This document shows, one piece after another, positions 1 to 64,000 of a stretch of 64,000 bases of DNA. This stretch comes from Pararhizobium sp. A13 (GTDB taxonomy: Bacteria; Pseudomonadota; Alphaproteobacteria; Rhizobiales; Rhizobiaceae). Position 1 is the first letter of the stretch; each line of letters opens with the position of its first letter. A program made the translations under genes and the position numbers. A model generated the notes under the pieces. That model did not search any database. It saw only the letters and a program-made list of their open reading frames with translations, and was not told the DNA's origin. The stretch lies in NCBI RefSeq assembly GCF_040126305.1, contig NZ_CP149511.1:620001-684000 (forward strand), written 5' to 3'.

Positions 1-754
1 CTCGCCGGTGGTACACCTTTCCCACCTCGATGAACTTCGCCGAATCGCCGTCGACGAGAGCGGCATCACGCTGGGAGCGGGTGTCAGCTACAGCGAATCC
101 TATCCGGTGCTCACCGAGCACTTCCCGCAACTCACCGAACTCTGGGATCGCATCGGCGGCCAGCAGGTGCGCAACATGGGCACCATCGGCGGCAATATCG
201 CCAACGGCTCGCCGATCGGCGACACGCCGCCGGCACTGATCGCGCTTGCAGCTTCGGTGGTCCTGCGCAAGGGCACAGAGCAGCGCACTGTGCCGCTCGA
301 GAGCTTCTTCATCGGATATGGCAAGCAAGACCGTTTGCCTGGCGAATTCGTCGAAGCCGTGCGCATCCCCTTCCTGAACGAGAATGCGCGTTACGCCGTC
401 TACAAGATCACCAAGCGGCTGGACGAGGACATCTCCGCCGTCTGCGGCGCCTTCCGTCTGACCTTCGATGCCAACGGCAAGGTCGGCGATGCCGTGATCG
501 CCTATGGCGGTATGGCCGGTACGCCGAAGCGGGCGGAGAAAGCCGAAGCGGCGCTGAAAGGCGCCCATTGGAACGAAGCCACGATCGAAGCCGCCATGGA
601 CGCGCTGGGGGCGGACTACACGCCGCTGACCGACTGGCGGGCCTCGGCGGACTACCGCCTGCTGGTCGCAAAGAACCTCTTGCGTCGCTTCTATCTGGAG
701 ACGCAGGGCGCCGAGCCCGTGCGGCTCGACCGCAAGATCAAGCTGGCCGTGTGA
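1..754 (+). CDS. xdhA: Xanthine dehydrogenase small subunit, C-terminal part (window-truncated)
   Basis: The reading frame is open from base 2 and runs into the left edge, so the [2Fe-2S] domains and the true start lie outside. What remains is the FAD-binding domain of the molybdenum hydroxylase family, with the flavin-loop motif MGTIGGNIANGSPIGDTPPA (visible residues about 57-76), followed by the CO dehydrogenase flavoprotein C-terminal domain. The subunit passes electrons from the molybdenum centre through Fe-S clusters and FAD to NAD+ during oxidation of hypoxanthine and xanthine to urate. The stop is 12 bases before xdhB, so the two are cotranscribed. The GTG at position 8 is internal and not a real start. 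Confidence 0.93.
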   Translation, partial: SPVVHLSHLDELRRIAVDESGITLGAGVSYSESYPVLTEHFPQLTELWDRIGGQQVRNMGTIGGNIANGSPIGDTPPALIALAASVVLRKGTEQRTVPLESFFIGYGKQDRLPGEFVEAVRIPFLNENARYAVYKITKRLDEDISAVCGAFRLTFDANGKVGDAVIAYGGMAGTPKRAEKAEAALKGAHWNEATIEAAMDALGADYTPLTDWRASADYRLLVAKNLLRRFYLETQGAEPVRLDRKIKLAV

Positions 755-766
755 GGAGACGAGATC

Positions 767-3103
767 ATGAACGTGATGCAGCCCATCGACCGCATCCGCG
801 GCGGCGTGCATGAAAAGGAACGCCACGAATCCGGCCACAAGCATGTGACGGGAACGGCCGAATATATCGACGACATGCCGGAGCCCGCCGGCACCCTGCA
901 TGCCTATCTCGGCCTGTCTGAGCGCGCCCATGCTCAGATCCTGTCGATCAATTTCGACGCCGTGAAAACTGCTCCCGGCGTCATCGGTATCCTGGCGGCG
1001 GCGGATATTCCCGGCGAGAACGATGTCAGCCCGGCGCACAAGCACGACGATCCGGTCTTCGCCACCGAAAAGGTGGAATTCCACGGTCAGCCGATCTTCG
1101 CCGTCATTGCAGAAACACGCGATGCAGCCCGGCGGGCTGCGGCCAGGGTCAAGATCGAATACCGCGATCTGCCGCATGTCACCGACGTCATGGAAGCAGC
1201 GGCTGCCAATTATCCGCTGGTCATCGATCCCCTGAAGCTGGAGCGTGGCGATATCGCCGCCGGTTTTGCCAAGGCGAAGAATGTTGTCGAAGGTGAAATG
1301 CGTATCGGCGGCCAGGATCACTTCTATCTCGAAGGCCATATCTCCTTCGCCATCCCCGGAGAGGATGACGAGATCACCGTCTATTCCTCGACCCAGCATC
1401 CGAGCGAAACGCAGCATATGGTCGGCCAGGTGCTTGGCGTTCCCTCCAATGCCGTGACGATCAACGTGCGGCGCATGGGCGGCGCCTTCGGGGGCAAGGA
1501 AACGCAGGCAAACCTGTTTGCCTGCGTCGCCGCGTTGGCCGCGAAAAGATATCGCTGTGCGGTGAAAATCCGTCCGGACCGCGACGACGACATGACCGCG
1601 ACGGGCAAACGGCACGATTTCCACGTCGGCTACAAGGTCGGCTTCGACGACGATGGCCGTATCGAGGCGGTGGACGCCGTATTCTCGGCACGCTGCGGTT
1701 TTTCGGCCGATCTCTCCGGCCCGGTCACCGACCGCGCGCTGTTCCACGCCGACAACTGCTATTTCTACCCGAACGTCCGGTTGCGGTCGCGGCCGCTGAA
1801 GACCAATACCGTTTCCAACACGGCCTTCCGCGGCTTCGGCGGTCCACAGGGCATGGTCGGCGGGGAGCGGATGATCGAGGATGTCGCCTATGCGCTCGGC
1901 AAGGACCCGCTCGAAATCCGCAAACTGAACTTCTATGGCGGCGACGGGCGCAACCTGACGCCCTATCACCAGACCGTCGAGGACAACATCATCGGTCGCA
2001 TCATCGAGGAGTTGGAAACCTCCTGCGATTACGCCGCTCGCCGCGACGAGGTTCTTGCCTTCAACCGAGGTAGCACCGTCATCAAGCGCGGCATTGCGCT
2101 TACCCCGGTGAAATTCGGGATCTCCTTCACCAAGACGGAATACAACCAGGCCGGCGCGCTGGTCCATGTCTATTCGGATGGCTCAATCCATCTGAACCAC
2201 GGCGGCACGGAAATGGGGCAGGGCCTCTACACCAAGGTGGCCCAGGTCGTTGCCGACGAGTTCCAGGTCGATCTCGACCGGATCAAGGTGACAGCAACAA
2301 CGACGGGCAAGGTGCCGAACACCTCGGCCACCGCCGCCTCCTCCGGATCGGACTTGAACGGCATGGCCGCCGCCAACGCCGCGCAGCAGATCAAGGCGCG
2401 GCTTGTAAAGTTCGCTGCGGAACGTTGGGGCGTCAGCGAGAACGACGTTGCTTTCGAGCCGAACACCGTTCGCGTTGGTATCGAGCGCATTGCTTTTTCC
2501 GAGTTCATCAAGCTTGCCTATGGCTCGCGCATCCAGCTTTCGGCGGCCGGTTTCTACAAGACGCCAAAAATCCACTGGAACCGTTCGGAAGGCCGTGGCC
2601 GTCCCTTCTTCTACTATGCTTATGGCGCCTCCTGCTCGCAGGTCAGCGTCGATACGCTGACCGGCGAGTATCAGGTTGATCGCACCGATGTGCTGCATGA
2701 TGTCGGCAAGTCGCTGAACCCAGCGCTGGATATCGGCCAGGTGGAGGGTGCTTTCGTGCAGGGCATGGGCTGGCTGACGACGGAAGAACTCTGGTGGGAT
2801 GCCAAGGGGCGTCTGCGCACCCATGCGCCGTCGACCTACAAGATCCCGCTTGCCTCAGACCGGCCGCGCATCTTCAACGTCAAACTTGCCGAATGGTCGG
2901 TGAACCGCGAGGAAACGATCCGCCGCTCCAAGGCGGTCGGCGAACCACCCTTCATGCTGCCGATCTCGGTGCTCGAAGCGATCTCGATGGCGGCGGCGAG
3001 CGTTGCAGGGTATCGTATAGCGCCGCGCATCGATGCGCCGGCGACGCCGGAGCGTGTCCTGCTCGCCGTCGAACGCTTGCGGCGGGCCGCGAAGAACGGG
3101 TGA
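767..3103 (+). CDS. xdhB: Xanthine dehydrogenase large subunit, molybdopterin-binding
   Basis: 778 aa, the usual length for the separate bacterial XdhB chain. It shows the hallmarks of the molybdenum-binding subunit: MGGAFGGKE, FRGFGGPQG, GGTEMGQGLYTKVAQ, and near the C-terminus AVGEPPFML, whose glutamate (E726) is the expected catalytic base. It oxidises hypoxanthine and xanthine in the cytoplasm with XdhA. A GAGGAGACGAG ribosome-binding stretch precedes the ATG. It lies between xdhA and xdhC on the same strand with short gaps, a standard xdhABC order. No lesion was seen. Confidence 0.96.
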   Translation: MNVMQPIDRIRGGVHEKERHESGHKHVTGTAEYIDDMPEPAGTLHAYLGLSERAHAQILSINFDAVKTAPGVIGILAAADIPGENDVSPAHKHDDPVFATEKVEFHGQPIFAVIAETRDAARRAAARVKIEYRDLPHVTDVMEAAAANYPLVIDPLKLERGDIAAGFAKAKNVVEGEMRIGGQDHFYLEGHISFAIPGEDDEITVYSSTQHPSETQHMVGQVLGVPSNAVTINVRRMGGAFGGKETQANLFACVAALAAKRYRCAVKIRPDRDDDMTATGKRHDFHVGYKVGFDDDGRIEAVDAVFSARCGFSADLSGPVTDRALFHADNCYFYPNVRLRSRPLKTNTVSNTAFRGFGGPQGMVGGERMIEDVAYALGKDPLEIRKLNFYGGDGRNLTPYHQTVEDNIIGRIIEELETSCDYAARRDEVLAFNRGSTVIKRGIALTPVKFGISFTKTEYNQAGALVHVYSDGSIHLNHGGTEMGQGLYTKVAQVVADEFQVDLDRIKVTATTTGKVPNTSATAASSGSDLNGMAAANAAQQIKARLVKFAAERWGVSENDVAFEPNTVRVGIERIAFSEFIKLAYGSRIQLSAAGFYKTPKIHWNRSEGRGRPFFYYAYGASCSQVSVDTLTGEYQVDRTDVLHDVGKSLNPALDIGQVEGAFVQGMGWLTTEELWWDAKGRLRTHAPSTYKIPLASDRPRIFNVKLAEWSVNREETIRRSKAVGEPPFMLPISVLEAISMAAASVAGYRIAPRIDAPATPERVLLAVERLRRAAKNG

Positions 3104-3108
3104 TTGGC

Positions 3109-3984
3109 ATGGCTGCCAGACGCGAAGACATCAGGGATTTTCTGTACCGCGAACCGGACTGCGTGCTCGTCGAGGTGACCGGAGCTGCCGGTTCGACGCC
3201 GCGCGACACCGATGCCTGGATGCTGGTGGCAGCTGACAGTCTCTTCGGGACGGTCGGGGGTGGTCAGCTTGAATATATGGCGATCGATCACGCCCGGCGG
3301 GCCTTGCGGCAGGGTGTTCCTGCCGAGGCTATGAACGTCCCGCTCGGCCCGGAAATCGGTCAGTGCTGCGGCGGCCGTGTGGGCTTGTCCTTCACGGCGC
3401 TGACCCCGGATGTCGCCGCCTTCCTGATTGCAAGGAGCGACCGCGAAATGGCAGAACGCCCGCATGTCTACGTCTTCGGTGCCGGCCATGTCGGTGACGC
3501 CTTGGCTATGGCTTTGTCCCTGGCGCCGGTGCGCACCGTGCTTGTGGATACCCGCGAGGAGGAGCTGTCGGCGTCGAATGTGGAGGGTATTGAAACCTGC
3601 CTGACAGCGATGCCGGAAGCGGTCGTGCGCGATGCCCCGCCCGGCAGTTCGTTTGTCATTCTCACCCACGACCATGCGCTGGATTTCCTGATTGCCGCCG
3701 AAGCATTGCGCCGCGACGATGCCGCTTACGTCGGCATGATCGGCTCGAAGACCAAACGCGCCACCTTCAAGAACTGGCTGTCGCGCGAAATCGGGCGGCC
3801 GGAACTTTTCGGCCGGCTGATCTGCCCGATCGGCGGCACGGCGGTCAAAGACAAGCGTCCCGCGGTCATCGCAGCCCTCGCGGCCGCCGAGATCATGACG
3901 GCGGCGCTGAATTATGACGTGCAGAGGCATTCTCCAACAAAAGCCGGGCTGGGCGAGAGTTCGAAGACCACATTGCCGCACTGA
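3109..3984 (+). CDS. xdhC: XdhC, molybdenum cofactor insertion/protection factor for xanthine dehydrogenase
   Basis: 291 aa from the ATG five bases after the xdhB stop; the longer open frame to the left overlaps xdhB and is not used. An N-terminal XdhC/CoxI segment with a GQCCGGRV motif is followed by a Rossmann domain (VYVFGAGHVGDALA) and the family's C-terminal block containing YVGMIGSKTKR. By family knowledge it binds sulfurated molybdenum cofactor and delivers it to XdhB, so it is needed for enzyme activity but is not part of the final enzyme. It is the last gene of the xdhABC operon. Confidence 0.94.
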   Translation: MAARREDIRDFLYREPDCVLVEVTGAAGSTPRDTDAWMLVAADSLFGTVGGGQLEYMAIDHARRALRQGVPAEAMNVPLGPEIGQCCGGRVGLSFTALTPDVAAFLIARSDREMAERPHVYVFGAGHVGDALAMALSLAPVRTVLVDTREEELSASNVEGIETCLTAMPEAVVRDAPPGSSFVILTHDHALDFLIAAEALRRDDAAYVGMIGSKTKRATFKNWLSREIGRPELFGRLICPIGGTAVKDKRPAVIAALAAAEIMTAALNYDVQRHSPTKAGLGESSKTTLPH

Positions 3985-3997
3985 GGGCAATTCGCGA

Positions 3998-4411
3998 TTA
4001 CATCCAAGGATTGAGGCAGCTCAGGCGGAGCGGTTCAAAATGCGCCGTGTTGCAGGTAACGATTTCGAGTTGATGCACGATCGCTGTCGCTGCGATCATC
4101 GCATCCGCCGAGGGCCGTTTGTCGGCCGTCGGCAGCCTGCCCGTGACGGAGGCGATTTCGAGATCGAAGGGCAGGATGCGGCCTTCGAACCCTGCGAGAA
4201 CGACATCCGTCAACCAGCGCGCCAGTTCATCGGCAAATTCGGGATCATGGCTTCGTTCGCGCATGATGCCGAATCCGATCTCCATGATCGTTACGGTCGA
4301 GAGGTAAGCGGTGTCGGCATCGAAACTGGCGAGGAAATTGCGGAACTCGGCGCTCTGAGTTTCAGGCCGGCGCGCGGCCGAAACGACGTTGGTATCGAGA
4401 AGAAAGGCCAT
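3998..4411 (-). CDS. PIN-domain toxin (VapC/FitB type), fourth acidic residue replaced
   Basis: 137 aa, full length for the FitB-like VapC family. It begins MAFLLDTNVVS (D6), with E44 in TVTIMEIGFG and D103 in SADAMIAATA, three acidic residues of the PIN nuclease site, and ends with the usual LNPW. The fourth acidic position, normally NxxDF, reads NTAHF (H124 instead of D). By family knowledge these proteins are Mg-dependent RNases. The partner antitoxin directly upstream carries an in-frame stop (next feature), so toxin activity may be weakened. The pair lies convergent with xdhC and splits the purine locus. Confidence 0.85.
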   Translation of the reverse strand: MAFLLDTNVVSAARRPETQSAEFRNFLASFDADTAYLSTVTIMEIGFGIMRERSHDPEFADELARWLTDVVLAGFEGRILPFDLEIASVTGRLPTADKRPSADAMIAATAIVHQLEIVTCNTAHFEPLRLSCLNPWM

Positions 4412-4452
4412 CAGAACGCGAAGTCACGTCCCGATATATAGAGCCTTTCCGG

Positions 4453-4671
4453 CTAAAAATCGTTGCCTGAATCCGGTGAACGGTCGGCCAGCGCGTCCAG
4501 CAGGGTCTTCGGCTTCCTCTAGTTCGTGGTGAAATCCGCATAGGTGACGAGGACATAGCTCGCCTCGCCGTGCTCCGTGATCACGAGTGGCTGCTTGTCC
4601 GCTTCCTTTTTTGCCCGGTTCGGATTCTGGTTGAACGCGGCGCTGGTCATCGAAGACAATTTCATTGCCAT
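4453..4671 (-). pseudogene. Phd/YefM-type antitoxin interrupted by an in-frame amber codon
   Basis: From the ATG at 4671 the frame reads MAMKLSSMTSAAFNQNPNRA and on through VITEHGEASYVLVTYADF, typical of prevent-host-death antitoxins. TAG then stops it at codon 51 (4519-4521). The same frame resumes as RKPKTLLDALADRSPDSGNDF and stops at 4453. The first half keeps the DNA-binding/dimer domain; the lost tail is the part that normally caps the toxin. The single-codon break without frame change points to a nonsense substitution. A shortened 50-aa repressor could still be made. Confidence 0.75.
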
Positions 4672-4683
4672 TCCTCACAGCCT

Positions 4684-5598
4684 CTATTCCAGCATCTTGC
4701 CGATCAGCCGCTGACAGCGCTCGGCCATGAAATCAATCATCAGCCGGACCTTCGGATCCTGAAAGCGCTTGTGCGGATAGATTGCTGCGAGCTGAACGCT
4801 GGCCGGCGGTGTATCCTTCAGGATCTCGACCAGTGTGCCGTCGTTCAGATAGCTTTTTACCTCGAAGAGCGGCTTGTTGATGATGCCGCGGCCTTCCAGT
4901 GCCCATTGCGTCAGGACGTCGCCGTCGTCGGAATCATAGGGGCCGCCGATCTCGAACTTGCGGATACCGTCCGGCATCTGCAGGTTCCAGTAATACTCTT
5001 TGGAACCGGGATAGCGCAGCAGCAGGCAGTCGTGCTTGTCAGCGATCAGAGCATCCGGCGTTTCCGGCGTGCCGCGCTTTTCCAGATAGCCGGGCGCGGC
5101 GCAGACGACGCGCTGACAGTTCAAAATGCCGCGCATGCGCAGGTTCGAATCCTCGAGCACGCCGAGCTTGAAGGCGACGTCGACGCCCTCGCTCAAAATA
5201 TCGACATTGTGGTCGGAGAGACGCAGGCGCACCTCGATATCCGGATATTTATCGTGGAACTCCGGAATGCCCGACGCGATCAGGCGCCGGCCAATGCCGA
5301 GCGGTGCGGTGATCCGGAGCGAGCCCTTCGGATTGTGCGAGAGGTCGGCGATCGCGCTTTCGGCCTCGTTCACCGCCTCGATGATTTTCACGGCGCCCTG
5401 GTAGAAGACGCGGCCGTGTTCGGTCGGCGAGAGCTTGCGTGTCGTGCGGTTGAACAGGCGCACACCGAGATGCCGTTCCAGTTCCTTGATACGGTTGCTG
5501 GCGACGGCAGGGGTCACCCGCTGGTCGCGGCCGGCGGAGGAAAGGGTGCCGAGTTCGACGACCCGGACGAAGACGCGCACATTATCGAGATAAGACAT
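4684..5598 (-). CDS. LysR-family transcriptional regulator of the purine locus
   Basis: 304 aa with the N-terminal winged helix-turn-helix (about residues 3-60; LSSAGRDQRVTPAVASNRI is the recognition helix region) and the LysR substrate-binding domain from about residue 90. It is transcribed divergently from puuD-guaD and follows xdhABC, so urate, guanine or another purine intermediate is a plausible co-inducer; this is inferred from position only. The start ATG at 5598 leaves 138 bases to puuD, room for a shared control region. The gene ends 12 bases before the decayed antitoxin. Confidence 0.88.
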   Translation of the reverse strand: MSYLDNVRVFVRVVELGTLSSAGRDQRVTPAVASNRIKELERHLGVRLFNRTTRKLSPTEHGRVFYQGAVKIIEAVNEAESAIADLSHNPKGSLRITAPLGIGRRLIASGIPEFHDKYPDIEVRLRLSDHNVDILSEGVDVAFKLGVLEDSNLRMRGILNCQRVVCAAPGYLEKRGTPETPDALIADKHDCLLLRYPGSKEYYWNLQMPDGIRKFEIGGPYDSDDGDVLTQWALEGRGIINKPLFEVKSYLNDGTLVEILKDTPPASVQLAAIYPHKRFQDPKVRLMIDFMAERCQRLIGKMLE

Positions 5599-5736
5599 GA
5601 CGCTTTTCTACCATATTGCCAACCGAACCACAGCGGGGGTGATCTTATAGATTTTTTTGAAAGTGTTGGGGATTAACCGGCATTTCGGCGAAGATCGCGC
5701 AATGGCAAAACTCTCCCAAACAGGGGGAGAACCCAT
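5599..5736. promoter_or_regulatory. Divergent control region between lysR and puuD
   Basis: This 138-base gap separates two divergent start codons. A purine-rich ribosome-binding site (CAGGGGGAGAA) stands just before the puuD ATG. An AT-rich stretch around 5640-5675 is the likely promoter core. LysR sites of the T-N11-A type are probable here, but none stands out enough to place. Confidence 0.4.
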
Positions 5737-6972
5737 ATGTATGAATATGCCATTGCCTGGGACTGGCTGACCTTCGCCGTCCGTTGGCTTCACGTCATCA
5801 CCGGCATCGCGTGGATCGGTTCGTCGTTCTACTTCGTCGCGCTGGACCTCGGTCTGCGCAAGCGCCCGGATCTTCCGGCCGGCGCCCATGGCGAGGAATG
5901 GCAGGTCCATGGCGGCGGGTTTTATCACATCCAGAAATATCTGGTGGCGCCAGCCAACATGCCGGAGCACCTGATCTGGTTCAAATGGGAAAGTTACGTC
6001 ACCTGGCTGTCGGGCTTCGGCATGCTGTGTCTGGTCTACTATGCCGGTGCCGACCTCTATCTGATCGATCCGAACGTGCTCGACGTCTCCAAGCCGATTG
6101 CGATCGGCATCTCGCTTGCGTCGATCGCCTTCGGTTGGATCATCTACGACCTGATCTGCAAGTCGCCCTTCGGTAACGACAATACGCGGCTGATGGTGCT
6201 GCTCTACTTCATCCTTGTCGGGATGGCCTGGGGCTATACCCAGCTCTTCACCGGCCGCGCCGCCTTCCTGCATCTCGGTGCGTTTACCGCGACCATTATG
6301 TCGGCGAACGTGTTCTTCATCATCATTCCGAACCAGAAGATCGTGGTGGCGGAGCTGATTGCTGGCCGCATACCGGATGCGAAATACGGCAAGATCGCCA
6401 AGCAGCGCTCGACGCACAACAACTATCTGACGCTTCCGGTCCTGTTCCTGATGCTGTCGAACCATTATCCACTGGCGTTCGGCACCACGTACAACTGGAT
6501 CATTGCCTCGCTCGTCTTCCTGATGGGCGTTACTATCCGACACTATTTCAACACGCGCCACGCCAATGCCGGCAACCCGACCTGGACCTGGCTGGCGACA
6601 GCGCTCCTCTTCATCGCGATCATGTGGCTGTCGACCGTTCCGAAGATCCTGAGCGGCGAGCCGGAAAAGGTCTCGGCGGCGCAGCAGCCGTTCATCACGG
6701 CGGAGGCGTTTCCGAAGGTGCGCGACACGATCCTCGGACGCTGTTCCATGTGCCATGCCAAGGAGCCCGGCTGGGAGGGCATGATCGTGCCGCCCAAAGG
6801 CGTGATGCTGGAGAACGACGCCCAGATCGCCGCCCATGCCCGTGAAATCTATCTGCAGGCGGGGCGCTCGCATGCGATGCCGCCGGCCAATGTCACCGCC
6901 ATTTCCGACGACGAGCGCAAGCTGCTGGTCGCCTGGTACGAAGCGGTTGTAAACGGAGGAAAAACCCAATGA
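5737..6972 (+). CDS. puuD: Membrane-bound urate oxidase with C-terminal cytochrome c domain (PuuD)
   Basis: 411 aa. The first 300 residues form a polytopic membrane domain with several hydrophobic helices (for example 12-36, 88-108, 121-141, 152-170, 185-200, 286-302) and an N-terminal WLHVITGIAWIGSSF block. The C-terminal 100 residues carry a single haem motif CSMCH (C336, C339, H340), expected on the periplasmic side, with a MPPANVT segment that could supply the methionine ligand. By family knowledge PuuD oxidises urate to 5-hydroxyisourate, passing electrons to cytochrome c instead of making hydrogen peroxide. Its stop overlaps the guaD start (ATGA). Confidence 0.93.
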   Translation: MYEYAIAWDWLTFAVRWLHVITGIAWIGSSFYFVALDLGLRKRPDLPAGAHGEEWQVHGGGFYHIQKYLVAPANMPEHLIWFKWESYVTWLSGFGMLCLVYYAGADLYLIDPNVLDVSKPIAIGISLASIAFGWIIYDLICKSPFGNDNTRLMVLLYFILVGMAWGYTQLFTGRAAFLHLGAFTATIMSANVFFIIIPNQKIVVAELIAGRIPDAKYGKIAKQRSTHNNYLTLPVLFLMLSNHYPLAFGTTYNWIIASLVFLMGVTIRHYFNTRHANAGNPTWTWLATALLFIAIMWLSTVPKILSGEPEKVSAAQQPFITAEAFPKVRDTILGRCSMCHAKEPGWEGMIVPPKGVMLENDAQIAAHAREIYLQAGRSHAMPPANVTAISDDERKLLVAWYEAVVNGGKTQ

Positions 6973-8303
6973 CCGAACTCCTGATCCGCGGACGCGTCCT
7001 CACTTTCGTCAATGAGCCGCAGGGTATCGATGATGCCGCATCCTATCGCTACGTGGAGGACGGGGCGGTGCTGATGCGCAATGGCAAGGTGGCAATGGCG
7101 GGGGAACATGCCGAAGTGAGCCGCATGGCCGCGCCTAGCGTCACTGTCGCCGACCACCGGCCGCACCTTGTGCTTCCCGGGCTGATCGACACGCATCTGC
7201 ATTTCCCACAGACGCAGGCGATCGCCTCCTATGGGGCGCAACTGCTGGAATGGCTGAACACCTACATCTTCGTCGAAGAGCAGAAATTCGCGCAAGCCGA
7301 ACATGCCGCCTTCATCGCCGGGCGGTTCATGGACGAGCTTCTGTCGAACGGCACGACGACGGCCGCCGCCTATTGCTCGGTTCACCCGCAAAGCGTCGAC
7401 GCCTATTTCACCGCGGCCGAACAGCGCGGCATGCTGATGATCGGCGGCAAGGTGATGATGGACCGCAATGCGCCCGACGCGCTTAAGGACACGCCGCAGC
7501 AGGGCTATGACGAGACGAAGCGGCTGATCGGCAAATGGCATGGACGGGGCAGGGCGCACTATGCGATCAGCCCGCGTTTCGCCATCACCTCGACGCCGGA
7601 ACAGATGGAGATGAGCCGGGCGCTGGTGGCCGAACACCGCGATTGCTACGTGCAGACGCATCTGTCGGAAAACAGGGACGAGATCGCCTTTGCCACCTCG
7701 CTCTATCCGGATGCGAAGGACTATACCGACATCTATGCCCGCTACGATCTTTTGACAAACAGGACGCTGCTCGGTCATTGCATTTATCTCAGCGACCGGG
7801 AGATTTCGGTGCTGGCCGAGACCGGCGCGGTCGGCGTCTTCTGCCCGACCTCCAATCTCTTTCTCGGTTCCGGCCTGTTCGACCGCGACCGCTTCGACAG
7901 GCTCGGCGCACGTTGGTCGGTGGCGACCGATGTCGGGGCGGGCACCAGCTTCTCGATGCTGGAGACGATGGACGAGGCCTACAAGGTGCTGCATTTGCAG
8001 GGTCAGCGGCTGTCGCCGCTCAATTCCTTCTACCGCATGACGCTTGGCAACGCCCGAGCGCTGCGTCTTCAAGACCGGATCGGCTCGCTGCATGCCGGGG
8101 CCGATGCCGATATCGTCATCCTCGACTCGCGCGGCAAGTCGGCGATGGAGCTTCGGATGAGGACGGCGCAATCGCTGGTCGAGGAATTGTTCATCCTGCA
8201 GACCATGGGGGATGATCGCTGCGTGGCTGAGGTCTATGTGGCCGGCAAGGCGATGAAGGGGCGGAAGGTGGTTGCCGCCAGGCGGGAGCTGGAGACGGCG
8301 TGA
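6969..8303 (+). CDS. guaD: Guanine deaminase
   Basis: 444 aa of the amidohydrolase superfamily. Metal-binding motif GLIDTHLHFPQTQ (H76, H78), guanine deaminase signature residues in HLSENRDE and LGHCIYLS, and the catalytic aspartate region SVATDVGAGTSFS are all present. It converts guanine to xanthine, feeding XdhAB. The start codon overlaps the puuD stop by four bases, so translation is coupled. With xdhABC and puuD it gives guanine to xanthine to urate to 5-hydroxyisourate. HIU hydrolase and OHCU decarboxylase genes are not in the window. Confidence 0.95.
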   Translation: MTELLIRGRVLTFVNEPQGIDDAASYRYVEDGAVLMRNGKVAMAGEHAEVSRMAAPSVTVADHRPHLVLPGLIDTHLHFPQTQAIASYGAQLLEWLNTYIFVEEQKFAQAEHAAFIAGRFMDELLSNGTTTAAAYCSVHPQSVDAYFTAAEQRGMLMIGGKVMMDRNAPDALKDTPQQGYDETKRLIGKWHGRGRAHYAISPRFAITSTPEQMEMSRALVAEHRDCYVQTHLSENRDEIAFATSLYPDAKDYTDIYARYDLLTNRTLLGHCIYLSDREISVLAETGAVGVFCPTSNLFLGSGLFDRDRFDRLGARWSVATDVGAGTSFSMLETMDEAYKVLHLQGQRLSPLNSFYRMTLGNARALRLQDRIGSLHAGADADIVILDSRGKSAMELRMRTAQSLVEELFILQTMGDDRCVAEVYVAGKAMKGRKVVAARRELETA

Positions 8304-8310
8304 GCTTTCA

Positions 8311-8347
8311 CCCTCCCCTTGAGGGGAGGGTCGGAGCGAAGCTCCGG
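8311..8347. repeat. GC-rich palindromic pair after guaD (dispersed repeat and possible terminator)
   Basis: CCCTCCCC-TTGA-GGGGAGGG (8311-8330) is a perfect 8-bp stem with a 4-base loop, followed at once by a second stem GGAGC-GAA-GCTCC (8333-8345). It begins eight bases after the guaD stop. Such paired palindromes are typical dispersed intergenic repeats of rhizobial genomes. No T-run follows, so intrinsic termination is uncertain. Confidence 0.6.
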
Positions 8348-8574
8348 GGCGGGGTCGTGGAGCGATTTAAGCCTAGCTTCCCAAGCTGACCTTCGGGCAT
8401 CCCCGTTGCCGCGCCGTGACGACGATCGACTGGTAGTTTTACCAGTTGCGCAAAGCTTGTTGCGTTCATACCGATAGGTTCTTGTCATCTTGTCGCCTCG
8501 CTTCGAGACACGGCCATTGTAGCTGACCTCGCCGGAATCGAGGACGGCCGGGATGGCGCGGCTTAGACGCTGGC
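8348..8574. other. Intergenic stretch with one weak minus-strand ORF
   Basis: No recognisable gene. A minus-strand frame from an ATG at 8488 (beginning MTRTYRYERNKL, rich in Ser/Arg) could encode about 80 residues, but it reads out through the palindromic repeat and has only a weak ribosome-binding site. I regard it as doubtful. Confidence 0.3.
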
Positions 8575-9102
8575 TCACAACTTCCCGAACGCCACGCTTC
8601 TCCAACCCCAGCCGGCCCGATGAGCCGCGTCAATTAGGGGCGTCTTTATTTCGGCAGTATTGAAGCGATATTCGTAAACCTTGCCGTAGGACAAATCTTC
8701 CTTGAAGGCGAAGGCCATGCCGAAGCTTTTTTCCCACTTTCGACCGCGAAACGTATCAGCGCTCAACGCAAGCGTTGGCATGCCGGCGCGCCATTCGACA
8801 GACCATTCCTGATCGACGGCGCGGACTTCGCAATCGGCAGCATCGAATTTCATCAACACCTTGAACACCCTTTGCAGCCCGGCTTTGGCAAAAAGTTCGT
8901 ACCAGCGGGCATCAACGATCTTCCATTCCGCGACGAGATCGACGCCTTCCGGCTTGCCGTCACGAATGATGAACGGCGCAGTCTTTCTATTGATGGCGAG
9001 AAGATTATTGCGAAGCGCTGCGGTCGATTGGCGGTCCACGCCCTTCGGCGCCGGTTTATATCCTATCAGCCAGTCGAACAATTTCACGGCAGGTTTCCTC
9101 AA
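8575..9102 (-). CDS. Conserved-looking hypothetical protein, 175 aa
   Basis: Not recognised. The frame is clean, with ordinary composition: a charged N-terminal segment (KLFDWLIGYKPAPKG), a central region rich in aromatic residues (WSVEWRAGM) and a C-terminal WGWRSV block. There is no signal peptide or membrane helix, so it is probably cytoplasmic. It stands alone between guaD (convergent) and the decayed stretch to the right. Codon use resembles the neighbours, which supports a real gene. No function is proposed. Confidence 0.6.
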   Translation of the reverse strand: MRKPAVKLFDWLIGYKPAPKGVDRQSTAALRNNLLAINRKTAPFIIRDGKPEGVDLVAEWKIVDARWYELFAKAGLQRVFKVLMKFDAADCEVRAVDQEWSVEWRAGMPTLALSADTFRGRKWEKSFGMAFAFKEDLSYGKVYEYRFNTAEIKTPLIDAAHRAGWGWRSVAFGKL

Positions 9103-9686
9103 TCAGGGGCATTGTGGGCAATCTCTACCGTGAGACACATTAAAAATTGAGATCGTGTCCATCAGGTTCAACTGTTTGCCAGACTCGCTACGAGAACAGA
9201 TGAGAACAAAGTGCACGGCTTTTGCACGGTTCAGCCGTGCAATTCATGGAATGTTCCGCGCATTCATGTCGTCTCAAGCGGGTTGGCTTCTTCTGGCAAG
9301 GCGCGTTAGGAGTGTCCCGCGGACCGAAGTATCATTGATTTTATTATGTTTTCCCGCATCGCATTTTTTGATTTGGTCAGGACGCCCCTTCAGGTATGTC
9401 AGCTCTCCACATCAAAAAACGGGCACGAAGAAGCCGCCAAAGCGGGCCTTTTCGTACAGCATTTTGGGACCAAATCTAGAGGAGCGCGAGCTACGCAAGC
9501 GGAGCCGGAGGACAGTATGTAGTCGTCATCCCGGAATTGGACATCGTGATTGTTCATAGGGCAGCCAAGGTCGATCAGGGAATCTCCCATGAACGGATGG
9601 GTATGATCCTCGACCACGTTCTGAGCGCGATAATCAGAGCGCCAGCCAAGATCGTTGATCGCGACATCAAGAGCGGAACTACGGCC
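9103..9686. other. 584-base stretch without a convincing gene
   Basis: Frames of 100-134 codons exist on both strands (plus 9155-9559, minus 9399-9707), but neither resembles a known family or has a good ribosome-binding site. At 9213-9240 an 8-bp inverted repeat (GCACGGCT/AGCCGTGC) encloses an internal second copy of GCACGG, so two alternative hairpins can form. No tRNA cloverleaf was found around 9400-9500. Confidence 0.4.
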
Positions 9687-9920
9687 TTGAGAGTCGCGGC
9701 CTTTCAACGGACTGCCCGTTTTGACCAGGCTTCAGAAACTCTCCGATCCATTCATGACGATCTCCTTTGGGCGGACCGGCATGATGTGGATGTCGCGATT
9801 TTTCCTGAATGCTATCTGTAGGGACATTCAGACCAGGAAGGCATTGTGCAAAGCCGAGCGCTGTCCATTGCTGACGGTAAACTGCCGTCGCTTGTCCGAG
9901 ACCTTGCTCCCCGGGCTGTA
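9687..9920 (+). pseudogene. Carbon-nitrogen hydrolase (nitrilase family) 5' remnant with in-frame TAG
   Basis: The frame reads LRVAAFQRTARFD, then WADRHDVDVAIFPECYL, the classic nitrilase N-terminus whose glutamate is in FPECYLQG. Here the Q codon has become TAG (9819-9821); the frame then continues GHSDQEGIVQSRALSIADG and LPSLVRDLAPRAV before the homology stops where the convergent oxidase gene ends. About 80 of the usual 250-300 codons remain, so the gene is truncated as well as nonsense-mutated. The original start is uncertain; TTG at 9687 is only the left edge of similarity. Confidence 0.7.
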
Positions 9921-9924
9921 TGTG

Positions 9925-11325
9925 TCAACCAGAATGTTTGTGGCAAGTGCTACATACCGGAATGACCTTTGCGGGATTGAGGATGGCGTTCGGATCGAGG
10001 GCCGCTTTGATGCGGCGCATGACGTTGATTTCGGCTTCGCTGCGTGAATGATCAAGGAAATCGCGTTTCAAGGTGCCAATGCCGTGTTCGGCGGAGATCG
10101 AACCCTGGTATTTTCGAACGAGGGCATAGGCGAGCGCATCGATCTCGTGCAGATCATGTTCGCTCGGCGCGTCGATCCAGACGGCCACGTGCAGGTTGCT
10201 GTCGCCGACATGGCCGAAGAAGGAAACATGGGCGGCGGGAAAACGGGCGCGTAGAGTGGTCTCGCAGTCGGCGGCGAAGTCACCGAGTTGGCCGATCGGC
10301 GTGCTCACGTCGAGATTGACGAGGCCCGGCAGCAACTGGTCCATCAGATGGCCTTCGCGTACCGACCAGAAGGCACGCGCCTCCTTCTCCGACTGGGCAA
10401 TCAGCGCGTCGGTAAGCAAGCCGTCCTCGAACGCCGTGCCGAGGAAGGCTTCGAAGCGTTCCCTGTCCTCGTCGCTGCCGGTGACGTCCTGCTCGATGAT
10501 GACCGTGAAGTGAGGCGTTCTTTCGAAGAAAGCGAGCTTCAGGGCCTCGGCGTTGAAGCGGAAGTAACTTTCCCACATGGCTTCGAAAGCGGAAAGGCCG
10601 GGAAGATAGCGCTGGGCGGATTTGAGCAGGGAAACGACATCGCCATAGGTTTCGAGCGCGCAGAGCGCGGTCAGACGGGCGCTAGGAAGGGGGCGCAGGC
10701 GCAGGACGGCGCGTGTAATGATGCCGAGCGTACCCTCCGAGCCAATGAAGAGCTGGCGCAGGTCATAGCCTGTGTTGTTCTTGACCATCCGGTTGAGCGA
10801 GGAGAGCACGGTGCCATCGGCGAGGACGGCTTCGAGGCCCAGAACATTGTCGCGGGTGACGCCATGGCGGATGACACGGATGCCGCCAGCATTGGTGGCG
10901 AGGTTGCCGCCGATCTGACAGCTGCCGCGGGCACCGAGATCGATGGGCAGCAGGAAGCCTCTGTCTTCAGCGGCACGCTGGGCGACTTCCAGCGGCGTGC
11001 CGGCAAGCACCGTCATGGTCGCTGCGGCGGTGTCGATTTCCTCGATGCCCGACAGGCGTTCCAGCGACAGGGCGATGTCGCCGCTGCGTGCGTTGGCACC
11101 ACCGGCAAGGCCGGTGAGGCCACCTTGCGGCACGACGGGCTGGCGGTGGCGGTCACAGATTTTCAGGGCCAGCGAGACCTCATCGACGCTCGAGGGCCGA
11201 AGGACGGCCAGCGGAAGGAACCTGCCGGTGGTGCTGGCATCGCTGCGGTAGCGTTCGCCGGTGCTTTCGCCGGTGAGTACGCTGTCTGCGCCGAGTGCTG
11301 CAATGAGATCTTCGATGACGGTCAT
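9925..11325 (-). CDS. FAD-linked 2-hydroxyacid dehydrogenase (GlcD / D-lactate dehydrogenase type)
   Basis: 466 aa. An N-terminal PCMH-type FAD domain has PVVPQGGLTGLAGGANA (about 64-80) and LGARGSCQIGGNLATNAGG (about 130-148). The C-terminal oxidase domain shows GHVGDSNLH (metal-binding histidines) and SAEHGIGTLKRDF, and ends with NPAKVI plus a short Cys-containing tail. The family oxidises glycolate, D-lactate, D-2-hydroxyglutarate or similar acids; the exact substrate cannot be told from sequence. Its start codon overlaps the stop of a 33-codon lldD-like stump, so it was probably the second gene of a hydroxyacid operon whose first gene was lost. Confidence 0.87.
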   Translation of the reverse strand: MTVIEDLIAALGADSVLTGESTGERYRSDASTTGRFLPLAVLRPSSVDEVSLALKICDRHRQPVVPQGGLTGLAGGANARSGDIALSLERLSGIEEIDTAAATMTVLAGTPLEVAQRAAEDRGFLLPIDLGARGSCQIGGNLATNAGGIRVIRHGVTRDNVLGLEAVLADGTVLSSLNRMVKNNTGYDLRQLFIGSEGTLGIITRAVLRLRPLPSARLTALCALETYGDVVSLLKSAQRYLPGLSAFEAMWESYFRFNAEALKLAFFERTPHFTVIIEQDVTGSDEDRERFEAFLGTAFEDGLLTDALIAQSEKEARAFWSVREGHLMDQLLPGLVNLDVSTPIGQLGDFAADCETTLRARFPAAHVSFFGHVGDSNLHVAVWIDAPSEHDLHEIDALAYALVRKYQGSISAEHGIGTLKRDFLDHSRSEAEINVMRRIKAALDPNAILNPAKVIPVCSTCHKHSG

Positions 11326-11423
11326 GGTTTCGGTCTCGCTTCATGCACGAAACGCGGCATGCGACGCGTCACGGCAGCCTCCATGTCGGCAACGCAGGGA
11401 AAGCGCCTGTGCAGATTGGTCAT
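11322..11423 (-). pseudogene. 5' stump of an FMN-dependent alpha-hydroxyacid dehydrogenase (LldD type)
   Basis: An intact 33-codon frame begins MTNLHRRFPCVADMEAA and continues with RRMPRFVHE, the N-terminus of LldD-like FMN enzymes (normally about 380 aa). It then diverges (ARPKP) and stops, overlapping the next start as ATGA. Almost the entire enzyme has been deleted while the junction with the FAD oxidase gene stayed translationally coupled. It may now act as a short leader for that gene. Confidence 0.6.
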
Positions 11424-11666
11424 GGCGGGGGTTGCTCCTCGATTCGCTCGGACTTTAGCGCCTATGGGCGTGGGTTCGAAAGCCCTCGCTCCGCCACTCT
11501 CTTCGCAAACGGCGGGGAATGAGAGCGGCCTCTCTTCCTTTCGCGGCGAGCGGAAATGGTCGCCGCAACGGGCGCTGGGGCGGATATTGACGGAATCGAT
11601 AGCACAGGGCTTCTAGGCGGAAGAATCCCAGGGCGAGGTCGGACCGCCGAGAATTCCGGAGCATCG

Positions 11667-12269
11667 ATGCTACAAGTTGAAATCGAGGAAGAGAGACCCC
11701 TCCGTGCGCGCGACGCGTTGACGGTCGCTCGAATCGTCAGGGTGAATCATGCCGGCGAATTTGGTGCGATCCGGATTTATTCAGCGCAGATGCTGGTATC
11801 CGGATGGCTCTGGCCGGATTGCATTCCGGCTCTCGCGGAAATGCTTGACGACGAACGGCGCCATTGTGTGTTGTTTCGCGACGCTATGCCGGACCGGAAG
11901 TCACGGCCATGCCGGGTCATGCAGTTCTGGAGCTGCGGCGGCTGGTTACTCGGGTTTCTGACGGCGCTGCTCGGCCGGCAGGCCATATGGGTGTGTACGG
12001 CTGCCGTGGAGGTTGCGGTACATCGGCATCTCGATGATCAGCTGTATTTCCTGAAGGACCGCGATCCTGCATTGAGTAGCATCATCCTTTCTATTCGAGA
12101 TGAGGAGATTGCCCATTTGCGTCACGCCGAAGAGCGGCTGGTCGCCCCAAACATTGCTTTTCGCATATTAGGGCAAGCAATTTCGCTCGTGACGGACAGC
12201 TTGATCTGGCTGTCAACCTGGGGAGATTCGACGCGAATGGTGCGGGCTTTGAAGGCAGATGGAAGGTAA
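11667..12269 (+). CDS. Coq7-like demethoxyubiquinone hydroxylase
   Basis: 200 aa from the ATG at 11667, which has CCGGAG six bases upstream; the longer frame to 11556 is less likely. Diiron motifs of the Coq7 family are visible: RVNHAGEFGAIRIY (Glu plus context), EMLDDERRHCVLF (ExxH-like) and, in the second half, AVEVAVHRHLDDQ and SIRDEEIAHLRHAEE. The domain GWLLGFLTALLG is the typical membrane-associated hydrophobic segment. The family hydroxylates demethoxyubiquinone in ubiquinone synthesis. Its isolated position among decayed genes suggests an accessory second copy, which is inference. Confidence 0.72.
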   Translation: MLQVEIEEERPLRARDALTVARIVRVNHAGEFGAIRIYSAQMLVSGWLWPDCIPALAEMLDDERRHCVLFRDAMPDRKSRPCRVMQFWSCGGWLLGFLTALLGRQAIWVCTAAVEVAVHRHLDDQLYFLKDRDPALSSIILSIRDEEIAHLRHAEERLVAPNIAFRILGQAISLVTDSLIWLSTWGDSTRMVRALKADGR

Positions 12270-12376
12270 CGCTGGGTCAGCTCTAGGCTGGGCAGAGCCC
12301 CGAGGGAGTAATCAGCCATACTTTTTGAAGACGAGCGGCCAGCGTACCTTAATTCGAACAGTCCTTACCTGGGTGC

Positions 12377-12608
12377 ATGATGAGCGCGAGAGTGACGGCG
12401 AAGGGTCAGGTGACCATTCCCAAACCAGTACGGGACTTCCTCGGCATCGTGCCGGGCACTCGGGTCGAATTTCAGCGGACTGCGGATGGCAACGTGGACG
12501 CGGGCCGACGAAAAACGGCCGGCAAGCCGCTTCAGAAAGCTGTGCGGCCATGCCGGCAAGGGACTGAGCACCGACGCCATCATGGCGCTGACGCGCGGTG
12601 ACGAGTGA
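12377..12608 (+). pseudogene. VapB-type (AbrB-fold) antitoxin with a frameshift
   Basis: It starts (M)MSARVTAKGQVTIPKPVRDF and keeps the swapped-hairpin AbrB DNA-binding domain to about codon 40 (VEFQRTADGN). From about 12495 the family's C-terminus continues in another frame (ADEKRPASRFRKL, then GLSTDAIMALTRGDE), ending at 12608 and overlapping the vapC stump by four bases. One small indel therefore separates repressor and toxin-binding halves. Confidence 0.75.
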
Positions 12609-12664
12609 CGCTCGTCGACACGCCTGTCCTGGTAAATCGATTGGGTGGCGATGACCGGGCAGAG
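12605..12664 (+). pseudogene. VapC (PIN) toxin stump
   Basis: A GTG overlapping the vapB stop opens MTLVDTPVLVNRLGGDDRAE, the first 20 residues of a VapC nuclease (usual LVDTNVLVD; the N after DT is P here). Similarity then ends and the frame runs on into the antisense of the RND pump gene. About 85% of the toxin is missing, so it cannot be active. Confidence 0.65.
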
Positions 12665-12682
12665 CTGCCCGGTCGCTGTCGA

Positions 12683-15600
12683 TCAGATCATCCCGGCTTC
12701 CGGTGCTACGGGCTTCTCTTTCGGCTTGTAGCCGAAAGACCGCAGCGCGACGTAGAAGACCGGTGTCAGGAACAGGCCGAGGATGGTGACGCCAAGCATG
12801 CCGGAGAAGACCGCGGTGCCGAGCGACTGGCGCATTTCCGCACCCGGGCCGGTGGCGATCATCAGCGGCACGACGCCGAGAATGAAGGCAAAGGCGGTCA
12901 TCAGGATCGGCCGTAGCCGCAGCCGGCTCGCCTCGATCGCGGCATTGACGGGGTTCATTCCGTCATCCTGCGCCTGGCGGGCGAATTCGACGATCAGGAT
13001 CGCGTTCTTCGCCGCAAGGCCGATCAGAACGATTAGGCCGATCTGCGTCAGGATGTTGTTGTCCAGGCCCCTGAGATGCACGCCGACCAGGGCGGCGAGG
13101 ACCGCCATCGGCACGACGAGGATGATCGCCAGCGGCAGGACCCAGCTTTCATACTGGGCCGACAACGCCAGGAAGACGAAGATGACCGACAGCGCGAAAA
13201 TGAAGATCGCCGTGTTGCCGGTGTTGCGCTCCTGGAAGGCGAGATCCGTCCATTCGAAGCCCGTCCCCGGCGGCAGTATTTGTGCGGCCAGCGCCTCCAT
13301 CTTGTCGAGCGCGGTACCCGTCGAGACGCCGGGCGCAGGATTGCCCTGGAGGGGTACGGACACATACATATTGTAGCGTTGGACAAGTGCCGGGCCCGTC
13401 GTATCCCGAATGTCGACAAGCGTTCCAAGCGGCACGAGGGCGCCCGTGGCCGAGCGGACCTTGAGGTTGAGGATGTCCTCACGCTCCAGCCGGTACTGCT
13501 GGTCAGCCTGCGCCCGCACCTGATAGACGCGGCCGAAGGCATTGAAGTCGTTGACGTAGGAGGTGCCGAGGTTGATCGACAGCGTCTCGAAGATGTTGGG
13601 GATGGGCACGTTCAGCGCCCGCGCCTTGTCGCGGTCGACGGCCAGGAAATATTGCGGGCTGGAGGCGGAGAAGGTGGTGAAGACGCCCGTTAGCCCTTCC
13701 GTCTGGTTGGCGGCGCCCATCATCTGATAGGCAAGCCCGAGCGCGCGGCGCATGTCGGAGCTTTCGCGATCGACGATCTGCATCTTGAAGCCGCCGGAAT
13801 TGCCGATGCCGCGGATCGACGGTGGCGGCACGGCAATGATGAAGGCTTCCTGGATGGCCTGCATCGTGCCGTAGAGCTGGCCGATGATCTGATTGGCGCT
13901 CTGCCCATGCTTCAGGCGTTCCTCGAAGGATGCGAAGGGGGTGAAAATGACGCCGGAATTCGAGGCATTGGTAAAGGTTGCGCCGTTGAAACCGGCGAAC
14001 GAAACCGCGTCCTTGATGCCCGGCACCTTGCGGATCATCTCGGTCGCCTTCTTTACCACTGCGTCCGTGCGGGCAAGCGAGGCGCCGTCGGGCAGTTGCA
14101 CGACGACGATCGCATAGCCCTGGTCCATGGTCGGCACGAAGCCGCGCGGCACGATCTGCGCCATGTACCAGGTGCCCGCCAGCAATCCGAAAAAGACGAT
14201 CAGGCTGGCGCCGAGTGCAATCTTCGTCGAGACGAGATGGCGGACGACCCAGGAGTATCCGCGGGTCATCCGGTCGAAACCATTATTGAAACCGTTGGCA
14301 AGGCCCCGGCCGATGCGCGTGAACGGGTTGCGCGTTTCGTGGTGTTCCCGATGCGGACGCAGGACAAGTGCCGCAAGTGCCGGCGAAAGGGTCAGCGAGT
14401 TGAGTGCCGAGATTGCCGTTGCCACCGAGATGGTGACGGCGAACTGCAGGTAGAACTGCCCGGAAATGCCGGGGATGAAGGCCGTCGGCACAAAGACCGC
14501 GATCAGCACAAGCGAAATGGCGATGACGGCTGTGCCGACCTCATCCATCGTCACATGGGCTGCCAGTTTGGGCGTCATGCCTTTGGCCAGATTGCGCTCG
14601 ACGTTTTCGACGACGACGATCGCATCGTCGACGACGATGCCGATCGCCAGCACCAGGCCGAACAGCGTCAACATGTTGAGCGAGAACCCGAACGCAAGCA
14701 GCAGCGCGAAGGTGCCGATCAGCGAGACCGGGATGGCGATGATCGGGATTAGTGCCGTGCGCCAGGACTGCAGGAAGACCAGCACCACGATGGCAACGAG
14801 AATGGCGGCCTCGAGGATGGTCTTGTAGACCTCGTTGATCGACTCCGAGATGAATTCCGTCGGGTTGTAGACGATGGTGTATTCCAGGCCCGGCGGGAAA
14901 TCCTTGGACAGTTTTTCCATCGTCGCCTTGATCTGATCGGCCGCGTCGAGCGCGTTGGTGCCGGGGCGCGAGAAGATGCCCATGGCAACGGCCGCCTTGC
15001 CGTTCAGGTAGCTGTTGGTGACGTAATCCTTCGCGCCGAGTTCGATCCGGGCAACGTCCTGCAGCTGCACGAGACGGCCGCTTTCCGTTGCCTTGACGAT
15101 GACATAGCGGAACTGGCGGGCGTCGCTGAAGCGGCCCTCGGTCGTCACCGTATATTGGAAAGCATTGGTCCCGGCAGTCGGCGGTCCGCCGATCGAGCCG
15201 CCGGAGACTTGGACGTTCTGGTCGCGCAGCGCCTGTACGACGTCGCCGGAGGTCATGCCGTAGGAGGCGAGCTTTTCCGGATCGAGCCAGATGCGCAGCG
15301 CAAATTCGCGCTCGCCGAATAGGATCACATCGCCGACGCCGTCGAGACGCACCAACAGGTCGCGGGCGCGGGTGCGAGCATAGTTGGAGACATAGAGCTG
15401 GTCGTAGCGGTCGTTTGGCGATAGCAGGTGCACGACCATCATCAAGTCGGGCGAGCTTTTCGCTGTGGTGACGCCGATGCGGCGAACTTCTTCCGGCAGC
15501 CTTGGTTCAGCGATCGAGACGCGGTTTTGGACCAGAACCTGCGCCTTGTCGAGGTCCGTGCCGAGCTTGAAGGTGACCGTCAGCGCCATCGAGCCGTCGG

Positions 15601-15856
15601 CGGTCGAATAGGAGGACATGTAGAGCATGTCCTCGACGCCGTTGATTTCCTGCTCGAGTGGGGTCGAGACCGTGTTGGCGATCGTCTCGGCATCGGCACC
15701 CGGATAGGCCGTTCGGATGACGATGGTCGGCGGTGCGATTTCCGGGTATTGGGCGACCGGAAGTTGGAAATAGGCAATACCGCCGACGATCAGAAGGACG
15801 ATCGACAGAACCGACGCGAAAATCGGCCTGTCCACGAAGAAATGGGCAAATCTCAT
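12683..15856 (-). CDS. RND multidrug efflux pump, inner-membrane transporter (HAE-1 family)
   Basis: 1057 aa, the full length of AcrB/MexB-type pumps. The N-terminus (FAHFFVDRPIFASVLSI) is the first transmembrane helix; the proton-relay pair is D410-D411 in IGIVVDDAIVVVENVERN; two large periplasmic loops follow helices 1 and 7; and the C-terminal half repeats the fold (VGVHLRGLDNNILTQIG). It exports lipophilic compounds using the proton gradient with the adaptor encoded just upstream (ATGA overlap). No outer-membrane TolC gene lies nearby, so it must share one encoded elsewhere. Confidence 0.95.
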   Translation of the reverse strand: MRFAHFFVDRPIFASVLSIVLLIVGGIAYFQLPVAQYPEIAPPTIVIRTAYPGADAETIANTVSTPLEQEINGVEDMLYMSSYSTADGSMALTVTFKLGTDLDKAQVLVQNRVSIAEPRLPEEVRRIGVTTAKSSPDLMMVVHLLSPNDRYDQLYVSNYARTRARDLLVRLDGVGDVILFGEREFALRIWLDPEKLASYGMTSGDVVQALRDQNVQVSGGSIGGPPTAGTNAFQYTVTTEGRFSDARQFRYVIVKATESGRLVQLQDVARIELGAKDYVTNSYLNGKAAVAMGIFSRPGTNALDAADQIKATMEKLSKDFPPGLEYTIVYNPTEFISESINEVYKTILEAAILVAIVVLVFLQSWRTALIPIIAIPVSLIGTFALLLAFGFSLNMLTLFGLVLAIGIVVDDAIVVVENVERNLAKGMTPKLAAHVTMDEVGTAVIAISLVLIAVFVPTAFIPGISGQFYLQFAVTISVATAISALNSLTLSPALAALVLRPHREHHETRNPFTRIGRGLANGFNNGFDRMTRGYSWVVRHLVSTKIALGASLIVFFGLLAGTWYMAQIVPRGFVPTMDQGYAIVVVQLPDGASLARTDAVVKKATEMIRKVPGIKDAVSFAGFNGATFTNASNSGVIFTPFASFEERLKHGQSANQIIGQLYGTMQAIQEAFIIAVPPPSIRGIGNSGGFKMQIVDRESSDMRRALGLAYQMMGAANQTEGLTGVFTTFSASSPQYFLAVDRDKARALNVPIPNIFETLSINLGTSYVNDFNAFGRVYQVRAQADQQYRLEREDILNLKVRSATGALVPLGTLVDIRDTTGPALVQRYNMYVSVPLQGNPAPGVSTGTALDKMEALAAQILPPGTGFEWTDLAFQERNTGNTAIFIFALSVIFVFLALSAQYESWVLPLAIILVVPMAVLAALVGVHLRGLDNNILTQIGLIVLIGLAAKNAILIVEFARQAQDDGMNPVNAAIEASRLRLRPILMTAFAFILGVVPLMIATGPGAEMRQSLGTAVFSGMLGVTILGLFLTPVFYVALRSFGYKPKEKPVAPEAGMI

Positions 15857-17004
15857 TGGCCATTCTCCGCAGCGGCAGCTTCGGGCGGCAGTGTGATCAT
15901 TTTCGGATCGACAACCACGCCGGGCCTGAGCCGCGTCAGTCCGTTGACGACGATGGTCTCGTCACCGGTCATGCCTTCGCGAATGACGCGGTAACCGTAG
16001 AGCCTCGGTCCAAGCCGCACAGGTTTCGTCGAAAAGCTGCCGTCCTCGGCAACGACATAGACGACGCGCTGGTCCTGGTCGGATCCGATGGCTTCGTCGG
16101 GAATGAGGATGCCTTTGTAGGTATTGGAAGCGCTGACCTCGACGCGGCCGAAAAGACCTGGCTGCAGGACGAAATTCGGATTGTCGAAGCGGGCACGCAC
16201 CCGCATGGTGCCGGTTTCCTGGTCGACGCGGTTTTCGGCGAAATCGAGTTTGCCCTTGAAGGGTTTTTCCGTGGAATCGGCGATCGTCACATAGACGTCG
16301 AGCGATCCGCCGCCCTCCTGCAGGTTGCTGCCGTGCTCGCGCGCCTGGCGGGCATAGTTAAGCAAGCGGCGTTCGTCGACGTCGAAATAGAAGTCGATGG
16401 GATCGAGCGAGACGATCGTCGTCAGTGCGGTTTGGTCGGCCTGCACGAGATTGCCGACCGAAACCAGCCGGCGGTCGATACGACCGGCCAGCGGCGCAAT
16501 GATCTTGGTATATTCGAGGTCGAGTTGAGCCCTGGCGAGGCTTGCTTCCGCGCCGCGCAGATTGGCCTGCGCCGACCGGAGCTCACGACGGCGGTCGTCA
16601 AGGGTGGAGACCGGAAGCGTTCCCTTTTGCACGAGCGATTCCGTGCGTGTGAATTCCGCTTCGGCGAAGACGAGCGTGGATTTCGCAACTTCAAGGGATG
16701 AGGTGGCGACGTCGAGCGCCGTCTGAAACGGCCGCTGGTCGATGACGAACAGCTGATCGCCCTTCTTCACCATGGCGCCGTCGGTGAAATCCACCTGATC
16801 GAGATAACCGCCGATCCGCGATCGCACCGTCACTTCATCGACGGCTTCGAAGCGGCCGATGAACTCATCGACGTCGACGACATCGCGAACAACCGGCTTG
16901 GCCACCGTCACAGCGGGCTTCTGTTGTTCCTGAGCCGAAGACGGGGTTGCGGACATAGCCGTGGAGAAAAGCAGTATCGCCGGAACCAGCCAGTTTCGTA
17001 GCAT
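15853..17004 (-). CDS. RND periplasmic adaptor subunit (membrane fusion protein)
   Basis: 383 aa. A signal peptide of about 24 residues ends in a SSAQ-like cleavage region with no lipobox cysteine. Next come the lipoyl half-motif (RSRIGGYLDQVDFTDGAMVK), an alpha-helical hairpin (about 95-165) and the second lipoyl half (APLAGRIDRRLVSVGNLV), then the beta-barrel and membrane-proximal domains. It links the inner-membrane pump to an outer-membrane channel. The stop overlaps the pump's start by four bases, so the two are one operon, with its promoter in the gap to the right. Confidence 0.94.
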   Translation of the reverse strand: MLRNWLVPAILLFSTAMSATPSSAQEQQKPAVTVAKPVVRDVVDVDEFIGRFEAVDEVTVRSRIGGYLDQVDFTDGAMVKKGDQLFVIDQRPFQTALDVATSSLEVAKSTLVFAEAEFTRTESLVQKGTLPVSTLDDRRRELRSAQANLRGAEASLARAQLDLEYTKIIAPLAGRIDRRLVSVGNLVQADQTALTTIVSLDPIDFYFDVDERRLLNYARQAREHGSNLQEGGGSLDVYVTIADSTEKPFKGKLDFAENRVDQETGTMRVRARFDNPNFVLQPGLFGRVEVSASNTYKGILIPDEAIGSDQDQRVVYVVAEDGSFSTKPVRLGPRLYGYRVIREGMTGDETIVVNGLTRLRPGVVVDPKMITLPPEAAAAENGQ

Positions 17005-17336
17005 GTGTAAGCCCCCTGAAGCGTATAAAGCTGATCATTTCCGTGCGGGCGCACGGATCAGTTCGTGGAGAGCGCAGGTGGTCGAGCCTTGCCAGACGTC
17101 AATTGTTATAGGAAGTCGGGACACAGGGTTGGCCAAGCTGCGATAGTCTGAAAGCTGCAATTATTTCAAATTGTTACCCGTGTCGCCAGTTGGCCTAGCC
17201 AACCAGCGACGTCTTTTGTAAGGGCAGCTTACAGCATTCGGTTATCGTGTCACCCCGAAAAAATCAGGTTCGGACGCGCTTGTTTATATAAGCTAAGTTG
17301 CTTTTCGCCGGCGCAATTGCCGGCGGTAATCTTGGC
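17005..17336. promoter_or_regulatory. 332-base upstream region of the RND operon with a perfect palindrome
   Basis: No gene is visible. GTTGGC-CTA-GCCAAC (17189-17203) is a perfect 6-3-6 inverted repeat about 185 bases upstream of the adaptor start and could be a TetR-type operator. A second inverted repeat with GCCGGC arms lies at about 17308-17327, close behind the SDR stop, but no T-run follows it on either strand. No local regulator gene is present. Confidence 0.4.
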
Positions 17337-18239
17337 TCAGGCGTTATCGACGGGCTTCAACAGGTCAGCCAAACCGATATTGCGGAACATTTCCGCGCGG
17401 ACGCGGTCGGCGACAGCGTTGACGATCTCGGCGCCATCCTGCGACGGGTCGATGTGGACGCGGAAAGGCCGGGTGCCAAAGGGCCTGTTGACGATATCGA
17501 CGACGGCGGCGGCAACGGAGGCTGGGTCGGCGTCGGCGGGCTCCAGTGCGGCGAGACCTCGCAGCGCCTTCTCCGGCACGCCCTTGTAGGGGCCGTCATT
17601 GTATTCGGCGGTGCGGGCATGATCGGACGGCGAGCCCGAATGGGCGAAATGGTTAGTGCCCCTGGTAAAGGCGCCGGGCACGACAATTGAGGTCTCGATG
17701 CCCCAGCGGGAGAGTTCGGCGGCATAGGAGACGGCGAGCGAGTCCATCGCAGCCTTGGCGGCGAAATAGGGCGACAGGTAGGGCGGGGTACCGCCACGGG
17801 TCGAGGACGAGGAGATCCAGAGGACCAGGCCCTTGCCTTGGCGGCGCATATGGGGGAGTGCCGCCCGGTTGACACGCTGTGTGGACAACACGTTGATGTC
17901 GTAAAGCTCGGCGAACTGCTCCGGTGTGAAGGCCTCGGCCGGGCCAAAAGACATGTGGCCGGCATTGTGCATGATGACATCGAGGCGGCCGGCTTCGGTG
18001 ATGATCCTTGCGATCCCGGCTTCGACGGAGGCATCGTTGGCGACATCGAGCTCGACGGAGCGCAGGTCGACATTGTGCTCCTTGGCAAAAGCTACGGCGT
18101 CCGCAACCGCCTTGGCGTTGCGGCCTTCAGTGGCGCGCATGCCGGCATAGACGGTGTGGCCGGCGGTTGCCAGCGCACGGGCCGTCATGGCGCCGAAGCC
18201 GCTGGAAGCACCGGTGACGACGATGATGTGCTTGGTCAT
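17337..18239 (-). CDS. Short-chain dehydrogenase/reductase (classical SDR)
   Basis: 300 aa from the ATG at 18239, which has AGAAGGAACAGG directly upstream; the frame extends 16 codons further but lacks a site there. Cofactor motif TGASSGFGAMTA, NAG motif (HNAGHMSFG), and active site Ser-Tyr-Lys in SSSSTRGG and YLSPYFAAKAAMD, the Y-x3-K spacing being YFAAK. The substrate is unknown. It is followed at its 5' side by a second SDR on the same strand, and both are divergent from a LysR gene. Confidence 0.87.
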   Translation of the reverse strand: MTKHIIVVTGASSGFGAMTARALATAGHTVYAGMRATEGRNAKAVADAVAFAKEHNVDLRSVELDVANDASVEAGIARIITEAGRLDVIMHNAGHMSFGPAEAFTPEQFAELYDINVLSTQRVNRAALPHMRRQGKGLVLWISSSSTRGGTPPYLSPYFAAKAAMDSLAVSYAAELSRWGIETSIVVPGAFTRGTNHFAHSGSPSDHARTAEYNDGPYKGVPEKALRGLAALEPADADPASVAAAVVDIVNRPFGTRPFRVHIDPSQDGAEIVNAVADRVRAEMFRNIGLADLLKPVDNA

Positions 18240-18336
18240 TGTCCTGTTCCTTCTGAACGATTGGGGGATGAGGCTGCTGACATTCATTGATCCGTGCCGC
18301 GGCGCAGGTTGTGCGCCGCTGTGGCGATTTTTCGGT

Positions 18337-19074
18337 TCAGATCATGCCGCCATTGGCGCGCAGGACCTGGCCGTTGATCCAGGAGCCGTCCGGTCCGGTC
18401 AGGAAGGCAACGGCGGCGGCGATGTCTTCCGGGGTGCCGAGGCGTTCCAGCGGGTTCATCTTCGACATGCGGGCGATCAGTTCGTCCGACTTGCCGTTGA
18501 GGAAGAGGTCGGTGGCCGTCGGGCCGGGGGCGACCGCGTTGACGGTGATCGAGCGGCCGCGCAGTTCTTTCGACAGGATGGCGGTCAGCGTTTCGACGGC
18601 GGCCTTGGTAGCGGCATAGACGCCGTAGTTTTCGAGCTTCAGGCCGACGACGCTGGTCGAGAAGTTGACGATCCGGCCACCGTCACGCAGGCGCTTTGCC
18701 GCTTCCCGCAATGTGTTGAAAGTGCCCTTCAGGTTGATGTTGATCTGGCGGGCGAACAGGGCATCCGAGCTTTCGGCGAGCGATGAGAGCGTCATGATGC
18801 CGGCATTGTTGACGAGGACATCGACACCGCCGAAGGCAGCTTCAGCCGCGTCGAACATGCGGCGGACAGCGTCAGTGTCGCTGACGTCGGCTTTGGCGGT
18901 GAGCGCGCGGCCGCCCCTGTCTTCGATCTTGCGGGCCAATGCCTCGGCCGGAGCGGCATCGCCGGAGTAGTTGATGACGACGGTAAAGCCGTCCTTGGCG
19001 AGGCGTTCCGCAATGGCTGCACCGATGCCGCGGGAGGCGCCGGTGACGATAGCGACTTTGTTGTTCTCTGACAT
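18337..19074 (-). CDS. Short-chain dehydrogenase/reductase (FabG-like)
   Basis: 245 aa. TGASRGIGAAIAERLA is the NAD(P) glycine motif, VLVNNAGIM the second motif, and the catalytic YxxxK is YAATK (GVYAATKAAVETLT), with a preceding Ser in FSTSVVG. The C-terminal GPDGSWINGQVLRANGGM block is typical of FabG-like enzymes, here closest in look to 3-oxoacyl-ACP reductase-like stress SDRs. It is first in a probable two-gene unit with the SDR at 17337 (97-base gap) and divergent from the LysR gene at 19198. Confidence 0.88.
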   Translation of the reverse strand: MSENNKVAIVTGASRGIGAAIAERLAKDGFTVVINYSGDAAPAEALARKIEDRGGRALTAKADVSDTDAVRRMFDAAEAAFGGVDVLVNNAGIMTLSSLAESSDALFARQININLKGTFNTLREAAKRLRDGGRIVNFSTSVVGLKLENYGVYAATKAAVETLTAILSKELRGRSITVNAVAPGPTATDLFLNGKSDELIARMSKMNPLERLGTPEDIAAAVAFLTGPDGSWINGQVLRANGGMI

Positions 19075-19197
19075 TTCCGTCTTCCTTAAGTGTTCTGCGC
19101 CGCAGCGCGGTTTCGATGAGGAGAAGATGGTCCTTTCCTTGCGGCGGATAATCAGTCATTCTTCGGCATTACTATTCGGCAGCGGCGAACAATCATC

Positions 19198-20097
19198 ATG
19201 GACAGATTTGAGGCAATGCGGGTGTTTACCCGCGTGGTGGAGCGGCGCAGCTTCACGCTTGCCGCCGAGGACACGGGGCTTCCGCGGTCGACTGTGACCG
19301 ATGCGGTAAAACAGCTGGAGGCTCGGCTCGGGGTCAGGCTTCTGCAGCGCACGACGCGGCACGTCAGCCCGACGCTCGATGGTGAAGCCTATTACCGGCG
19401 GTGCCTGACGATCCTGTCCGATATCGAGGATGCGGAGGGCGCCTTTGCCGGCGCCAAACCGAAGGGGTTGTTGCGCGTCGATGTACATGGCAGGCTGGCA
19501 CGGCACTTCGTCCTGCCGGGATTGCCGGAGTTCCTCAGGGAATATCCGGGCATCCAGCTCTATATGAGCGAGGGCGACCGGCTGGTCGATCTGATCCGCG
19601 AAGGGATTGACTGCGTGCTGCGTGTCGGCGACCTGCAGGACAGCGACATGATCGCGCGCCGCGTCGGGCTGCTGGAGGAAGTCACTTGCGCCTCGCCCGA
19701 ATACATCGCCCGATTCGGCATGCCAAAGACCCTCGACGATCTCGGCGGGCACCAGATGATCGGCTTCTGGTCGACGGCAATCGGCGCATTATTGCCGCTC
19801 GAGTTCACGGTGGCGGGAACGATCCGCAATATCTCCCTGCCGGCGGTCGTTTCGGTCAATGGCGCCGATACCTTGGCGGCCTCGGCGCGGTTGGGGCTCG
19901 GCATCATGCAGGCGCCGCGCTATGCGCTGGAGGAAGACTTGAGGGACGGCAGGTTGGTCGAAATCCTGCCGGACAATCCGCCGACGCCGACGCCGGTATC
20001 GCTTCTCTATCCGCGCAGCCGCCAGCTCTCGCCACGCGTGCGCGTCTTCATCGACTGGCTTTCACGCGAATTTGCCGCGCGGCAGGTAGGCCGGTAA
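19198..20097 (+). CDS. LysR-family regulator divergent from the SDR pair
   Basis: 299 aa. The N-terminal helix-turn-helix spans about residues 2-60 (FTLAAEDTGLPRSTVTDAV), with the usual effector domain after residue 88. The 123-base gap to the divergent SDR start would hold a shared operator. Regulators of this subfamily often control the adjacent SDR gene, with repression relieved by the enzyme's substrate; that is family-based expectation, not shown here. Confidence 0.88.
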   Translation: MDRFEAMRVFTRVVERRSFTLAAEDTGLPRSTVTDAVKQLEARLGVRLLQRTTRHVSPTLDGEAYYRRCLTILSDIEDAEGAFAGAKPKGLLRVDVHGRLARHFVLPGLPEFLREYPGIQLYMSEGDRLVDLIREGIDCVLRVGDLQDSDMIARRVGLLEEVTCASPEYIARFGMPKTLDDLGGHQMIGFWSTAIGALLPLEFTVAGTIRNISLPAVVSVNGADTLAASARLGLGIMQAPRYALEEDLRDGRLVEILPDNPPTPTPVSLLYPRSRQLSPRVRVFIDWLSREFAARQVGR

Positions 20098-20285
20098 AAA
20101 GAAATCTTGCCTCGAGGCTTGCCTTTCGAGCTGGTGTTACCCACATCCGCGCCTCCAGCCGCATCGTCCAGCTTCATGGACGCACTCGCCGCACAGATTT
20201 CGAACCGCGCCGCTCGCTTAAATCCGTTTCGGGTTGCGGGGTGGTGCGTTAGATGTGCAAATGCCCGGGATTCAGGATTATCGAC

Positions 20286-21506
20286 ATGAACGCACATGAT
20301 ATCAGCGAAATCTCCGCCTGGTTGACAACCCAAGGCATCAAGGGCACCGACGAGATGGATATCGTCAACGGCTTCTGCCAGCGTGCCCGCGCCGCCGGCA
20401 TGCGGCTCGATCGCGCGCTGGCGCTGATCGACACGCTGCACCCCGTCTATGAGGGGCGCGCCTTCCAGTGGGACAGCCAGGAGCCAGTGAAGACGGCATT
20501 CGAATATGGGCCGACCAATGAGGGCGTTTCGGCGGAAAACTGGGAGCGCTCGGCCTTTCACTATATGCGCGAAAACAACAAGAACGAGGTCCGCCGCCGC
20601 CTCGGCTTCGGCGATCCCCTCGATTTCTTCACGCTCGACACGCTCCTGGCTGCCGGCCACAAGGACTATATCGCGATGATCCACCGGTTCGCCAAGGACA
20701 GCCATATCGGCGACATGGACTGTTTCTACTCGCATTGGACGACGATGGATGACGGCGGTTTTCGTGACGAGGACTTAGCGGCACTGCGGCAATTGGTGCC
20801 GGTGCTCGCGCTGGCGATCAAATCTGGATCGCTGACCCGTATCTCGCGCACCATCGCCGAGGTCTATCTCGGCGAGGACGCAGCAAAGCAGGTGCTGGAA
20901 GGCCGCATCTCGCGCGGCAAGGCGGAGCGGATTTCGGCGGTGCTGTGGTTCTCCGACCTGCAAAACTACACCCGCATCTCCGACAACCTGCCGCCGGACG
21001 AGATCATTCCATTCCTTAACGATTATGCCGACGCCGTCATTTCCTCGATCCACGAGGCGGGCGGTAATGTCTTGAAGCTGATCGGCGACGGCACGCTGGC
21101 GATCTTCAAGGCGGGGGAGCGGGAGGACGCCTGCGCCCGGGCCTTGCTGGCCGAGCAACTTTTGCGGGAAAAACTGAGAGGCTTGAACGAGCGCCGACGT
21201 TCGGAAAACCGGCCCGTGACGGAGGTCTATCTCGGGCTTCACATCGGTGACGTCTTTTATGGAAACATCGGCTCCAGCGATCGCCTCGATTTCACCGTCA
21301 TCGGCCCGGCCGTCAACGAAGTCAGCCGCATCGCTTCGATGTGCCGCTTCGTCGATCGCAGCGTCATCATGTCCTCGCAGTTCGTGGCCGCGGCCCCGCC
21401 GCCGCGCAATGCCGAGGTGGTCTCGATCGGCCGCTATGCGCTGCGCGGCGTCAAGCGGGCGCAGGAACTGTTCACACTGATGCCGCTGGAGAAGGTTGAG
21501 GAGTAA
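20286..21506 (+). CDS. Class III adenylate/guanylate cyclase with an uncharacterised N-terminal domain
   Basis: 406 aa from the ATG at 20286 (AGGA seven to ten bases upstream). The C-terminal catalytic domain (about residues 205-400) carries the two metal aspartates in WFSDLQNYTRIS and IGDGTLAIF, the lysine of LKLIGDG that favours ATP, and LDFTVIGPAVNEVSR with the transition-state Asn/Arg pair. The N-terminal 200 residues match no domain I know; they contain HYMRENNKNEVRRRLGFGD and look soluble, so they may be a sensory or oligomerisation module. The gene stands alone. Cyclase genes are numerous in rhizobia. Confidence 0.86.
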   Translation: MNAHDISEISAWLTTQGIKGTDEMDIVNGFCQRARAAGMRLDRALALIDTLHPVYEGRAFQWDSQEPVKTAFEYGPTNEGVSAENWERSAFHYMRENNKNEVRRRLGFGDPLDFFTLDTLLAAGHKDYIAMIHRFAKDSHIGDMDCFYSHWTTMDDGGFRDEDLAALRQLVPVLALAIKSGSLTRISRTIAEVYLGEDAAKQVLEGRISRGKAERISAVLWFSDLQNYTRISDNLPPDEIIPFLNDYADAVISSIHEAGGNVLKLIGDGTLAIFKAGEREDACARALLAEQLLREKLRGLNERRRSENRPVTEVYLGLHIGDVFYGNIGSSDRLDFTVIGPAVNEVSRIASMCRFVDRSVIMSSQFVAAAPPPRNAEVVSIGRYALRGVKRAQELFTLMPLEKVEE

Positions 21507-21518
21507 CGGCCGATCCGG

Positions 21519-22589
21519 TCAGACTTTCCGACCCTCCTCGTTGAAGAAATGCAGGTTTTCCACGGGCAGCCGGACGGCGACCTCCCCGTGCATGCCGAGG
21601 AAGCGGCGGTCCAGCGTGAAGGCCTTGAAGGCGACGGGGCCGAGCTTCAGGTGGACGATGATGCCGAAGCCGGTGGGTTCGACGAGATCGACGGTCGCCT
21701 TCAGCACATCCGGGCCTTCGGCGCCGAGCACCACATGCTCAGGCCGGATGCCGAGCGTGGCGCGGTTGCCGTCGGCGAGATTGGCAGTGCCGCCGAGCGG
21801 CAGGACGACGCCGCCGGTGAGGGCGAACTTTGCCATGTCGCCCGCCTGCATGTAGCGACCTTCGAAGAAGTTCATGCCCGGCGAGCCGATGAAGCCGGCG
21901 ACGAACAGGTTGGCGGGATTGTCGTAGAGTTCGAGCGGGCTGCCGACCTGCTGGATAATGCCGCCATGCATGGCAACGATCCGGTCGGCGAGCGTCATCG
22001 CCTCGATCTGATCGTGGGTGACGTAGATCGAGGTCGCGCCGAGGTCCTGGTGCAGTTTCTTGATTTCGGCGCGCATCTGTTCGCGCAGGCGGGCGTCGAG
22101 GTTGGAGAGCGGCTCGTCGAACAGGAAGGCCTTTGGCTGACGCACGATGGCGCGGCCCATGGCGACGCGCTGGCGCTGGCCGCCGGAGAGCGCCTTGGGA
22201 CGGCGCTCCATCAAGGGATCGAGCCCGAGTTTGTTGGCCGCGCTCGCGACGACGGAGGCGATCTTGTCCTTGGCGGTCCTCCTCAAACGCAGGCTGTAGC
22301 TCATGTTCTTCGCCACACTCATATGCGGATAGAGCGCGTAGGACTGGAACACCATGGCGATGTCGCGGTCCTTCGGCGCGAGGTCGTTGACCCGCTTGCC
22401 GGCGATGCGGATCTCGCCGTCGGTAACGGCCTCAAGACCGGCGATCATGCGAAGCAGCGTGGACTTGCCGCAGCCCGAGGGGCCGACCAGCACGACGAAT
22501 TCGCCGTCCTTGATTTCCAGATCGACGCCGTGCAGCACCGGATGGATGCCGTAGGATTTCTGTACGTGGGCGATATCGATGGATGCCAT
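21519..22589 (-). CDS. ABC transporter ATP-binding protein, carbohydrate type (MalK/UgpC-like)
   Basis: 356 aa. Walker A GPSGCGKST, signature LSGGQRQRVAMGRA, Walker B FLFDEPLSNLDARLR and the H-loop THDQIEAMTLADR are intact, with a C-terminal TOBE region (about 240-356). It powers the importer formed by the two permeases and binding protein of the same operon and sits last in it, four bases after the MalG-like permease. The C-terminal domain could serve regulation, as in MalK. Confidence 0.94.
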   Translation of the reverse strand: MASIDIAHVQKSYGIHPVLHGVDLEIKDGEFVVLVGPSGCGKSTLLRMIAGLEAVTDGEIRIAGKRVNDLAPKDRDIAMVFQSYALYPHMSVAKNMSYSLRLRRTAKDKIASVVASAANKLGLDPLMERRPKALSGGQRQRVAMGRAIVRQPKAFLFDEPLSNLDARLREQMRAEIKKLHQDLGATSIYVTHDQIEAMTLADRIVAMHGGIIQQVGSPLELYDNPANLFVAGFIGSPGMNFFEGRYMQAGDMAKFALTGGVVLPLGGTANLADGNRATLGIRPEHVVLGAEGPDVLKATVDLVEPTGFGIIVHLKLGPVAFKAFTLDRRFLGMHGEVAVRLPVENLHFFNEEGRKV

Positions 22590-22593
22590 GGGA

Positions 22594-23427
22594 TCAGCCT
22601 TTCACGGCGCCGGCCGTCAGGCCCTGCACGAGGTAGCGTTGGATCAACAGGAAGAACAGGCAGGCGGGGATGAGCGCCAGCACGCCCGCCGCCATCATCT
22701 GTCCGAAGTCGACCGAGAATTTCGACACGAAGGACAGGAGCCCGACCGGAAAGGTCGCCGCGTCGTTGCCGGAGATCAGCATCAGCGAAAACAGAAGCTC
22801 GCTCCAGGCGGCGGTGAAGACGAAGCCGAGTGTCGCGGCGATGCCGGGCAGCGTCAGCGGCAGGATGATCTGGCGAAAGGCGACAAACTGGGTTGCGCCG
22901 TCGATCATGGCGGCTTCCTCCAGGTCCTTCGGGATGCCGTCGAAGAAGGACTGCATCAGGAAGGTGGCGAAGGGCACGTTGAAAGCAGTGTAGACGATGA
23001 CGAGGCCGGTCAAACTGTTGGTGAGGCCAAGCGGCGAGAGGATCTTGAAGATCGGCGCGACCAGCATGACCAGCGGGAACATCTGGGTGAGCAGCATCAG
23101 CGTCACGATCCAGTATTTGCCGCGGAAATTGAAGCGCGACATGGCATAGCCGGCGAGCGAGGCAAGCACCGTGACGATGATTGCGGTCGAGCCCGAGACG
23201 ATCAGGCTGTTCTTGAAGAAGACCGGGAAATCGCTGTGCTTCAGCACGAACTCGAAATGCTCGAAGCTCGTGCGCGACGGCCACATCTTGATGCCTTCGG
23301 AATAGAGCAGCTTGTTCGGTGTCACCGACACCTTCAAGAGCCAGTAGAGCGGGAAGAGCGCAAAGGCGATGTAGGCGAAGATGGCCAGACGATGCGCGAC
23401 GACGGAGAGGATGCGTTTGGCAGTCAT
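22594..23427 (-). CDS. ABC sugar-type permease (MalG family)
   Basis: 277 aa with six predicted membrane helices and the permease EAA loop (EEAAMIDGATQFVAFRQIILP, about residues 180-200), which contacts the ATPase. The C-terminal LVQGLTAGAVKG ending is typical of MalG-like permeases. It lies four bases after the other permease and four before the ATPase. The substrate cannot be read from the sequence. Confidence 0.93.
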   Translation of the reverse strand: MTAKRILSVVAHRLAIFAYIAFALFPLYWLLKVSVTPNKLLYSEGIKMWPSRTSFEHFEFVLKHSDFPVFFKNSLIVSGSTAIIVTVLASLAGYAMSRFNFRGKYWIVTLMLLTQMFPLVMLVAPIFKILSPLGLTNSLTGLVIVYTAFNVPFATFLMQSFFDGIPKDLEEAAMIDGATQFVAFRQIILPLTLPGIAATLGFVFTAAWSELLFSLMLISGNDAATFPVGLLSFVSKFSVDFGQMMAAGVLALIPACLFFLLIQRYLVQGLTAGAVKG

Positions 23428-23431
23428 GATC

Positions 23432-24370
23432 TCAATCCTTGCTCAGGAGCCATTGCCGCAGGACGACGATCAGCATCGAATAGGTGATCAGGAGCACGAG
23501 CAGCACCAGCGCGATGGCCGAGGCATAGCCGAAATCGAGCCGCTTGAAGGCTTGCGTGAAGATGTAGCTTGCGACGATCTGGCTGCGGTCGGCCGGTCCG
23601 CCATTGGTCATGACGATGATCAGGTCGGCGAAGTTGGAAATCCAGACGGTGCGCAGCAGAACGGTGATGGCGATGGTCGGGGCGAGGAAGGGCAGGGTGA
23701 TGGAGATGAAACGCTGGAGGGGGCCGGCGCCGTCGATGCTGGCGGCCTCGTAGAGATCGCGTGGGATCGCTTGCAGGGCGGCGAGCAGGGTGATCGCGAA
23801 AAAGGGGATGCCCCACCAGACGTTGGCGATGATCGGTCCCCACATGGAAAGCTGCGGATCGGAGAGGATATTGGCCGGCTCGCTCATCAGGCCGAGGGCA
23901 TAGAACCAGTGGGGTAGGGGGCCGACGACGGGATTGAACAGCCACGACCAGTTGAGGCCGGCGAGGAAGCTCGGAACGGCCCAGGGCAGGAAGACCAGCG
24001 CCTGCACGATGGCGCGACCATGGAAGGGCTTGTCCAGTAGCAAGGCGAGGATGAGGCCGAAGACAAACTGCAGGAGGACGGACCAGCCGGTCCACCACAG
24101 CGTGTTCCGCAGCGCGCGATAGAAATTCTGGTCCTGCGACAGGGTCTTGAAATGGTCGAGCCCGATAAAGCCGCCGGAGAAGGGGTTGAGCAGCTGGATG
24201 TCGCGGAAGGCATAGGAGATGCCGAGCACCAGCGGCACCAGCATGACGGTGACGATCAGGATCAGCGCCGGCGCGCTGTAGAGATAGGGCGCGGAAGCAT
24301 CGGCCAGACGCTTTTTCAGCGGCCGCTGGTCCCTGCGTGAACCGCTGCTGAGGGCTGCGAGTGAATCCAT
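23432..24370 (-). CDS. ABC sugar-type permease (MalF family)
   Basis: 312 aa from the ATG at 24370; thirteen further codons exist upstream but have no ribosome-binding site. It has six membrane helices, an N-terminal cytoplasmic stretch (about 1-30) and the EAA loop YEAASIDGAGPLQRFISIT near residues 205-225. It pairs with the MalG-like subunit encoded next. Confidence 0.92.
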   Translation of the reverse strand: MDSLAALSSGSRRDQRPLKKRLADASAPYLYSAPALILIVTVMLVPLVLGISYAFRDIQLLNPFSGGFIGLDHFKTLSQDQNFYRALRNTLWWTGWSVLLQFVFGLILALLLDKPFHGRAIVQALVFLPWAVPSFLAGLNWSWLFNPVVGPLPHWFYALGLMSEPANILSDPQLSMWGPIIANVWWGIPFFAITLLAALQAIPRDLYEAASIDGAGPLQRFISITLPFLAPTIAITVLLRTVWISNFADLIIVMTNGGPADRSQIVASYIFTQAFKRLDFGYASAIALVLLVLLITYSMLIVVLRQWLLSKD

Positions 24371-24482
24371 CGTCAAATATTTCCGTTTCGCGGCGTGTCT
24401 TTCGGGCAAGCCGTGTTTCCAGTCAGGAATGAAGCCGCAGGCAGCGAACGGGAGGCTGCTGCCTGCAGCTCAGGGCTTATGA

Positions 24483-25748
24483 CTATTTGCTCGCGAGGAA
24501 CTTCTGCTGAGCCTTGGTCATATATTCAGCCCATTGCTTGGCCATCTCTTCGGGCGTGATATCGCCGAGCATGGCTTCCTGGCTGGTCTTGATCGCCATC
24601 GAATCCTTGAAGAAGGCGAATTCTTCCAGATAGGTCGGCATCACGGTCGGAATGGCGTCCTTGTCGGCCAGTTCCTCGAACCAGCCCTTGAACTGCTCGC
24701 TGGCATAGAAGGGGTCCTTCTCGGCCGCTTTCAGCGCGGGAAGGGCACCGATGCGCTTGTTCCACTCGATATTGCCTTCCGGGCCCTCGAGCGTTGCGAT
24801 CAGCTTCCAAGCGAGGTCCTTGTTGGCGCTTGCCGACAGCATCGACCAGCCGGCATAGCCGATGGTCGGGAAGGTCTTGCCGGACGGGCCCTTCGGCATG
24901 GTGGTGACGCCGTAGTCTGCCGCCTCCATGCGTTCGCTGATGGCGATCAAGGCGTCCGGGTCCTGGTCGAGCATGGCGCAGGTTCCGGTGTAGAAGCCCG
25001 CGACGATCTCGTTAAAGCCCCAGTTGACGCTGTCCTTCGGCGCATAGCCGTTCTTGTAGAGATCGGTCAACCAAGTGAAACCCTTGACCCAGCCTTCTTC
25101 GCTGAACTTCGAGGTGCCGTCTTCGTTGAAGTAGGTATTGTCGCCAGCCATCGTCGCGCCGAACATCATCCAGCCGTTGAGGCCGCCCGGGCCGCCGCGC
25201 ATGCAATAGGCATATTTGCCCGGCAGCTTCTTGATCTTTTCGGCGGCGGCAACGAAGTCGTCCATCGTCTTCGGTGGGCCTTCGACGCCGGCCTCGGCGA
25301 AGATCTTCTTGTTGTAGAACATGGCGCGCAGATAGAAGCCGTAGGGCAGCATATAGGCCGTGTCCTTAACGTCGCGGCCAAGTTCGAGCGCCCGGTCCGT
25401 CAGGCCAGAGGTGTGCTCCCATTCCTTGAGATAGGGCTCGAGGCTTTCGAGCATGCCGTTGTTGGCATAGAGCGACAGCCAGGTGTCGGGCATTTCCATC
25501 ACGTCCGGAATTTCGCCGGCCGAGACCATGGTGGCGAACTTCTGGAAGGCTTCGCCCCAGGGGAGCGAGATGACCTCGACCGTGGTGCCAGGATTCGCCG
25601 CTTCGAACTTGGCGACGATCGATTTCAGCGTCTCGGTGCGCTCGGGGCTGGTGATGACTTCCACCAGCTTCAGCTTCGTATCGGCAAGGGCGGTGCCTGC
25701 CATCAGGGAGGCGAACAACGTCGCCGCAATCAGTTTCCTCATTTTCAT
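24483..25748 (-). CDS. Extracellular solute-binding protein of a carbohydrate-type ABC importer
   Basis: 421 aa from the ATG at 25748, where a clear Sec signal peptide begins (MKMRKLIAATLFASL, cleavage near TALA-DT). Mature protein is family 1 solute-binding (KFEAANPGTTVEVISLPW, then MEMPDTWLSLYANNG). It is periplasmic. The gene follows the PLP-enzyme gene by only 37 bases, so the ligand may be the PLP enzyme's substrate or its precursor rather than a plain sugar; that is inference from position. Confidence 0.92.
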   Translation of the reverse strand: MKMRKLIAATLFASLMAGTALADTKLKLVEVITSPERTETLKSIVAKFEAANPGTTVEVISLPWGEAFQKFATMVSAGEIPDVMEMPDTWLSLYANNGMLESLEPYLKEWEHTSGLTDRALELGRDVKDTAYMLPYGFYLRAMFYNKKIFAEAGVEGPPKTMDDFVAAAEKIKKLPGKYAYCMRGGPGGLNGWMMFGATMAGDNTYFNEDGTSKFSEEGWVKGFTWLTDLYKNGYAPKDSVNWGFNEIVAGFYTGTCAMLDQDPDALIAISERMEAADYGVTTMPKGPSGKTFPTIGYAGWSMLSASANKDLAWKLIATLEGPEGNIEWNKRIGALPALKAAEKDPFYASEQFKGWFEELADKDAIPTVMPTYLEEFAFFKDSMAIKTSQEAMLGDITPEEMAKQWAEYMTKAQQKFLASK

Positions 25749-25785
25749 ATCCCCTTTTTTGTTTGGGTGGTTGCTTGCAGTCGTG

Positions 25786-26958
25786 TCAGCCTGATGAGGC
25801 GGCAGTGATCGCCGCCTCGAGATCGCTCCAGAGGGCCTCCGTTCCCTCCAGGCCGACATGGAGCCGTACCGACCGCGGACTGATGCCGAAGGCGACCGCG
25901 GAATTGGGTTGTGCTTTTTGCGCCAGAACGACGTCGCCCGGCACGATCAGGCTTTCGTGCCCGCCCCAGCTGACGCCCAGCTTGAACAGCTTGAGGTGAT
26001 CGGAAAACGTGCGGACATCGATACCGTCGCGGAAAATGAACGAGAAAAGGCCGGATGTGCCGGTGAGACCGGGCGCCAGCTGGTTGGCAAGGCCGGGATA
26101 GCAGACGGTCTCGACCGCCTCGTGGGCCTGCAGGCGCCTGGCAATGGAGAGGGCGGACTGTTCATGCGCCTTCATGCGGATCGGCAGTGTGCGCATGCCG
26201 CGGATCAAAAGCCAGGCATCGAAGGGAGAGAGCTTGCCGCCGAGATAGGGATAAGCTTCCCCGCGGATGCGGCCGATCAGTTCCTTCGAGCCGGCGACGA
26301 CGCCGGCAACGACATCGCTGTGGCCGCCGAGATATTTCGAGGCCGAATGGATGACCAGATCGACGCCGAGCGAGATCGGCTGCTGGAAGATCGGGCTTGC
26401 CCAGCTGTTGTCGATCGTGGTGATGACGCCGTGGCGTTTGGCAAGCGCTGCGAGTGCGGAGACGTCATGGGTTTCCATCACCCAGCTCGTTGGGCTCTCC
26501 AGATAGAGGAGTTTGGCGCCGGGCAGGGCCTTGGCGACCTCTTCCTCGTCGCGACCGTCGACATAGGTCACCTCGATGCGCATGCGCTTAAACAGGGTGC
26601 CGAACAGGCGAAAGGCATCCGGATAGAGGTGCCTGACGGCGACGATGCGGTCGCCAGGTTCGACGAAGGAAAGAACCGTGGAGGAAATGGCGGACATGCC
26701 GCTGGCAAAGCCGATCGCGTCCTGCGCACCTTCGAGCTTGGCCAGCATTTCCTCGAACATCCGCACGGTCGGATTGAGACCGCGTGTATAGATAGGACGG
26801 ACCTTTTCACCGCGATAGGAGGCGACCATGTCGTCATAATCGGTGAAGGTGAAGAGCGAGGTCTGCACGATCGGCGGTACGACCGCGTCATAGGCATTGC
26901 TCTCGTCATGGGCGACGATGAGGGAGGCATCTTCGAACGGATCGAACCCGTTGCTCAT
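25786..26958 (-). CDS. Cys/Met-metabolism PLP enzyme (cystathionine gamma-synthase / beta-lyase family)
   Basis: 390 aa, usual family length. PLP lysine in IHSASKYLGGHSDVVAG, phosphate-binding and aromatic stacking residues in FASGMSAISSTVLSF and in KVRPIYTRGLNPTVRMFE. The family performs beta- or gamma-elimination or replacement on sulfur amino acids. The start overlaps the stop of the gntR gene (ATGA), and an ABC importer follows, an unusual pairing for this enzyme. The reaction direction cannot be decided from sequence. Confidence 0.88.
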   Translation of the reverse strand: MSNGFDPFEDASLIVAHDESNAYDAVVPPIVQTSLFTFTDYDDMVASYRGEKVRPIYTRGLNPTVRMFEEMLAKLEGAQDAIGFASGMSAISSTVLSFVEPGDRIVAVRHLYPDAFRLFGTLFKRMRIEVTYVDGRDEEEVAKALPGAKLLYLESPTSWVMETHDVSALAALAKRHGVITTIDNSWASPIFQQPISLGVDLVIHSASKYLGGHSDVVAGVVAGSKELIGRIRGEAYPYLGGKLSPFDAWLLIRGMRTLPIRMKAHEQSALSIARRLQAHEAVETVCYPGLANQLAPGLTGTSGLFSFIFRDGIDVRTFSDHLKLFKLGVSWGGHESLIVPGDVVLAQKAQPNSAVAFGISPRSVRLHVGLEGTEALWSDLEAAITAASSG

Positions 26959-27674
26959 TTGGACATTTCCTTGATGTCTTCCTCTACGATGGCGAGGATT
27001 TTCAGTGTTTCGGCGCGCGCGCCCTCAGGGTCCTGCGCGGCAATGGCGTTGAAGAGTGTGCGGTGGAACGGGAATGACCGGCGGGCGAAATCCGGCCGAT
27101 CGAAAGGCTTTTCCCAAAAGCGTTCGAAGGCTTCGCGCATCTGTTCGAGGAGCTGCTTGAACAGCGGATTGTGGGTGGCGTCGTAGATGGCGAGGTGGAA
27201 GGCAAGGTCTTCCGGGCCGGATGTGCCCTTGGAAAGATGCACCCGCTCCATCTCGTTCAGCTTTTCCTCGATCATCGTCACGTCTTCGACTGTGCGCATG
27301 CGGGCGGCGACCATCCCGGCCTCGGCCTCGATGCCGCGGCGGACTTCCAGGGTCTTCAACAACACGTCGCGCAGATGCGTCGTCTCCAGCGAAAGCGGCA
27401 TGTGGATGGTGGCGCCGGAGATCGGTTTCAGGAGATAGGTGCCACTGCCCTTGCGCGCCTCGACCACGCCGAGAGCCTGAAAATGGCGGATGACTTCGCG
27501 GATGGTCGAACGGCCGACGGCAAGCGCCGCCATCAGCTCGCGCTCGGCCGGGAGCCGGTCGCCGGGGACGAGATTGGAGCGCTGAATATAGTCGGCGAGA
27601 GCGGCCGTCACCTGCCGGGCCCGATCGACCGGGGGCAGGGGGGCAAGCGCCGCTCTGGCATCCTTGTGCTTCAT
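26955..27674 (-). CDS. GntR-family (FadR/FCD type) regulator, first gene of the PLP-ABC operon
   Basis: 239 aa from the ATG at 27674, just past the longer frame start. The winged helix is seen in LPAERELMAALAVGRSTIRE (about 42-61), followed by an FCD ligand domain whose metal-binding histidines may be in EDLAFHLAIYDATHN and FPFHRTLF. It is first in the operon and overlaps the next gene by four bases, so it probably autoregulates the whole unit in response to the imported compound. Confidence 0.88.
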   Translation of the reverse strand: MKHKDARAALAPLPPVDRARQVTAALADYIQRSNLVPGDRLPAERELMAALAVGRSTIREVIRHFQALGVVEARKGSGTYLLKPISGATIHMPLSLETTHLRDVLLKTLEVRRGIEAEAGMVAARMRTVEDVTMIEEKLNEMERVHLSKGTSGPEDLAFHLAIYDATHNPLFKQLLEQMREAFERFWEKPFDRPDFARRSFPFHRTLFNAIAAQDPEGARAETLKILAIVEEDIKEMSK

Positions 27675-27967
27675 CGTCTGCCTTTCGCCGAAACCAAAAT
27701 TGGTCTGACATCTGAGCAATAATGCAAATCGGACGGGGTGCGTCAAGGGTGTAAAGATGATTCATGCGGGGGACGTTGCGCGCGAGGTCCGGCGTCCGGC
27801 AGGGCACCATTGGATTGCCGTTCAAACCGGGTCCGACGCAGGAATAACTGATCGCCATGGCGGGCCGGCTGCTTGCAAAAATGGCGATGTCCCGGCGGAC
27901 GATGTATGCTGGATAGACGCAGTCCCCTCAAGGACGATCGTCATGTCTTCAAACGGACAGGTGCGAG
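27675..27967. other. Divergent intergenic region between gntR and the phosphoribosyltransferase
   Basis: 293 bases with no credible gene. A short plus-strand frame (27757-28002) lacks a ribosome-binding site and overlaps the next gene. The promoter and GntR operator of the PLP-ABC operon must lie near 27675-27760; AAACCAAAATTGGTCTGAC (27691-27709) contains the near-palindrome ACCAAAATTGGT, a good candidate GntR-type operator. Confidence 0.45.
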
Positions 27968-28621
27968 ATGTCATTCGCAAACCGCCAGGACGCAGGCCTT
28001 AGACTTGCTGCAGCACTCGCCGGCTATCGCGAGAAAAGCCCGGTCATCATCGCCTTGCCGCGCGGCGGCGTTATTGTCGCTGCCGAAGTTGCCCGTGCCC
28101 TCGATGCCCCCCTGGATCTTCTCTTCGTTCAGAAGATCGGTGTACCGTTCCAGCCCGAGTTGGCCATGGGGGCGATCGTCGACGGGCCACAGCCAACGAT
28201 CGTTCGCAATGAAAGCGTGATCCGGCACGCCGGAATTCGCGAGAAGGAATTTTCCGCGGTCTGCGAGAGGGAGCAGAGGGAAATCGAGCGGCGGCGGCAG
28301 TGCTATCTCGGCGATCGCGACACCATTCCTCTCGGTGGGTGCGTGGTCATCGTCGTTGATGACGGAGTTGCAACCGGCTCAACCGTCAAGGCGGCGCTAA
28401 GGGCGATCCGAAGGCAGGGGCCGCGGGAACTGGTGTTGGCCGTTCCGGTTGGGCCGACGGAATCGCTCGAAGCGTTGCGCAGTGACGTCGACAACCTTAT
28501 TTGCCTTGAAGTGCCGTTTCTATTTCTCTCCGTCGGGCATTTTTATCGTGAATTTCAGCAAGTGAGCGACGCGGAAGTCATTGCCGTGCTGGAGGAAGCG
28601 GCTCGGCGCGGGTCCACGTAG
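27968..28621 (+). CDS. Phosphoribosyltransferase-domain protein
   Basis: 217 aa. The PRPP-binding motif VVIVVDDGVATGSTVKAAL (about 125-143) and the upstream PPi loop IIALPRGGVIVAAEVA are characteristic of type I PRTases of the kind often annotated only as predicted phosphoribosyltransferase. A central helical region has EREQREIERRRQCY. The base or other acceptor is unknown; related genes in alphaproteobacteria are often linked to stress regions. It stands alone here, convergent with a LysR gene. Confidence 0.85.
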   Translation: MSFANRQDAGLRLAAALAGYREKSPVIIALPRGGVIVAAEVARALDAPLDLLFVQKIGVPFQPELAMGAIVDGPQPTIVRNESVIRHAGIREKEFSAVCEREQREIERRRQCYLGDRDTIPLGGCVVIVVDDGVATGSTVKAALRAIRRQGPRELVLAVPVGPTESLEALRSDVDNLICLEVPFLFLSVGHFYREFQQVSDAEVIAVLEEAARRGST

Positions 28622-28671
28622 CGCAATCTGGTCCAAGAACACTGCCAACATTCACGGGGTGAATGCGGCAG

Positions 28672-29673
28672 TCAGATTGTCTCGGGCGTCACGCTTGCGA
28701 GCCCCCGCGGATAGGTCCGCTCGGAAAGCGGCACCGCCTCGATCGCAGCGAGCAGGCGATCGACCAGCAGCGTCTCGGCCCGATTGCCGCGTGCGAAACG
28801 TCGGGTGACGATATAGACGTCGGCGGCGGGCGGATTCTGATAAGGCGGCAATTGCCAGAGCTGGCGCGCTTCGATGTCGACCGCGACCACGTGAATCGGC
28901 AGCGGGCCGAAGCCAAAACCGACCTTGATCAGCCGTTTGACTTCTTCGAGATTGGTGAAGAGGCCGAGCACCGGGCCGTTGAAATTCTCCCGCTGCCTCA
29001 GCCGGGCGACCGGTGCCAGCGCGCCGTTTAGGTGATCTGTCTTGAACGAGACGTAGTCCAGACCGGCAAGTTCGGTGATATCGACGCCGCGCTTGCCGAA
29101 CAGCGGATGGCCGGGCGCGCAGAAGAAGCCGAAATGCTCGCGGTAAAGCACCGCATAATCGAGCTCCGGGTGTTTTTCCTGCGCCAGGCAGATGCCGAGG
29201 CCCGCTTCGCTGGTAAGAACTGCGTCGATCACGGCCTGGCTGGCCAAGACCGTTGTCGAAAAGGTGACGCGCGGGAAGGCCTTGTGGAAATCCGCCAGGA
29301 AACGATCGAGAAACGGACACTCGATATGGCTGGCGAAGGCCATCTCGACATGGCCGCTGACCAGATCGGGATCGTCCTCGATTAGGTCGGGAAGGCCGGT
29401 GACGATACGGAACATGGTCCGGCATTCAGCGTAGAGTCGCTCGCCCGCTGGTGTCATACGGAAATGATTGGAGGAGCGATCGATCAGGCGGCAGGCCATG
29501 TGATCTTCGAGACGGCGAAGCGCGTTGCTAATGGTCGGCTGTTTCAACAGCAGCCTATTGCCTGCCGCCGTCAGGCTCTTCTCCTCGACGATCACCGTGA
29601 AGGTACGCAGCAGGTTCCAGTCGATCTCCCAGACGAAGCGGCGTCTCGGCCGGAGCATGGCTACCTCATTCAT
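28672..29673 (-). CDS. LysR-family regulator divergent from the aminotransferase operon
   Basis: About 333 aa from the ATG at 29673 (or 328 aa from 29658); the frame runs on to 29814 but that part does not look like LysR. The helix-turn-helix lies in LLRTFTVIVEEKSLTAAGNRL and LLKQPTISNALRRLEDHM, the effector domain after that. Its 302-base gap to the divergent aminotransferase gene suggests it controls that four-gene operon. Confidence 0.85.
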   Translation of the reverse strand: MNEVAMLRPRRRFVWEIDWNLLRTFTVIVEEKSLTAAGNRLLLKQPTISNALRRLEDHMACRLIDRSSNHFRMTPAGERLYAECRTMFRIVTGLPDLIEDDPDLVSGHVEMAFASHIECPFLDRFLADFHKAFPRVTFSTTVLASQAVIDAVLTSEAGLGICLAQEKHPELDYAVLYREHFGFFCAPGHPLFGKRGVDITELAGLDYVSFKTDHLNGALAPVARLRQRENFNGPVLGLFTNLEEVKRLIKVGFGFGPLPIHVVAVDIEARQLWQLPPYQNPPAADVYIVTRRFARGNRAETLLVDRLLAAIEAVPLSERTYPRGLASVTPETI

Positions 29674-29975
29674 TTCGTGAATGTTACACCTTCGCCTAAT
29701 GTATTTGTCCACTGAAGTCCATTGTGGTTTGATCGTCTCGATCGGCAGACCCAACGCGGCGTTGACGTGACGGACAGAGGCCAGCCGTTTCGTAACTTCG
29801 GAAAGGTTCGCCACAGCAACGGCATGCTCGTCAATTTCAACCGCGGCATGGGCGAGGTTTTCAGCGCCGGAACCCGCGAATGGATGGCAAGGCTGCTGCG
29901 CTCCGATCCGTCGAGCGCCTCATTGCCAACGCCCTCAACCATAACTCAAGCGACGGAACCAGAGCGAAGCAATCC
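29674..29975. promoter_or_regulatory. Divergent control region of the LysR gene and aminotransferase operon
   Basis: 302 bases. No gene can be supported, although frames are open on both strands across 29720-29940 with coding-like composition, so this may be the scar of an older gene. Promoters for both directions must be here. I could not place a T-N11-A LysR box with confidence. Confidence 0.35.
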
Positions 29976-31340
29976 ATGAACATCCAAGCCAGCGAACGGT
30001 CCGCATCCCATCTTTTCTACATGACGCGGCTGCGTCGGCCGCTGGTCGAGCGGGCCGAGGGCATCTATTTCTGGACGAAGGACGGCCGCCGGTTCATCGA
30101 TGGATCGAGCGGGCCGATGGTCAGCAATATCGGCCATGGCAACCGTCACGTCATCGAGGCGATGAAGCGGCAGATGGAAAAGACAACCTTCGCCTATCGC
30201 CTGCATTTCGAGAACGAGCCGGCGGAAGAACTGGCCCGGCGGCTGGCGGCAAAGATGCCGGGTGACCTCGACCGCATCTTCTTTGTTTCCGGCGGCTCGG
30301 AGGCGGTGGAATCGGCGATCAAGCTGGCGCGGCAATGGGCGGTCGCGACCGGCCAACCTAGCCGCTGGAAGGTGATCTGCCGCTTTCCCTCCTATCACGG
30401 AGGCACGATGGGCGCGCTCGGCGTGACGGGCGACCTGGCGCTGACGGAAACATTCGCACCGCAGATCCAGCCAATGCCGGCGATTACCGCGCCAACCGCC
30501 TATCGCGATCGTGACAATCTCACGATGGAACAGCGGGGCTTACGCTATGCCGACATGCTCGAGGAGAAAATCCTTGGCGAAGGCCCCGAAAGCGTCGTCG
30601 CCTTCATCATGGAGCCGATCGGTGGAGCGGCGACGGCGGCCCTTGTGCCGCCAGACAGCTATTTCCTGCGCATCCGCGAGATCTGCGACAAGTACGGCAT
30701 CCTGCTCATCCATGACGAGGTAATGAGCGGGGCTGCCCGCACCGGGCGTTATCTCGGCGGCGATCACTGGAACTGCAAGCCGGATATCATCACGCTGTCG
30801 AAAGGCATCGGCTCTGGCTATGCCGCGCTTGGCGCGATGGCAGCCTCCGCCAAACTGGTGAAGCCGGTGCTCGACATGGGTGGCTTCCAACATGGCCATA
30901 CTTATGCCGGCAACCCGCTCGCCTGTGCGGCCGGGCTTGCGGTGCTCGAGGAAATGGAAAAGCTCGGCTGCGAGGCAAACGCGACCGCGATGGGCGATCT
31001 CCTGAAGTCCGAGCTTGAAGGGCTTTCGAAGCGCTTTCCCTTTGTCGCCGGGGTGCGCGGCAAAGGACTGCTGATCGGCGCCGATTTGGTTGCCGATCCC
31101 CTGACATTCAAGCCCCTGCCTAAAGCAAAGGCAGCGAACCAGCGCCTGCTCGACATCGCCTATGACAAGGGCCTCATCCTCTATTCCCGGCGCATTCGCG
31201 GCGACGGCGCCGAACTCGACAACATCATCCTTGCGCCGCCACTGATCATTACGGCGAAACAGATCGGCGATATGGTGTCGATCCTCAGCGACAGCTTCGA
31301 GATTTTGGCGCGCGATCTCGAACTCCCGGTTAACGGCTGA
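29976..31340 (+). CDS. Class III (omega) aminotransferase
   Basis: 454 aa from the ATG at 29976; a longer frame to 29880 has no site. Fold-type I class III features are IFFVSGGSEAVESAIKLAR, the PLP aspartate in LLIHDEVMSGAARTG and the PLP lysine in IITLSKGIGSGYAALGA. Such enzymes deaminate terminal amines or beta-amino acids with pyruvate or 2-oxoglutarate as acceptor. It is first in an operon with a beta-keto acid cleavage enzyme nine bases downstream, which suggests that its product is a beta-keto acid, hence a beta-amino acid substrate (inference). Confidence 0.9.
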   Translation: MNIQASERSASHLFYMTRLRRPLVERAEGIYFWTKDGRRFIDGSSGPMVSNIGHGNRHVIEAMKRQMEKTTFAYRLHFENEPAEELARRLAAKMPGDLDRIFFVSGGSEAVESAIKLARQWAVATGQPSRWKVICRFPSYHGGTMGALGVTGDLALTETFAPQIQPMPAITAPTAYRDRDNLTMEQRGLRYADMLEEKILGEGPESVVAFIMEPIGGAATAALVPPDSYFLRIREICDKYGILLIHDEVMSGAARTGRYLGGDHWNCKPDIITLSKGIGSGYAALGAMAASAKLVKPVLDMGGFQHGHTYAGNPLACAAGLAVLEEMEKLGCEANATAMGDLLKSELEGLSKRFPFVAGVRGKGLLIGADLVADPLTFKPLPKAKAANQRLLDIAYDKGLILYSRRIRGDGAELDNIILAPPLIITAKQIGDMVSILSDSFEILARDLELPVNG

Positions 31341-31349
31341 GGACGCGGC

Positions 31350-32282
31350 ATGGCAACGAAGAAAGTCATCATCACCTGCGCTGTGACCGGGTCGGTGCAC
31401 ACGCCATCGATGAGCCGATATCTGCCGGTGACGCCGGATGAGATCGCCGAACAGGCGATTGCCGCGGCGGAAGCGGGCGCCTCGATCCTGCATCTGCATG
31501 CGCGCAATCCCTCCGACGGACGGCCGACCGCAGATCCCACGGTTTTCATGCAATTCCTGCCGCTCATCAAGCAGACGACGGACGCCGTCATCAATATTTC
31601 GACCGGCGGTAGTTCGCTGATGTTGCTCGACGACCGGTTGGCGGCGGCGCTGAAGGCAGAGCCGGAAATGTGTTCGCTCAACATGGGATCGATGAATTTC
31701 GGCATCTTTCCGCTCGCCAAGCCCGGAATGGAATGGCAGCACGACTGGGAGCCGCACCTCCTGGAGGCGACGCGCGGCACAATCTTCAAGAACACCTTTG
31801 CCGATATCGAGGACATCCTCAAACGGCTGGGCGAGGGGTGTGGCACGCGATTCGAGTTCGAATGCTACGATGTCGGCCACCTCTATTCGCTGAAGCATTT
31901 TTACGATCGCGGACTGGTCAGGGGACCGCTGTTCATCCAGTTCGTCCTCGGCATTCTCGGCGGCATCGGCGCTGATCCGGACAATATCAGCCACATGAAG
32001 CGGATCGCCGACAAGCTGTTCGGCGACGACTACCGCTTCTCGGTGTTGGCCGCCGGGCGCCAGCAGATGCCGCTGATTACCATGGGCGCGGCGATGGGCG
32101 GCAATGTCCGGGTCGGGCTGGAAGACAACCTCTATCTGGGGCGCGGCGAACTTGCGAAATCCAATGCCGAGCAGGTGAGCCGCATCCGGACGATCCTCGA
32201 AGCCCTCTCGCTGGAGATCGCCACACCGGACGATGCACGGGCGATGCTTTCGCTCAAGGGCGGCGATCGGGTGGCGTTCTGA
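31350..32282 (+). CDS. Beta-keto acid cleavage enzyme (BKACE, DUF849 family)
   Basis: 310 aa, full length. Zinc-binding HLHARNPSDGRPTADP (two His of the HxH pair), the N-terminal KVIITCAVTGSVHTPSMS block and the FEFECYDVGHLYSL motif are those of the Kce/BKACE family. By family knowledge it condenses a beta-keto acid with acetyl-CoA and splits the product into acetoacetate and a new CoA ester; 3-keto-5-aminohexanoate (lysine fermentation) is the founding substrate, and others include beta-ketoadipate, dehydrocarnitine and 5-hydroxy-3-oxohexanoate. The stop shares a base with the next start (TGATG). Confidence 0.92.
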   Translation: MATKKVIITCAVTGSVHTPSMSRYLPVTPDEIAEQAIAAAEAGASILHLHARNPSDGRPTADPTVFMQFLPLIKQTTDAVINISTGGSSLMLLDDRLAAALKAEPEMCSLNMGSMNFGIFPLAKPGMEWQHDWEPHLLEATRGTIFKNTFADIEDILKRLGEGCGTRFEFECYDVGHLYSLKHFYDRGLVRGPLFIQFVLGILGGIGADPDNISHMKRIADKLFGDDYRFSVLAAGRQQMPLITMGAAMGGNVRVGLEDNLYLGRGELAKSNAEQVSRIRTILEALSLEIATPDDARAMLSLKGGDRVAF

Positions 32283-32794
32283 TGGTGGAGCTTTCAACCC
32301 CGTTACCGAACGTCCGCCTGGCCGTGGCCGAGGACGCGAAGCTGATCCATACCGGTTTGCTGACAATCGCCAAGCATCTTGGTTCGGAAGAAAGGGTAAC
32401 GTCGACGCCGGACGATATCCGCAGGCACGGATTTGGTGCGCAACCGGCCTTCACCGGACTGATTGCGGAAATCGACGGAGCCTTCGCGGGCATGTGCCTC
32501 TTCTTCCAGAGTTTTTCTACATGGCGCGGGCAGAAGGGTGCCTATATTCAGGATATCGTCGTCGAGGAGCAATTTCGCGGTGCAGGCATCGGGGTAGCGC
32601 TTCTACGCCATACGGCAGCGCATGTCCGCGCGAGCGGCGGCGCCTATCTGCGGCTGTCCGTCGACGCAAGAAACGTTTCGGCGCGGCATTTCTACGAGCG
32701 GATGGGGCTTGCCTGGTCAGAAGAAGAGCGCATTCATGCCGTCTATGGCGATGCCTTCGAAACGCTTGCCGGGCTGCATGAGAGCGGGGTTTGA
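32282..32794 (+). CDS. GNAT-family N-acetyltransferase
   Basis: 170 aa. Acetyl-CoA motif A is QDIVVEEQFRGAGIGVALL (R-G-A-G-I-G), motif B is LSVDARNVSARHFYERMGL, both typical of diamine/polyamine-type GNAT enzymes (spermidine acetyltransferase likeness is inferred from SVDARNxxAxxFYxxxG). Its start overlaps the BKACE stop by one base. An acetyltransferase next to a deacetylase suggests transient N-acetylation of an amine in the pathway. Confidence 0.88.
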   Translation: MVELSTPLPNVRLAVAEDAKLIHTGLLTIAKHLGSEERVTSTPDDIRRHGFGAQPAFTGLIAEIDGAFAGMCLFFQSFSTWRGQKGAYIQDIVVEEQFRGAGIGVALLRHTAAHVRASGGAYLRLSVDARNVSARHFYERMGLAWSEEERIHAVYGDAFETLAGLHESGV

Positions 32795-32803
32795 GAGAAA
32801 AAC

Positions 32804-33823
32804 ATGAAGACCTTCTATGCGAACGAACAGAAGCAGCATGATCCGAAGATGTTCCTGTCCAGCGGCGCAGCGCAGCCCAATCCGGAAAAGCCGGAGCGCG
32901 TCGAGCGACTGCTTGCCGGCGCTAGGGCGGCCGGCTGCGAGATCGTCCGGCCCCGTGATCACGGCGTAAAGCCGATCGCCGCCATCCATACGCCCGAATA
33001 TATCGAGTTCCTGCAAAACATCTTCCTGCGCTGGCAGCGGATCGAGGGCGCTTCGGAAGAGGTGATCCCGAACATCCATCCGCTGGCCCGCACCGACCGC
33101 TATCCCGCCTCCGCTGTCGGTCAGGCCGGCTATCATATGGCCGATACCGCCTGCCCGATTTCCGCCGATACCTGGGGCAGCGCTTGCTGGAGCGCTTGGA
33201 GTGCGGTCGAGGCGGCGGAAGTCGTGCTTGCCGGCGAGCGCTCGGCCTATGCGCTTTGCCGCCCACCGGGCCACCACGCCTTTGCCGATGTCGCCGGCGG
33301 CTTCTGTTTCCTCAACAATTCCGCGATCGCCGCACAGCACCTGTTAAGGTCGTCAAAACGCGTCGCCATTCTCGATGTCGACCTGCATCACGGCAACGGC
33401 ACGCAGGGAATCTTTTACGCCCGCAACGACGTGCTGACGGTCTCACTGCATGCCGATCCCGTCCGCTTCTATCCCTTTTACTGGGGCAATGCCGACGAAC
33501 GCGGCGAGGGCCCCGGTCTCGGTTATAATTTCAACCTGCCGCTGCCGCGTAAGACGTCCGATGTGGGATTTTTGGACGCGCTTGATGTCGCCAACCGCCG
33601 CATCGAAGCCTATGGACCGGACGCGTTGGTCGTGGCACTCGGCCTCGATGCCTTCGAAGGCGACCCTTTCGGCGGGCTGTCCGTTTCGACGCCAGGCTTT
33701 GCACGGATCGCCGAGGCGATCAGCGGGCTCGGCTTGCCGACGGTTATCGTTCAGGAAGGCGGTTATCTCTGCGACGCGTTGAGCGCCAATCTCACGTCGT
33801 TCCTGACGGGATTTGTCCATTGA
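32804..33823 (+). CDS. HDAC-like amidohydrolase (acetylpolyamine amidohydrolase type)
   Basis: 339 aa. Class II deacetylase signature: RPPGHHAFADVAGGFCFLNN (His-His dyad), zinc ligands in ILDVDLHHGNGTQGIFY, and LGLDAFEGDPFGG for the third zinc aspartate. The insertion HADPVRFYPFYWGNADERG is the hallmark of acetylpolyamine amidohydrolases and narrows the active site. It would remove an N-acetyl group from a small amine. It is last in the operon, nine bases after the GNAT gene, and the accessory region starts right after its stop. Confidence 0.9.
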   Translation: MKTFYANEQKQHDPKMFLSSGAAQPNPEKPERVERLLAGARAAGCEIVRPRDHGVKPIAAIHTPEYIEFLQNIFLRWQRIEGASEEVIPNIHPLARTDRYPASAVGQAGYHMADTACPISADTWGSACWSAWSAVEAAEVVLAGERSAYALCRPPGHHAFADVAGGFCFLNNSAIAAQHLLRSSKRVAILDVDLHHGNGTQGIFYARNDVLTVSLHADPVRFYPFYWGNADERGEGPGLGYNFNLPLPRKTSDVGFLDALDVANRRIEAYGPDALVVALGLDAFEGDPFGGLSVSTPGFARIAEAISGLGLPTVIVQEGGYLCDALSANLTSFLTGFVH

Positions 33824-33825
33824 CA

Positions 33826-33925
33826 CCGTGGCCTCACGCCGTTGATTTATGGCCACGTCAACCCTTATGGCCGCTTCGATCTCGATTCGAACAACCGCAT
33901 CGCTTTCGAAAGGGCCGCCACGTAA
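33826..33925 (+). pseudogene. C-terminal tail of a Tn3-family transposase (likely)
   Basis: Directly after the deacetylase stop the frame reads [20 protein letters not shown], then ends in AFERAAT and TAA (33923-33925). The LSPLxxxHxNxYGRF pattern is the end of Tn3-type transposases. About 30 codons remain with no upstream part, so the junction at 33825 looks like a transposon-mediated deletion or insertion edge. Short similarity only; a database search is needed to be firm. Confidence 0.45.
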
Positions 33926-34136
33926 GACGGGAGGGTGCGAAAGGTTGTTGCAATAATCTGTCGTCCAAGCCTAACTTTAATTGGGGGGCATGCATTGCTG
34001 GCGCTTTGCGACTTGGCAGAAGGAGCTGAAGACAGCCCCAATACGGCGGTACGAAATTCCGCAAAGCCGTCAGGCATTGCCAGACCACAGCGAAACCTGC
34101 ATATTTCCATCATTCTTGGCCCAAGAGGAGATTGAA

Positions 34137-34244
34137 ATGAAAACGATCATGTCCAGCCTCAAAACCATTCGTGTACAACAGGACATGACCGTTGATGCAT
34201 TCCAATCATCTCAACAGGGAGAAGCGCGCGCAAAAACGCCGTAG
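34137..34244 (+). CDS. Possible 35-aa leader peptide overlapping the ABC exporter start
   Basis: MKTIMSSLKTIRVQQDMTVD... begins at 34137 with a strong ribosome-binding site (AAGAGGAG seven bases upstream) and stops at 34244, overlapping the exporter gene start by about 50 bases in another frame. The exporter's own start codons have no comparable site, so translation of the exporter may depend on coupling to this peptide. Alternatively the frames were once joined and an indel separated them. Confidence 0.45.
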   Translation: MKTIMSSLKTIRVQQDMTVDAFQSSQQGEARAKTP

Positions 34245-36039
34245 AAGCTTTTTCCCCCGCCTCTTCTCTTCCCGCGGTGGCTCGGCGGAGCGTCAAAAAG
34301 CTCGCGTTCGTGCGCAGTGCTTTATCTCCTACTATAGGCCACATCTACCGCTTCTGTTTGCAGACTTGTTGTGCGCGGTCCTGGTAGCCGCCACGGCAGT
34401 GGCCATGCCGCTTATCGCCAACCACATCGTTAGCCGCCTGCCGGACCTGGCCGAAGCGCCAGATGCCCTTCATCAGATTCTGGCCTTGGGCGGCGTCATG
34501 CTCGGCGTTTTCCTTGTGCAGGCCTTCGCAACCTACTTCGTGGACTATCAGGGCCATGTAATGGGAGCCAAGATCGAGGCGCAGGTTCGCAAGGAATTGT
34601 TCGAGCACTGCCAAAAGCTGTCTTTCAGCTTCTATGACCGGCAGCGCACCGGGCAACTGATGAGCCGCATAAGCAATGACTCGCTCTGGCTGGGCGAGCT
34701 TTTCCACCACGGCCCCGAGGACATTGCCATCAGCATCCTTAAATTCGGGGGAGCAATGGCAGTACTCGCCCTGATTGATCCCGTTATTGCTTTGCTGATT
34801 GCGCTTCTGATCCCGTTCGCAGTTGCTTACGCGATGCATTTCAACGGCCATATGAATGTCGCCCTTCGCACAAGCAAGGAGAGGATCGGTGACATCAATG
34901 AACGGGTGGAGGACGCGCTAGGCGGTATCCGCGTAGTGCAATCCTTCGCCAATGAAGGCGACGAACTGCGCCGCTTCCAAGTGGAAAACCAGCGGTTTCT
35001 CGACAGCCGCAAAGCGGGCTACCGCAGCGAAGCGTTGCTCTGGGTCGGCATGGATGGATTCTCCCAGGTCGTCACCATTGTGGTGATCGTGTTCGGAGCC
35101 ATCCGCATTCTCACCGCCGACCTTTCCGCTGCCGATATGCTGACACTGCTGCTTTGCGTCGGCGTGCTGGTCGATCCGGTGCGGCGGCTCGACAATTTCA
35201 TCCGGCTTTGGCAGGAAGGCTACACGGGCTTCGTCCGAGCCATGGAATTGCTTGAAGAAGAGCCCGACATTGCGGACCGCCCCGCCGCCAAGCCACTTGG
35301 CCAGGTTATCGGCGCCATCGGCTTCAACTCTGTCAGCTTCGGCTACGAGGAAGAAGGCCCACTTGTGCTCCACGAGGTGTCATTCGCCGTCGAGCCGGGA
35401 GAGTTTGTGGCGTTGGTCGGGCCATCAGGGGTAGGCAAAAGCACGCTCTGCAGCCTCGTCCCGCGCTTCTACGACGTGCAGTCCGGCAGCGTGACCATTG
35501 ACGGGCAGGATGTCCGCGATGTCAGCCTGGCCTCTTTGCGGCTCAATGTCGGTGTGGTCCAGCAGGATGTGTATCTGTTCAGTGGCACCGTGATCGACAA
35601 TCTGCGCTACGGCCGCCCCGAGGCGACGGACGAGGACATCATCGCGGCGGCGAAGGCGGCCAATGCGCATGATTTCATCGTGGCACTGCCGCAAGGTTAT
35701 AACACCGACATCGGGCAGCGCGGGGTGAAGCTCTCGGGCGGTCAGAAGCAGAGGCTGACCATCGCCCGTGCTTTCCTCAAGAACCCGCCGGTATTGATCT
35801 TTGACGAAGCCACCAGCGCACTCGACAATGAGAGCGAGCGGACGGTGCAGGAGGCGTTGCTGGGATTGGTCAGGGGCCGCACGACCATAGTCATCGCCCA
35901 TCGCCTTTCCACCGTCCGGCATGCGGATAGAATTCTTGTACTTACGCGAGATGGCATTGTCGAGGAAGGCACACATCAGGCGCTGATCGCGGCCGGCGGC
36001 GTGTATGCTGGATTGCACGAAATGCATGCCAGTATTTAA
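34192..36039 (+). CDS. ABC exporter, fused membrane and ATPase domains (MsbA/LmrA type)
   Basis: 615 aa. A basic N-terminus (about 1-45) is followed by six membrane helices (about 50-330) and an ATPase domain with Walker A GPSGVGKST, signature LSGGQKQRLTIARAF, Walker B VLIFDEATSALD and the H-loop IAHRLSTV, all intact. It works as a homodimer exporting a lipid, peptide or drug. It lies alone just inside the left edge of the accessory region. The first Met codon and the next are adjacent; the exact start is uncertain because of the overlapping short frame. Confidence 0.88.
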   Translation: MMHSNHLNREKRAQKRRRSFFPRLFSSRGGSAERQKARVRAQCFISYYRPHLPLLFADLLCAVLVAATAVAMPLIANHIVSRLPDLAEAPDALHQILALGGVMLGVFLVQAFATYFVDYQGHVMGAKIEAQVRKELFEHCQKLSFSFYDRQRTGQLMSRISNDSLWLGELFHHGPEDIAISILKFGGAMAVLALIDPVIALLIALLIPFAVAYAMHFNGHMNVALRTSKERIGDINERVEDALGGIRVVQSFANEGDELRRFQVENQRFLDSRKAGYRSEALLWVGMDGFSQVVTIVVIVFGAIRILTADLSAADMLTLLLCVGVLVDPVRRLDNFIRLWQEGYTGFVRAMELLEEEPDIADRPAAKPLGQVIGAIGFNSVSFGYEEEGPLVLHEVSFAVEPGEFVALVGPSGVGKSTLCSLVPRFYDVQSGSVTIDGQDVRDVSLASLRLNVGVVQQDVYLFSGTVIDNLRYGRPEATDEDIIAAAKAANAHDFIVALPQGYNTDIGQRGVKLSGGQKQRLTIARAFLKNPPVLIFDEATSALDNESERTVQEALLGLVRGRTTIVIAHRLSTVRHADRILVLTRDGIVEEGTHQALIAAGGVYAGLHEMHASI

Positions 36040-36071
36040 AACGTCAATCCTTTCGGCGCGGGCTGACACCA

Positions 36072-36188
36072 GAAGATATCGTGTGTTCCGGCATGCAATT
36101 TTGGATGCCGAATGACAGATAATGTGAGCAATCGGCCGGTCTCGGGCTGCACAGGACCAATGTGCGATCGGCCCAGCCAGTCGTCAGT
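36072..36188. repeat. Direct repeat copy A (117 bp), near-identical to 40961-41073
   Basis: It starts GAAGATATCGTGTGTTCCGG and ends CCCAGCCAGTCGTCAGT. Compared with copy B there are only a handful of substitutions plus one four-base duplication (CCAG) near the right end. No open frame or hairpin explains it. It lies between the ABC exporter and the convergent PBP gene. Confidence 0.9.
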
Positions 36189-36338
36189 TAGATGAGGAGA
36201 TCCCGGTCCGAGCACCGCGGTGGCGGTGCGTGCGGACGCTTGGCTTCCTGGCTGCGAGACTTTCGCTTGTCGCAGACGCCCTGATTTTTGATGCAGCGTC
36301 TATCGATACTCAGTTTGTAGACTCTCGCGGCCGCCCAG
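36189..36338. other. Spacer between repeat A and the PBP stop
   Basis: 150 bases with no gene; short antisense frames only. It forms the 3' flank of the PBP gene; no T-rich terminator was found. Confidence 0.4.
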
Positions 36339-38666
36339 CTATTTCTCGCACAGCCGTCGATCGCCACGATAAGGTTGGTAGGTGCAGTCTGAGGCGCGGA
36401 AGGAACGATAACTGCGCGAGCATGCCCTGACATTGCAGGATGGAGCGGGTTTTTCGCTTGTCACCATCCCCGTGTCCGGATCGTTATGCGGACCAGGCTC
36501 GGCCCTTGCGGCCTCCATGAATTTCCGCCAGATGCGAGCCGGAAGCGCGCCACCCGTGATGCCTTTCATCGGTGTGTTATCGTCGTTGCCAACCCAGACG
36601 CCGGCGACCAAGGGTTCCGTAAAGCCGACGAACCAGGCGTCACGATTGTCCTGACTGGTGCCTGTCTTGCCGGCCGCAAACGTGCCGGGATCAGCCTGAC
36701 GACCAGTCCCACGCTCGACAACCAGCTGTAGCAAGGTTAGGAGATCCGGCTGATACGGCGAGAGGTCAACCGACGTCGCTACCTGCGGCCCCACTCGGAA
36801 GCCTTTGGGCTGGTCCGAGGCTTGAAAATCTATAATCCCCCATGGCTCGACGGGCGCCTTTCCAAGGCGAACCGACGCGTAGGCGCCCGTCAAGTCGAGC
36901 AGACTAACCTCGGATGCACCAAGTGCCAACGCAGGCGTCGTCGTCAGGGCCGCGTTAATGCCCAGTTCCTTCGCTGCAGCGGCGACATTTTCCAATCCGA
37001 CCTCCTGCGCCAGCGCAGCGGTGGCTGCATTCAGCGAGCGAGCAAAAGCCTCAGCCAGCGTAACCCAACCGCGATAGCTACCGCTGGAATTTTGAGGGGA
37101 CCATCCGTCGATTTCGATCGGGGCATCGAGGACTTGATCCGACAGGCTCAGCCCTTTCTTCAACGCTGCGTAATATACGAACAACTTGAATGTGGAGCCC
37201 GGCTGACGCATCGCCGTGACGGCTCGGTTGAACTGACTGGTCTTATAGTCATATCCGCCTACCATTGCGACAACTGCACCATCGGGCGTGATGGCGACCA
37301 GCGCCGCCTGTGAAGCCCCGAGAGCCTTTCCCTCTTCATCAAGGGCCTGCTTGACGACTTCTTCGGCAATTCGCTGCAGGCGCGGCACCAAGGTCGTGCG
37401 CACTGTCGTCGACCCCGGAGAAGAGCCAGCAATCTCGCCCGCTTGTGCCGACACCCAATCGGCGAACCAACTGCCCGAGCGCGATGTTGGTGTCGTCGGG
37501 TGCAGTTCAGCGAATTCACCCTTGGCGACACCCGCTTCTTCCGGCGTAAGCTTGCCATTGGCGACCATGGCGTCGAGCACGGTTGACGTGCGTTGCCGAG
37601 CGCCCTCGAAATTGTCGATCGGGTTCAATTGGCTAGGGGCCTTCAGCAGGCCTGCCAGCATCGCCGATTCTGGGATGTCGAGCGCACCGACATCCTTATT
37701 GAAATAGATACGTGCCGCTGCCGGCATGCCCGTCGCGCCGGAACCAAGGTAGACCGCGTTGAGGTATCGCGTCAGGATCTCCTGCTTCCCGAGCTTCCAT
37801 TCCAGCCAGAACGCGATCACCACCTCCTGGATCTTGCGCTTCAGCGTCCTGTCGCTTTCGAGATATTGCAGCTTGATCAATTGCTGCGTGATGGTGCTTC
37901 CACCCTGGACGACCGATCCTGCCTCGAAGTTCCGGAGCAGCGCGCGTGTAATCCCTTTCAGGTCGACGCCGTAGTGATTCACGAATCTGCGGTCCTCGAT
38001 TGAAAGCACGGCGTCGGTGAGGTGCGGAGGGAACTGTTCGTACCCCGCATAGGGTTCTTGATACGGCCCTTGCCGGACAAGGGGGCCGCCGTCCGCAGTT
38101 TCCAGCACGATAATCGGCTTCAATGAGCCGTCGGCGATCTCCTGCCACGGCACATCCTTCAAGGCCCAAGTCAGAACACCGGCTACGACCAGGAAGCAGC
38201 AGAACGGGACCAGCGCGAACAGGACTTTCCACGATCGCAGTTTCAGTGGATTGACCTGCTTTCTGCCCACCATTTTTGTGCGAATGGTCGTCATGCCAGA
38301 CAGTGCACTACGCGAAATCGAAGCAAAACTAGCGGGTATCCCCCGAAGCCTCTCGTTTAATATTTTGCCGCGAGCCTTTGCGTGTCTTTCCTGAACAATT
38401 CGGATGCCATTTCGGATCTGGAACACACCGCGTCGCAAGAACGCCCGGACATCATGACGGAGGGCGCACATCAGTTCCCGGATGGCTCGCCTTGTCCGTC
38501 CAAAAGCGGAGGCCGGGCTCTCGGTCACGTCAGCCGCCTGGTCTTGCGGTGATAATGATCCTTCACGAAGCCCGCTTGCTGCTTCCGTACCCTCGGGGCG
38601 TCCGTTGATCTGCGTCGTCGGACCGGATCCGGTAGTTTGTTTTGAGATTTTTGCGGAGCTTGCCAT
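36339..38666 (-). CDS. Bifunctional penicillin-binding protein (class A) with a C-terminal BA14K-like segment
   Basis: 775 aa. A long cytoplasmic N-terminus (about 1-145) precedes one membrane anchor (VLFALVPFCCFLVVAGVLTW). The glycosyltransferase domain follows with SIEDRRFVNHYGVDLKGI (catalytic E224) and GGSTITQQLIK. The transpeptidase has S491-T-F-K494, an ARSLNAAT motif and AGKTGTSQDNRDAWF. It polymerises and cross-links peptidoglycan in the periplasm. The last 35 residues, CNVRACSRSYRSFRASDCTY then QPYRGDRRLC, look like the BA14K lectin-like motif of Rhizobiales. ATG at 38666 is the track start; an internal start near residue 125 is possible. Confidence 0.9.
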   Translation of the reverse strand: MASSAKISKQTTGSGPTTQINGRPEGTEAASGLREGSLSPQDQAADVTESPASAFGRTRRAIRELMCALRHDVRAFLRRGVFQIRNGIRIVQERHAKARGKILNERLRGIPASFASISRSALSGMTTIRTKMVGRKQVNPLKLRSWKVLFALVPFCCFLVVAGVLTWALKDVPWQEIADGSLKPIIVLETADGGPLVRQGPYQEPYAGYEQFPPHLTDAVLSIEDRRFVNHYGVDLKGITRALLRNFEAGSVVQGGSTITQQLIKLQYLESDRTLKRKIQEVVIAFWLEWKLGKQEILTRYLNAVYLGSGATGMPAAARIYFNKDVGALDIPESAMLAGLLKAPSQLNPIDNFEGARQRTSTVLDAMVANGKLTPEEAGVAKGEFAELHPTTPTSRSGSWFADWVSAQAGEIAGSSPGSTTVRTTLVPRLQRIAEEVVKQALDEEGKALGASQAALVAITPDGAVVAMVGGYDYKTSQFNRAVTAMRQPGSTFKLFVYYAALKKGLSLSDQVLDAPIEIDGWSPQNSSGSYRGWVTLAEAFARSLNAATAALAQEVGLENVAAAAKELGINAALTTTPALALGASEVSLLDLTGAYASVRLGKAPVEPWGIIDFQASDQPKGFRVGPQVATSVDLSPYQPDLLTLLQLVVERGTGRQADPGTFAAGKTGTSQDNRDAWFVGFTEPLVAGVWVGNDDNTPMKGITGGALPARIWRKFMEAARAEPGPHNDPDTGMVTSEKPAPSCNVRACSRSYRSFRASDCTYQPYRGDRRLCEK

Positions 38667-39101
38667 TCTTTACCGGCTGATTGTTCTGCTGAAGTCATTA
38701 ACATGCAATGAGGCAGAGGAAAGGCGGTCGCGGAGGCGACGCTTCAGAAGTGTCAAAACCATAATGACACGTCCAAGACCGTGAGAAGCTGGATCATTCC
38801 ACCAATGCGTTCTCCCTTACAACACGATATTAAAAATGATTTCGGATGTGTGCGTTGAAGAAACGTCCCTTCGAAAACGCGCGGCGAAAAGCGGCCGGCA
38901 CATCCTGATAGTCGTGTCGGTTCTCGCTGGTTACAAGCCAGACGGACAAAGTCCGCGATTGGACGTAATCAACGCGGCGGATCAAACCGGATGGCACCGC
39001 TCCACTCCATTCTCTGCAATGCTGCCCGGTTCATCGATTGCAGAACGACACCACCTCATAGGACACGAACGCATTGCCGCTCGGGTTGTTCCCATGTGCA
39101 A
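38667..39101. other. 435-base stretch without a recognised gene
   Basis: It holds the PBP promoter region and, to the right, sequence up to the IS end. A plus-strand frame at 38836-39129 has no family likeness and runs into the IS terminal repeat. Nothing else was seen. Confidence 0.4.
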
Positions 39102-39730
39102 GGGCGTTGGTGCATGGATCGGGATTTGAGAGGAGGGATCTTTGAAACGGCTGGCTATGGCGTGGCTGCCCTTTTCGCCAGCCTCGACGGGATCTGGCGC
39201 CATGCTTCTCCTCCAGCCACTGGTCCGCGCCGTAATCCTGAAGACCAGTGCTGTTACCAGAACATGCACCGGTCCGGTTGCCAGACCCTGGTGATCACGC
39301 CGGTTCGTTGGGCGATTGCCATGTCCGCGCCTGGCGGCTCAGGTGGTGTGATGGGGGACAGCAAGCGCTAAGCCCATCAATTGCAGCACCGATTCCAACG
39401 AGCCTTCTGCCTGGCGAAGCCGCAGGCCAAACACCAGGCCCAGCGTCAAGGTGGTCTCGATTGCCAGATCTGAATAACGGTGCTGGTCGCCGCGGGTCTT
39501 GCGTCTTGGAGCATACCATTGGGACAGGGCCTCCGGTGTCAGCCACAAGGTCAGGCTGTCACGCCGACGAAGTCCTGCTTCATACTCCGGCCAGTTCGTC
39601 ACCCTGAACTTCGTCTTCTCAATATGATGACGACGGCTGGCATTGTGTTTGAAAGGCATGGCGGCACTACAACGCTTGCGGGAGCCTCCCGCTTAACTCA
39701 GACCGCTGAACGATCCATGCGCCAACGCCC
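39102..39730 (-). mobile_element. IS5-family element, internally deleted, with terminal inverted repeats
   Basis: The left end GGGCGTTGGTGCATGGATCG (39102-39121) matches the inverted right end (39711-39730, reverse GGGCGTTGGCGCATGGATCG) at 19 of 20 positions. The 629-bp interval holds only parts of a transposase, whereas full elements of this kind are about 1 kb. No convincing target duplication was seen. The shortened element could only move if a full copy elsewhere supplied transposase. Confidence 0.75.
39165..39659 (-). pseudogene. IS5-type DDE transposase remnant, frameshifted
   Basis: It starts MPFKHNASRRHHIEKTKF and follows the IS5 N-terminal domain (PRRKTRGDQHRYSDLAIETT, LRQAEGSLESVLQLMGLALA) to about 39345, where a small indel changes frame (LSRQARTWQSPNEPA in another frame). 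A further fragment STGLQDYGADQWLEEKHGAR is seen near 39200-39260. The rest of the catalytic domain is gone. Confidence 0.75.
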
Positions 39731-39825
39731 TCGAAGATCGGTTGTGCAGCAGGGCACGCCCTCGATGGCATTGCAGCGTTGAGCGCTAGCACCATCTTGC
39801 GGTGGCGCTCCATTTCCTCCCGGCA

Positions 39826-40245
39826 CTACCGGTTTCTGTCGATGCGCGCGCTTCCTGCGGCGAGGAAGGGCGCGAAGGCTTTGCGGACTTCCTCAAGAAA
39901 GATGCCGCTGAATTTGCCGCGCGGCTTTTGCCGGCTGTCGAAGTGATATGATCTTTCGAGGATATCGTAATTGCACTCGCTGACTGTGATCCAGCCGCGC
40001 TTGAAGGTCGAGAGTTTCGCCCTCTGCAATTCCAACGCTGGAATTTCGAGGGCGGTCTGTCCCTCATAGGGTGGCGTTGACGAGATCGGCAGCAACAGGA
40101 CGTGGGTGTTATCCTTGTCGGCGCGCATGGCGAGGATCAGGCAGACCGGGCGATCCTTCTCGCCATCCTCGCGGCCCTGCTTGTCCTGCGAGCGCCACAG
40201 ATAGGGATAGCCGACGATATCGCCCTTGCCGAAACGATCAGTCAT
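39826..40245 (-). CDS. PemK/MazF-like type II toxin
   Basis: 139 aa. The N-terminus FGKGDIVGYPYLWRSQDKQG is followed by KDRPVCLIL and LLLPISSTPP, the SH3-like barrel pattern of PemK/MazF endoribonucleases, here with a longer alpha-helical C-terminus. By family knowledge it cleaves RNA and arrests growth. Its start overlaps the stop of the antitoxin gene by eight bases, the usual coupling in these modules. Family assignment rests on pattern and context, not on invariant residues. Confidence 0.7.
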   Translation of the reverse strand: MTDRFGKGDIVGYPYLWRSQDKQGREDGEKDRPVCLILAMRADKDNTHVLLLPISSTPPYEGQTALEIPALELQRAKLSTFKRGWITVSECNYDILERSYHFDSRQKPRGKFSGIFLEEVRKAFAPFLAAGSARIDRNR

Positions 40246-40504
40246 CCTTCGAAGCCTGATGGTCGGCGGAATCCTGCTCTAGCTGCGCCAGGAACATGTC
40301 TGCCAGTTCGCGCGGCATTTCGCCTGCGCCATAGGCGCGGCGGGGGTCGTCGCTGGACATCATGCGCTCGTAGACATCGACGGGCACCACCACCACGGAT
40401 GCGCGGCCATGCTTGGTGAGGGTGATAGGCTCACGCATGGCCTCGTCGTGATAGCGCCCGAAATGCCGTACAAACTCGACGGATGATATGGTTTTGTTGG
40501 TCAT
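40238..40504 (-). CDS. Phd/YefM-type antitoxin
   Basis: 88 aa. SSVEFVRHFGRYHDEAMREP and TLTKHGRASVVVVPVDVYER are the prevent-host-death DNA-binding domain; the acidic C-terminal tail (DMFLAQLEQDSADHQASKDD) would wrap the toxin. It is first in the pair and overlaps the toxin gene. A palindromic operator lies 22 bases upstream. Confidence 0.85.
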   Translation of the reverse strand: MTNKTISSVEFVRHFGRYHDEAMREPITLTKHGRASVVVVPVDVYERMMSSDDPRRAYGAGEMPRELADMFLAQLEQDSADHQASKDD

Positions 40505-40525
40505 CTACCTTTACCTTTCTGGAAA

Positions 40526-40542
40526 TTCTGTAATATACAGAA
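40526..40542. promoter_or_regulatory. Perfect palindrome upstream of the TA pair (probable autoregulatory operator)
   Basis: TTCTGTA-ATA-TACAGAA is a perfect 7-3-7 inverted repeat, 22 bases before the antitoxin start. Toxin-antitoxin complexes typically bind such a site to repress their own operon, and its AT-rich centre could overlap the -10 element. Confidence 0.65.
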
Positions 40543-40960
40543 AATCGGAAAAAGGCCAGCTTTTCAGGTTTTACGCCCTTAGAATATCAGGCCGCTGCGC
40601 TCCCAAATATGGTCGGTTCGTTCTTCGTGAGCGTCCGATTGAACCGCCTTGTTGGAGCCGGTGAATTCGTGACTGACTGTCGTTGGCCTACTGGCGACAG
40701 CTAGACGCCTTTTGGGGCCATAGTTGCTGCTGGTGGCGTTTCTTTCTGGAGCCACCGAAGGCGACCTGTGGCGGCCATCCACCGGGGCAGCGATTTGCTA
40801 GCTGTCCGCAGTCAACGGAGCTTCTGCCTTGGATGGTGTTGGAGGCTGACGCTCTTTGCGCTTGCTTTTCACTCCTTCCGCAGTCTCCCAGTCTCCGGAC
40901 CTCGTTACGTCCACAGCGTTCGGCTCCACATCGCCGAAGCGGCGCATGCGCTCGTTACTC
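40543..40960. other. 418-base stretch without a gene, up to repeat B
   Basis: Only short frames on both strands with no family likeness. The sequence between the TA promoter and repeat B shows no hairpin or known element. Confidence 0.4.
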
Positions 40961-41073
40961 GAAGATATCGTGTGTTCCGGCGTGCAATTTTGGATACCGA
41001 TTGACAGATAATGTCAGCAATCGGCCGGTCTCGGGCTGCACAGGACCAATGTGCGATCGGCCCAGTCGTCAGT
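40961..41073. repeat. Direct repeat copy B (113 bp), near-identical to 36072-36188
   Basis: Same orientation as copy A, starting GAAGATATCGTGTGTTCCGG and ending CCCAGTCGTCAGT. Its last bases overlap the hipA stop codon (41069-41071), so the end of hipA is written by the repeat or the repeat includes the old hipA tail. Confidence 0.9.
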
Positions 41074-42304
41074 GAGCCGGACGACACACGATTGGGAGTC
41101 CCTCGAGATGCTTGTCGATTGTCTCGACGACTTTCCGATCCACCGGCAGGTGCGATTTTTCCTTTGCCCACAGTTCCATGAAGACGGAGACCGTCTCTTT
41201 CGCGGTATCGGTCACGAGTTTGCGGGGCAGGGTGGCCTTGGCGGCGAGGTGTTCCAGTTCATCAATCGTGTAGCCCGCGAAATCTTTTGTCCGGCTGAAT
41301 GTCAGAGCGGATCTGTCATTCGGAATGTACGGGATTGTTGAGACAAAATCATAGGCTGGCGACAGCCGCGCATGCCGCCGATCGGGATAGATCAGCGACC
41401 AGTTCTTGAGGTGCATGTCTCCATTGCCAATCAGGACGTTGAATGTCAGCCGCCGGATGAATTCCGCAATGTCATCGTGATCCGATTCCGTGGCGATGAC
41501 CGAAGCCAGATTCCGCAAGCTCGCCTTTTTGTATTTGTCTTCCGGATAAACGTCAAAGACCTGTGCGAAATCCTCGATATGTACGACACCTTCACCGTTT
41601 CTGTCGAAGCGTTCGATGACAAATGCGTTCTGGCCAAGCTGTTCGACACCGTCCGGAAGGTTGCCGATCGAATGGACATCGACCAGATCGATCGCGGGCA
41701 CATTGATGCCGACCATCCTGGCAAGCGTCATCATCGAAAACTCGTTTTCCGGCACATTCGCAAATTCCCGCGAAGGAAGTTTCACGATCCAGTCGCCACC
41801 CACGCCGCCCGCCGGAATTGTCAGTCCGGCGCTGGCATCGTTGACCGCCGAGAATTTGAGCTGCACGCCCGCTAGAGAGAAGCGCAAGGCATCTTCCGCT
41901 GCCGTTTTCGCAATGTCCGGCTCTTCGTAGGCTTCATCCGGCCATGCTTCGCCATCCGCTGGAGTCACTGTGACCGCACCTGCCAAGTCTTGTCCCAGTA
42001 CCCATAACAGGAAGAATTCACGATCAGCATGAATGCCTGCCTTCTCGGCAAGGTATTTACGCAAATGCCCTTCTGGCAGAAGGTTGGAGAAGAACGGCAT
42101 CAGCCTTATCTTGTAGGGTCGGAAATCAGTCAGTAGCTCGCCAAACTGATCCCGGAAACGTAGACCAAGGGTTGGTCGTTCCCGATTTTCGAGATAGGCC
42201 TCACTGAATGTAAATAACGTTCTTTCTCCGCCAACGTAGGTGATGGTGCCAATTTCCTGATGGTAGAGGTGGACGGTGAGAACGGAAACGTTAGGCATCG
42301 TCAT
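41069..42304 (-). CDS. hipA: HipA-like serine/threonine kinase toxin
   Basis: 411 aa. HipA_N features (GERTLFTFSEAYLENRERPT, MPFFSNLLPEGHLRKYLA) precede the kinase part: SLAGVQLKFSA (about 143-153, ATP/P-loop region), VKLPSREFANVPENEFSMM, FVIERFDR, the catalytic loop IGNGDMHLKNW (D296, K300, N301) and the metal aspartate of YDFV (D319). By family knowledge HipA phosphorylates a glutamyl-tRNA synthetase or similar target to cause dormancy. It is second in the hipBA pair, overlapping hipB by 14 bases. The last codons coincide with repeat B. Confidence 0.9.
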   Translation of the reverse strand: MTMPNVSVLTVHLYHQEIGTITYVGGERTLFTFSEAYLENRERPTLGLRFRDQFGELLTDFRPYKIRLMPFFSNLLPEGHLRKYLAEKAGIHADREFFLLWVLGQDLAGAVTVTPADGEAWPDEAYEEPDIAKTAAEDALRFSLAGVQLKFSAVNDASAGLTIPAGGVGGDWIVKLPSREFANVPENEFSMMTLARMVGINVPAIDLVDVHSIGNLPDGVEQLGQNAFVIERFDRNGEGVVHIEDFAQVFDVYPEDKYKKASLRNLASVIATESDHDDIAEFIRRLTFNVLIGNGDMHLKNWSLIYPDRRHARLSPAYDFVSTIPYIPNDRSALTFSRTKDFAGYTIDELEHLAAKATLPRKLVTDTAKETVSVFMELWAKEKSHLPVDRKVVETIDKHLEGLPIVCRPAH

Positions 42305-42887
42305 CCTCGTCTAAAGTATATGCAGGTCTTGGTGCATCGCGGCTTTCCGATTTTGGCAGCGCATGCACTATCTGATTGCGCAGCAACTGCATATTGCGCG
42401 CCGCTTCCGTCACCGCTTTCCAGTGTTCTTGAGAAGCCTTGGCTTGTTCGATTGTTGCTCGAATGTCGCGCAGGCTGTCGAGGTAGCGGGTATCTATTCT
42501 GAGAGATTGGATAGCGGCATACGTCTTTCGCAGTTCCTCCAGATGGGGAGCCTTGGGAGCCTCGACTTGCATCGAGCGAATAGCCTCTTGGAGACGTTGC
42601 AATTCTTTTCCGACCGCGGCTGATTGGAGCGGCGCTTGTTTGGTCGTCTGACGGGTAATTGACCGGATTGCGGGCATGGCCTTGCGTGGTGCAAGCGTTA
42701 CTTCCATATCGAGCGCGTGCGCAATGGCTACGAGGCTGGATAGCCGAAGGTCGACGGTGTTTGCTTCGATTCTTGAGATCTGGGCCTGCGGCACTCCGGC
42801 GAGTTTACTAAGTTCGGTTTGGCTCATGCCTTTGGCAAGGCGCGTTTCGCGCAGGCTCTCTGTAATTTGCTGTGCCGCGTATTTCAT
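42291..42887 (-). CDS. hipB: HipB-like antitoxin with an Xre helix-turn-helix and a long C-terminal extension
   Basis: 198 aa, roughly twice the usual HipB. The Xre-type HTH is at the N-terminus (ETRLAKGMSQTELSKLAGVP, AQISRIEANTVDLRLSSLVA). The extension (about 70-198) is rich in charged helical residues (LQRLQEAIRSMQ, YLDSLRDIRATIEQAKASQE) and probably forms a coiled coil, ending in acidic DEDDDA. It represses its own operon and neutralises HipA. The function of the extension is unknown; it could give higher oligomers or a second partner site. Confidence 0.85.
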   Translation of the reverse strand: MKYAAQQITESLRETRLAKGMSQTELSKLAGVPQAQISRIEANTVDLRLSSLVAIAHALDMEVTLAPRKAMPAIRSITRQTTKQAPLQSAAVGKELQRLQEAIRSMQVEAPKAPHLEELRKTYAAIQSLRIDTRYLDSLRDIRATIEQAKASQEHWKAVTEAARNMQLLRNQIVHALPKSESRDAPRPAYTLDEDDDA

Positions 42888-42917
42888 GGCTATGTCGTTT
42901 TGTGCATGGGAGTAAAT

Positions 42918-42933
42918 CTATTATATAGAATAG
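42918..42933. promoter_or_regulatory. Palindrome upstream of hipB (probable HipB operator)
   Basis: CTATT-ATATAG-AATAG is a perfect 5-6-5 inverted repeat centred 38 bases upstream of the hipB start, in an AT-rich promoter-like stretch. HipB-type proteins bind such TATCC-like palindromes. Confidence 0.5.
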
Positions 42934-42951
42934 TGCATAGGTCAATTGTAA

Positions 42952-43275
42952 TCAAGGGGCTATGCAGAGTGCCACATAATGAGGCATTCGATATGTATCT
43001 TGATGCATAATGCGATGCTTTGGCATCCACTGCAGAATAAAGAGTGCCGCTGCATCGAGCGGGGACCACCCCATCTCGGTCAATAGCTTGCGAGACGGAT
43101 TCGAATTTCGGGCGATCAAGAATCGGCTGGCCGACAGGGCTTCGTGAAGCGCGATTTGCTCATCTGGAGAGTTCAGTGCCACGGATTGCCCGAAAACGTC
43201 GAGTGCCTCGATTATTTGATACTGCTCAGGTGTCTGTCGTCGGAGAAGTCGTAAAACAGTGGCCTTAATGCTCAT
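42952..43275 (-). CDS. Hypothetical protein, 107 aa
   Basis: Not recognised. MSIKATVLRLLRRQTPEQYQ opens a mostly helical protein with WSPLDAAALFILQWMPKH near the end. It lies upstream of hipBA on the same strand with 64 bases between, and could be a regulator or small component, but no motif supports that. No strong ribosome-binding site was seen. Confidence 0.45.
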   Translation of the reverse strand: MSIKATVLRLLRRQTPEQYQIIEALDVFGQSVALNSPDEQIALHEALSASRFLIARNSNPSRKLLTEMGWSPLDAAALFILQWMPKHRIMHQDTYRMPHYVALCIAP

Positions 43276-43477
43276 GCGATATGCAGCTCCAACGACATTG
43301 TACTCCCTCGGTGTTTCAATCAGGGAGAGCGCAACGTCAGCGGCGCGATGTCAATATCGGATGCAACCATAATTCCCTGGGGCCGATATACCGATGCGAT
43401 GCGTCGTCGTGGCGATCATCGAGGGGACAGCAGCATGAGGTGTGCTATGGATTTCGAACTTTGAGACGAGGATCGAT

Positions 43478-43636
43478 ATGAGCGACGACAACATTATCAA
43501 GTTTCAGCGGCCGAAGCCTAAAAAGGTGCCGAGGACCATCACGAGCGGAACCCGGAAGGCTCTAATTTGGCTGGCGGTCATCGGCGCTGTGGCGTTGGTA
43601 TGGGCATACTTTCAGTATGTTTCGCCGCCGAGCTGA
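43478..43636 (+). CDS. Small single-helix membrane protein, 52 aa
   Basis: From the ATG at 43478 (GACGAGGA upstream) the protein has a basic cytoplasmic head (IIKFQRPKPKKVPRTIT) and one hydrophobic helix (ALIWLAVIGAVALVWAYFQY). Such small proteins with a FQRPKPxK start are common and uncharacterised in rhizobia. Inner-membrane location with the N-terminus inside is expected from the positive-inside rule. Confidence 0.65.
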   Translation: MSDDNIIKFQRPKPKKVPRTITSGTRKALIWLAVIGAVALVWAYFQYVSPPS

Positions 43637-43683
43637 CATGAGACTAGGCCTTGTGGTCCTGGGCCTCCTCCCTTCGGATCGAG

Positions 43684-43791
43684 ATGTCACATCGAACAGT
43701 CGAACATCGTGTTGAACGCTTGAAAACTGCAATGGGTGCTCGTAGCCTCATGCATCTCGTAGCGCTTTCGATTGCGGCTGGCCTGAAAGGG
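43684..43791 (+). pseudogene. C-terminal helix-turn-helix remnant of a LuxR-family regulator
   Basis: SHRTVEHRVERLKTAMGARS and MHLVALSIAAGL match the end of LuxR-type DNA-binding domains (usual SxRTVExHxxxxxxKLGAxxR). The frame runs on without further similarity. No receiver or ligand domain precedes it, so only the last 35 codons survive. Confidence 0.5.
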
Positions 43792-44016
43792 CAGACCACC
43801 AAGGGCTGGAAGGCGACGAAAGACTGGAACTTGTGGGCCACGATATGGCCGACAAAAAGTCGAAAGAGTATTGATTTTTTAAAACAATTGCCTTACATAG
43901 AACTTGCAGGGAAATCTCTGCATGGTGACTTTTCCGGCCGCGTGCTTGGTAAGCGCCGCGGTTACCCGGGGTTAAAAGCTCCGGTTGCCGACCACACGAT
44001 TTCCCCGAGTGTTATG

Positions 44017-44050
44017 AGGGCTGTCTGCAAAGACAGCCCTTTCGCTTTTA
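44017..44050 (+). terminator. Rho-independent terminator
   Basis: AGGGCTGTCT-GCAA-AGACAGCCCT is a perfect 10-bp stem with a 4-base loop, followed by TTCGCTTTT, a T-rich tail in the plus direction. It would end transcripts from the small membrane protein region. The minus strand lacks a T-run on its far side. Confidence 0.75.
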
Positions 44051-44396
44051 TGAGCTTTTTATCCCGAAGCGCTCATGGATGAGGGCTGCGCTCATTTGCT
44101 CATCAAGGAGCCACTTTCGCGAGTACGCGACGAGGTCTGCCAATTGAAGCATGCGGGACGCAGCCGAATCAATCTTCGCCACACCGTTAACCCCTTTGAA
44201 CCAACCGCTGTCGTTTTTTGCCTTACGCGGCATGGACTTCGTTTGCATTGGGTTCAAGTTGGTCACTAAAGCATTTATCGATGCGGCCAGTGTCGCGGGA
44301 CATCATAATGGCATCCCCCAAATAGAAATCCCCTGTGCCTGTTGTGCCATACTCATCGATGAAGCAGAGGATTTTTTTGTTTAATGCACCCGCCAT
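44048..44396 (-). pseudogene. DUF3800 protein gene with its middle deleted
   Basis: From the ATG at 44396 the frame reads MAGALNKKILCFIDEYGTTG and FYLGDAIMMSRDTGRIDKCF to NEVHAA, then stops. In another frame the end of the family follows (MLQLADLVAYSRKWLLDEQM, LIHERFGI), stopping at 44048. N- and C-terminal ends of a DUF3800 domain (normally about 220-280 aa) are thus joined with most of the middle missing and a frame change. DUF3800 proteins are RNase H-like and often lie in mobile or defence regions. Confidence 0.7.
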
Positions 44397-44705
44397 GGTG
44401 GTCGGCTAGCCTTTTACGTCAAGCATCCGTGCGAGGTTCTACCGTAAAGTGTTTCACCAATTCTAAAGAAAGTTCAATTTTTCCAATTGCTTCCCGCTGC
44501 GGTGATGGACATCTCGGCGGGTTAAAAACCGCCGTCGCGATGCTTTCGTGCGAACCACGACCTCAAAGAGCGTTGCCTGCGCGAAAAAGGCTGGTCTCCT
44601 AGAGGAATGTTTCGTTCAAAGGCGTCTCCCAATTCGGCATGGACATATATGATGTTCGGTTCGAGAATGAGGAGATGGAATTGCTCAGGTCGGCCGTCTA
44701 GGCAT
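44397..44705. other. About 310 bases without a gene
   Basis: No open frame of interest and no family likeness. It separates the DUF3800 remnant from the ArsR promoter. Confidence 0.4.
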
Positions 44706-44760
44706 TATTTCGAGAGATGTCGAAATAGCTCTTGACGGCTTTCTTCACCGACGGTAGCAT
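44706..44760 (+). promoter_or_regulatory. ArsR operator and promoter
   Basis: TATTTCGA-GAGATG-TCGAAATA (44706-44727) is a perfect 8-6-8 inverted repeat, followed by TTGACG (44732-44737), 17 bases and TAGCAT (44755-44760), a reasonable sigma-70 promoter. The ArsR start at 44767 is so close that the mRNA leader would be very short or absent. An ArsR dimer on the palindrome would block polymerase. Confidence 0.6.
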
Positions 44761-44766
44761 ATTTCC

Positions 44767-45087
44767 ATGATTATCGAAAAAGCAGCATCCCAGCTTGAAG
44801 CTCTCGGCAATGTCACCCGCCTCCGGATTTTCCGGGCGCTGGTCCGCGCTGGTGACGAAGGCTTGCCGGTCGGCCAGTTGCAGGAAAAGTTGGACATCCC
44901 GGGATCAACACTGTCGCACCACCTGAAGAAGCTCGTGGATACCGGGCTCGTTGTCCAGGAGCGGCAGGCGACAACACTTATCTGCACGACGAACTACCGC
45001 GATATGGATGCTCTGGTTGGTTACCTCGTGAACGAATGCTGCGCGGATGCAAAGTGCGGGACAAAGTCGAAAGAGGTCGCCGCCTGA
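44767..45087 (+). CDS. arsR: ArsR-family metalloid-responsive repressor
   Basis: 106 aa. Winged HTH with EKLDIPGSTLSHHLKKLVD (about 40-58) and the wing VVQERQATTLICTTNY. The N-terminal ELCVCDL metal site of classical ArsR is absent, but a C-terminal cysteine set C91, C92 and C97 (NECCADAKCG) resembles the As(III) site of the Acidithiobacillus-type ArsR proteins. It would leave its operator when As(III) or Sb(III) binds. It heads the flavoprotein / MFS cluster (56-base gap). Confidence 0.85.
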   Translation: MIIEKAASQLEALGNVTRLRIFRALVRAGDEGLPVGQLQEKLDIPGSTLSHHLKKLVDTGLVVQERQATTLICTTNYRDMDALVGYLVNECCADAKCGTKSKEVAA

Positions 45088-45143
45088 TCCCTTTTTTTTG
45101 ACCTTATATTTCGAATATTCTGGAAATACAGAAGGAGACAAGC

Positions 45144-46553
45144 ATGACTGCCATGAATGAACTCCCAGTTGCCGTAATAGGCGCGGGACCTGTCGGACTT
45201 GCCGCTGCCGCTCACCTTGTCGCCCGTAACATTCATCCACTCGTTTTCGAACGTGGCGATACGGTAGGCGCGGCGCTGCTCGATTGGGGACATGTCAGGG
45301 TCTTTTCGCCCTGGAAATACAATATCGATGACGCGGCACGCGTCCTTCTGGACCGGCACGCATGGGAAGCCCCTCATCCGGATGATCTGCCGAACGGCCG
45401 CGAGATCGTCGAAGAGTACCTTACCCCACTGGCATCCGTGCCGGAGATCGCGTCCGGCCTAAAATTGGGTGCACTAGTGACGGCGATCACCCGTCATGGG
45501 CTCGACAAGGTTTCATCTGGCAATCGTGACAATGCTCCGTTTGTTGTTCGATATACCGACGAGACCGGCGAGTATGACGTGCTCGTCAGAGCCGTGATCG
45601 ACGCCTCGGGAACATGGACCCAACCCAATCCCATGGGAATCAACGGCATCAGCGTCCCGGGAGAAATCGCGTCGTTCAGCCGGATTTCCTATGGCATTCC
45701 TGATGTTCTCGGCACTCGCCGCAACGAGTTCCTTGGCAAACGCACGCTGGTGATCGGCAGCGGCCATTCGGCCATCAATGTCGCCATCGCGCTCATGGAC
45801 CTGCAAGATATCGACCCGAAGACCCAAATCCTCTGGGCACTGCGGCACCACGGCGTCGAGCGCCTGCTCGGTGGCGGCCTGAACGATCAGTTACCGGAAC
45901 GCGGAGCGCTGGGTCTCGCGGCGAAGAAGGCCATGGATGAGGGTCGCCTGCAGATGCTGACTTCGTTCTCTGCCGAAAAGGTCCGCGTGCAAGAGGGCAG
46001 GGTGCATCTGACGGCGAGGGTTGGGACACAGCAGTCAGAATTGGATATCGACCGGATCGTCGTCACCACCGGATTTCGTCCAGATTTCTCCTTCCTGAGC
46101 GAACTCAGGGTCGAGGTGGACCCAGCCGTTGAAGCTCCGCCAGCGTTGGCCCCACTCATTGACCCCAATTTCCATTCCTGCGGAACCGTGCCACCTCACG
46201 GCATCGAGGAATTGAAACATCCGGAGAAGGATTTCTACATCGTCGGTTCGAAGTCTTACGGCCGTGCGCCGACATTTCTGATGAAGACGGGTTACGAGCA
46301 GGTGCGTTCGGTCGTCGCCGAAATTGCAGGCGATCATGTCGCCGCCCGCATTGTCCAGTTGGTTCTCCCCGAAACCGGCGTCTGCAGCGTCGACCTCGGC
46401 AGCAAAAAGGCGGCTTCGTGCTGCGGTGGACCGGCTCCGGTTGAAGTTGATGCCTGTTGTGTTGTCGATGCCACAGCAAAGTCGGAAGGCAAATCTGGCT
46501 GCGGCTGCGGACCAAGGTCTGAAGATACCAAACGTCTGACTGAGAGCGCCTGA
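45144..46553 (+). CDS. FAD/NAD(P)-dependent flavoprotein with a cysteine-rich tail, ars-linked
   Basis: 469 aa. FAD motif VAVIGAGPVGLAAAAHLV at the N-terminus, a second dinucleotide motif TLVIGSGHSAINVAIAL (about 200-216) and the TTGFRPDFSF block define a flavin monooxygenase/oxidoreductase fold. The tail after residue 420 has C426-C427, C438-C439, C453 and C455 (CCGG, ACCVV, GCGCG), unlike usual family ends, suitable for binding a soft metal or metalloid. It has AGGAG-like spacing before the ATG at 45144 and sits between arsR and an MFS gene. Probable role: redox step or carrier in arsenic or antimony handling, inferred. Confidence 0.75.
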   Translation: MTAMNELPVAVIGAGPVGLAAAAHLVARNIHPLVFERGDTVGAALLDWGHVRVFSPWKYNIDDAARVLLDRHAWEAPHPDDLPNGREIVEEYLTPLASVPEIASGLKLGALVTAITRHGLDKVSSGNRDNAPFVVRYTDETGEYDVLVRAVIDASGTWTQPNPMGINGISVPGEIASFSRISYGIPDVLGTRRNEFLGKRTLVIGSGHSAINVAIALMDLQDIDPKTQILWALRHHGVERLLGGGLNDQLPERGALGLAAKKAMDEGRLQMLTSFSAEKVRVQEGRVHLTARVGTQQSELDIDRIVVTTGFRPDFSFLSELRVEVDPAVEAPPALAPLIDPNFHSCGTVPPHGIEELKHPEKDFYIVGSKSYGRAPTFLMKTGYEQVRSVVAEIAGDHVAARIVQLVLPETGVCSVDLGSKKAASCCGGPAPVEVDACCVVDATAKSEGKSGCGCGPRSEDTKRLTESA

Positions 46554-46556
46554 GCA

Positions 46557-47777
46557 ATGGATGATCAAAAACTGCCAGTTTCAGCTCTATACGGACTCGG
46601 CTTTACCCAGATCATCGGGTACGGCACCCTCTATTATGCTTTCAGCATCCTGGTGCCGGACATTGCCCGGCAACTTGGATGGAGTGAACAATGGGTTTTC
46701 GGCGCGTTCTCGGGTTCGCTTCTGGCCGGAAGTTTGATTGCCCCGACAGCCGGGCATTGGGCGGACCGCATCGGTGCTGGACGGTTGATGGCGGTTGGAT
46801 CGGTTGGTGCCGCAATCGCCCTTCTTCTCACGGCAGCCGCACCAGGACCGATCACCTTCTGTCTGGCTCTCGCCCTGACGCAGGTTGTCTCTGCAACCGT
46901 GCTTTACAGCACCGCCTTCGTGGCCATCGTTCAAATCGGCGGACGAAAAGCGCAGAAGTCGTGTGTTCATCTGACCCTGATCGCTGGCTTTGCCTCCACA
47001 TTGTTCTGGTCGCTGACATCCTGGCTTCATGACTGGATGTCATGGCGGCAGGTCTATCTCCTATTTGCCCTGCTCAATATTGGCGTATGTTTCCCGATCC
47101 ACCTTTGGCTTGCCAGGCTATCGTCCTCGAAGGGTGCAGGCGAACAGCCCACGCACTCCTTTGCATCCGCTGTGTCGCCGACTACCCCGCCGCAAAAGGG
47201 GCAATTGATATTCATCCTGATGCTGATCGGCTTCGCAATCGAAGGCTATGCCCTGTCGGCAGTCCTGGTTCATATGGTTCCTTTGACGCAGGCACTGGGC
47301 CTTGGCGCATTCGGAATCTACATTGCCTCGCTTTTTGGACCGTCACAGGTCGCAAGCCGTTTCGTCAACTTACTGTTCGGCGGCGGGCTGACCCAAACCT
47401 GGCTCGCGGTAATCGCGACGCTCTTTCTTCCCCTCGGCCTCGCGATCCTGCTCCCCACATCGCCTTGGATTGTCGGGGCGGTGGCCTTCGCCATCTGCGT
47501 GGGGCTCGGTTCAGGTCTAACGAGCATTGTCGGCGGGACACTGCCTTTGGAGCTGTTTGGCCGCGAAGGTTACGGCAAACGTCTCGGCTGGTGCACCTCG
47601 GCGAAACAATTCACGTCGGCAATTGCCCCGGTTTCCATGTCGGCATCGCTGTCCGCAGTAGGTGTCGTTCCCTCTTTGTGGATCGTCGCTTTGATCGGTA
47701 TGGTTGGGGCAATTGCATTCCTGGCGATTCCATTGATCGTGAGGCAAGGGATGATTACGTCGCCACTGAACGCCTGA
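46557..47777 (+). CDS. MFS transporter, probable arsenite-type efflux (ArsK-like)
   Basis: 406 aa with about twelve membrane helices and the MFS loop motif after helix 2 (TAGHWADRIGAGRLMAVG). It starts three bases after the flavoprotein stop, so it shares the arsR transcript. MFS exporters linked to arsR and a flavoprotein in Rhizobiaceae are known to export As(III) (ArsK in Agrobacterium); similarity to that protein is my impression, not tested. The neighbouring operator and Cys residues support metalloid efflux. Confidence 0.7.
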   Translation: MDDQKLPVSALYGLGFTQIIGYGTLYYAFSILVPDIARQLGWSEQWVFGAFSGSLLAGSLIAPTAGHWADRIGAGRLMAVGSVGAAIALLLTAAAPGPITFCLALALTQVVSATVLYSTAFVAIVQIGGRKAQKSCVHLTLIAGFASTLFWSLTSWLHDWMSWRQVYLLFALLNIGVCFPIHLWLARLSSSKGAGEQPTHSFASAVSPTTPPQKGQLIFILMLIGFAIEGYALSAVLVHMVPLTQALGLGAFGIYIASLFGPSQVASRFVNLLFGGGLTQTWLAVIATLFLPLGLAILLPTSPWIVGAVAFAICVGLGSGLTSIVGGTLPLELFGREGYGKRLGWCTSAKQFTSAIAPVSMSASLSAVGVVPSLWIVALIGMVGAIAFLAIPLIVRQGMITSPLNA

Positions 47778-47800
47778 AATTCCCGGCCCACGGAGGTAGC

Positions 47801-48304
47801 GTGCGCTTGTTACCGGAAACGCCAAACGGCCTTCACGTCTTCGCTGATGGTTGTTATGAACCCAATTCCGGACAAGGAGGATGGGCATTCGTCGCCTACC
47901 GGGATGTCGTGGAAATTGCAGCCGACTTCGGTGGCGTCCAGGATTCAGCGAACAATTCAATGGAATTGATCGCCCTGCTTAAGGCAGCAATGTGGGTTAA
48001 TACCAATGCTTTAGGTGAACCTGCGATCATCTGGTCCGATTCACTCTACGCAGTTAAAGGCTGCAGTAGCTGGCGACATATCTGGAAGAACAACGGCTGG
48101 AAGAAAATTGTCCCGAATGCGATTGCCCGAAGTCGAATTATAGCCAATCAGGAACTTTGGAAGGCAATCGATCTTCAGCTATCTCGCAACCCGTTGATAT
48201 CCATTGCCTGGTGCAAAGGCCATTTCGGCATTGAGGGCAACGAACGCGCGGACGAACTTGCGGAAAACGGACGCCTTTCGCTCCAGGGTGGCGAACGTGC
48301 TTGA
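47801..48304 (+). CDS. Ribonuclease HI
   Basis: 167 aa from a GTG at 47801 with CGGAGGTAGC upstream. The catalytic set is intact: D16 in HVFADGCYEPN, E55 in NSMELIAL, D80 in WSDSLYAVKG, H141 in CKGHFG and D151 in NERADELA. It degrades RNA in RNA-DNA hybrids. The open frame reaching further left lies antisense-like within the MFS gene and is not real. It follows the MFS gene by 23 bases and may be part of the ars transcript, an odd companion. A housekeeping rnhA is presumably elsewhere. Confidence 0.85.
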   Translation: MRLLPETPNGLHVFADGCYEPNSGQGGWAFVAYRDVVEIAADFGGVQDSANNSMELIALLKAAMWVNTNALGEPAIIWSDSLYAVKGCSSWRHIWKNNGWKKIVPNAIARSRIIANQELWKAIDLQLSRNPLISIAWCKGHFGIEGNERADELAENGRLSLQGGERA

Positions 48305-48404
48305 TTTGCGAATGGCGGTTTCTGGGCCCTTAGCGGGCGCTACCCCTCCAGGCGTTGAGATGGCGGATTGGCTAATGCGGTGCGCCTGAAGTCGGTTTTC
48401 AGCA
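48305..48404. other. Short spacer after RNase HI
   Basis: 100 bases with no gene; it leads into the repeated TTGGGCCA sites. Confidence 0.4.
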
Positions 48405-48453
48405 TTGGGCCACGCTCAGTTCCGTTTTGGGCCACGACGGCCAGTTTGGGCCA
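48405..48453. repeat. Three TTGGGCCA repeats, remnant of an IS end
   Basis: TTGGGCCA occurs at 48405-48412, 48427-48434 and 48446-48453, spaced 22 and 19 bases, with a fourth copy at 48560-48567 inside the IS terminal repeat. Tandem sites about two helical turns apart are typical of IS21-like ends where transposase binds. No IstA/IstB gene is present. Confidence 0.5.
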
Positions 48454-48674
48454 TCCTTGGTTCGTTTTTACAAACAAGAAGACCCGACGCAGAGTAGTTA
48501 AGTTCCATAACCCATCTTATCCAATTTGGATGTGTAGCGGCTATTTAGTAATGCGACAGTTGGGCCAGTTAGAGATGCGACAGTCTCGCCTCTCGACGCA
48601 CTGGTCAAAGCCAACGTTGGGAGCAAGGATGACGACCTTCAGCCTGGTCGAGACCATGAGCGGTCGGAGTCGTC

Positions 48675-50102
48675 ATGTCCTTTATGATCACCATGTCGCA
48701 GAAAGAATTGCATCGCCTCGATGTCATCCAGAAGATCCGTGACCTACGCCTGAGCGTTGCCCAGGCTGCCGAACTGCTCGGGCTCAGTCGAAGTCAGGTC
48801 CATCGGCTGCTGCAGGCCTATGACCGGGATGGTCCAGCCGGCCTCGTTTCCAAGAAGCGATTGCAGCCGAGCAACCGGCGCCACAGCGAGGAGTTTCGCA
48901 ATGCAGCGCTGGATCTGATCCGCGAGCACTATCTGGATTTCGGTCCGACGCTGGCGCGCGAGAAGCTGATCGAGTTGCACCGGATCTCTGTTGCCAAGGA
49001 GACGCTGCGGCAATGGATGACCGAGGCCGGCATCTGGATCTCGCGCCGGGAACGCAAGAAGCGGGTTTTCCAGCCACGCGGCCGGCGCGACTGCTTTGGC
49101 GAACTGGTGCAGATCGACGGGTCGCATCATTGGTGGCTCGAGAACCGCGGGCCCAAATGCGCCCTGCTCGTTTATATCGACGATGCCACCGGAAAGCTTC
49201 TGCATCTGCGCTTTGCCGGATCGGAGAACACGTTCGACTATCTGCATGCGACGAAGGCCTATCTGCAGCAATGGGGCAAGCCGCTGGCTTTCTATAGCGA
49301 CAAGCATGGTGTTTTTCGTTCGACCCATGCGTCCGAGAAGGACCGGACGAGCGGCCTGACACAGTTCGGGCGGGCGCTCTATGAGCTGAACATCGACATC
49401 ATCTGCGCCAACACCCCGCAGGCCAAGGGCCGTGTGGAACGTGCGAACCAGACGCTGCAGGATCGGCTGGTCAAGGAGATGCGGCTTCGCGGCATCGACA
49501 CGATCGAAGCTGCCAATGCCTATGCGCCTGAGTTCATTGCGGATTTCAACGCGCGTTTCGGCAAGCCGCCACGCAATCCGAAGGACATGCACCGACCGCT
49601 GGCCGATCATGAGAACCTCGATGGCGCCATGTGCCGCAAGGAAGTGCGCACCCTGTCGCAATCCCTGACGCTACGCTACGACAAGGTGCTGTTCATCCTC
49701 GATCCGACGGAGCAGGCCAAGGCGCTGGCAGGCAAGAAGGTCATCGTCTGCGACTATCCGGACGGACGGCTCGAGATCATGCACGAGAGTTTTGCCCTGC
49801 CCTATAGAACCTTCGACACATTGCGGTCGGTGCATCGTGCCGAGGTTGTCGATAACAAGCGGCTGGACGACATGCTGTCAATTGTTGCCGAGATGCAGGC
49901 CGGACGCCAACAGCAGCGCAGCAAGAGCGGCCCTCGTCGTACCGGCCAGACGGATCATATGTTTGGCATTCCGGATGGCAGCCAGCGCAATGGCTACCAG
50001 AAGCGCGGCCGCAAGCCGGGACGGAGCACGGATTTCATGAATGATCCTGCGGTGATTGCGCGGCGAGAGAAAGCGTTATTGAGGCAGCCAGCGGCGGAAT
50101 AA
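48675..50102 (+). CDS. ISNCY/IS1202-type DDE transposase
   Basis: 475 aa. The N-terminal helix-turn-helix is in LSVAQAAELLGLSRSQVHRL; the rve-type catalytic core has VQIDGSHHWWLENRG (first D), AFYSDKHGVFR (second D) and GRVERANQTLQDRL (E). The C-terminal domain is long and basic (RRTGQTDHMFGIPDGSQR). It cuts and joins the IS ends. The frame is intact, so the element may be active. Its stop lies six bases from the stop of the passenger gene. Confidence 0.9.
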   Translation: MSFMITMSQKELHRLDVIQKIRDLRLSVAQAAELLGLSRSQVHRLLQAYDRDGPAGLVSKKRLQPSNRRHSEEFRNAALDLIREHYLDFGPTLAREKLIELHRISVAKETLRQWMTEAGIWISRRERKKRVFQPRGRRDCFGELVQIDGSHHWWLENRGPKCALLVYIDDATGKLLHLRFAGSENTFDYLHATKAYLQQWGKPLAFYSDKHGVFRSTHASEKDRTSGLTQFGRALYELNIDIICANTPQAKGRVERANQTLQDRLVKEMRLRGIDTIEAANAYAPEFIADFNARFGKPPRNPKDMHRPLADHENLDGAMCRKEVRTLSQSLTLRYDKVLFILDPTEQAKALAGKKVIVCDYPDGRLEIMHESFALPYRTFDTLRSVHRAEVVDNKRLDDMLSIVAEMQAGRQQQRSKSGPRRTGQTDHMFGIPDGSQRNGYQKRGRKPGRSTDFMNDPAVIARREKALLRQPAAE

Positions 50103-50108
50103 AGATCG

Positions 50109-50876
50109 TCAATGCACGCCGATGTCGCTTTGCGTATCCGATTCCAATTGCAGGCAAGCTGCCCAAAGTGGCGTCTTGTGGAAGGATCCGTCTTGGAGAA
50201 GAGTGAGCCCCTCTCGTGCCTCATAGAGCAAGCCGAGCCAGCACAAACGTTGGAAGACGCCATACTGAAGATCGGATTTCAACTCCCAGGCTTCTATGGT
50301 CATTTCGGTGTCCGACAGAGGCGCCAGGTCTGGATAGAGGATCTTCACAACGTCCATTGGCGTGCAACCTTCTCTGGCCTTGATATTGAGAAGATTGAGG
50401 AACATGCGCCACCAGCGTAACCGCGCTCGGACCTCCTCTTCCCGCTCGGTGGCGTGGACATACGAATAGAGATAATCCGTGGCGACCAGATCGAAGAAGG
50501 CTTGCGGGTCCACCAGAAACTCCAGGCCGCGTCTGGTTGGCAGCAGCACATCCTTTTTCCGGCGAAGAAGTTTTAGATGACGGGCCATGTCTCGCACGAC
50601 CCAGAGCGGCGGCACGTCGCTCTCATTGAGCACCTTGTTCATGCTGTAGAGGTCTTCGGCTGTGAAGCCTGGCCAAAGGAAGTGTACAGCGGCCCAATGC
50701 ACGAACTTGCGATTCATGGCGCCGGTTGCCGTCAATCCTATGCCACCCTCACCGTCAGCATAGGCAACAGAAAGAAGCATGCCGCGAAGAAGGGGTGACA
50801 GCGCGGCGACGTCGACGTCACCCTGCAACTTGATTTCCGGAAGCATCGTACGGCTTTGATCCCTCGCCTGCGCCAT
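50109..50876 (-). CDS. Hypothetical protein, apparent IS passenger
   Basis: 255 aa from the ATG at 50876 (MAQARDQSRTMLPEIKLQGD); a further eleven codons are open. Not recognised. It is a soluble, mostly helical protein with many Leu/Arg/Trp (RARLRWWRMFLNLLNIKARE) and an acidic end. It lies between the transposase and the right terminal repeat, convergent with the transposase, so it appears to travel with the element. No nuclease, kinase or toxin motif is visible. Confidence 0.65.
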   Translation of the reverse strand: MAQARDQSRTMLPEIKLQGDVDVAALSPLLRGMLLSVAYADGEGGIGLTATGAMNRKFVHWAAVHFLWPGFTAEDLYSMNKVLNESDVPPLWVVRDMARHLKLLRRKKDVLLPTRRGLEFLVDPQAFFDLVATDYLYSYVHATEREEEVRARLRWWRMFLNLLNIKAREGCTPMDVVKILYPDLAPLSDTEMTIEAWELKSDLQYGVFQRLCWLGLLYEAREGLTLLQDGSFHKTPLWAACLQLESDTQSDIGVH

Positions 50877-51204
50877 GCAGGTGCCGAGTATCGAGCGGCA
50901 AAAGAACAATTGCTAGTGAGAAGGCTAAAGCCGAAGGGGAATGTTATCACCCGCCCCCGCTCCTCCCTTGCAACCCGGCCCAGCCGGTCGGATCGGGGGC
51001 TGACCGGCGGAGCCACTGTCGCGTTTCTAAATTGGTTACTTTGTCCCATCTTTAAATAGCTGTGACAGGATGTGTGCAAAGTTGAAGTGTCCTGTTTCTG
51101 CAAAGTAAGAATGTCACTCTCCCCGGGTTTTGATGACCTGGGAGATTGCAGGTTCCCAGGCCGGATCGGCGGTGGTCATGCCTATCTCCTTCTACTTCGC
51201 GAGG

Positions 51205-51846
51205 TCAGGAAACAGGACGTTTGGCCAGCAGCAGTCCGCATCCAAGCAATATCATCGCGCCACCCGATCCCTCTCGAAGACGGCGGATGACATTCGGGCG
51301 CGAAGCCGCGCCGTCGCGGAGTCTCCCGGCTCCGAACGCAACGACGATGTCCGCGAGCGTGTTGAGGGATACGGAAATTGCTCCGAGGATCACGAACTGC
51401 AGCGCGACATGATCCGAAGTCGTGTCGACAAACTGCGGAATGAAAGCCAGGAAAAACGCAGCCGTCTTTGGGTTCATCACTTCCACCAGAACGCCATCCC
51501 GAAAGGCCCTCTTCCCGCCGACGGGCGGCTCGGCGTTACCCAGGGAGCGATAGTCGAGCCTCGCATGGCGAATGGTCCGATAGCCCATCCAGATCAAGTA
51601 GAGCGCGCCGACTACCTTGAGCGCAGTGAACAGCTCGGCACTGGCCAGCACGATCGCCGAGACGCCCAGACTACCGGCCGCGACGTGAAATAGTCCACCA
51701 AGACCATTTCCAACACTCGAAGCAATTCCCTCCGAGCGGCCGCCCGAGAGGGTTCGGGCAGCGACGTAGAAAATTCCCGGACCTGGAGTGACCGCCAGAA
51801 GGAATGCCGTGAATAGGTAAACGGTGAAGGCGTTGGAAATCAGCAT
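51205..51846 (-). CDS. LysE-family amino acid exporter
   Basis: 213 aa with five to six membrane helices. Family signature: LAVTPGPGIFYVAARTLSGG (residues about 18-37) and LVEVMNPKTAAFFLAFIPQF. It exports amino acids or homoserine lactones. It lies downstream of the DapA-like gene on the same strand (51-base gap). Confidence 0.88.
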   Translation of the reverse strand: MLISNAFTVYLFTAFLLAVTPGPGIFYVAARTLSGGRSEGIASSVGNGLGGLFHVAAGSLGVSAIVLASAELFTALKVVGALYLIWMGYRTIRHARLDYRSLGNAEPPVGGKRAFRDGVLVEVMNPKTAAFFLAFIPQFVDTTSDHVALQFVILGAISVSLNTLADIVVAFGAGRLRDGAASRPNVIRRLREGSGGAMILLGCGLLLAKRPVS

Positions 51847-51897
51847 CGATTCGTCCTAGTGAAACCTGTTTGCCCCAGTTGAATGGGAGGGGCGGAA

Positions 51898-52800
51898 TTA
51901 ATTGGAAAAGCCATCGTTGAGGCGGTCGAGAGCGGCGACGACGCGCTGTCGCACCTCATCACTCAATGGAAGAACGGGACGTGGCGGATCAACGTCACAG
52001 AGGTTCAGAACCTTGGCGATTACGTACATAACCCTGAAGCTGCCGAACTCCTTGAACAGCGCCCATAGCGGTCCGAAGCCCGCGTCCAGTCGCTCGACGG
52101 CCACGGTGTCCCCAGCTTGCGCCGCTCGGGTCAGGGCCAAGGCCTGCGAAGGCAGAAGTCCTGCGATGACGGAATACCAGGTGTCGCCCCCGGCCAGCAA
52201 CGACGGTGCGCCGCCCCAGTCACCGCTGTAGCCGATCTTGAATGCCGAGCCGGTGATAGACCGGAGAGAGGCGAGTTCGGAACCGAAGTCCCCACCCGAC
52301 AGCAGAGGCATTTTTACCGCCACGATGTTCGCGACCTTCGACAGCCGGGAAATGAGGGCCGGGCTGAAGGTGAACTTGGTGGTACTGGGGTTATTGTAGA
52401 TGCACAGCGGCAGTTGGCCCGCATTGGCGACGGCGGCGAAGTGTTCGAAAACCTCGTCGTCGAATAGGGGCGTATAGGAAACCGGAGCGAGGAGCAGACC
52501 GTCGGCACCCGCAGCCTTCGCGTCTCGAGCGAGGGCCACCGCATCGTTAGTCCGGATCGCACCGACGCCGACGATGACAGGGATTTTGCCGCCGACGGTG
52601 TCCATCGCCGTTTCGATCGCGCGCCGACGCTCTTCTCGCGTGAGGAAAGCGTAGGCTCCGGTGCTGCCGAGCAGACCGATGGAGTCCGCCCCGGCCTCCG
52701 CGATGCGCATGAGAAGACGCGCGAGGACTGTGGTGTCGATCCTGCCGGAAGCGTCGGCAGGCGTGATCGGGAATGCTGAGAGGCCTTGAAAGATAGACAT
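51898..52800 (-). CDS. Dihydrodipicolinate synthase / N-acetylneuraminate lyase family aldolase
   Basis: 300 aa TIM barrel. The Schiff-base lysine is K163 (NIVAVKMPLLSGG), the catalytic tyrosine Y135 (LCIYNNPSTT), and the pyruvate-carboxylate loop is GSTGAY rather than the usual GTTGE. True DapA is essential and housekeeping; this copy, placed between two LysE exporters and opposite a MocR regulator, is more likely a catabolic or biosynthetic aldolase such as a hydroxyproline or dicarboxy-sugar enzyme. Substrate unknown. Confidence 0.87.
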   Translation of the reverse strand: MSIFQGLSAFPITPADASGRIDTTVLARLLMRIAEAGADSIGLLGSTGAYAFLTREERRRAIETAMDTVGGKIPVIVGVGAIRTNDAVALARDAKAAGADGLLLAPVSYTPLFDDEVFEHFAAVANAGQLPLCIYNNPSTTKFTFSPALISRLSKVANIVAVKMPLLSGGDFGSELASLRSITGSAFKIGYSGDWGGAPSLLAGGDTWYSVIAGLLPSQALALTRAAQAGDTVAVERLDAGFGPLWALFKEFGSFRVMYVIAKVLNLCDVDPPRPVLPLSDEVRQRVVAALDRLNDGFSN

Positions 52801-52813
52801 GACAGGAAGACCT

Positions 52814-53446
52814 TCAGATGTGGGTCAGGAGAAGCTTCAGTCCAGCGAACCCGAAGAATACGGCCAACGTACCTTCGATCCAGCGGCGCGCTCGCCTATA
52901 CAGGCGGATCATGGGAGCTGTCGAAAAGACGATGGCGTAGCCGCAGAAAATCGTCACACTCAGGATTGCACAGCCCAGGAGGATCACGACGACCGTGTGA
53001 GGCGACGACCCAGGACCGAGCCCGAGCGTCATCAACGCGATCCATGCCAGGATCGACTTCGGATTGGTCAGGTGCATTAGCAGTCCGCGCTTGTAGAGCG
53101 TGGCTGCTGTCGCCTTGCGTTCGTCGGACGGCCGAAGCTGGTCCTTGTCCGAAGACAGTGCGGCTTTGCCTGCTCTGAAGGCGAGAAAGAGGAGATACAA
53201 TCCTCCAAGGACCTGCAGGACGACAAGAGCTTCCGCGTATCGACTGAGAACCGCCGATACTCCTGTCGCCGCCATCAGGCCCCAGAAGATCGAGCCGCTT
53301 ACCACGCCCGACGCGATTGCCAGCGCGGCCTTGCGGCCGTCGTTCATGGCGACGCCCATGATCCGCATATTGCTCGGGCCGGGACTGCCGGCGGCAATGA
53401 TATAGGCGGTGAAGACGATAGTGAGTTGGTGGATGTCGGCTAGCAT
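52814..53446 (-). CDS. LysE-family amino acid exporter (second copy)
   Basis: 210 aa from the ATG at 53446; the longer frame (to 53515) lacks a site. AYIIAAGSPGPSNMRIMGVA is the LysE N-terminal signature and LLMHLTNPKSILAWIALMTL the internal one. It is first gene of the minus-strand unit with the aldolase 13 bases downstream. It is only loosely similar to the exporter at 51205, so it is not a recent duplicate. Confidence 0.88.
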   Translation of the reverse strand: MLADIHQLTIVFTAYIIAAGSPGPSNMRIMGVAMNDGRKAALAIASGVVSGSIFWGLMAATGVSAVLSRYAEALVVLQVLGGLYLLFLAFRAGKAALSSDKDQLRPSDERKATAATLYKRGLLMHLTNPKSILAWIALMTLGLGPGSSPHTVVVILLGCAILSVTIFCGYAIVFSTAPMIRLYRRARRWIEGTLAVFFGFAGLKLLLTHI

Positions 53447-53624
53447 TGTTTTACTTCTTTGGGACGGCGTCGTGCAAACTGGCACCCTCAATACCTGCTC
53501 AACTGGCCCTGACATAGAACCACTTTTACCTCAAAAAATCTGGTCCAGTTTCTATTAAATCCTTGGCGGACGAGTCTTCTCGGTCTATCTGGATCAACGA
53601 AACCTCTCTACGTAGGGAGTAGTG

Positions 53625-55088
53625 ATGGTCCGGTTGTCCACCCGTCAGCAGAATTCGTCACCGGGGCTGGGGGCGCGCGGCATCTACGAGAGCCTGCGGG
53701 AGCAGATCGTGGCGGGCGTGTACGGCCACGCCAGCGTCCTTCCATCGGCCCGCGCCCTGGCAGTCGAACTTGGCGTCTCGCGCACAACCGTGACGTCCTC
53801 ATACGAACAACTAGCCGCCGAGGGGTTCGTGGTCATTCGACATGGAGCTCGACCGCGGGTCGCCATCAAGATCGCAGACGGCAAGACCGGAGTAGCCCTT
53901 CACGAAGCCGGAGAGCCGCATAGCCTCTCCGCTTTCGGAGAAAGGCTTCGGTCCCGGGCGATCCCGATGCGTGTCCCATCCAAGAGGTTGGTCGCGGACT
54001 TCCGCTACGGCGACATGTCGGCTTCTGACTTCCCGACCCTCGCCTGGCGGAAAGCCATGAACGACGCGGCGCTCCGCCGGCCGCCCAAGCTATTCTACGA
54101 CAATCCCCGCGGCGCTATCCGCTTGCGCGCCGCCCTGCAGGGGTATCTCTGGCGAGCTCGGAGCATCAGATGCGAGGTTGATGAGATCGTCATCGTCAAT
54201 GGCTCCCAGCAGGGTCTGGACCTGTGCGCGCGTCTCTTGCTCGACGAGGGCGACAGATTTGTCATCGAGGACCCGTGCTATCCGATGGCGCGAAGCATCT
54301 TCGAGATGACGGGAGCCATGGCGGCCCCGGTGGACGTAGACATCGAAGGCGTCAGGGCGGACCTGCTGGCGGATGTAGACGCCCGGCTGGCCTACGTGAC
54401 GCCCTCACATCAGTTTCCCATGGGAAGCGTGATGTCCATCGGACGACGCCAGCAGTTGCTGAAGTGGGCGGAGGAGAAGAGCGCCTACATCGTCGAAGAC
54501 GACTACGACAGCGAGTATCGGTTCGACATTAATCCCGTGCCACCGCTACGCGCGCTCGGAGGCGCGTCGAACGTCATCTATGTCGGAACGGTCTCAAAGA
54601 CGCTGTCACCGACGCTCCGGATTGGCTACGTCGTCGTGCCGCGGGAATTGCAGGAAGTGTTCGCGCACGCAAAGCGCCTGACGGACAGGCATGCCCCCAT
54701 CCTGGAACAGGAAGCGCTGGCGACCCTGCTGGAGTCTGGCGTCTACGAAAGTCACGTGCGTAAGGCCCGTCGTCACAACGCCCGCAGACGCGCAGCGCTC
54801 CTCGACGCGCTGCAAGTCGAATTCCAGGATGCGGTCAGGATCGAAGGCGCGGAAGCCGGGCTGCACGTCGTCGTCTGGTTCCTCGACCTGTCCCCTTCCA
54901 TGGCGACGTCATTCATCGAGAGGTCCTCCCAGCTTGGAGTTGGCATCTACTCCATCGCACCTCACTACTTTGGCCAGGGACTGGATTTGAAATGCCTCGG
55001 CCTTGTGATGGGGTATGCAAGTCTCACCGAGCAACAAATCGATAGGGGCGTAAAGCTCCTGCGCAATGCTTACGATGGTGTACTTTGA
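53625..55088 (+). CDS. MocR/PdxR-type regulator (GntR HTH fused to an aminotransferase domain)
   Basis: 487 aa from the ATG at 53625 with TAGGGAGT upstream. GntR-type winged helix in PSARALAVELGVSRTTVTSS (about 45-64), linker, and a fold-type I aminotransferase domain with the PLP aspartate region VEDDYDSEYRFD and PLP lysine in TVSKTLSPTLRIGY. It binds PLP or a PLP adduct and controls the divergent LysE-aldolase-LysE unit; the 178-base gap holds the shared operators. Confidence 0.9.
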   Translation: MVRLSTRQQNSSPGLGARGIYESLREQIVAGVYGHASVLPSARALAVELGVSRTTVTSSYEQLAAEGFVVIRHGARPRVAIKIADGKTGVALHEAGEPHSLSAFGERLRSRAIPMRVPSKRLVADFRYGDMSASDFPTLAWRKAMNDAALRRPPKLFYDNPRGAIRLRAALQGYLWRARSIRCEVDEIVIVNGSQQGLDLCARLLLDEGDRFVIEDPCYPMARSIFEMTGAMAAPVDVDIEGVRADLLADVDARLAYVTPSHQFPMGSVMSIGRRQQLLKWAEEKSAYIVEDDYDSEYRFDINPVPPLRALGGASNVIYVGTVSKTLSPTLRIGYVVVPRELQEVFAHAKRLTDRHAPILEQEALATLLESGVYESHVRKARRHNARRRAALLDALQVEFQDAVRIEGAEAGLHVVVWFLDLSPSMATSFIERSSQLGVGIYSIAPHYFGQGLDLKCLGLVMGYASLTEQQIDRGVKLLRNAYDGVL

Positions 55089-55249
55089 CGCGGCGCTATG
55101 TCTAGCCGTCGTTCGTACGGACTAGATTATCAAGAGACCAGCCCACAACGCTTCGATGCTGCGGCAACCCGCCGCCAGAGCGCCGAGTTCTCCAATGGGG
55201 TCGTAGTCATTGATGTCTCCGCTAGGTTTGTAACAGCGGAGGCTGGATA
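55089..55249. other. Short gap without a gene
   Basis: No gene; the region runs into the palindrome cluster. A plus-strand frame at 55098 has no likeness to known proteins. Confidence 0.4.
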
Positions 55250-55363
55250 TTATGCCGAGCTTACCATCCGGATTCAGCGGAAATCGCGGGCTTTGAGGAA
55301 CGGACTCGGCATAGCATCCGGCTCGGGATAAGTTCCCTTATGCCGAGTTCGGCATAAGGGAAC
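55250..55363. repeat. Cluster of four TTATGCCGA half-sites including a perfect 15-bp palindrome
   Basis: TTATGCCGA lies at 55250-55258 and 55338-55346 (plus) and its complement at 55306-55313 (TCGGCATA) and 55349-55357. The last two form GTTCCCTTATGCCGA-GT-TCGGCATAAGGGAAC (55332-55363), a perfect 15-bp inverted repeat with a 2-base centre. Alternating half-sites of this kind resemble tyrosine-recombinase core or element-end sites. It lies in the 3' end of the dnaE2 remnant and supplies its last codons. Confidence 0.75.
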
Positions 55364-55857
55364 GAAGATGTCCCTTGGTTGCGGCACGGGCTTCGGACGA
55401 TCTCGTGAGTCCGCGCTTCCGGGTGAGCCGTGTGCGAACTCGTCACCCCTGCCCGTCGCCAGCTTGAACTCCATGTCGCGGTCAGCAAGGCAGGACAGAT
55501 CATCTGAAAGATCGAAGACCTGCTGGGCGACGAGGTGGACGACATCCCCTTCCCGCTGGATCCTGCCGTTGATCGCCATCATTGACGATCCCAGCACAAC
55601 CCGCCGCCGTTTCTCGAACAGGCTCGGCCAGACGACGATGTTTGCAGGCCCGGTCTCGTCCTCGATGGTCACGAACATGACCCCTTTGCCGACCCTGGCA
55701 TCTGCCTCACCAGGACAAGTCCCGCCGCCATCAGCCAGCGGCCGTCCCGCGCGTTCATCGCGTCCGCGCAGGTCACGATGTTCCGCTTCTGCAGATCCTT
55801 GCGCAGGAACGCGATCGGATGCTCCCGGAGTGTCAGCCCGGTATGGCTGCGTCGTCC
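55274..55857 (-). pseudogene. dnaE2: Error-prone DNA polymerase DnaE2, C-terminal piece (frameshifted)
   Basis: From about 55857 the frame reads [20 protein letters not shown], then NIVTCADAMNARDGRWLMAA and LVRQMPGSAKG. One base is missing near 55683 and the OB-fold end continues in another frame as MFVTIEDETGPANIVVWPSL. The normal end of DnaE2 is replaced by PLCRTRHKGTYPEPDAM, coded by the palindrome. It abuts the middle piece at 55852 after loss of roughly 400 codons. Confidence 0.8.
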
Positions 55858-56441
55858 TTATCCCACTCGATGATCTGGCGATCCTTCATGGTCGCTGGCT
55901 CGATGGGGACGAGATCGTCCAGCCTGTCATGCGTCAGCACGAACCTGCCTGGATGCTGACCCAGATGACGCGGCGCACCCATCAATTGCTGGGCCAACAT
56001 CCACGTCAGCGCCAGACGGCGGTCCTCGGGGTTCAGTCCCAGTTCGCGGATATTGCGGTCAGGCACCTCCTCCGACCATGACCACATGCCCGACGAAAGT
56101 GCCTTGATCACGTCCTCGGGTAGGCCGAGCGCCTTGCCGACATCACGGATGGCGCCCTTGGCCCGATATCGGGTGACCGTCGCACAGAGAGCGGCCTTCT
56201 CGCGGGTGTAGGTCTTGTAGATCCATTGGATGACCTCTTCCCTTCGCTCGTGCTCGAAGTCGACATCGATGTCCGGCGGCTCGTCCCGTTCCTGCGAAAC
56301 GAAGCGTTCGAAGAGCAGATCGTTCGTGGACGGGTCGATGCTCGTGATGCCGAGGATGTAGCAGACGGCCGAATTCGCCGCCGAACCGCGGCCTTGGCAC
56401 AAGATCCCCTGGCTCCGCGCGTATTTGACGACGCTAAAGAC
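55852..56441 (-). pseudogene. dnaE2: DnaE2, middle piece in original orientation
   Basis: [20 protein letters not shown] (start at about 56441) runs through [59 protein letters not shown] and [20 protein letters not shown], the catalytic aspartate region of C-family polymerases, then breaks at 55852. The N-terminal PHP part is missing. The long minus-strand frame to 57170 joins this piece to unrelated DNA. Confidence 0.85.
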
Positions 56442-56447
56442 GGAGAG

Positions 56448-56802
56448 TCGGCGATGAAGGTGGCGATGGTCTGCGCGGGCTTCACAGGCGGTGAAGCCGA
56501 TCAACTGCGCAAATCGATGGCGACATTCAAGTTCACCGGTGGCGTCTCGAAATTCAAGGACAAGCTGGTCTCTGGCATGGTCAAGAATGGTTACTCGCCT
56601 GAATTTGCCGAGAAGACTTTTTCGCAGCTCGAAGGCATTGGATCCTACGGTTTCCCGGCTTGTCACGCGGCTTCCTTTGCCCTGATCGCTTACGCCTCCA
56701 GCTATGTGAAATGCCATTTCCCCGATGCCTTCTGCGCCACATTTCTGAATTCGCAGCCCATGGGGTTTTATGCGGCCGCCCAGATCGTCGGCGACGCGCG
56801 CC
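56448..56802 (+). pseudogene. dnaE2: DnaE2 palm/fingers piece, inverted relative to the rest
   Basis: Plus-strand frame: [20 protein letters not shown], then [39 protein letters not shown] and [14 protein letters not shown], where it breaks. This is the part that should lie between the other two pieces, but on the opposite strand, so the gene was cut, partly deleted and one segment inverted. FPACHAAS replaces the usual FPESHAAS. Confidence 0.85.
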
Positions 56803-57019
56803 AGTTCAAATCCGTTCAGGGCGGTGCTTATCCGCGGTGGCTGTATCGGCTCGGAAATATATAAGGCCGCGGACATGGCTGCCATTTCGACATTCAGAAA
56901 TTGCTCGAGCGCTGTGATGCTTGTCACTACCGCATCAAACGCGGGCGGTGTTCCGAAAATCATGCCGGACATTCGTGTGTAGTCGACTGCGAGCTTTCTG
57001 CTCATTTCGCCGGTTGGCA
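56803..57019. other. Short stretch with an unplaced coding-like segment
   Basis: About 220 bases. A minus-strand frame reads [20 protein letters not shown] and [18 protein letters not shown], which looks like the end of some protein, but I cannot name the family. It links the inverted dnaE2 piece and the aspA remnant. Confidence 0.3.
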
Positions 57020-57223
57020 CCAGCCACCAGATCCATGTTTGCCTGGGCGGCGACCTCCTTGATCGCGGCCAGCGCGACGATAAGGTGGGGAGCATCGGAA
57101 ATTCGCAGGCCCGAGCGGGAAGTTCTCCACGGCGCGCGACGTGGCCACGCCATCGTAGGCCTCGGTGCAAACTGAACGATCGCCAATCAGGTCATGTTCC
57201 GTACGGGAGCTGGTGGAAGGCAT
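57020..57223 (-). pseudogene. aspA: Aspartate ammonia-lyase 5' remnant, frameshifted
   Basis: The frame begins [18 protein letters not shown] and reads [14 protein letters not shown], matching the start of AspA. An indel near 57095 moves the rest ([24 protein letters not shown]) to another frame, and similarity ends near 57020. About 65 of some 470 codons remain. It follows the amidohydrolase stop by 45 bases on the same strand. Confidence 0.7.
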
Positions 57224-57268
57224 CGAGTTAAGCTCGAGGGCGCAGGGCCGTGAAGCCCTGCGTTAACG

Positions 57269-58660
57269 TCAGCGCAAACGTTGCGGCATGGCATCTGCCG
57301 GAATCAGTGGCACATAGCTCTCGCCGCCCAACTGTTGGTGATGCTCTGTCTTCGCGGCCGCGACCACCGCCGGCTCAGTCATCGCTCGCACGGCCGAAGC
57401 GGCCAGAACCTTGCCGGCTTGTAGCATTCCCTTGTGGGCATAGCCCGACTTCCCCTGCGTGACGATCTGCCAAGTGTGTGGGGGGGTTCCGTAGGCCTCG
57501 GTAGCGACATAGACCTGCCCGGTTGGAACCAGCCAGCTCACGTCTCCCACGTCGGTCGAGCCATGCAGGAACGTCGGCTCTTCCTCGAATGGGTTCAGGT
57601 CTTCAGACAGGATTTTGCCGCGCTTGGTTACCCGCGTCTGCACCTCCGCCGAGAAGGTTTTCTGGATGCTCCCGGCGAAGTCCTTTTCACTGTTGGAGAA
57701 GCCGGCGACACCGAACTTTTCGAACTCCTGATGCATCATCCGCGCGAGCGTGACATTGGGGACCAAGTCCGCCGAGGCGGCGTCGAAGGTGATCTCTAGT
57801 TCTGTTCCGGTCATCAGCGCTGCGCCGCGGGCAACGTCTTTCACCCGCTCGGTGATGTCACGAACCTGATCCATCCGCGGTGCGCGTACCTTATAAAGCA
57901 CCTGCGCTTGAGACTGCACCACATTCGGTGCACGGCCCCCCGTATCGGTGATGGCGTAATGGATGCGGCCGTCCTGAATGATGTGCTCACGCAGATAGTT
58001 GGAGCCGACATTGGTCAGCTCGACCGCGTCCAGTGCGGAACGGCCCAGATGAGGCTCGAACCCGGCGTGGGCGCTGGTGCCCCGAAAGGTGAAGTAGAGC
58101 TGGTTCGTCGCCAGCATCCGCGCGTTAAAGGCAAGGTTCTCGTCCCAGGGGTGCCATGTGAAAGCCACGTCGACATCAGCGAACAGGCCCTCCCGCGCCA
58201 TGTATGCCTTGCCTCCCCCACCTTCCTCGGCCGGGCAGCCGTAATAGCGGATCGTGCCTTCGAGGCCTAACTCGTCTTTGCAAGCCTTGATCGCGAGAAT
58301 GGCCGCAAGTGCACCGGTGCCCAGAAGATTGTGACCGCAGCCATGGCCATTTCCACCTTCGGTAATGGGGTCGTGGCGTGTGATACCGTCTTTCTGACTC
58401 AGGCCGGTCAATGCATCGAACTCGCCGAGGATCGCGACGACCGGATGGCCCTCGCCATAGCTAGCGACGAAGGCCGTTTCGATATTGCCGGCGTTGCGAG
58501 CAACCGCAAAGCCCGCCTTCTCAAGCTCGTCCGCCAAAAGGGCCGCGGATTTCGTCTCCTCGTAGCGGATCTCGGCGAAGGACCAGATGGCGTCCGACAC
58601 AGTTCTCAGATTGTCCGCATGCGCGGCGACCGTGCGCTCGATGATGTCGATATACTTCAT
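57269..58660 (-). CDS. M20-family amidohydrolase (aminobenzoyl-glutamate utilisation B-like)
   Basis: 463 aa from the ATG at 58660 with GAGGAAGAAC upstream; TTG at 58672 is less likely. Metal-binding HGCGHNLLGTGALAA and the EEGGGGKAYM acid base region, an HPWDEN block and the DVGDVSWLVPTGQV segment near the end characterise AbgB-like dimetal peptidases. It would hydrolyse an N-acyl amino acid or aminobenzoyl-glutamate-like amide in the cytoplasm. It is the second gene after an MFS transporter, eight bases downstream. Confidence 0.88.
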   Translation of the reverse strand: MKYIDIIERTVAAHADNLRTVSDAIWSFAEIRYEETKSAALLADELEKAGFAVARNAGNIETAFVASYGEGHPVVAILGEFDALTGLSQKDGITRHDPITEGGNGHGCGHNLLGTGALAAILAIKACKDELGLEGTIRYYGCPAEEGGGGKAYMAREGLFADVDVAFTWHPWDENLAFNARMLATNQLYFTFRGTSAHAGFEPHLGRSALDAVELTNVGSNYLREHIIQDGRIHYAITDTGGRAPNVVQSQAQVLYKVRAPRMDQVRDITERVKDVARGAALMTGTELEITFDAASADLVPNVTLARMMHQEFEKFGVAGFSNSEKDFAGSIQKTFSAEVQTRVTKRGKILSEDLNPFEEEPTFLHGSTDVGDVSWLVPTGQVYVATEAYGTPPHTWQIVTQGKSGYAHKGMLQAGKVLAASAVRAMTEPAVVAAAKTEHHQQLGGESYVPLIPADAMPQRLR

Positions 58661-58668
58661 GTTCTTCC

Positions 58669-59892
58669 TCAAGCCGTCTGTTCGACGGATTTTTTGGCGT
58701 GAATGGCGGGGAAGGTTGTGGCGATGGCGCAGACGATTACGGCGCAGCCGACGATGACTGAAAATGCAATGCCGTAGTTCTGGTTGGTTGCCGATAGGAC
58801 CGCCCCGATCAGCATGGGCGAGGCAAACGAGCCAAGTTGCGCCAGCGAGTTGATGAGACCCGTGGCCGTCCCGATAGAGTTTTGCGGGAAATGCTTCATG
58901 ATGCTCACAAACACACTGATCGAGATCGCGTTCAGAAAGACGTTCGATACTGACAGATAGGCAAAGGCCAGTGGGATCGTTTCAGCATTCGCCATCAGGT
59001 AGATGAATACTGCCGAAACAGCCGAGCCGATGCAGATGAGATATTTCTCTTTCTGGTGGAAGAAACGGTCAAGCAGCCAGCCGCAGGTGAGGAAGGAGAC
59101 AAATCCCAACGTCGGCGGGATCATCGAGTAGGCCCCCATTTCCATCATGCTCATGCCCTTGACCTTCACCCAGTAGGACGGCAACCAGGACTGCAGGCCC
59201 CAGAAGACGATGTTGGTGAAGAAATAGACCGACGCGATCTTCCAGGTCAGAGTGTTTTTCAGCAATGCGCCGATGCGCTGCTTTTCCGAGACCTTCAGGC
59301 CAGTGTCCTTAGCGATCAGGGTTTCGGAGCGCGGCTTCATGATCCAGTAGAGGCCGATTGAAAGAATGAGTCCGACGGCACCCAGCACAAAGAACATCAC
59401 CCGCCAGCTATAAAACGCGATCAGCGAGGTAATGACGATCGAGCCGAGAGCGAAACCCACGGAAGCCCCGGATTGCAGCACCGATTTGGCGCGAGCCATC
59501 TGGGTTTTCTCGAAATTCTCGGTGATGGCGACAGATCCGCCTGCGGGAAAGATTGCTTCCCCCGCACCGGTGACGGCACGCGCTGCAGCCAACCCCACCG
59601 CGCCGGCAACGGCGCCCGATGCCAGCGTGCCCAAAGACCAGACGGCGACAGCCGAGCTCAGCACCCGGCGCGAGCCCAGGCGGTCCACAAGATAACCCCC
59701 TATCAGCTGCGTCATCGAATACGCTAGGAAAAAGGCACTAATGATCATGCCTTGATGTTCTGGTGCCAGGCCAAATTCTTCGCTGATCGGAATGATCGCG
59801 ATGTTGATGGCGGTCTTGTCCAGAAAGCCGACGACCCAGCACACGAACAGCATCCCGATGATGACGTGGCGACGTTTTATCTTTGAGATCAT
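58669..59892 (-). CDS. MFS transporter (anion:cation symporter type)
   Basis: 407 aa, about twelve membrane helices. GFLDKTAINIAIIPISEEFG in helix 1 and GYLVDRLGSRRVLSSAVAV after helix 2 are MFS signature parts. The ACS subfamily takes up organic anions such as hexuronates or phthalates. With the amidohydrolase it forms an uptake-and-hydrolysis unit, probably induced through the divergent regulator at 59984. Confidence 0.87.
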   Translation of the reverse strand: MISKIKRRHVIIGMLFVCWVVGFLDKTAINIAIIPISEEFGLAPEHQGMIISAFFLAYSMTQLIGGYLVDRLGSRRVLSSAVAVWSLGTLASGAVAGAVGLAAARAVTGAGEAIFPAGGSVAITENFEKTQMARAKSVLQSGASVGFALGSIVITSLIAFYSWRVMFFVLGAVGLILSIGLYWIMKPRSETLIAKDTGLKVSEKQRIGALLKNTLTWKIASVYFFTNIVFWGLQSWLPSYWVKVKGMSMMEMGAYSMIPPTLGFVSFLTCGWLLDRFFHQKEKYLICIGSAVSAVFIYLMANAETIPLAFAYLSVSNVFLNAISISVFVSIMKHFPQNSIGTATGLINSLAQLGSFASPMLIGAVLSATNQNYGIAFSVIVGCAVIVCAIATTFPAIHAKKSVEQTA

Positions 59893-59983
59893 TTTAGCAG
59901 TTCCCTTTTGATTTTTGTCTTTTGTGTCACCGTCAGGAAAAATTCATATGTTGATCCACACATGAGAAAATGTAATTTGATGG

Positions 59984-61927
59984 GTGTTTTCACATGGAGC
60001 GTCATTCGTGGAGATCGATCTGCTCTCACACCCACTCCTGAAAGAACTGGCGCAGACGCACGCGTTGCAACTAAATGACATCAATGTCGAACCGAGGGAT
60101 GGCAGTGCCTCAATCCTCCATTCCATTGAAAAGGTAGGAGATGCCTTTCGTCTTGTAGTCGACCACTCCCATTTCACAGCCAAGCGGACAGAGTTTGCGC
60201 TTAACGCCAAGGACAGCAACAAGACGGCAGCGCGGATTGTTCAGGCAGTGCAGGATGTCGTCATCGGGCTTCAGACCAGGACCTTCGAAATGCTTGCCTC
60301 GGTAAACGGAGCGGTGCTCAACTCGCTGGACGAAAACGAGATTGTTCACAATGTCCTGCGCGAAGTGATGCATGTGCTCCCGCATTGCGATGCCGGGGTC
60401 TTTCGCTTGTTCGATGAAGCGAGCGGTTTTCTTGTGCCGGTCTCGCATGTGGGATTGCCTGAGGACTACAGTCATTACCGCGTGCAGCCGAATGAATCCG
60501 TCTCGGGCGAGGTATTTGCAACCGGCCGGCCGGCCATTCACAATGGTAGGCAGAACATCATTGATGCTCATCGCGTTATGCGTCCTGAGAGTCAGTCCTT
60601 CATGGAGCGCTCCGAGATAGCCAACGCCCTGCTTTGTGTTCCCGTCATGGCCGAAGGGAAACGTCTGGGCACGCTGACGACGCTTTGCTTTTCCGGCGAT
60701 GGCGCTTTTTCGATCTTCGATCGAACCGTTCTTGAATTTTTGGCGGCGCAGATCGCAGTCGCCTTTCAGCGGTCGCAGATCTACAAGAACGCCGTCGCCA
60801 CCTCACAACGGCTCGAGCAGATGCGCAGCGATCTTTCCCGCAAGAATGCCGAGTTGGACCGCGCAGTTGAGCTGCATGAGGCGCTGCTGCGCATCTTTTC
60901 CACGAGCACCGGGCTGACAGAACAGCTTCGCGCCGTGGCCGAGCTGTTTCGTGTCGATTTCCGGTTCGAGAACGTGCTGGGTCTGGACTACCGATCTGCG
61001 GGATGGACAGACAACGAGCAATTCGTGATTCAGACCGTTGAGGTCGCGGAAGCACCGGTAGGGCAATTTCATTTCCCGACTTCCGGGGATGCGGGTTTCT
61101 ACCGGGTGCTATTTGGCACGTTAGCGACATTCGTGGCGCTCGACTTCGTGCGGGACATGTCTCGGATGGATGTTCTTAACGCGCGCCGTAAAGCGCATTT
61201 CGAAGCCCTGGTTGCGGGGCTGGGTTCGGACGGACGTCATAGCCACCATGGGTTTCGGCTCGACCGCTACAGTCAGCTATTTGTGGCGCGGGCACCCCGA
61301 CGCGAGGCTTCTGACAACACCCGTCTTTCCCTTCACAAATCCCAATCGGACCTGCAAAAGGGGATGACATTGTCCAACTCGCTGATCTTTCACAGTGAGG
61401 ACAAAATCGTGGTACTGGTCTCCGCGTCGAGCACAGCGGCACTGGAACGCAATCTCGGGGCGATCTCTGATGCCGCGACGAAATTCAGTATCTGCGTTGG
61501 AGCAAGCGAGATCTATGGAGAAAGCGAGCGCCATCTCGCATCGCGCGACCTAGCTGCACAGGCGGCAGAAGCGCTCTCACGCCGTGGACGCTTTGGGCTT
61601 CTGCGGCATCGAGACATGGGGGTGGAACTGTTGCTGGAAGGGCGCGCGAGGCAGGATATCCTCGAATTTACACGCAACATCCTTATGCCGCTGGTTCAAG
61701 ATCCAAGGCATCACGTCCTGCATGAAACCCTCTCGCGCTACGTTGACGAGGGGAAGTCTGTCACCCGCGCAGCGCAAGCGCTGAACATTCACCCCAACAC
61801 GCTCTACCAGCGCTTGCAACGGGTCGAGTCACTAACGGGCCGCAAGATTTCCGACGCGGCTGATTTCACGCTGCTCAGTCTCGCTTGCCAACTTCACGCG
61901 GAATACGCTGGGGCAGCGACAAGTTAA
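59984..61927 (+). CDS. GAF-domain PucR/CdaR-type transcriptional regulator
   Basis: Up to 647 aa. The start is unsettled: GTG at 59984 is the furthest, GTG at 60008 an alternative; neither has a clear site. A GAF domain (about 95-270: HNVLREVMHVLPHCDAGVFR, RLGTLTTLCFSG), a coiled linker (MRSDLSRKNAELDRAVELHE), and the C-terminal PucR helix-turn-helix (VTRAAQALNIHPNTLYQRLQ) are evident. It is divergent from the MFS-amidohydrolase pair (91-base gap) and probably activates it when its GAF domain binds the inducer. Confidence 0.85.
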   Translation: MFSHGASFVEIDLLSHPLLKELAQTHALQLNDINVEPRDGSASILHSIEKVGDAFRLVVDHSHFTAKRTEFALNAKDSNKTAARIVQAVQDVVIGLQTRTFEMLASVNGAVLNSLDENEIVHNVLREVMHVLPHCDAGVFRLFDEASGFLVPVSHVGLPEDYSHYRVQPNESVSGEVFATGRPAIHNGRQNIIDAHRVMRPESQSFMERSEIANALLCVPVMAEGKRLGTLTTLCFSGDGAFSIFDRTVLEFLAAQIAVAFQRSQIYKNAVATSQRLEQMRSDLSRKNAELDRAVELHEALLRIFSTSTGLTEQLRAVAELFRVDFRFENVLGLDYRSAGWTDNEQFVIQTVEVAEAPVGQFHFPTSGDAGFYRVLFGTLATFVALDFVRDMSRMDVLNARRKAHFEALVAGLGSDGRHSHHGFRLDRYSQLFVARAPRREASDNTRLSLHKSQSDLQKGMTLSNSLIFHSEDKIVVLVSASSTAALERNLGAISDAATKFSICVGASEIYGESERHLASRDLAAQAAEALSRRGRFGLLRHRDMGVELLLEGRARQDILEFTRNILMPLVQDPRHHVLHETLSRYVDEGKSVTRAAQALNIHPNTLYQRLQRVESLTGRKISDAADFTLLSLACQLHAEYAGAATS

Positions 61928-62382
61928 AACCTGGTTCTGATCATAGAGTTGCAGGGTCCGAAACTCATTGCGGACCGGCCCGCAAGGCTTAGAAGGCCGT
62001 CTTCGGGCGCGGCGATAACCAGCGTTGGAGAAAGGATTTCCCCGAACCTGTCCAAATCGCTTTTCGTTCCTGTAGGATCTGGCGCAAGAATACGATCATC
62101 GCCTAGATCGACGCTCATCTGACGCAAACGATCGACCATCGCGACATTGTTGGCGTTTCCGGGCGAGCGACTGCGCAATCATCGTCAGACTCAATTCTGC
62201 GACATGGGAAATACGCAGTTGCGAGCCATCTGTTCGGGCGTATTCTATCCAACGTTGATGCCCTACTGACAGGGCTTCATCGCGATGAAGTCGCCAGAAT
62301 GGTGCTGAAATCGTTCTCACCGCGTCATAAGCACAATTCATATTTTGCGTGATCGTTTCGGCATCTTGCCGGTCGTGACCCG
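61928..62382. other. 455-base stretch, possible remnant
   Basis: Two overlapping minus-strand frames (61924-62178 and 62096-62386) have no site and no clear family. LSPTLVIAAPEDGLLSL could be the nucleophile-distal part of an alpha/beta-hydrolase (usual PTLVIxGxxDxLTP), so a decayed hydrolase is possible. Nothing firmer can be said. Confidence 0.35.
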
Positions 62383-63165
62383 TCAAGCCGTCGGAACTGT
62401 GCCGCCGTCGATGGTGTATTCTGTCCCCGTGATCGAGCCAGCCCGAGGAGACACGAGAAATGTAATAAGGTCGGCGACTTCCTGAGGTTTGGCGGGCCGT
62501 CCCAACGGAATGCCCCCGAGCGCCTTCATGATGATGTGCTTACCGCCCTCATAATCGGTTCCGGCGTCAGCTGCCAGGCGCTCCGCTAAAGCGACGGCAG
62601 CGTCAGTTTCGATCCAGCCCGGCGAGACACGGACCACACGAATGCCTTTGGGGGTCACTTCCTTGGAGAGGCTCTTGCTGTAGGTCGAAAGCGCTGCCTT
62701 GGCGGCAGCGTAACCCGTCGTGGATTCAGGCAACGGCAATTCGTGCTGGATCGACGTGATGTGAATGATGACGCCGGAGCCTTGCTCGATCATCGACGGC
62801 AGCAGGGCGCGGTCGAGGCGGACCGCCGGCATGAGGTTGAGGTTCAACTCCTTGAGCCACGCATCGTCGCTCAGAGCGGCGAACCCGCCTGGAGGCGCTG
62901 ACGAGCCGCCCAGCACGTTGACGATGATATCGGCACCGCCCAGATGGTCGAGGACGCCCTTGGCAACGGTGGCGCAACCGTCAGCGGTCGTGATGTCGGC
63001 GGCGATGTAGTGAACGCCTTCCGGGGAACTCTCGGGAACGGTTCGCGTCGTGGCAACGACCTTCACCCCCGCCTCGGTCAAGGCCTTGACCACGGCGGCG
63101 CCGACGCCCTTGGTGCCGGCGGTGACAAGCGCGCGACGACCGGCAAGCTCGAGATTGAAGCTCAT
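62383..63165 (-). CDS. Short-chain dehydrogenase/reductase
   Basis: 260 aa. The glycine motif is [15 protein letters not shown] (a T-A-G-T-K-G variant), NVLGGSSAP replaces the usual NNAG, and the active site is S (HITSIQHE) with YAAAKAAL. The C-terminal [17 protein letters not shown] is typical of FabG-like SDRs. It overlaps the SnoaL-like gene by four bases and is transcribed with it away from the HxlR gene. Confidence 0.87.
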
Positions 63166-63485
63166 AGGGTGATCTCCAGCCCGGCGATCTTATCGCCCTC
63201 GAGAACGAAAAAGTAGCGGAGGTCCACCGAGCGGCCAGGGAAGTTGCCCGTAAGGTGGCTCGTGACGAGCGTCCTGTCGCCTTCGGTCGCGATCGCAAAA
63301 GGTTCGACAACGTAGGTGTACTTAGCCGTGCTATCGGTCTTCCAGCGTCGGATCGCCTCGCGCCCGCTATAGGTATGCCCCTCGTCTTTCACGACAGCAG
63401 TTTCCGTAAAACACTGAACAACGGCATCGCCATCGCGCGTGTCAGCCTCGAAGTAGGCAGATATCGGTGTGGGCAGATCGACCAT
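63162..63485 (-). CDS. SnoaL-like (NTF2-fold) protein
   Basis: 107 aa from the ATG at 63485; the longer frame to 63581 has no site. [20 protein letters not shown] and [19 protein letters not shown] are typical of the SnoaL/NTF2-like barrel family, often small-molecule isomerases or unknown. It is first in a two-gene unit with an SDR, a pair commonly under an HxlR repressor. Confidence 0.82.
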
Positions 63486-63566
63486 TGTTCGCGTCCTTTG
63501 TTTCGCGGCCGCTGTGAATTCGACCGTCGGATTGTGTGAATCCGAAAATGGCTGTAGGCTCTCCAA

Positions 63567-63968
63567 ATGACAAGAACGCACGAAAAAGTAAGGTACTCAC
63601 CTGAAAGTAAGGTGCATGCCTACACGCAAGAGTCGGCGGCGGAAGGCGTCGAGCAGGCCCTGAAGCTGCTCGAGGGTCGATGGAAACTGGTTATCCTGTT
63701 TCATCTGTTCGGAGGCCGGATCATGCGCTTCTCGGATCTCGAACGCGCAATCCCGTTGATTTCGCAAAAGATGCTCATCCAGCAGCTCCGACAGATGGAG
63801 AAGGATGGGATCGTTCTCCGCATCGTCCACCATCAGGTTCCGCCGAAGGTGGAATATCGGCTAACGGATTGGGGGCAAGCATTGTGTCCCGCACTCGACG
63901 CCCTTTTGACGTGGGCGGCGGGGCGTCCGGAATCCGACAGCTTGGCGGGGACGGACAAACCATCGTAA
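63567..63968 (+). CDS. HxlR-family regulator
   Basis: 133 aa. The winged HTH has LEGRWKLVILFHLFGGRIMR, FSDLERAIPLISQKMLIQQL and a HQVPPKVEYRLTDWG wing, the HxlR/MarR-like hallmark. It lacks the usual N-terminal cysteine near GRWK, so redox sensing through that residue is unlikely. It is divergent from the SnoaL-SDR pair (81-base gap) and probably represses it. Confidence 0.88.
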   Translation: MTRTHEKVRYSPESKVHAYTQESAAEGVEQALKLLEGRWKLVILFHLFGGRIMRFSDLERAIPLISQKMLIQQLRQMEKDGIVLRIVHHQVPPKVEYRLTDWGQALCPALDALLTWAAGRPESDSLAGTDKPS

Positions 63969-64000
63969 TAAGCTCGCGGACGATGTGGTGGCGACCGATC

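What the first reader, a model, noticed from the sequence alone, without database searches (positions are those of the whole stretch)
29976..33823. Candidate undescribed catabolic operon: aminotransferase, beta-keto acid cleavage enzyme, GNAT and acetylpolyamine-type deacetylase
Four tightly packed genes (gaps 9, -1 and 9 bases) divergent from a LysR regulator encode a class III aminotransferase, a BKACE (DUF849) enzyme, a GNAT acetyltransferase with polyamine-type features and an HDAC-like enzyme with the acetylpolyamine insertion. A logical route is uptake of an N-acetylated amine, deacetylation, transamination to a beta-keto acid and cleavage with acetyl-CoA. N-acetyl-beta-lysine or another beta-amino acid or diamine would fit the BKACE founding reaction. 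The presence of both an acetylase and a deacetylase suggests acetylation used as a transient protecting group. No transporter is in the unit.
Basis: partly seen in the sequence, partly recalled or inferred. Interest (0 to 1): 0.78.

Follow-up and report, generated by a model that had tools for sequence, protein, structure and literature searches.

The report
Likely beta-lysine breakdown operon in rhizobia
Four neighbouring genes in a soil bacterium look like the missing gene set for a route, known to me only as enzyme activities, that breaks down the amino acid beta-lysine by first masking one end of it with an acetyl group and removing that mask at the end.

Summary
A class III aminotransferase (AT), a BKACE, a GNAT and an HDAC-fold gene lie at 29976-33823, gaps 9, -1 and 9 bases, divergent from LysR. 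The set is conserved: 32 of 70 relatives with enough flank carry all four in this order.

Two corrections. The HDAC-like enzyme is not a typical acetylpolyamine hydrolase: all 93 sequences compared keep the catalytic residues, but almost none keeps the three polyamine-binding glutamates. A DMF-hydrolase-like fifth gene (35 of 80 relatives' loci) survives here only as a 70-codon remnant.

Best reading: acetylate, transaminate, cleave with acetyl-CoA, deacetylate, as in the L-beta-lysine pathway of Barker's Pseudomonas (recalled). Some relatives swap BKACE for CoA-transferase plus thiolase, or HDAC for an M20 deacylase; two rhizobial plasmids put a CoA-transferase version near a lysine-2,3-aminomutase-like gene. 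A related aminomutase-like gene in Sinorhizobium meliloti lies behind a NifA/sigma-54-type element.

The logic is well supported (about 0.8), beta-lysine itself moderately (0.55). Against it: 12 of 34 AT loci have no cleavage module beside them, and the host's only KamA-family gene is EpmB-type.

The parts
28672..29658 (-). LysR-family regulator, divergent from the operon
   Evidence: Pfam HTH_1 and LysR_substrate; 79-88% identical orthologue next to the same operon in L004-L007; start placed at 29658 because the conserved palindrome lies just upstream (inference)
29668..29682 (.). Palindrome ATTCA-N5-TGAAT (T-N11-A type), candidate LysR box
   Evidence: both arms identical in 6 of 6 aligned upstream regions (window, L004-L007, L120)
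29767..29979 (+). Remnant of a DMF-hydrolase-like gene (PF20254 type in relatives), 70 codons left after an in-frame deletion; its stop overlaps the AT start
   Evidence: DNA match to L004 stops at window ~29774 (L004 6968) and resumes at ~29794 (L004 8431); net loss 1443 bases against each of L004-L007; C-terminal piece 65-69% identical to L004-L007; translation as it stands
29976..31340 (+). Class III aminotransferase; proposed N6-acetyl-beta-lysine aminotransferase
   Evidence: best of 13 match rows in its genome to PRK06917 (416.7 against 299.5 bits); 58-60% identical to the AT of the CoA-transferase-type operons L144, L169 and L170, at most 33% to the 7 other host class III loci compared
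31350..32282 (+). BKACE (beta-keto acid cleavage enzyme); proposed 3-keto-6-acetamidohexanoate cleavage
   Evidence: NCBIfam NF053538 530.7 bits, cut-off 430; catalytic residues kept against BKACE15
32282..32794 (+). GNAT; proposed beta-lysine N6-acetyltransferase
   Evidence: second-best solved relative named thialysine acetyltransferase (58.9 bits), further ones diamine and ornithine acetyltransferases
32804..33823 (+). HDAC-fold amidohydrolase; proposed 4-acetamidobutyryl-CoA / 4-acetamidobutyrate deacetylase
   Evidence: catalytic residues kept in 93 of 93 sequences, acidic polyamine-binding residues absent here

Best explanation
The operon breaks down a beta-amino acid that carries a second, terminal amino group, most likely L-beta-lysine (3,6-diaminohexanoate) or N6-acetyl-beta-lysine. 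Step 1 (inferred): the GNAT acetylates the N6 amino group, which stops cyclisation after the next step. Step 2 (inferred): the AT moves the 3-amino group to an oxo acid, giving 3-keto-6-acetamidohexanoate. Step 3 (chemistry known for the family, substrate inferred): BKACE with acetyl-CoA gives acetoacetate and 4-acetamidobutyryl-CoA. Step 4 (inferred): the HDAC-like enzyme removes the acetyl group and a thioesterase (a 4HBT gene beside LysR in some relatives, not next to the window operon) frees CoA, yielding GABA for the host's GABA/SSADH route. This is the reaction sequence Barker's group described in a Pseudomonas (recalled), for which I know of no assigned genes. The DMF-hydrolase-like gene deleted here was probably an accessory amidase, for an amide form of the substrate or for the 2-pyrrolidinone by-product (guess).
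For: All four enzyme types of the recalled pathway in one conserved operon. Module swaps keep the chemistry: L144, L169 and L170 have AT-CoA-transferase A/B-M20 deacylase-thiolase, L144 and L170 with a homologous LysR (39-42%) and SBP_bac_3-type importer; in L042 an M20 deacylase takes the HDAC position after AT-BKACE-GNAT. Beta-lysine anchor: a lysine-2,3-aminomutase-like gene lies directly upstream of CoA-transferase A/B-M20-thiolase-GNAT in L152 and about 7 kb from the same set plus AT in L154; in L127 AT-(truncated BKACE)-GNAT-HDAC lies 9 and 18 kb from two KamA-family genes. B. subtilis kamA (BSU19690) and yodT (BSU19740) are five tags apart, and YodT, like our AT, is closest to PDB 3I4J. 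GNAT resembles omega-amino acetyltransferases. The BKACE group takes uncharged C5-C6 beta-keto acids: listed BKACE15 substrates include beta-ketohexanoate and 3,5-dioxohexanoate. The HDAC rim is non-acidic. Some relatives have an SBP_bac_3 importer resembling lysine/arginine/cystine systems, below every cut-off, and a 4HBT thioesterase. The host has three SSADH matches over cut-off.
Against: No enzyme here was assayed. Of 34 AT loci in the family, 12 have neither BKACE nor CoA-transferase beside the AT; 6 of these 12 genomes have a 63-69% BKACE elsewhere and 2 have a 38-39% thiolase homologue about 3.5 kb upstream, but the rest show no close BKACE. Thalassospira and Ferruginivarius loci lack a recognisable GNAT. 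The host's only KamA-family match is of EpmB type beside genes I read as efp and epmA, and no KamA homologue was found in the 80 BKACE loci. Of four plasmids with the CoA-transferase/M20/thiolase/GNAT set, the fetched stretch shows a KamA-like gene in two (L152, L154) and none in L145 and L153; their AT is a different, hemL-like enzyme, and the KamA-like proteins belong to TIGR03822, a hypothetical equivalog, below the AblA cut-off. The GNAT is not AblB by NCBIfam, and the BKACE carries another NCBIfam name. The DMF-hydrolase-like gene of 35 of 80 loci has no place in the recalled pathway.
Confidence: 0.55

Rival explanations
1. Same logic, other substrate: a different beta-amino acid with a terminal amino group (beta-ornithine, 3,5-diaminohexanoate or a modified beta-lysine) is acetylated, transaminated, cleaved and deacetylated.
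For: Nothing in the sequence fixes the chain length; BKACE15 accepts several C5-C6 beta-keto acids; BKACE was named for 3-keto-5-aminohexanoate.
Against: KamA linkage in related clusters points to lysine-derived beta-amino acids; the recalled pathway fits beta-lysine step by step.
Confidence: 0.22
2. Breakdown of N-acetylated diamines or polyamines: the HDAC-like enzyme deacetylates an imported acetylpolyamine first, and the AT acts on the freed amine.
For: Closest solved relatives are named acetylpolyamine aminohydrolase/amidohydrolase; the Thalassospira locus L046 carries a PotA-like ABC ATPase.
Against: M. ramosa APAH residues E17, E106 and E117 are kept in 0, 1 and 0 of 93 sequences. A polyamine aldehyde gives BKACE no substrate. 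11 of 80 loci carry an amino-acid-type binding protein instead.
Confidence: 0.08
3. The BKACE acts on 3,5-dioxohexanoate or beta-ketohexanoate (its NCBIfam name), and the neighbours are unrelated passengers.
For: NF053538 equivalog hit 530.7 bits, cut-off 430.
Against: The same substrates are listed for BKACE15, whose physiological role is stated to be unknown. At least two of AT, GNAT and HDAC travel with this BKACE in 39 of 42 loci at 75% identity or more, against 8 of 38 at 60-75%.
Confidence: 0.08
4. Detoxification or use of beta-lysine-bearing antibiotics (streptothricin, viomycin): GNAT as resistance enzyme, the rest recycling the side chain.
For: Weak GNAT similarity to streptothricin acetyltransferases (STAT 43.8 bits, cut-off 420); 35 of 80 loci carry an amidase-like gene.
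Against: The GNAT is far below every resistance cut-off listed; an operon with AT and BKACE, in relatives also an importer, looks catabolic.
Confidence: 0.05

Closest known systems
L-beta-lysine pathway of Barker's Pseudomonas (beta-lysine acetyltransferase; N6-acetyl-beta-lysine transaminase EC 2.6.1.65; 3-keto-6-acetamidohexanoate cleavage; 4-acetamidobutyryl-CoA deacetylase EC 3.5.1.51) - recalled, papers not read
   Same: all four enzyme types, in one operon
   Different: known only as activities in a Pseudomonas, as far as I recall; gene assignment here is by inference, in Alphaproteobacteria
Bacillus subtilis kamA-yodPQRST operon (YodP GNAT, YodQ M20 deacylase, YodRS CoA transferase, YodT AT; gene content recalled, kamA and yodT entries seen in passages of PMC6522883)
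   Same: related AT, a GNAT, a deacylase and a beta-keto-acid module
   Different: CoA transferase instead of BKACE, M20 instead of HDAC, kamA included; SigE-controlled; function unproven
BKACE family / Candidatus Cloacamonas KCE and Paracoccus BKACE15
   Same: same family, catalytic E171 and R254 conserved
   Different: associated with AT, GNAT and HDAC; natural substrate of this clade unassigned
Acetylpolyamine amidohydrolase (M. ramosa APAH)
   Same: family and catalytic residues
   Different: three acidic polyamine-binding residues replaced, in the window by F, V and A

Membership tests
BKACE (PF05853) | profile score over cut-off and active-site residues | tested here: met
   362 bits, cut-off 24.8; E171 and R254; H48/H50, E258, D259 (role recalled)
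NF053538 3,5-dioxohexanoate:acetyl-CoA acetone transferase | score over curated cut-off | tested here: met
   530.7 against 430 bits
NF053538 3,5-dioxohexanoate:acetyl-CoA acetone transferase | 3,5-dioxohexanoate as physiological substrate | not testable with these tools
   needs kinetics; neighbours argue for an amine-derived beta-keto acid
Acetylpolyamine amidohydrolase | metal ligands and catalytic His/Tyr | tested here: met
   93 of 93 sequences, window included
Acetylpolyamine amidohydrolase | acidic polyamine-binding residues (E17, E106, E117 of M. ramosa APAH; E117's role seen in a passage of PMC5454378, E17 and E106 recalled) | tested here: not met
   window F, V, A; E kept in 0, 1 and 0 of 93. 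On the alignments 6phr has acidic residues at all three positions, but 9gkz, also named APAH, only at the first
Barker-type beta-lysine pathway | acetyltransferase, class III AT, keto-acid cleavage enzyme and deacetylase encoded together | tested here: met
   conserved order in 32 of 70 loci
Barker-type beta-lysine pathway | thioesterase for the acyl-CoA product | tested here: inconclusive
   no 4HBT gene in the window's neighbours scanned; a 4HBT gene lies beside LysR in 11 of 80 loci and behind HDAC in 2 more; the rest of the host genome was not searched for it
Barker-type beta-lysine pathway | enzymes act on beta-lysine intermediates | not testable with these tools
   assays needed
kamA-yod type cluster | linked lysine 2,3-aminomutase | tested here: not met
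   host has one KamA-family match, EpmB type, on another contig; linkage seen in relatives L127, L152 and L154
PRK06917 (NF005375) aminotransferase | score over curated cut-off | tested here: not met
   417 against 535 bits; PRK07483 scores slightly higher (421) and also below its cut-off (485)

The most novel reading that the evidence does not exclude
The operon is the catabolic half of a producer/consumer pair, analogous to rhizopines. In nodules, bacteroids carrying a NifA/sigma-54-controlled KamA-like plus ATP-grasp cluster make a beta-lysine-derived amide. Rhizobia carrying the LysR-controlled GNAT/AT/(BKACE or CoA-transferase-thiolase)/deacylase set, with the DMF-hydrolase-like amidase as entry enzyme, consume it. 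The window strain, having lost that amidase, would be limited to the free beta-amino acid.
Probability: 0.17. Interest if true: 0.88.

Novelty: new variant of a known kind. Interest (0 to 1): 0.62.

Why it matters
If right, it supplies sequences for two enzyme activities that I recall as lacking them (N6-acetyl-beta-lysine transaminase and 4-acetamidobutyryl-CoA deacetylase). It corrects the 'acetylpolyamine' label on an HDAC-fold subgroup, gives a BKACE clade a natural substrate, and offers a reading of the unexplained kamA-yod operon of Bacillus subtilis. It also points to an unassigned lysine-aminomutase-like cluster in rhizobia whose product could be looked for directly in nodules.

Tried and rejected
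Searched the BKACE loci for a linked KamA with the host's EpmB-type protein (E 1e-5) and with the L152 KamA-like protein (E 1e-10): none. Searched 398 Pseudomonadota genomes with the AblA model: none over the cut-off, and none of the 30 loci fetched carried LysR, AT, BKACE, GNAT, HDAC or the DMF-hydrolase-like gene at E 1e-3 within flanks of at most 1.5 kb. Considered that the DMF-hydrolase-like gene and the thioesterase replace each other: rejected, because L014-L017 and L032 (Ensifer, Mesorhizobium) have both. Considered the ectoine pathway because the importer of L016 is EhuC/EhuA-like: both are below the cut-offs and BKACE has no role there that I know of. A PDB sequence search with the DMF-hydrolase-like protein of L016 found nothing at E 0.001. 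A sigma-70 and terminator scan of 29600-34200 gave no more than shuffles do. Viral and metagenome collections were not scanned and the search for homologous proteins was not used.


Full report
OBSERVATION. The window (contig 2 of a 6.36-Mb, three-contig genome, 620001-684000) holds four co-directional genes at 29976-33823 exactly as described: class III aminotransferase (AT), BKACE, GNAT and HDAC-fold protein, with spacings 9, -1 and 9 bases. A LysR gene diverges from them. Pfam scores are above cut-off for all. The AT start at 29976 is preferred over the longer ORF from 29880, because the stop codon of an upstream remnant ORF overlaps the ATG at 29976.

CONSERVATION. Ten of the 80 have too little flank. 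Of the other 70, 32 carry AT-BKACE-GNAT-HDAC in this order; 8 carry AT-BKACE-HDAC, 2 AT-BKACE-GNAT, 1 BKACE-GNAT-HDAC, 2 BKACE-HDAC and 25 none. The association follows the BKACE clade: at least two of the three partners in 39 of 42 loci at 75% identity or more, against 8 of 38 at 60-75% (all 80 counted). Separately, in 199 genomes of the host's family, AT (E 1e-180) is in 34, BKACE (1e-130) in 60, HDAC (1e-130) in 48 and GNAT (1e-25) in 45. By the printed coordinates, 29 of the 48 HDAC genes lie less than 1 kb from such a BKACE (counted by hand). Of the 34 AT loci, 19 have BKACE next to AT (16 of these with the full set, the window included), 2 have CoA-transferase, M20 and thiolase instead, 12 have neither beside them, and 1 is cut by a contig end (matches under 36% identity were not shown). 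The two samples of genomes overlap in part and are not independent.

THE MISSING FIFTH GENE. In 35 of the 80 loci a protein of about 546 aa with a DMFA2_C domain (PF20254, N,N-dimethylformamidase beta-like; domain tested on L016 and L008) lies upstream, in 33 directly before AT and in 2 (L008, L009) before BKACE where AT is missing. The window's DNA aligns with Rhizobium Root1334 (L004) up to about 29774 and resumes at about 29794; against each of L004-L007 the net loss is 1443 bases, a multiple of three. What is left is a 70-codon ORF at 29767-29979. The regulatory region is kept: a palindrome ATTCA-N5-TGAAT at 29668-29682 is conserved in 6 of 6 aligned regions. The host has three other PF20254 matches, at most 27.4% identical to that of L016. 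So the window strain carries a trimmed form of a larger operon, with the four enzymes and the promoter region intact.

MODULES. A 4HBT thioesterase lies beside LysR in 11 of 80 loci and behind HDAC in 2 more (Pfam for two of them). Two replacements are informative. In Zavarzinia (L042) the order is AT-BKACE-GNAT-M20 deacylase. In L144 (Rhodobacteraceae plasmid), L169 and L170 the AT (58-60% identical to the window's) is followed by CoA-transferase A and B, M20 deacylase and thiolase. CoA-transferase plus thiolase does to a beta-keto acid what BKACE does: it releases an acyl-CoA shortened by two carbons. The exchange therefore argues that the AT makes a beta-keto acid and that an N-acyl group must be removed. 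The 7 other class III loci of the host that were compared are at most 33% identical to this AT.

WHICH SUBSTRATE. From memory, H.A. Barker's group (1979-81) described beta-lysine breakdown in a Pseudomonas as N6-acetylation, transamination to 3-keto-6-acetamidohexanoate, cleavage with acetyl-CoA, and a deacetylase-thiolesterase for 4-acetamidobutyryl-CoA leading to GABA. I did not read those papers. The operon has exactly these enzyme types. Supporting details: the GNAT's solved relatives include thialysine, diamine and ornithine acetyltransferases. BKACE15, of the same group, takes uncharged C5-C6 beta-keto acids (passages and section 9 of PMC11961710). E117's role was seen in a passage of PMC5454378; E17 and E106 are recalled. 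On the alignments, 6phr is acidic at all three positions but 9gkz, also called APAH, only at one, so this is good but not absolute evidence. The B. subtilis kamA and yodT entries (BSU19690, BSU19740) and YodT's closeness to 3I4J, also our AT's best PDB match, come from passages of PMC6522883; the rest of that operon's content, and that YodT belongs to PRK06917, are recalled (exactly one of 14 control genomes passes that cut-off; one search does not say which). A passage of PMC2821294 states that ablA clusters with ablB, the beta-lysine acetyltransferase; passages of PMC1224877 describe N-epsilon-acetyl-beta-lysine as an osmolyte of methanogens, a possible natural source.

THE LYSINE-AMINOMUTASE LINK. 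Four plasmids of legume-associated rhizobia carry a related set, CoA-transferase A/B-M20-thiolase-GNAT, the GNAT 40-42% identical to the window's (L145, L152, L153, L154). In three of them LysR diverges from the set and a class III AT follows; in L152 LysR and AT lie 5-9 kb further on. A TIGR03822 lysine-2,3-aminomutase-like gene is directly upstream in L152 and about 7 kb from the AT in L154; none is seen in the fetched stretches of L145 and L153. ATP-grasp genes lie near in L152, L153 and L154. In S. meliloti ml46 pSymA (L146) a GNAT of the same kind sits with KamA-like, ATP-grasp, Asd-like and kinase genes, without the CoA-transferase set in the stretch. There, two exact TGT-N10-ACA elements are each followed 104 bases later by a sigma-54 element; among nine loci and 8 kb of window scanned with these strict patterns, the only other such pair was in L127, and none was found in L152 or L154. 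L127 (Rhizobium sp. CB3171) has AT-(truncated BKACE)-GNAT-HDAC 9 and 18 kb from two KamA-family genes, one of them just under the TIGR00238 cut-off. A proteome of R. leguminosarum pea bacteroids lists a lysine 2,3-aminomutase and a D-Ala-D-Ala-ligase-like protein among the most abundant proteins, both not detected in vegetative cells (PMC7950203, passages and sections 19 and 21). Those authors do not discuss the aminomutase in what I read, and I did not show that their gene is the one in these plasmids. A follow-up on the neighbouring diaminobutyrate aminotransferase does not use the words lysine or aminomutase (PMC10228743, passages), and the Mesorhizobium loti NifA-regulon paper has no aminomutase in its text (PMC3538637, listing and passages). 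This is the basis of the producer/consumer idea in the section on the most novel reading; it is a hypothesis.

AGAINST. No activity is shown. Twelve of 34 AT loci have no cleavage module beside them; 6 of those genomes have a 63-69% BKACE elsewhere and two (L157, L158) a distant thiolase homologue about 3.5 kb upstream. The linkage to KamA is through related clusters whose AT is hemL-like (L145, L146, L152-L154), or through a single plasmid with a damaged BKACE (L127). The host has no KamA-family match other than the EpmB-type gene beside what I read as efp and epmA, so any beta-lysine must come from outside or from EF-P turnover. The six Thalassospira loci lack the GNAT and carry a FAD oxidase and an M20 deacylase, with a PotA-like ATPase in L046, so the wider family may serve several substrates. 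The DMF-hydrolase-like gene is unexplained; that it opens 2-pyrrolidinone formed from 4-aminobutyryl-CoA, or an entry amide, is a guess.

NOVELTY. Gene assignments for this pathway were not found in the listings of searches of an open-access library that lacks most subscription journals, so prior assignment elsewhere cannot be excluded. Passages only were also seen of PMC6365646 (BKACE in deoxyribonate use), PMC11532494, PMC8556138 and PMC4784309 (bacterial deacetylases); none assigns this operon in what I saw. I rate it a new variant of a known kind: known chemistry, a new BKACE/HDAC-based gene set, and a testable correction of current labels.

Noticed in passing
L146 2156-8675; L152 4607-13316; L154 14025-19761; L127 5360-18812: KamA-like genes (TIGR03822 in L146, L152, L154) with ATP-grasp and, in L146, Asd-like and kinase genes on rhizobial plasmids; NifA-type UAS plus sigma-54 elements in L146 and L127 but not found in L152 or L154. 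An unassigned, possibly nodule-expressed biosynthetic cluster.
   Followed up: partly
window 29767-29979: A clean in-frame deletion of 1443 bases (against L004-L007) in a DMF-hydrolase-like gene, leaving start, promoter region and end.
   Followed up: yes
L131 5460-10858 and L037 6953-9621: Other copies look damaged or partial: DMF-hydrolase-like, BKACE, GNAT and HDAC matches incomplete (L131); DMF-hydrolase-like in two pieces and AT shortened (L037).
   Followed up: no
L044, L046, L048, L049, L053, L054: Thalassospira variant: AT, BKACE, HDAC-like, FAD oxidase (DAO) and M20 deacylase, without GNAT, with a PotA-like ABC ATPase in L046: probably a related substrate.
   Followed up: partly
L125 1021-13643: Azospirillum plasmid cluster pairing HDAC-like, BKACE (65%), an acetolactate-synthase-like gene, an ArgE/DapE deacylase and an ABC transporter.
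   Followed up: no
L062 10965-13071: Two HDAC-fold genes in tandem directly downstream of BKACE in Ferruginivarius.
   Followed up: no
PDB 3men: Solved structure named acetylpolyamine aminohydrolase that is closest to the window's HDAC-like protein and has Tyr, not Glu, at the position of M. ramosa APAH E17; possibly mislabelled.
   Followed up: partly
window 21519-27674: Sugar-type ABC transporter (SBP_bac_1), Cys/Met-type PLP enzyme and GntR regulator upstream of LysR; a similar arrangement lies beside the operon in L120.
   Followed up: no
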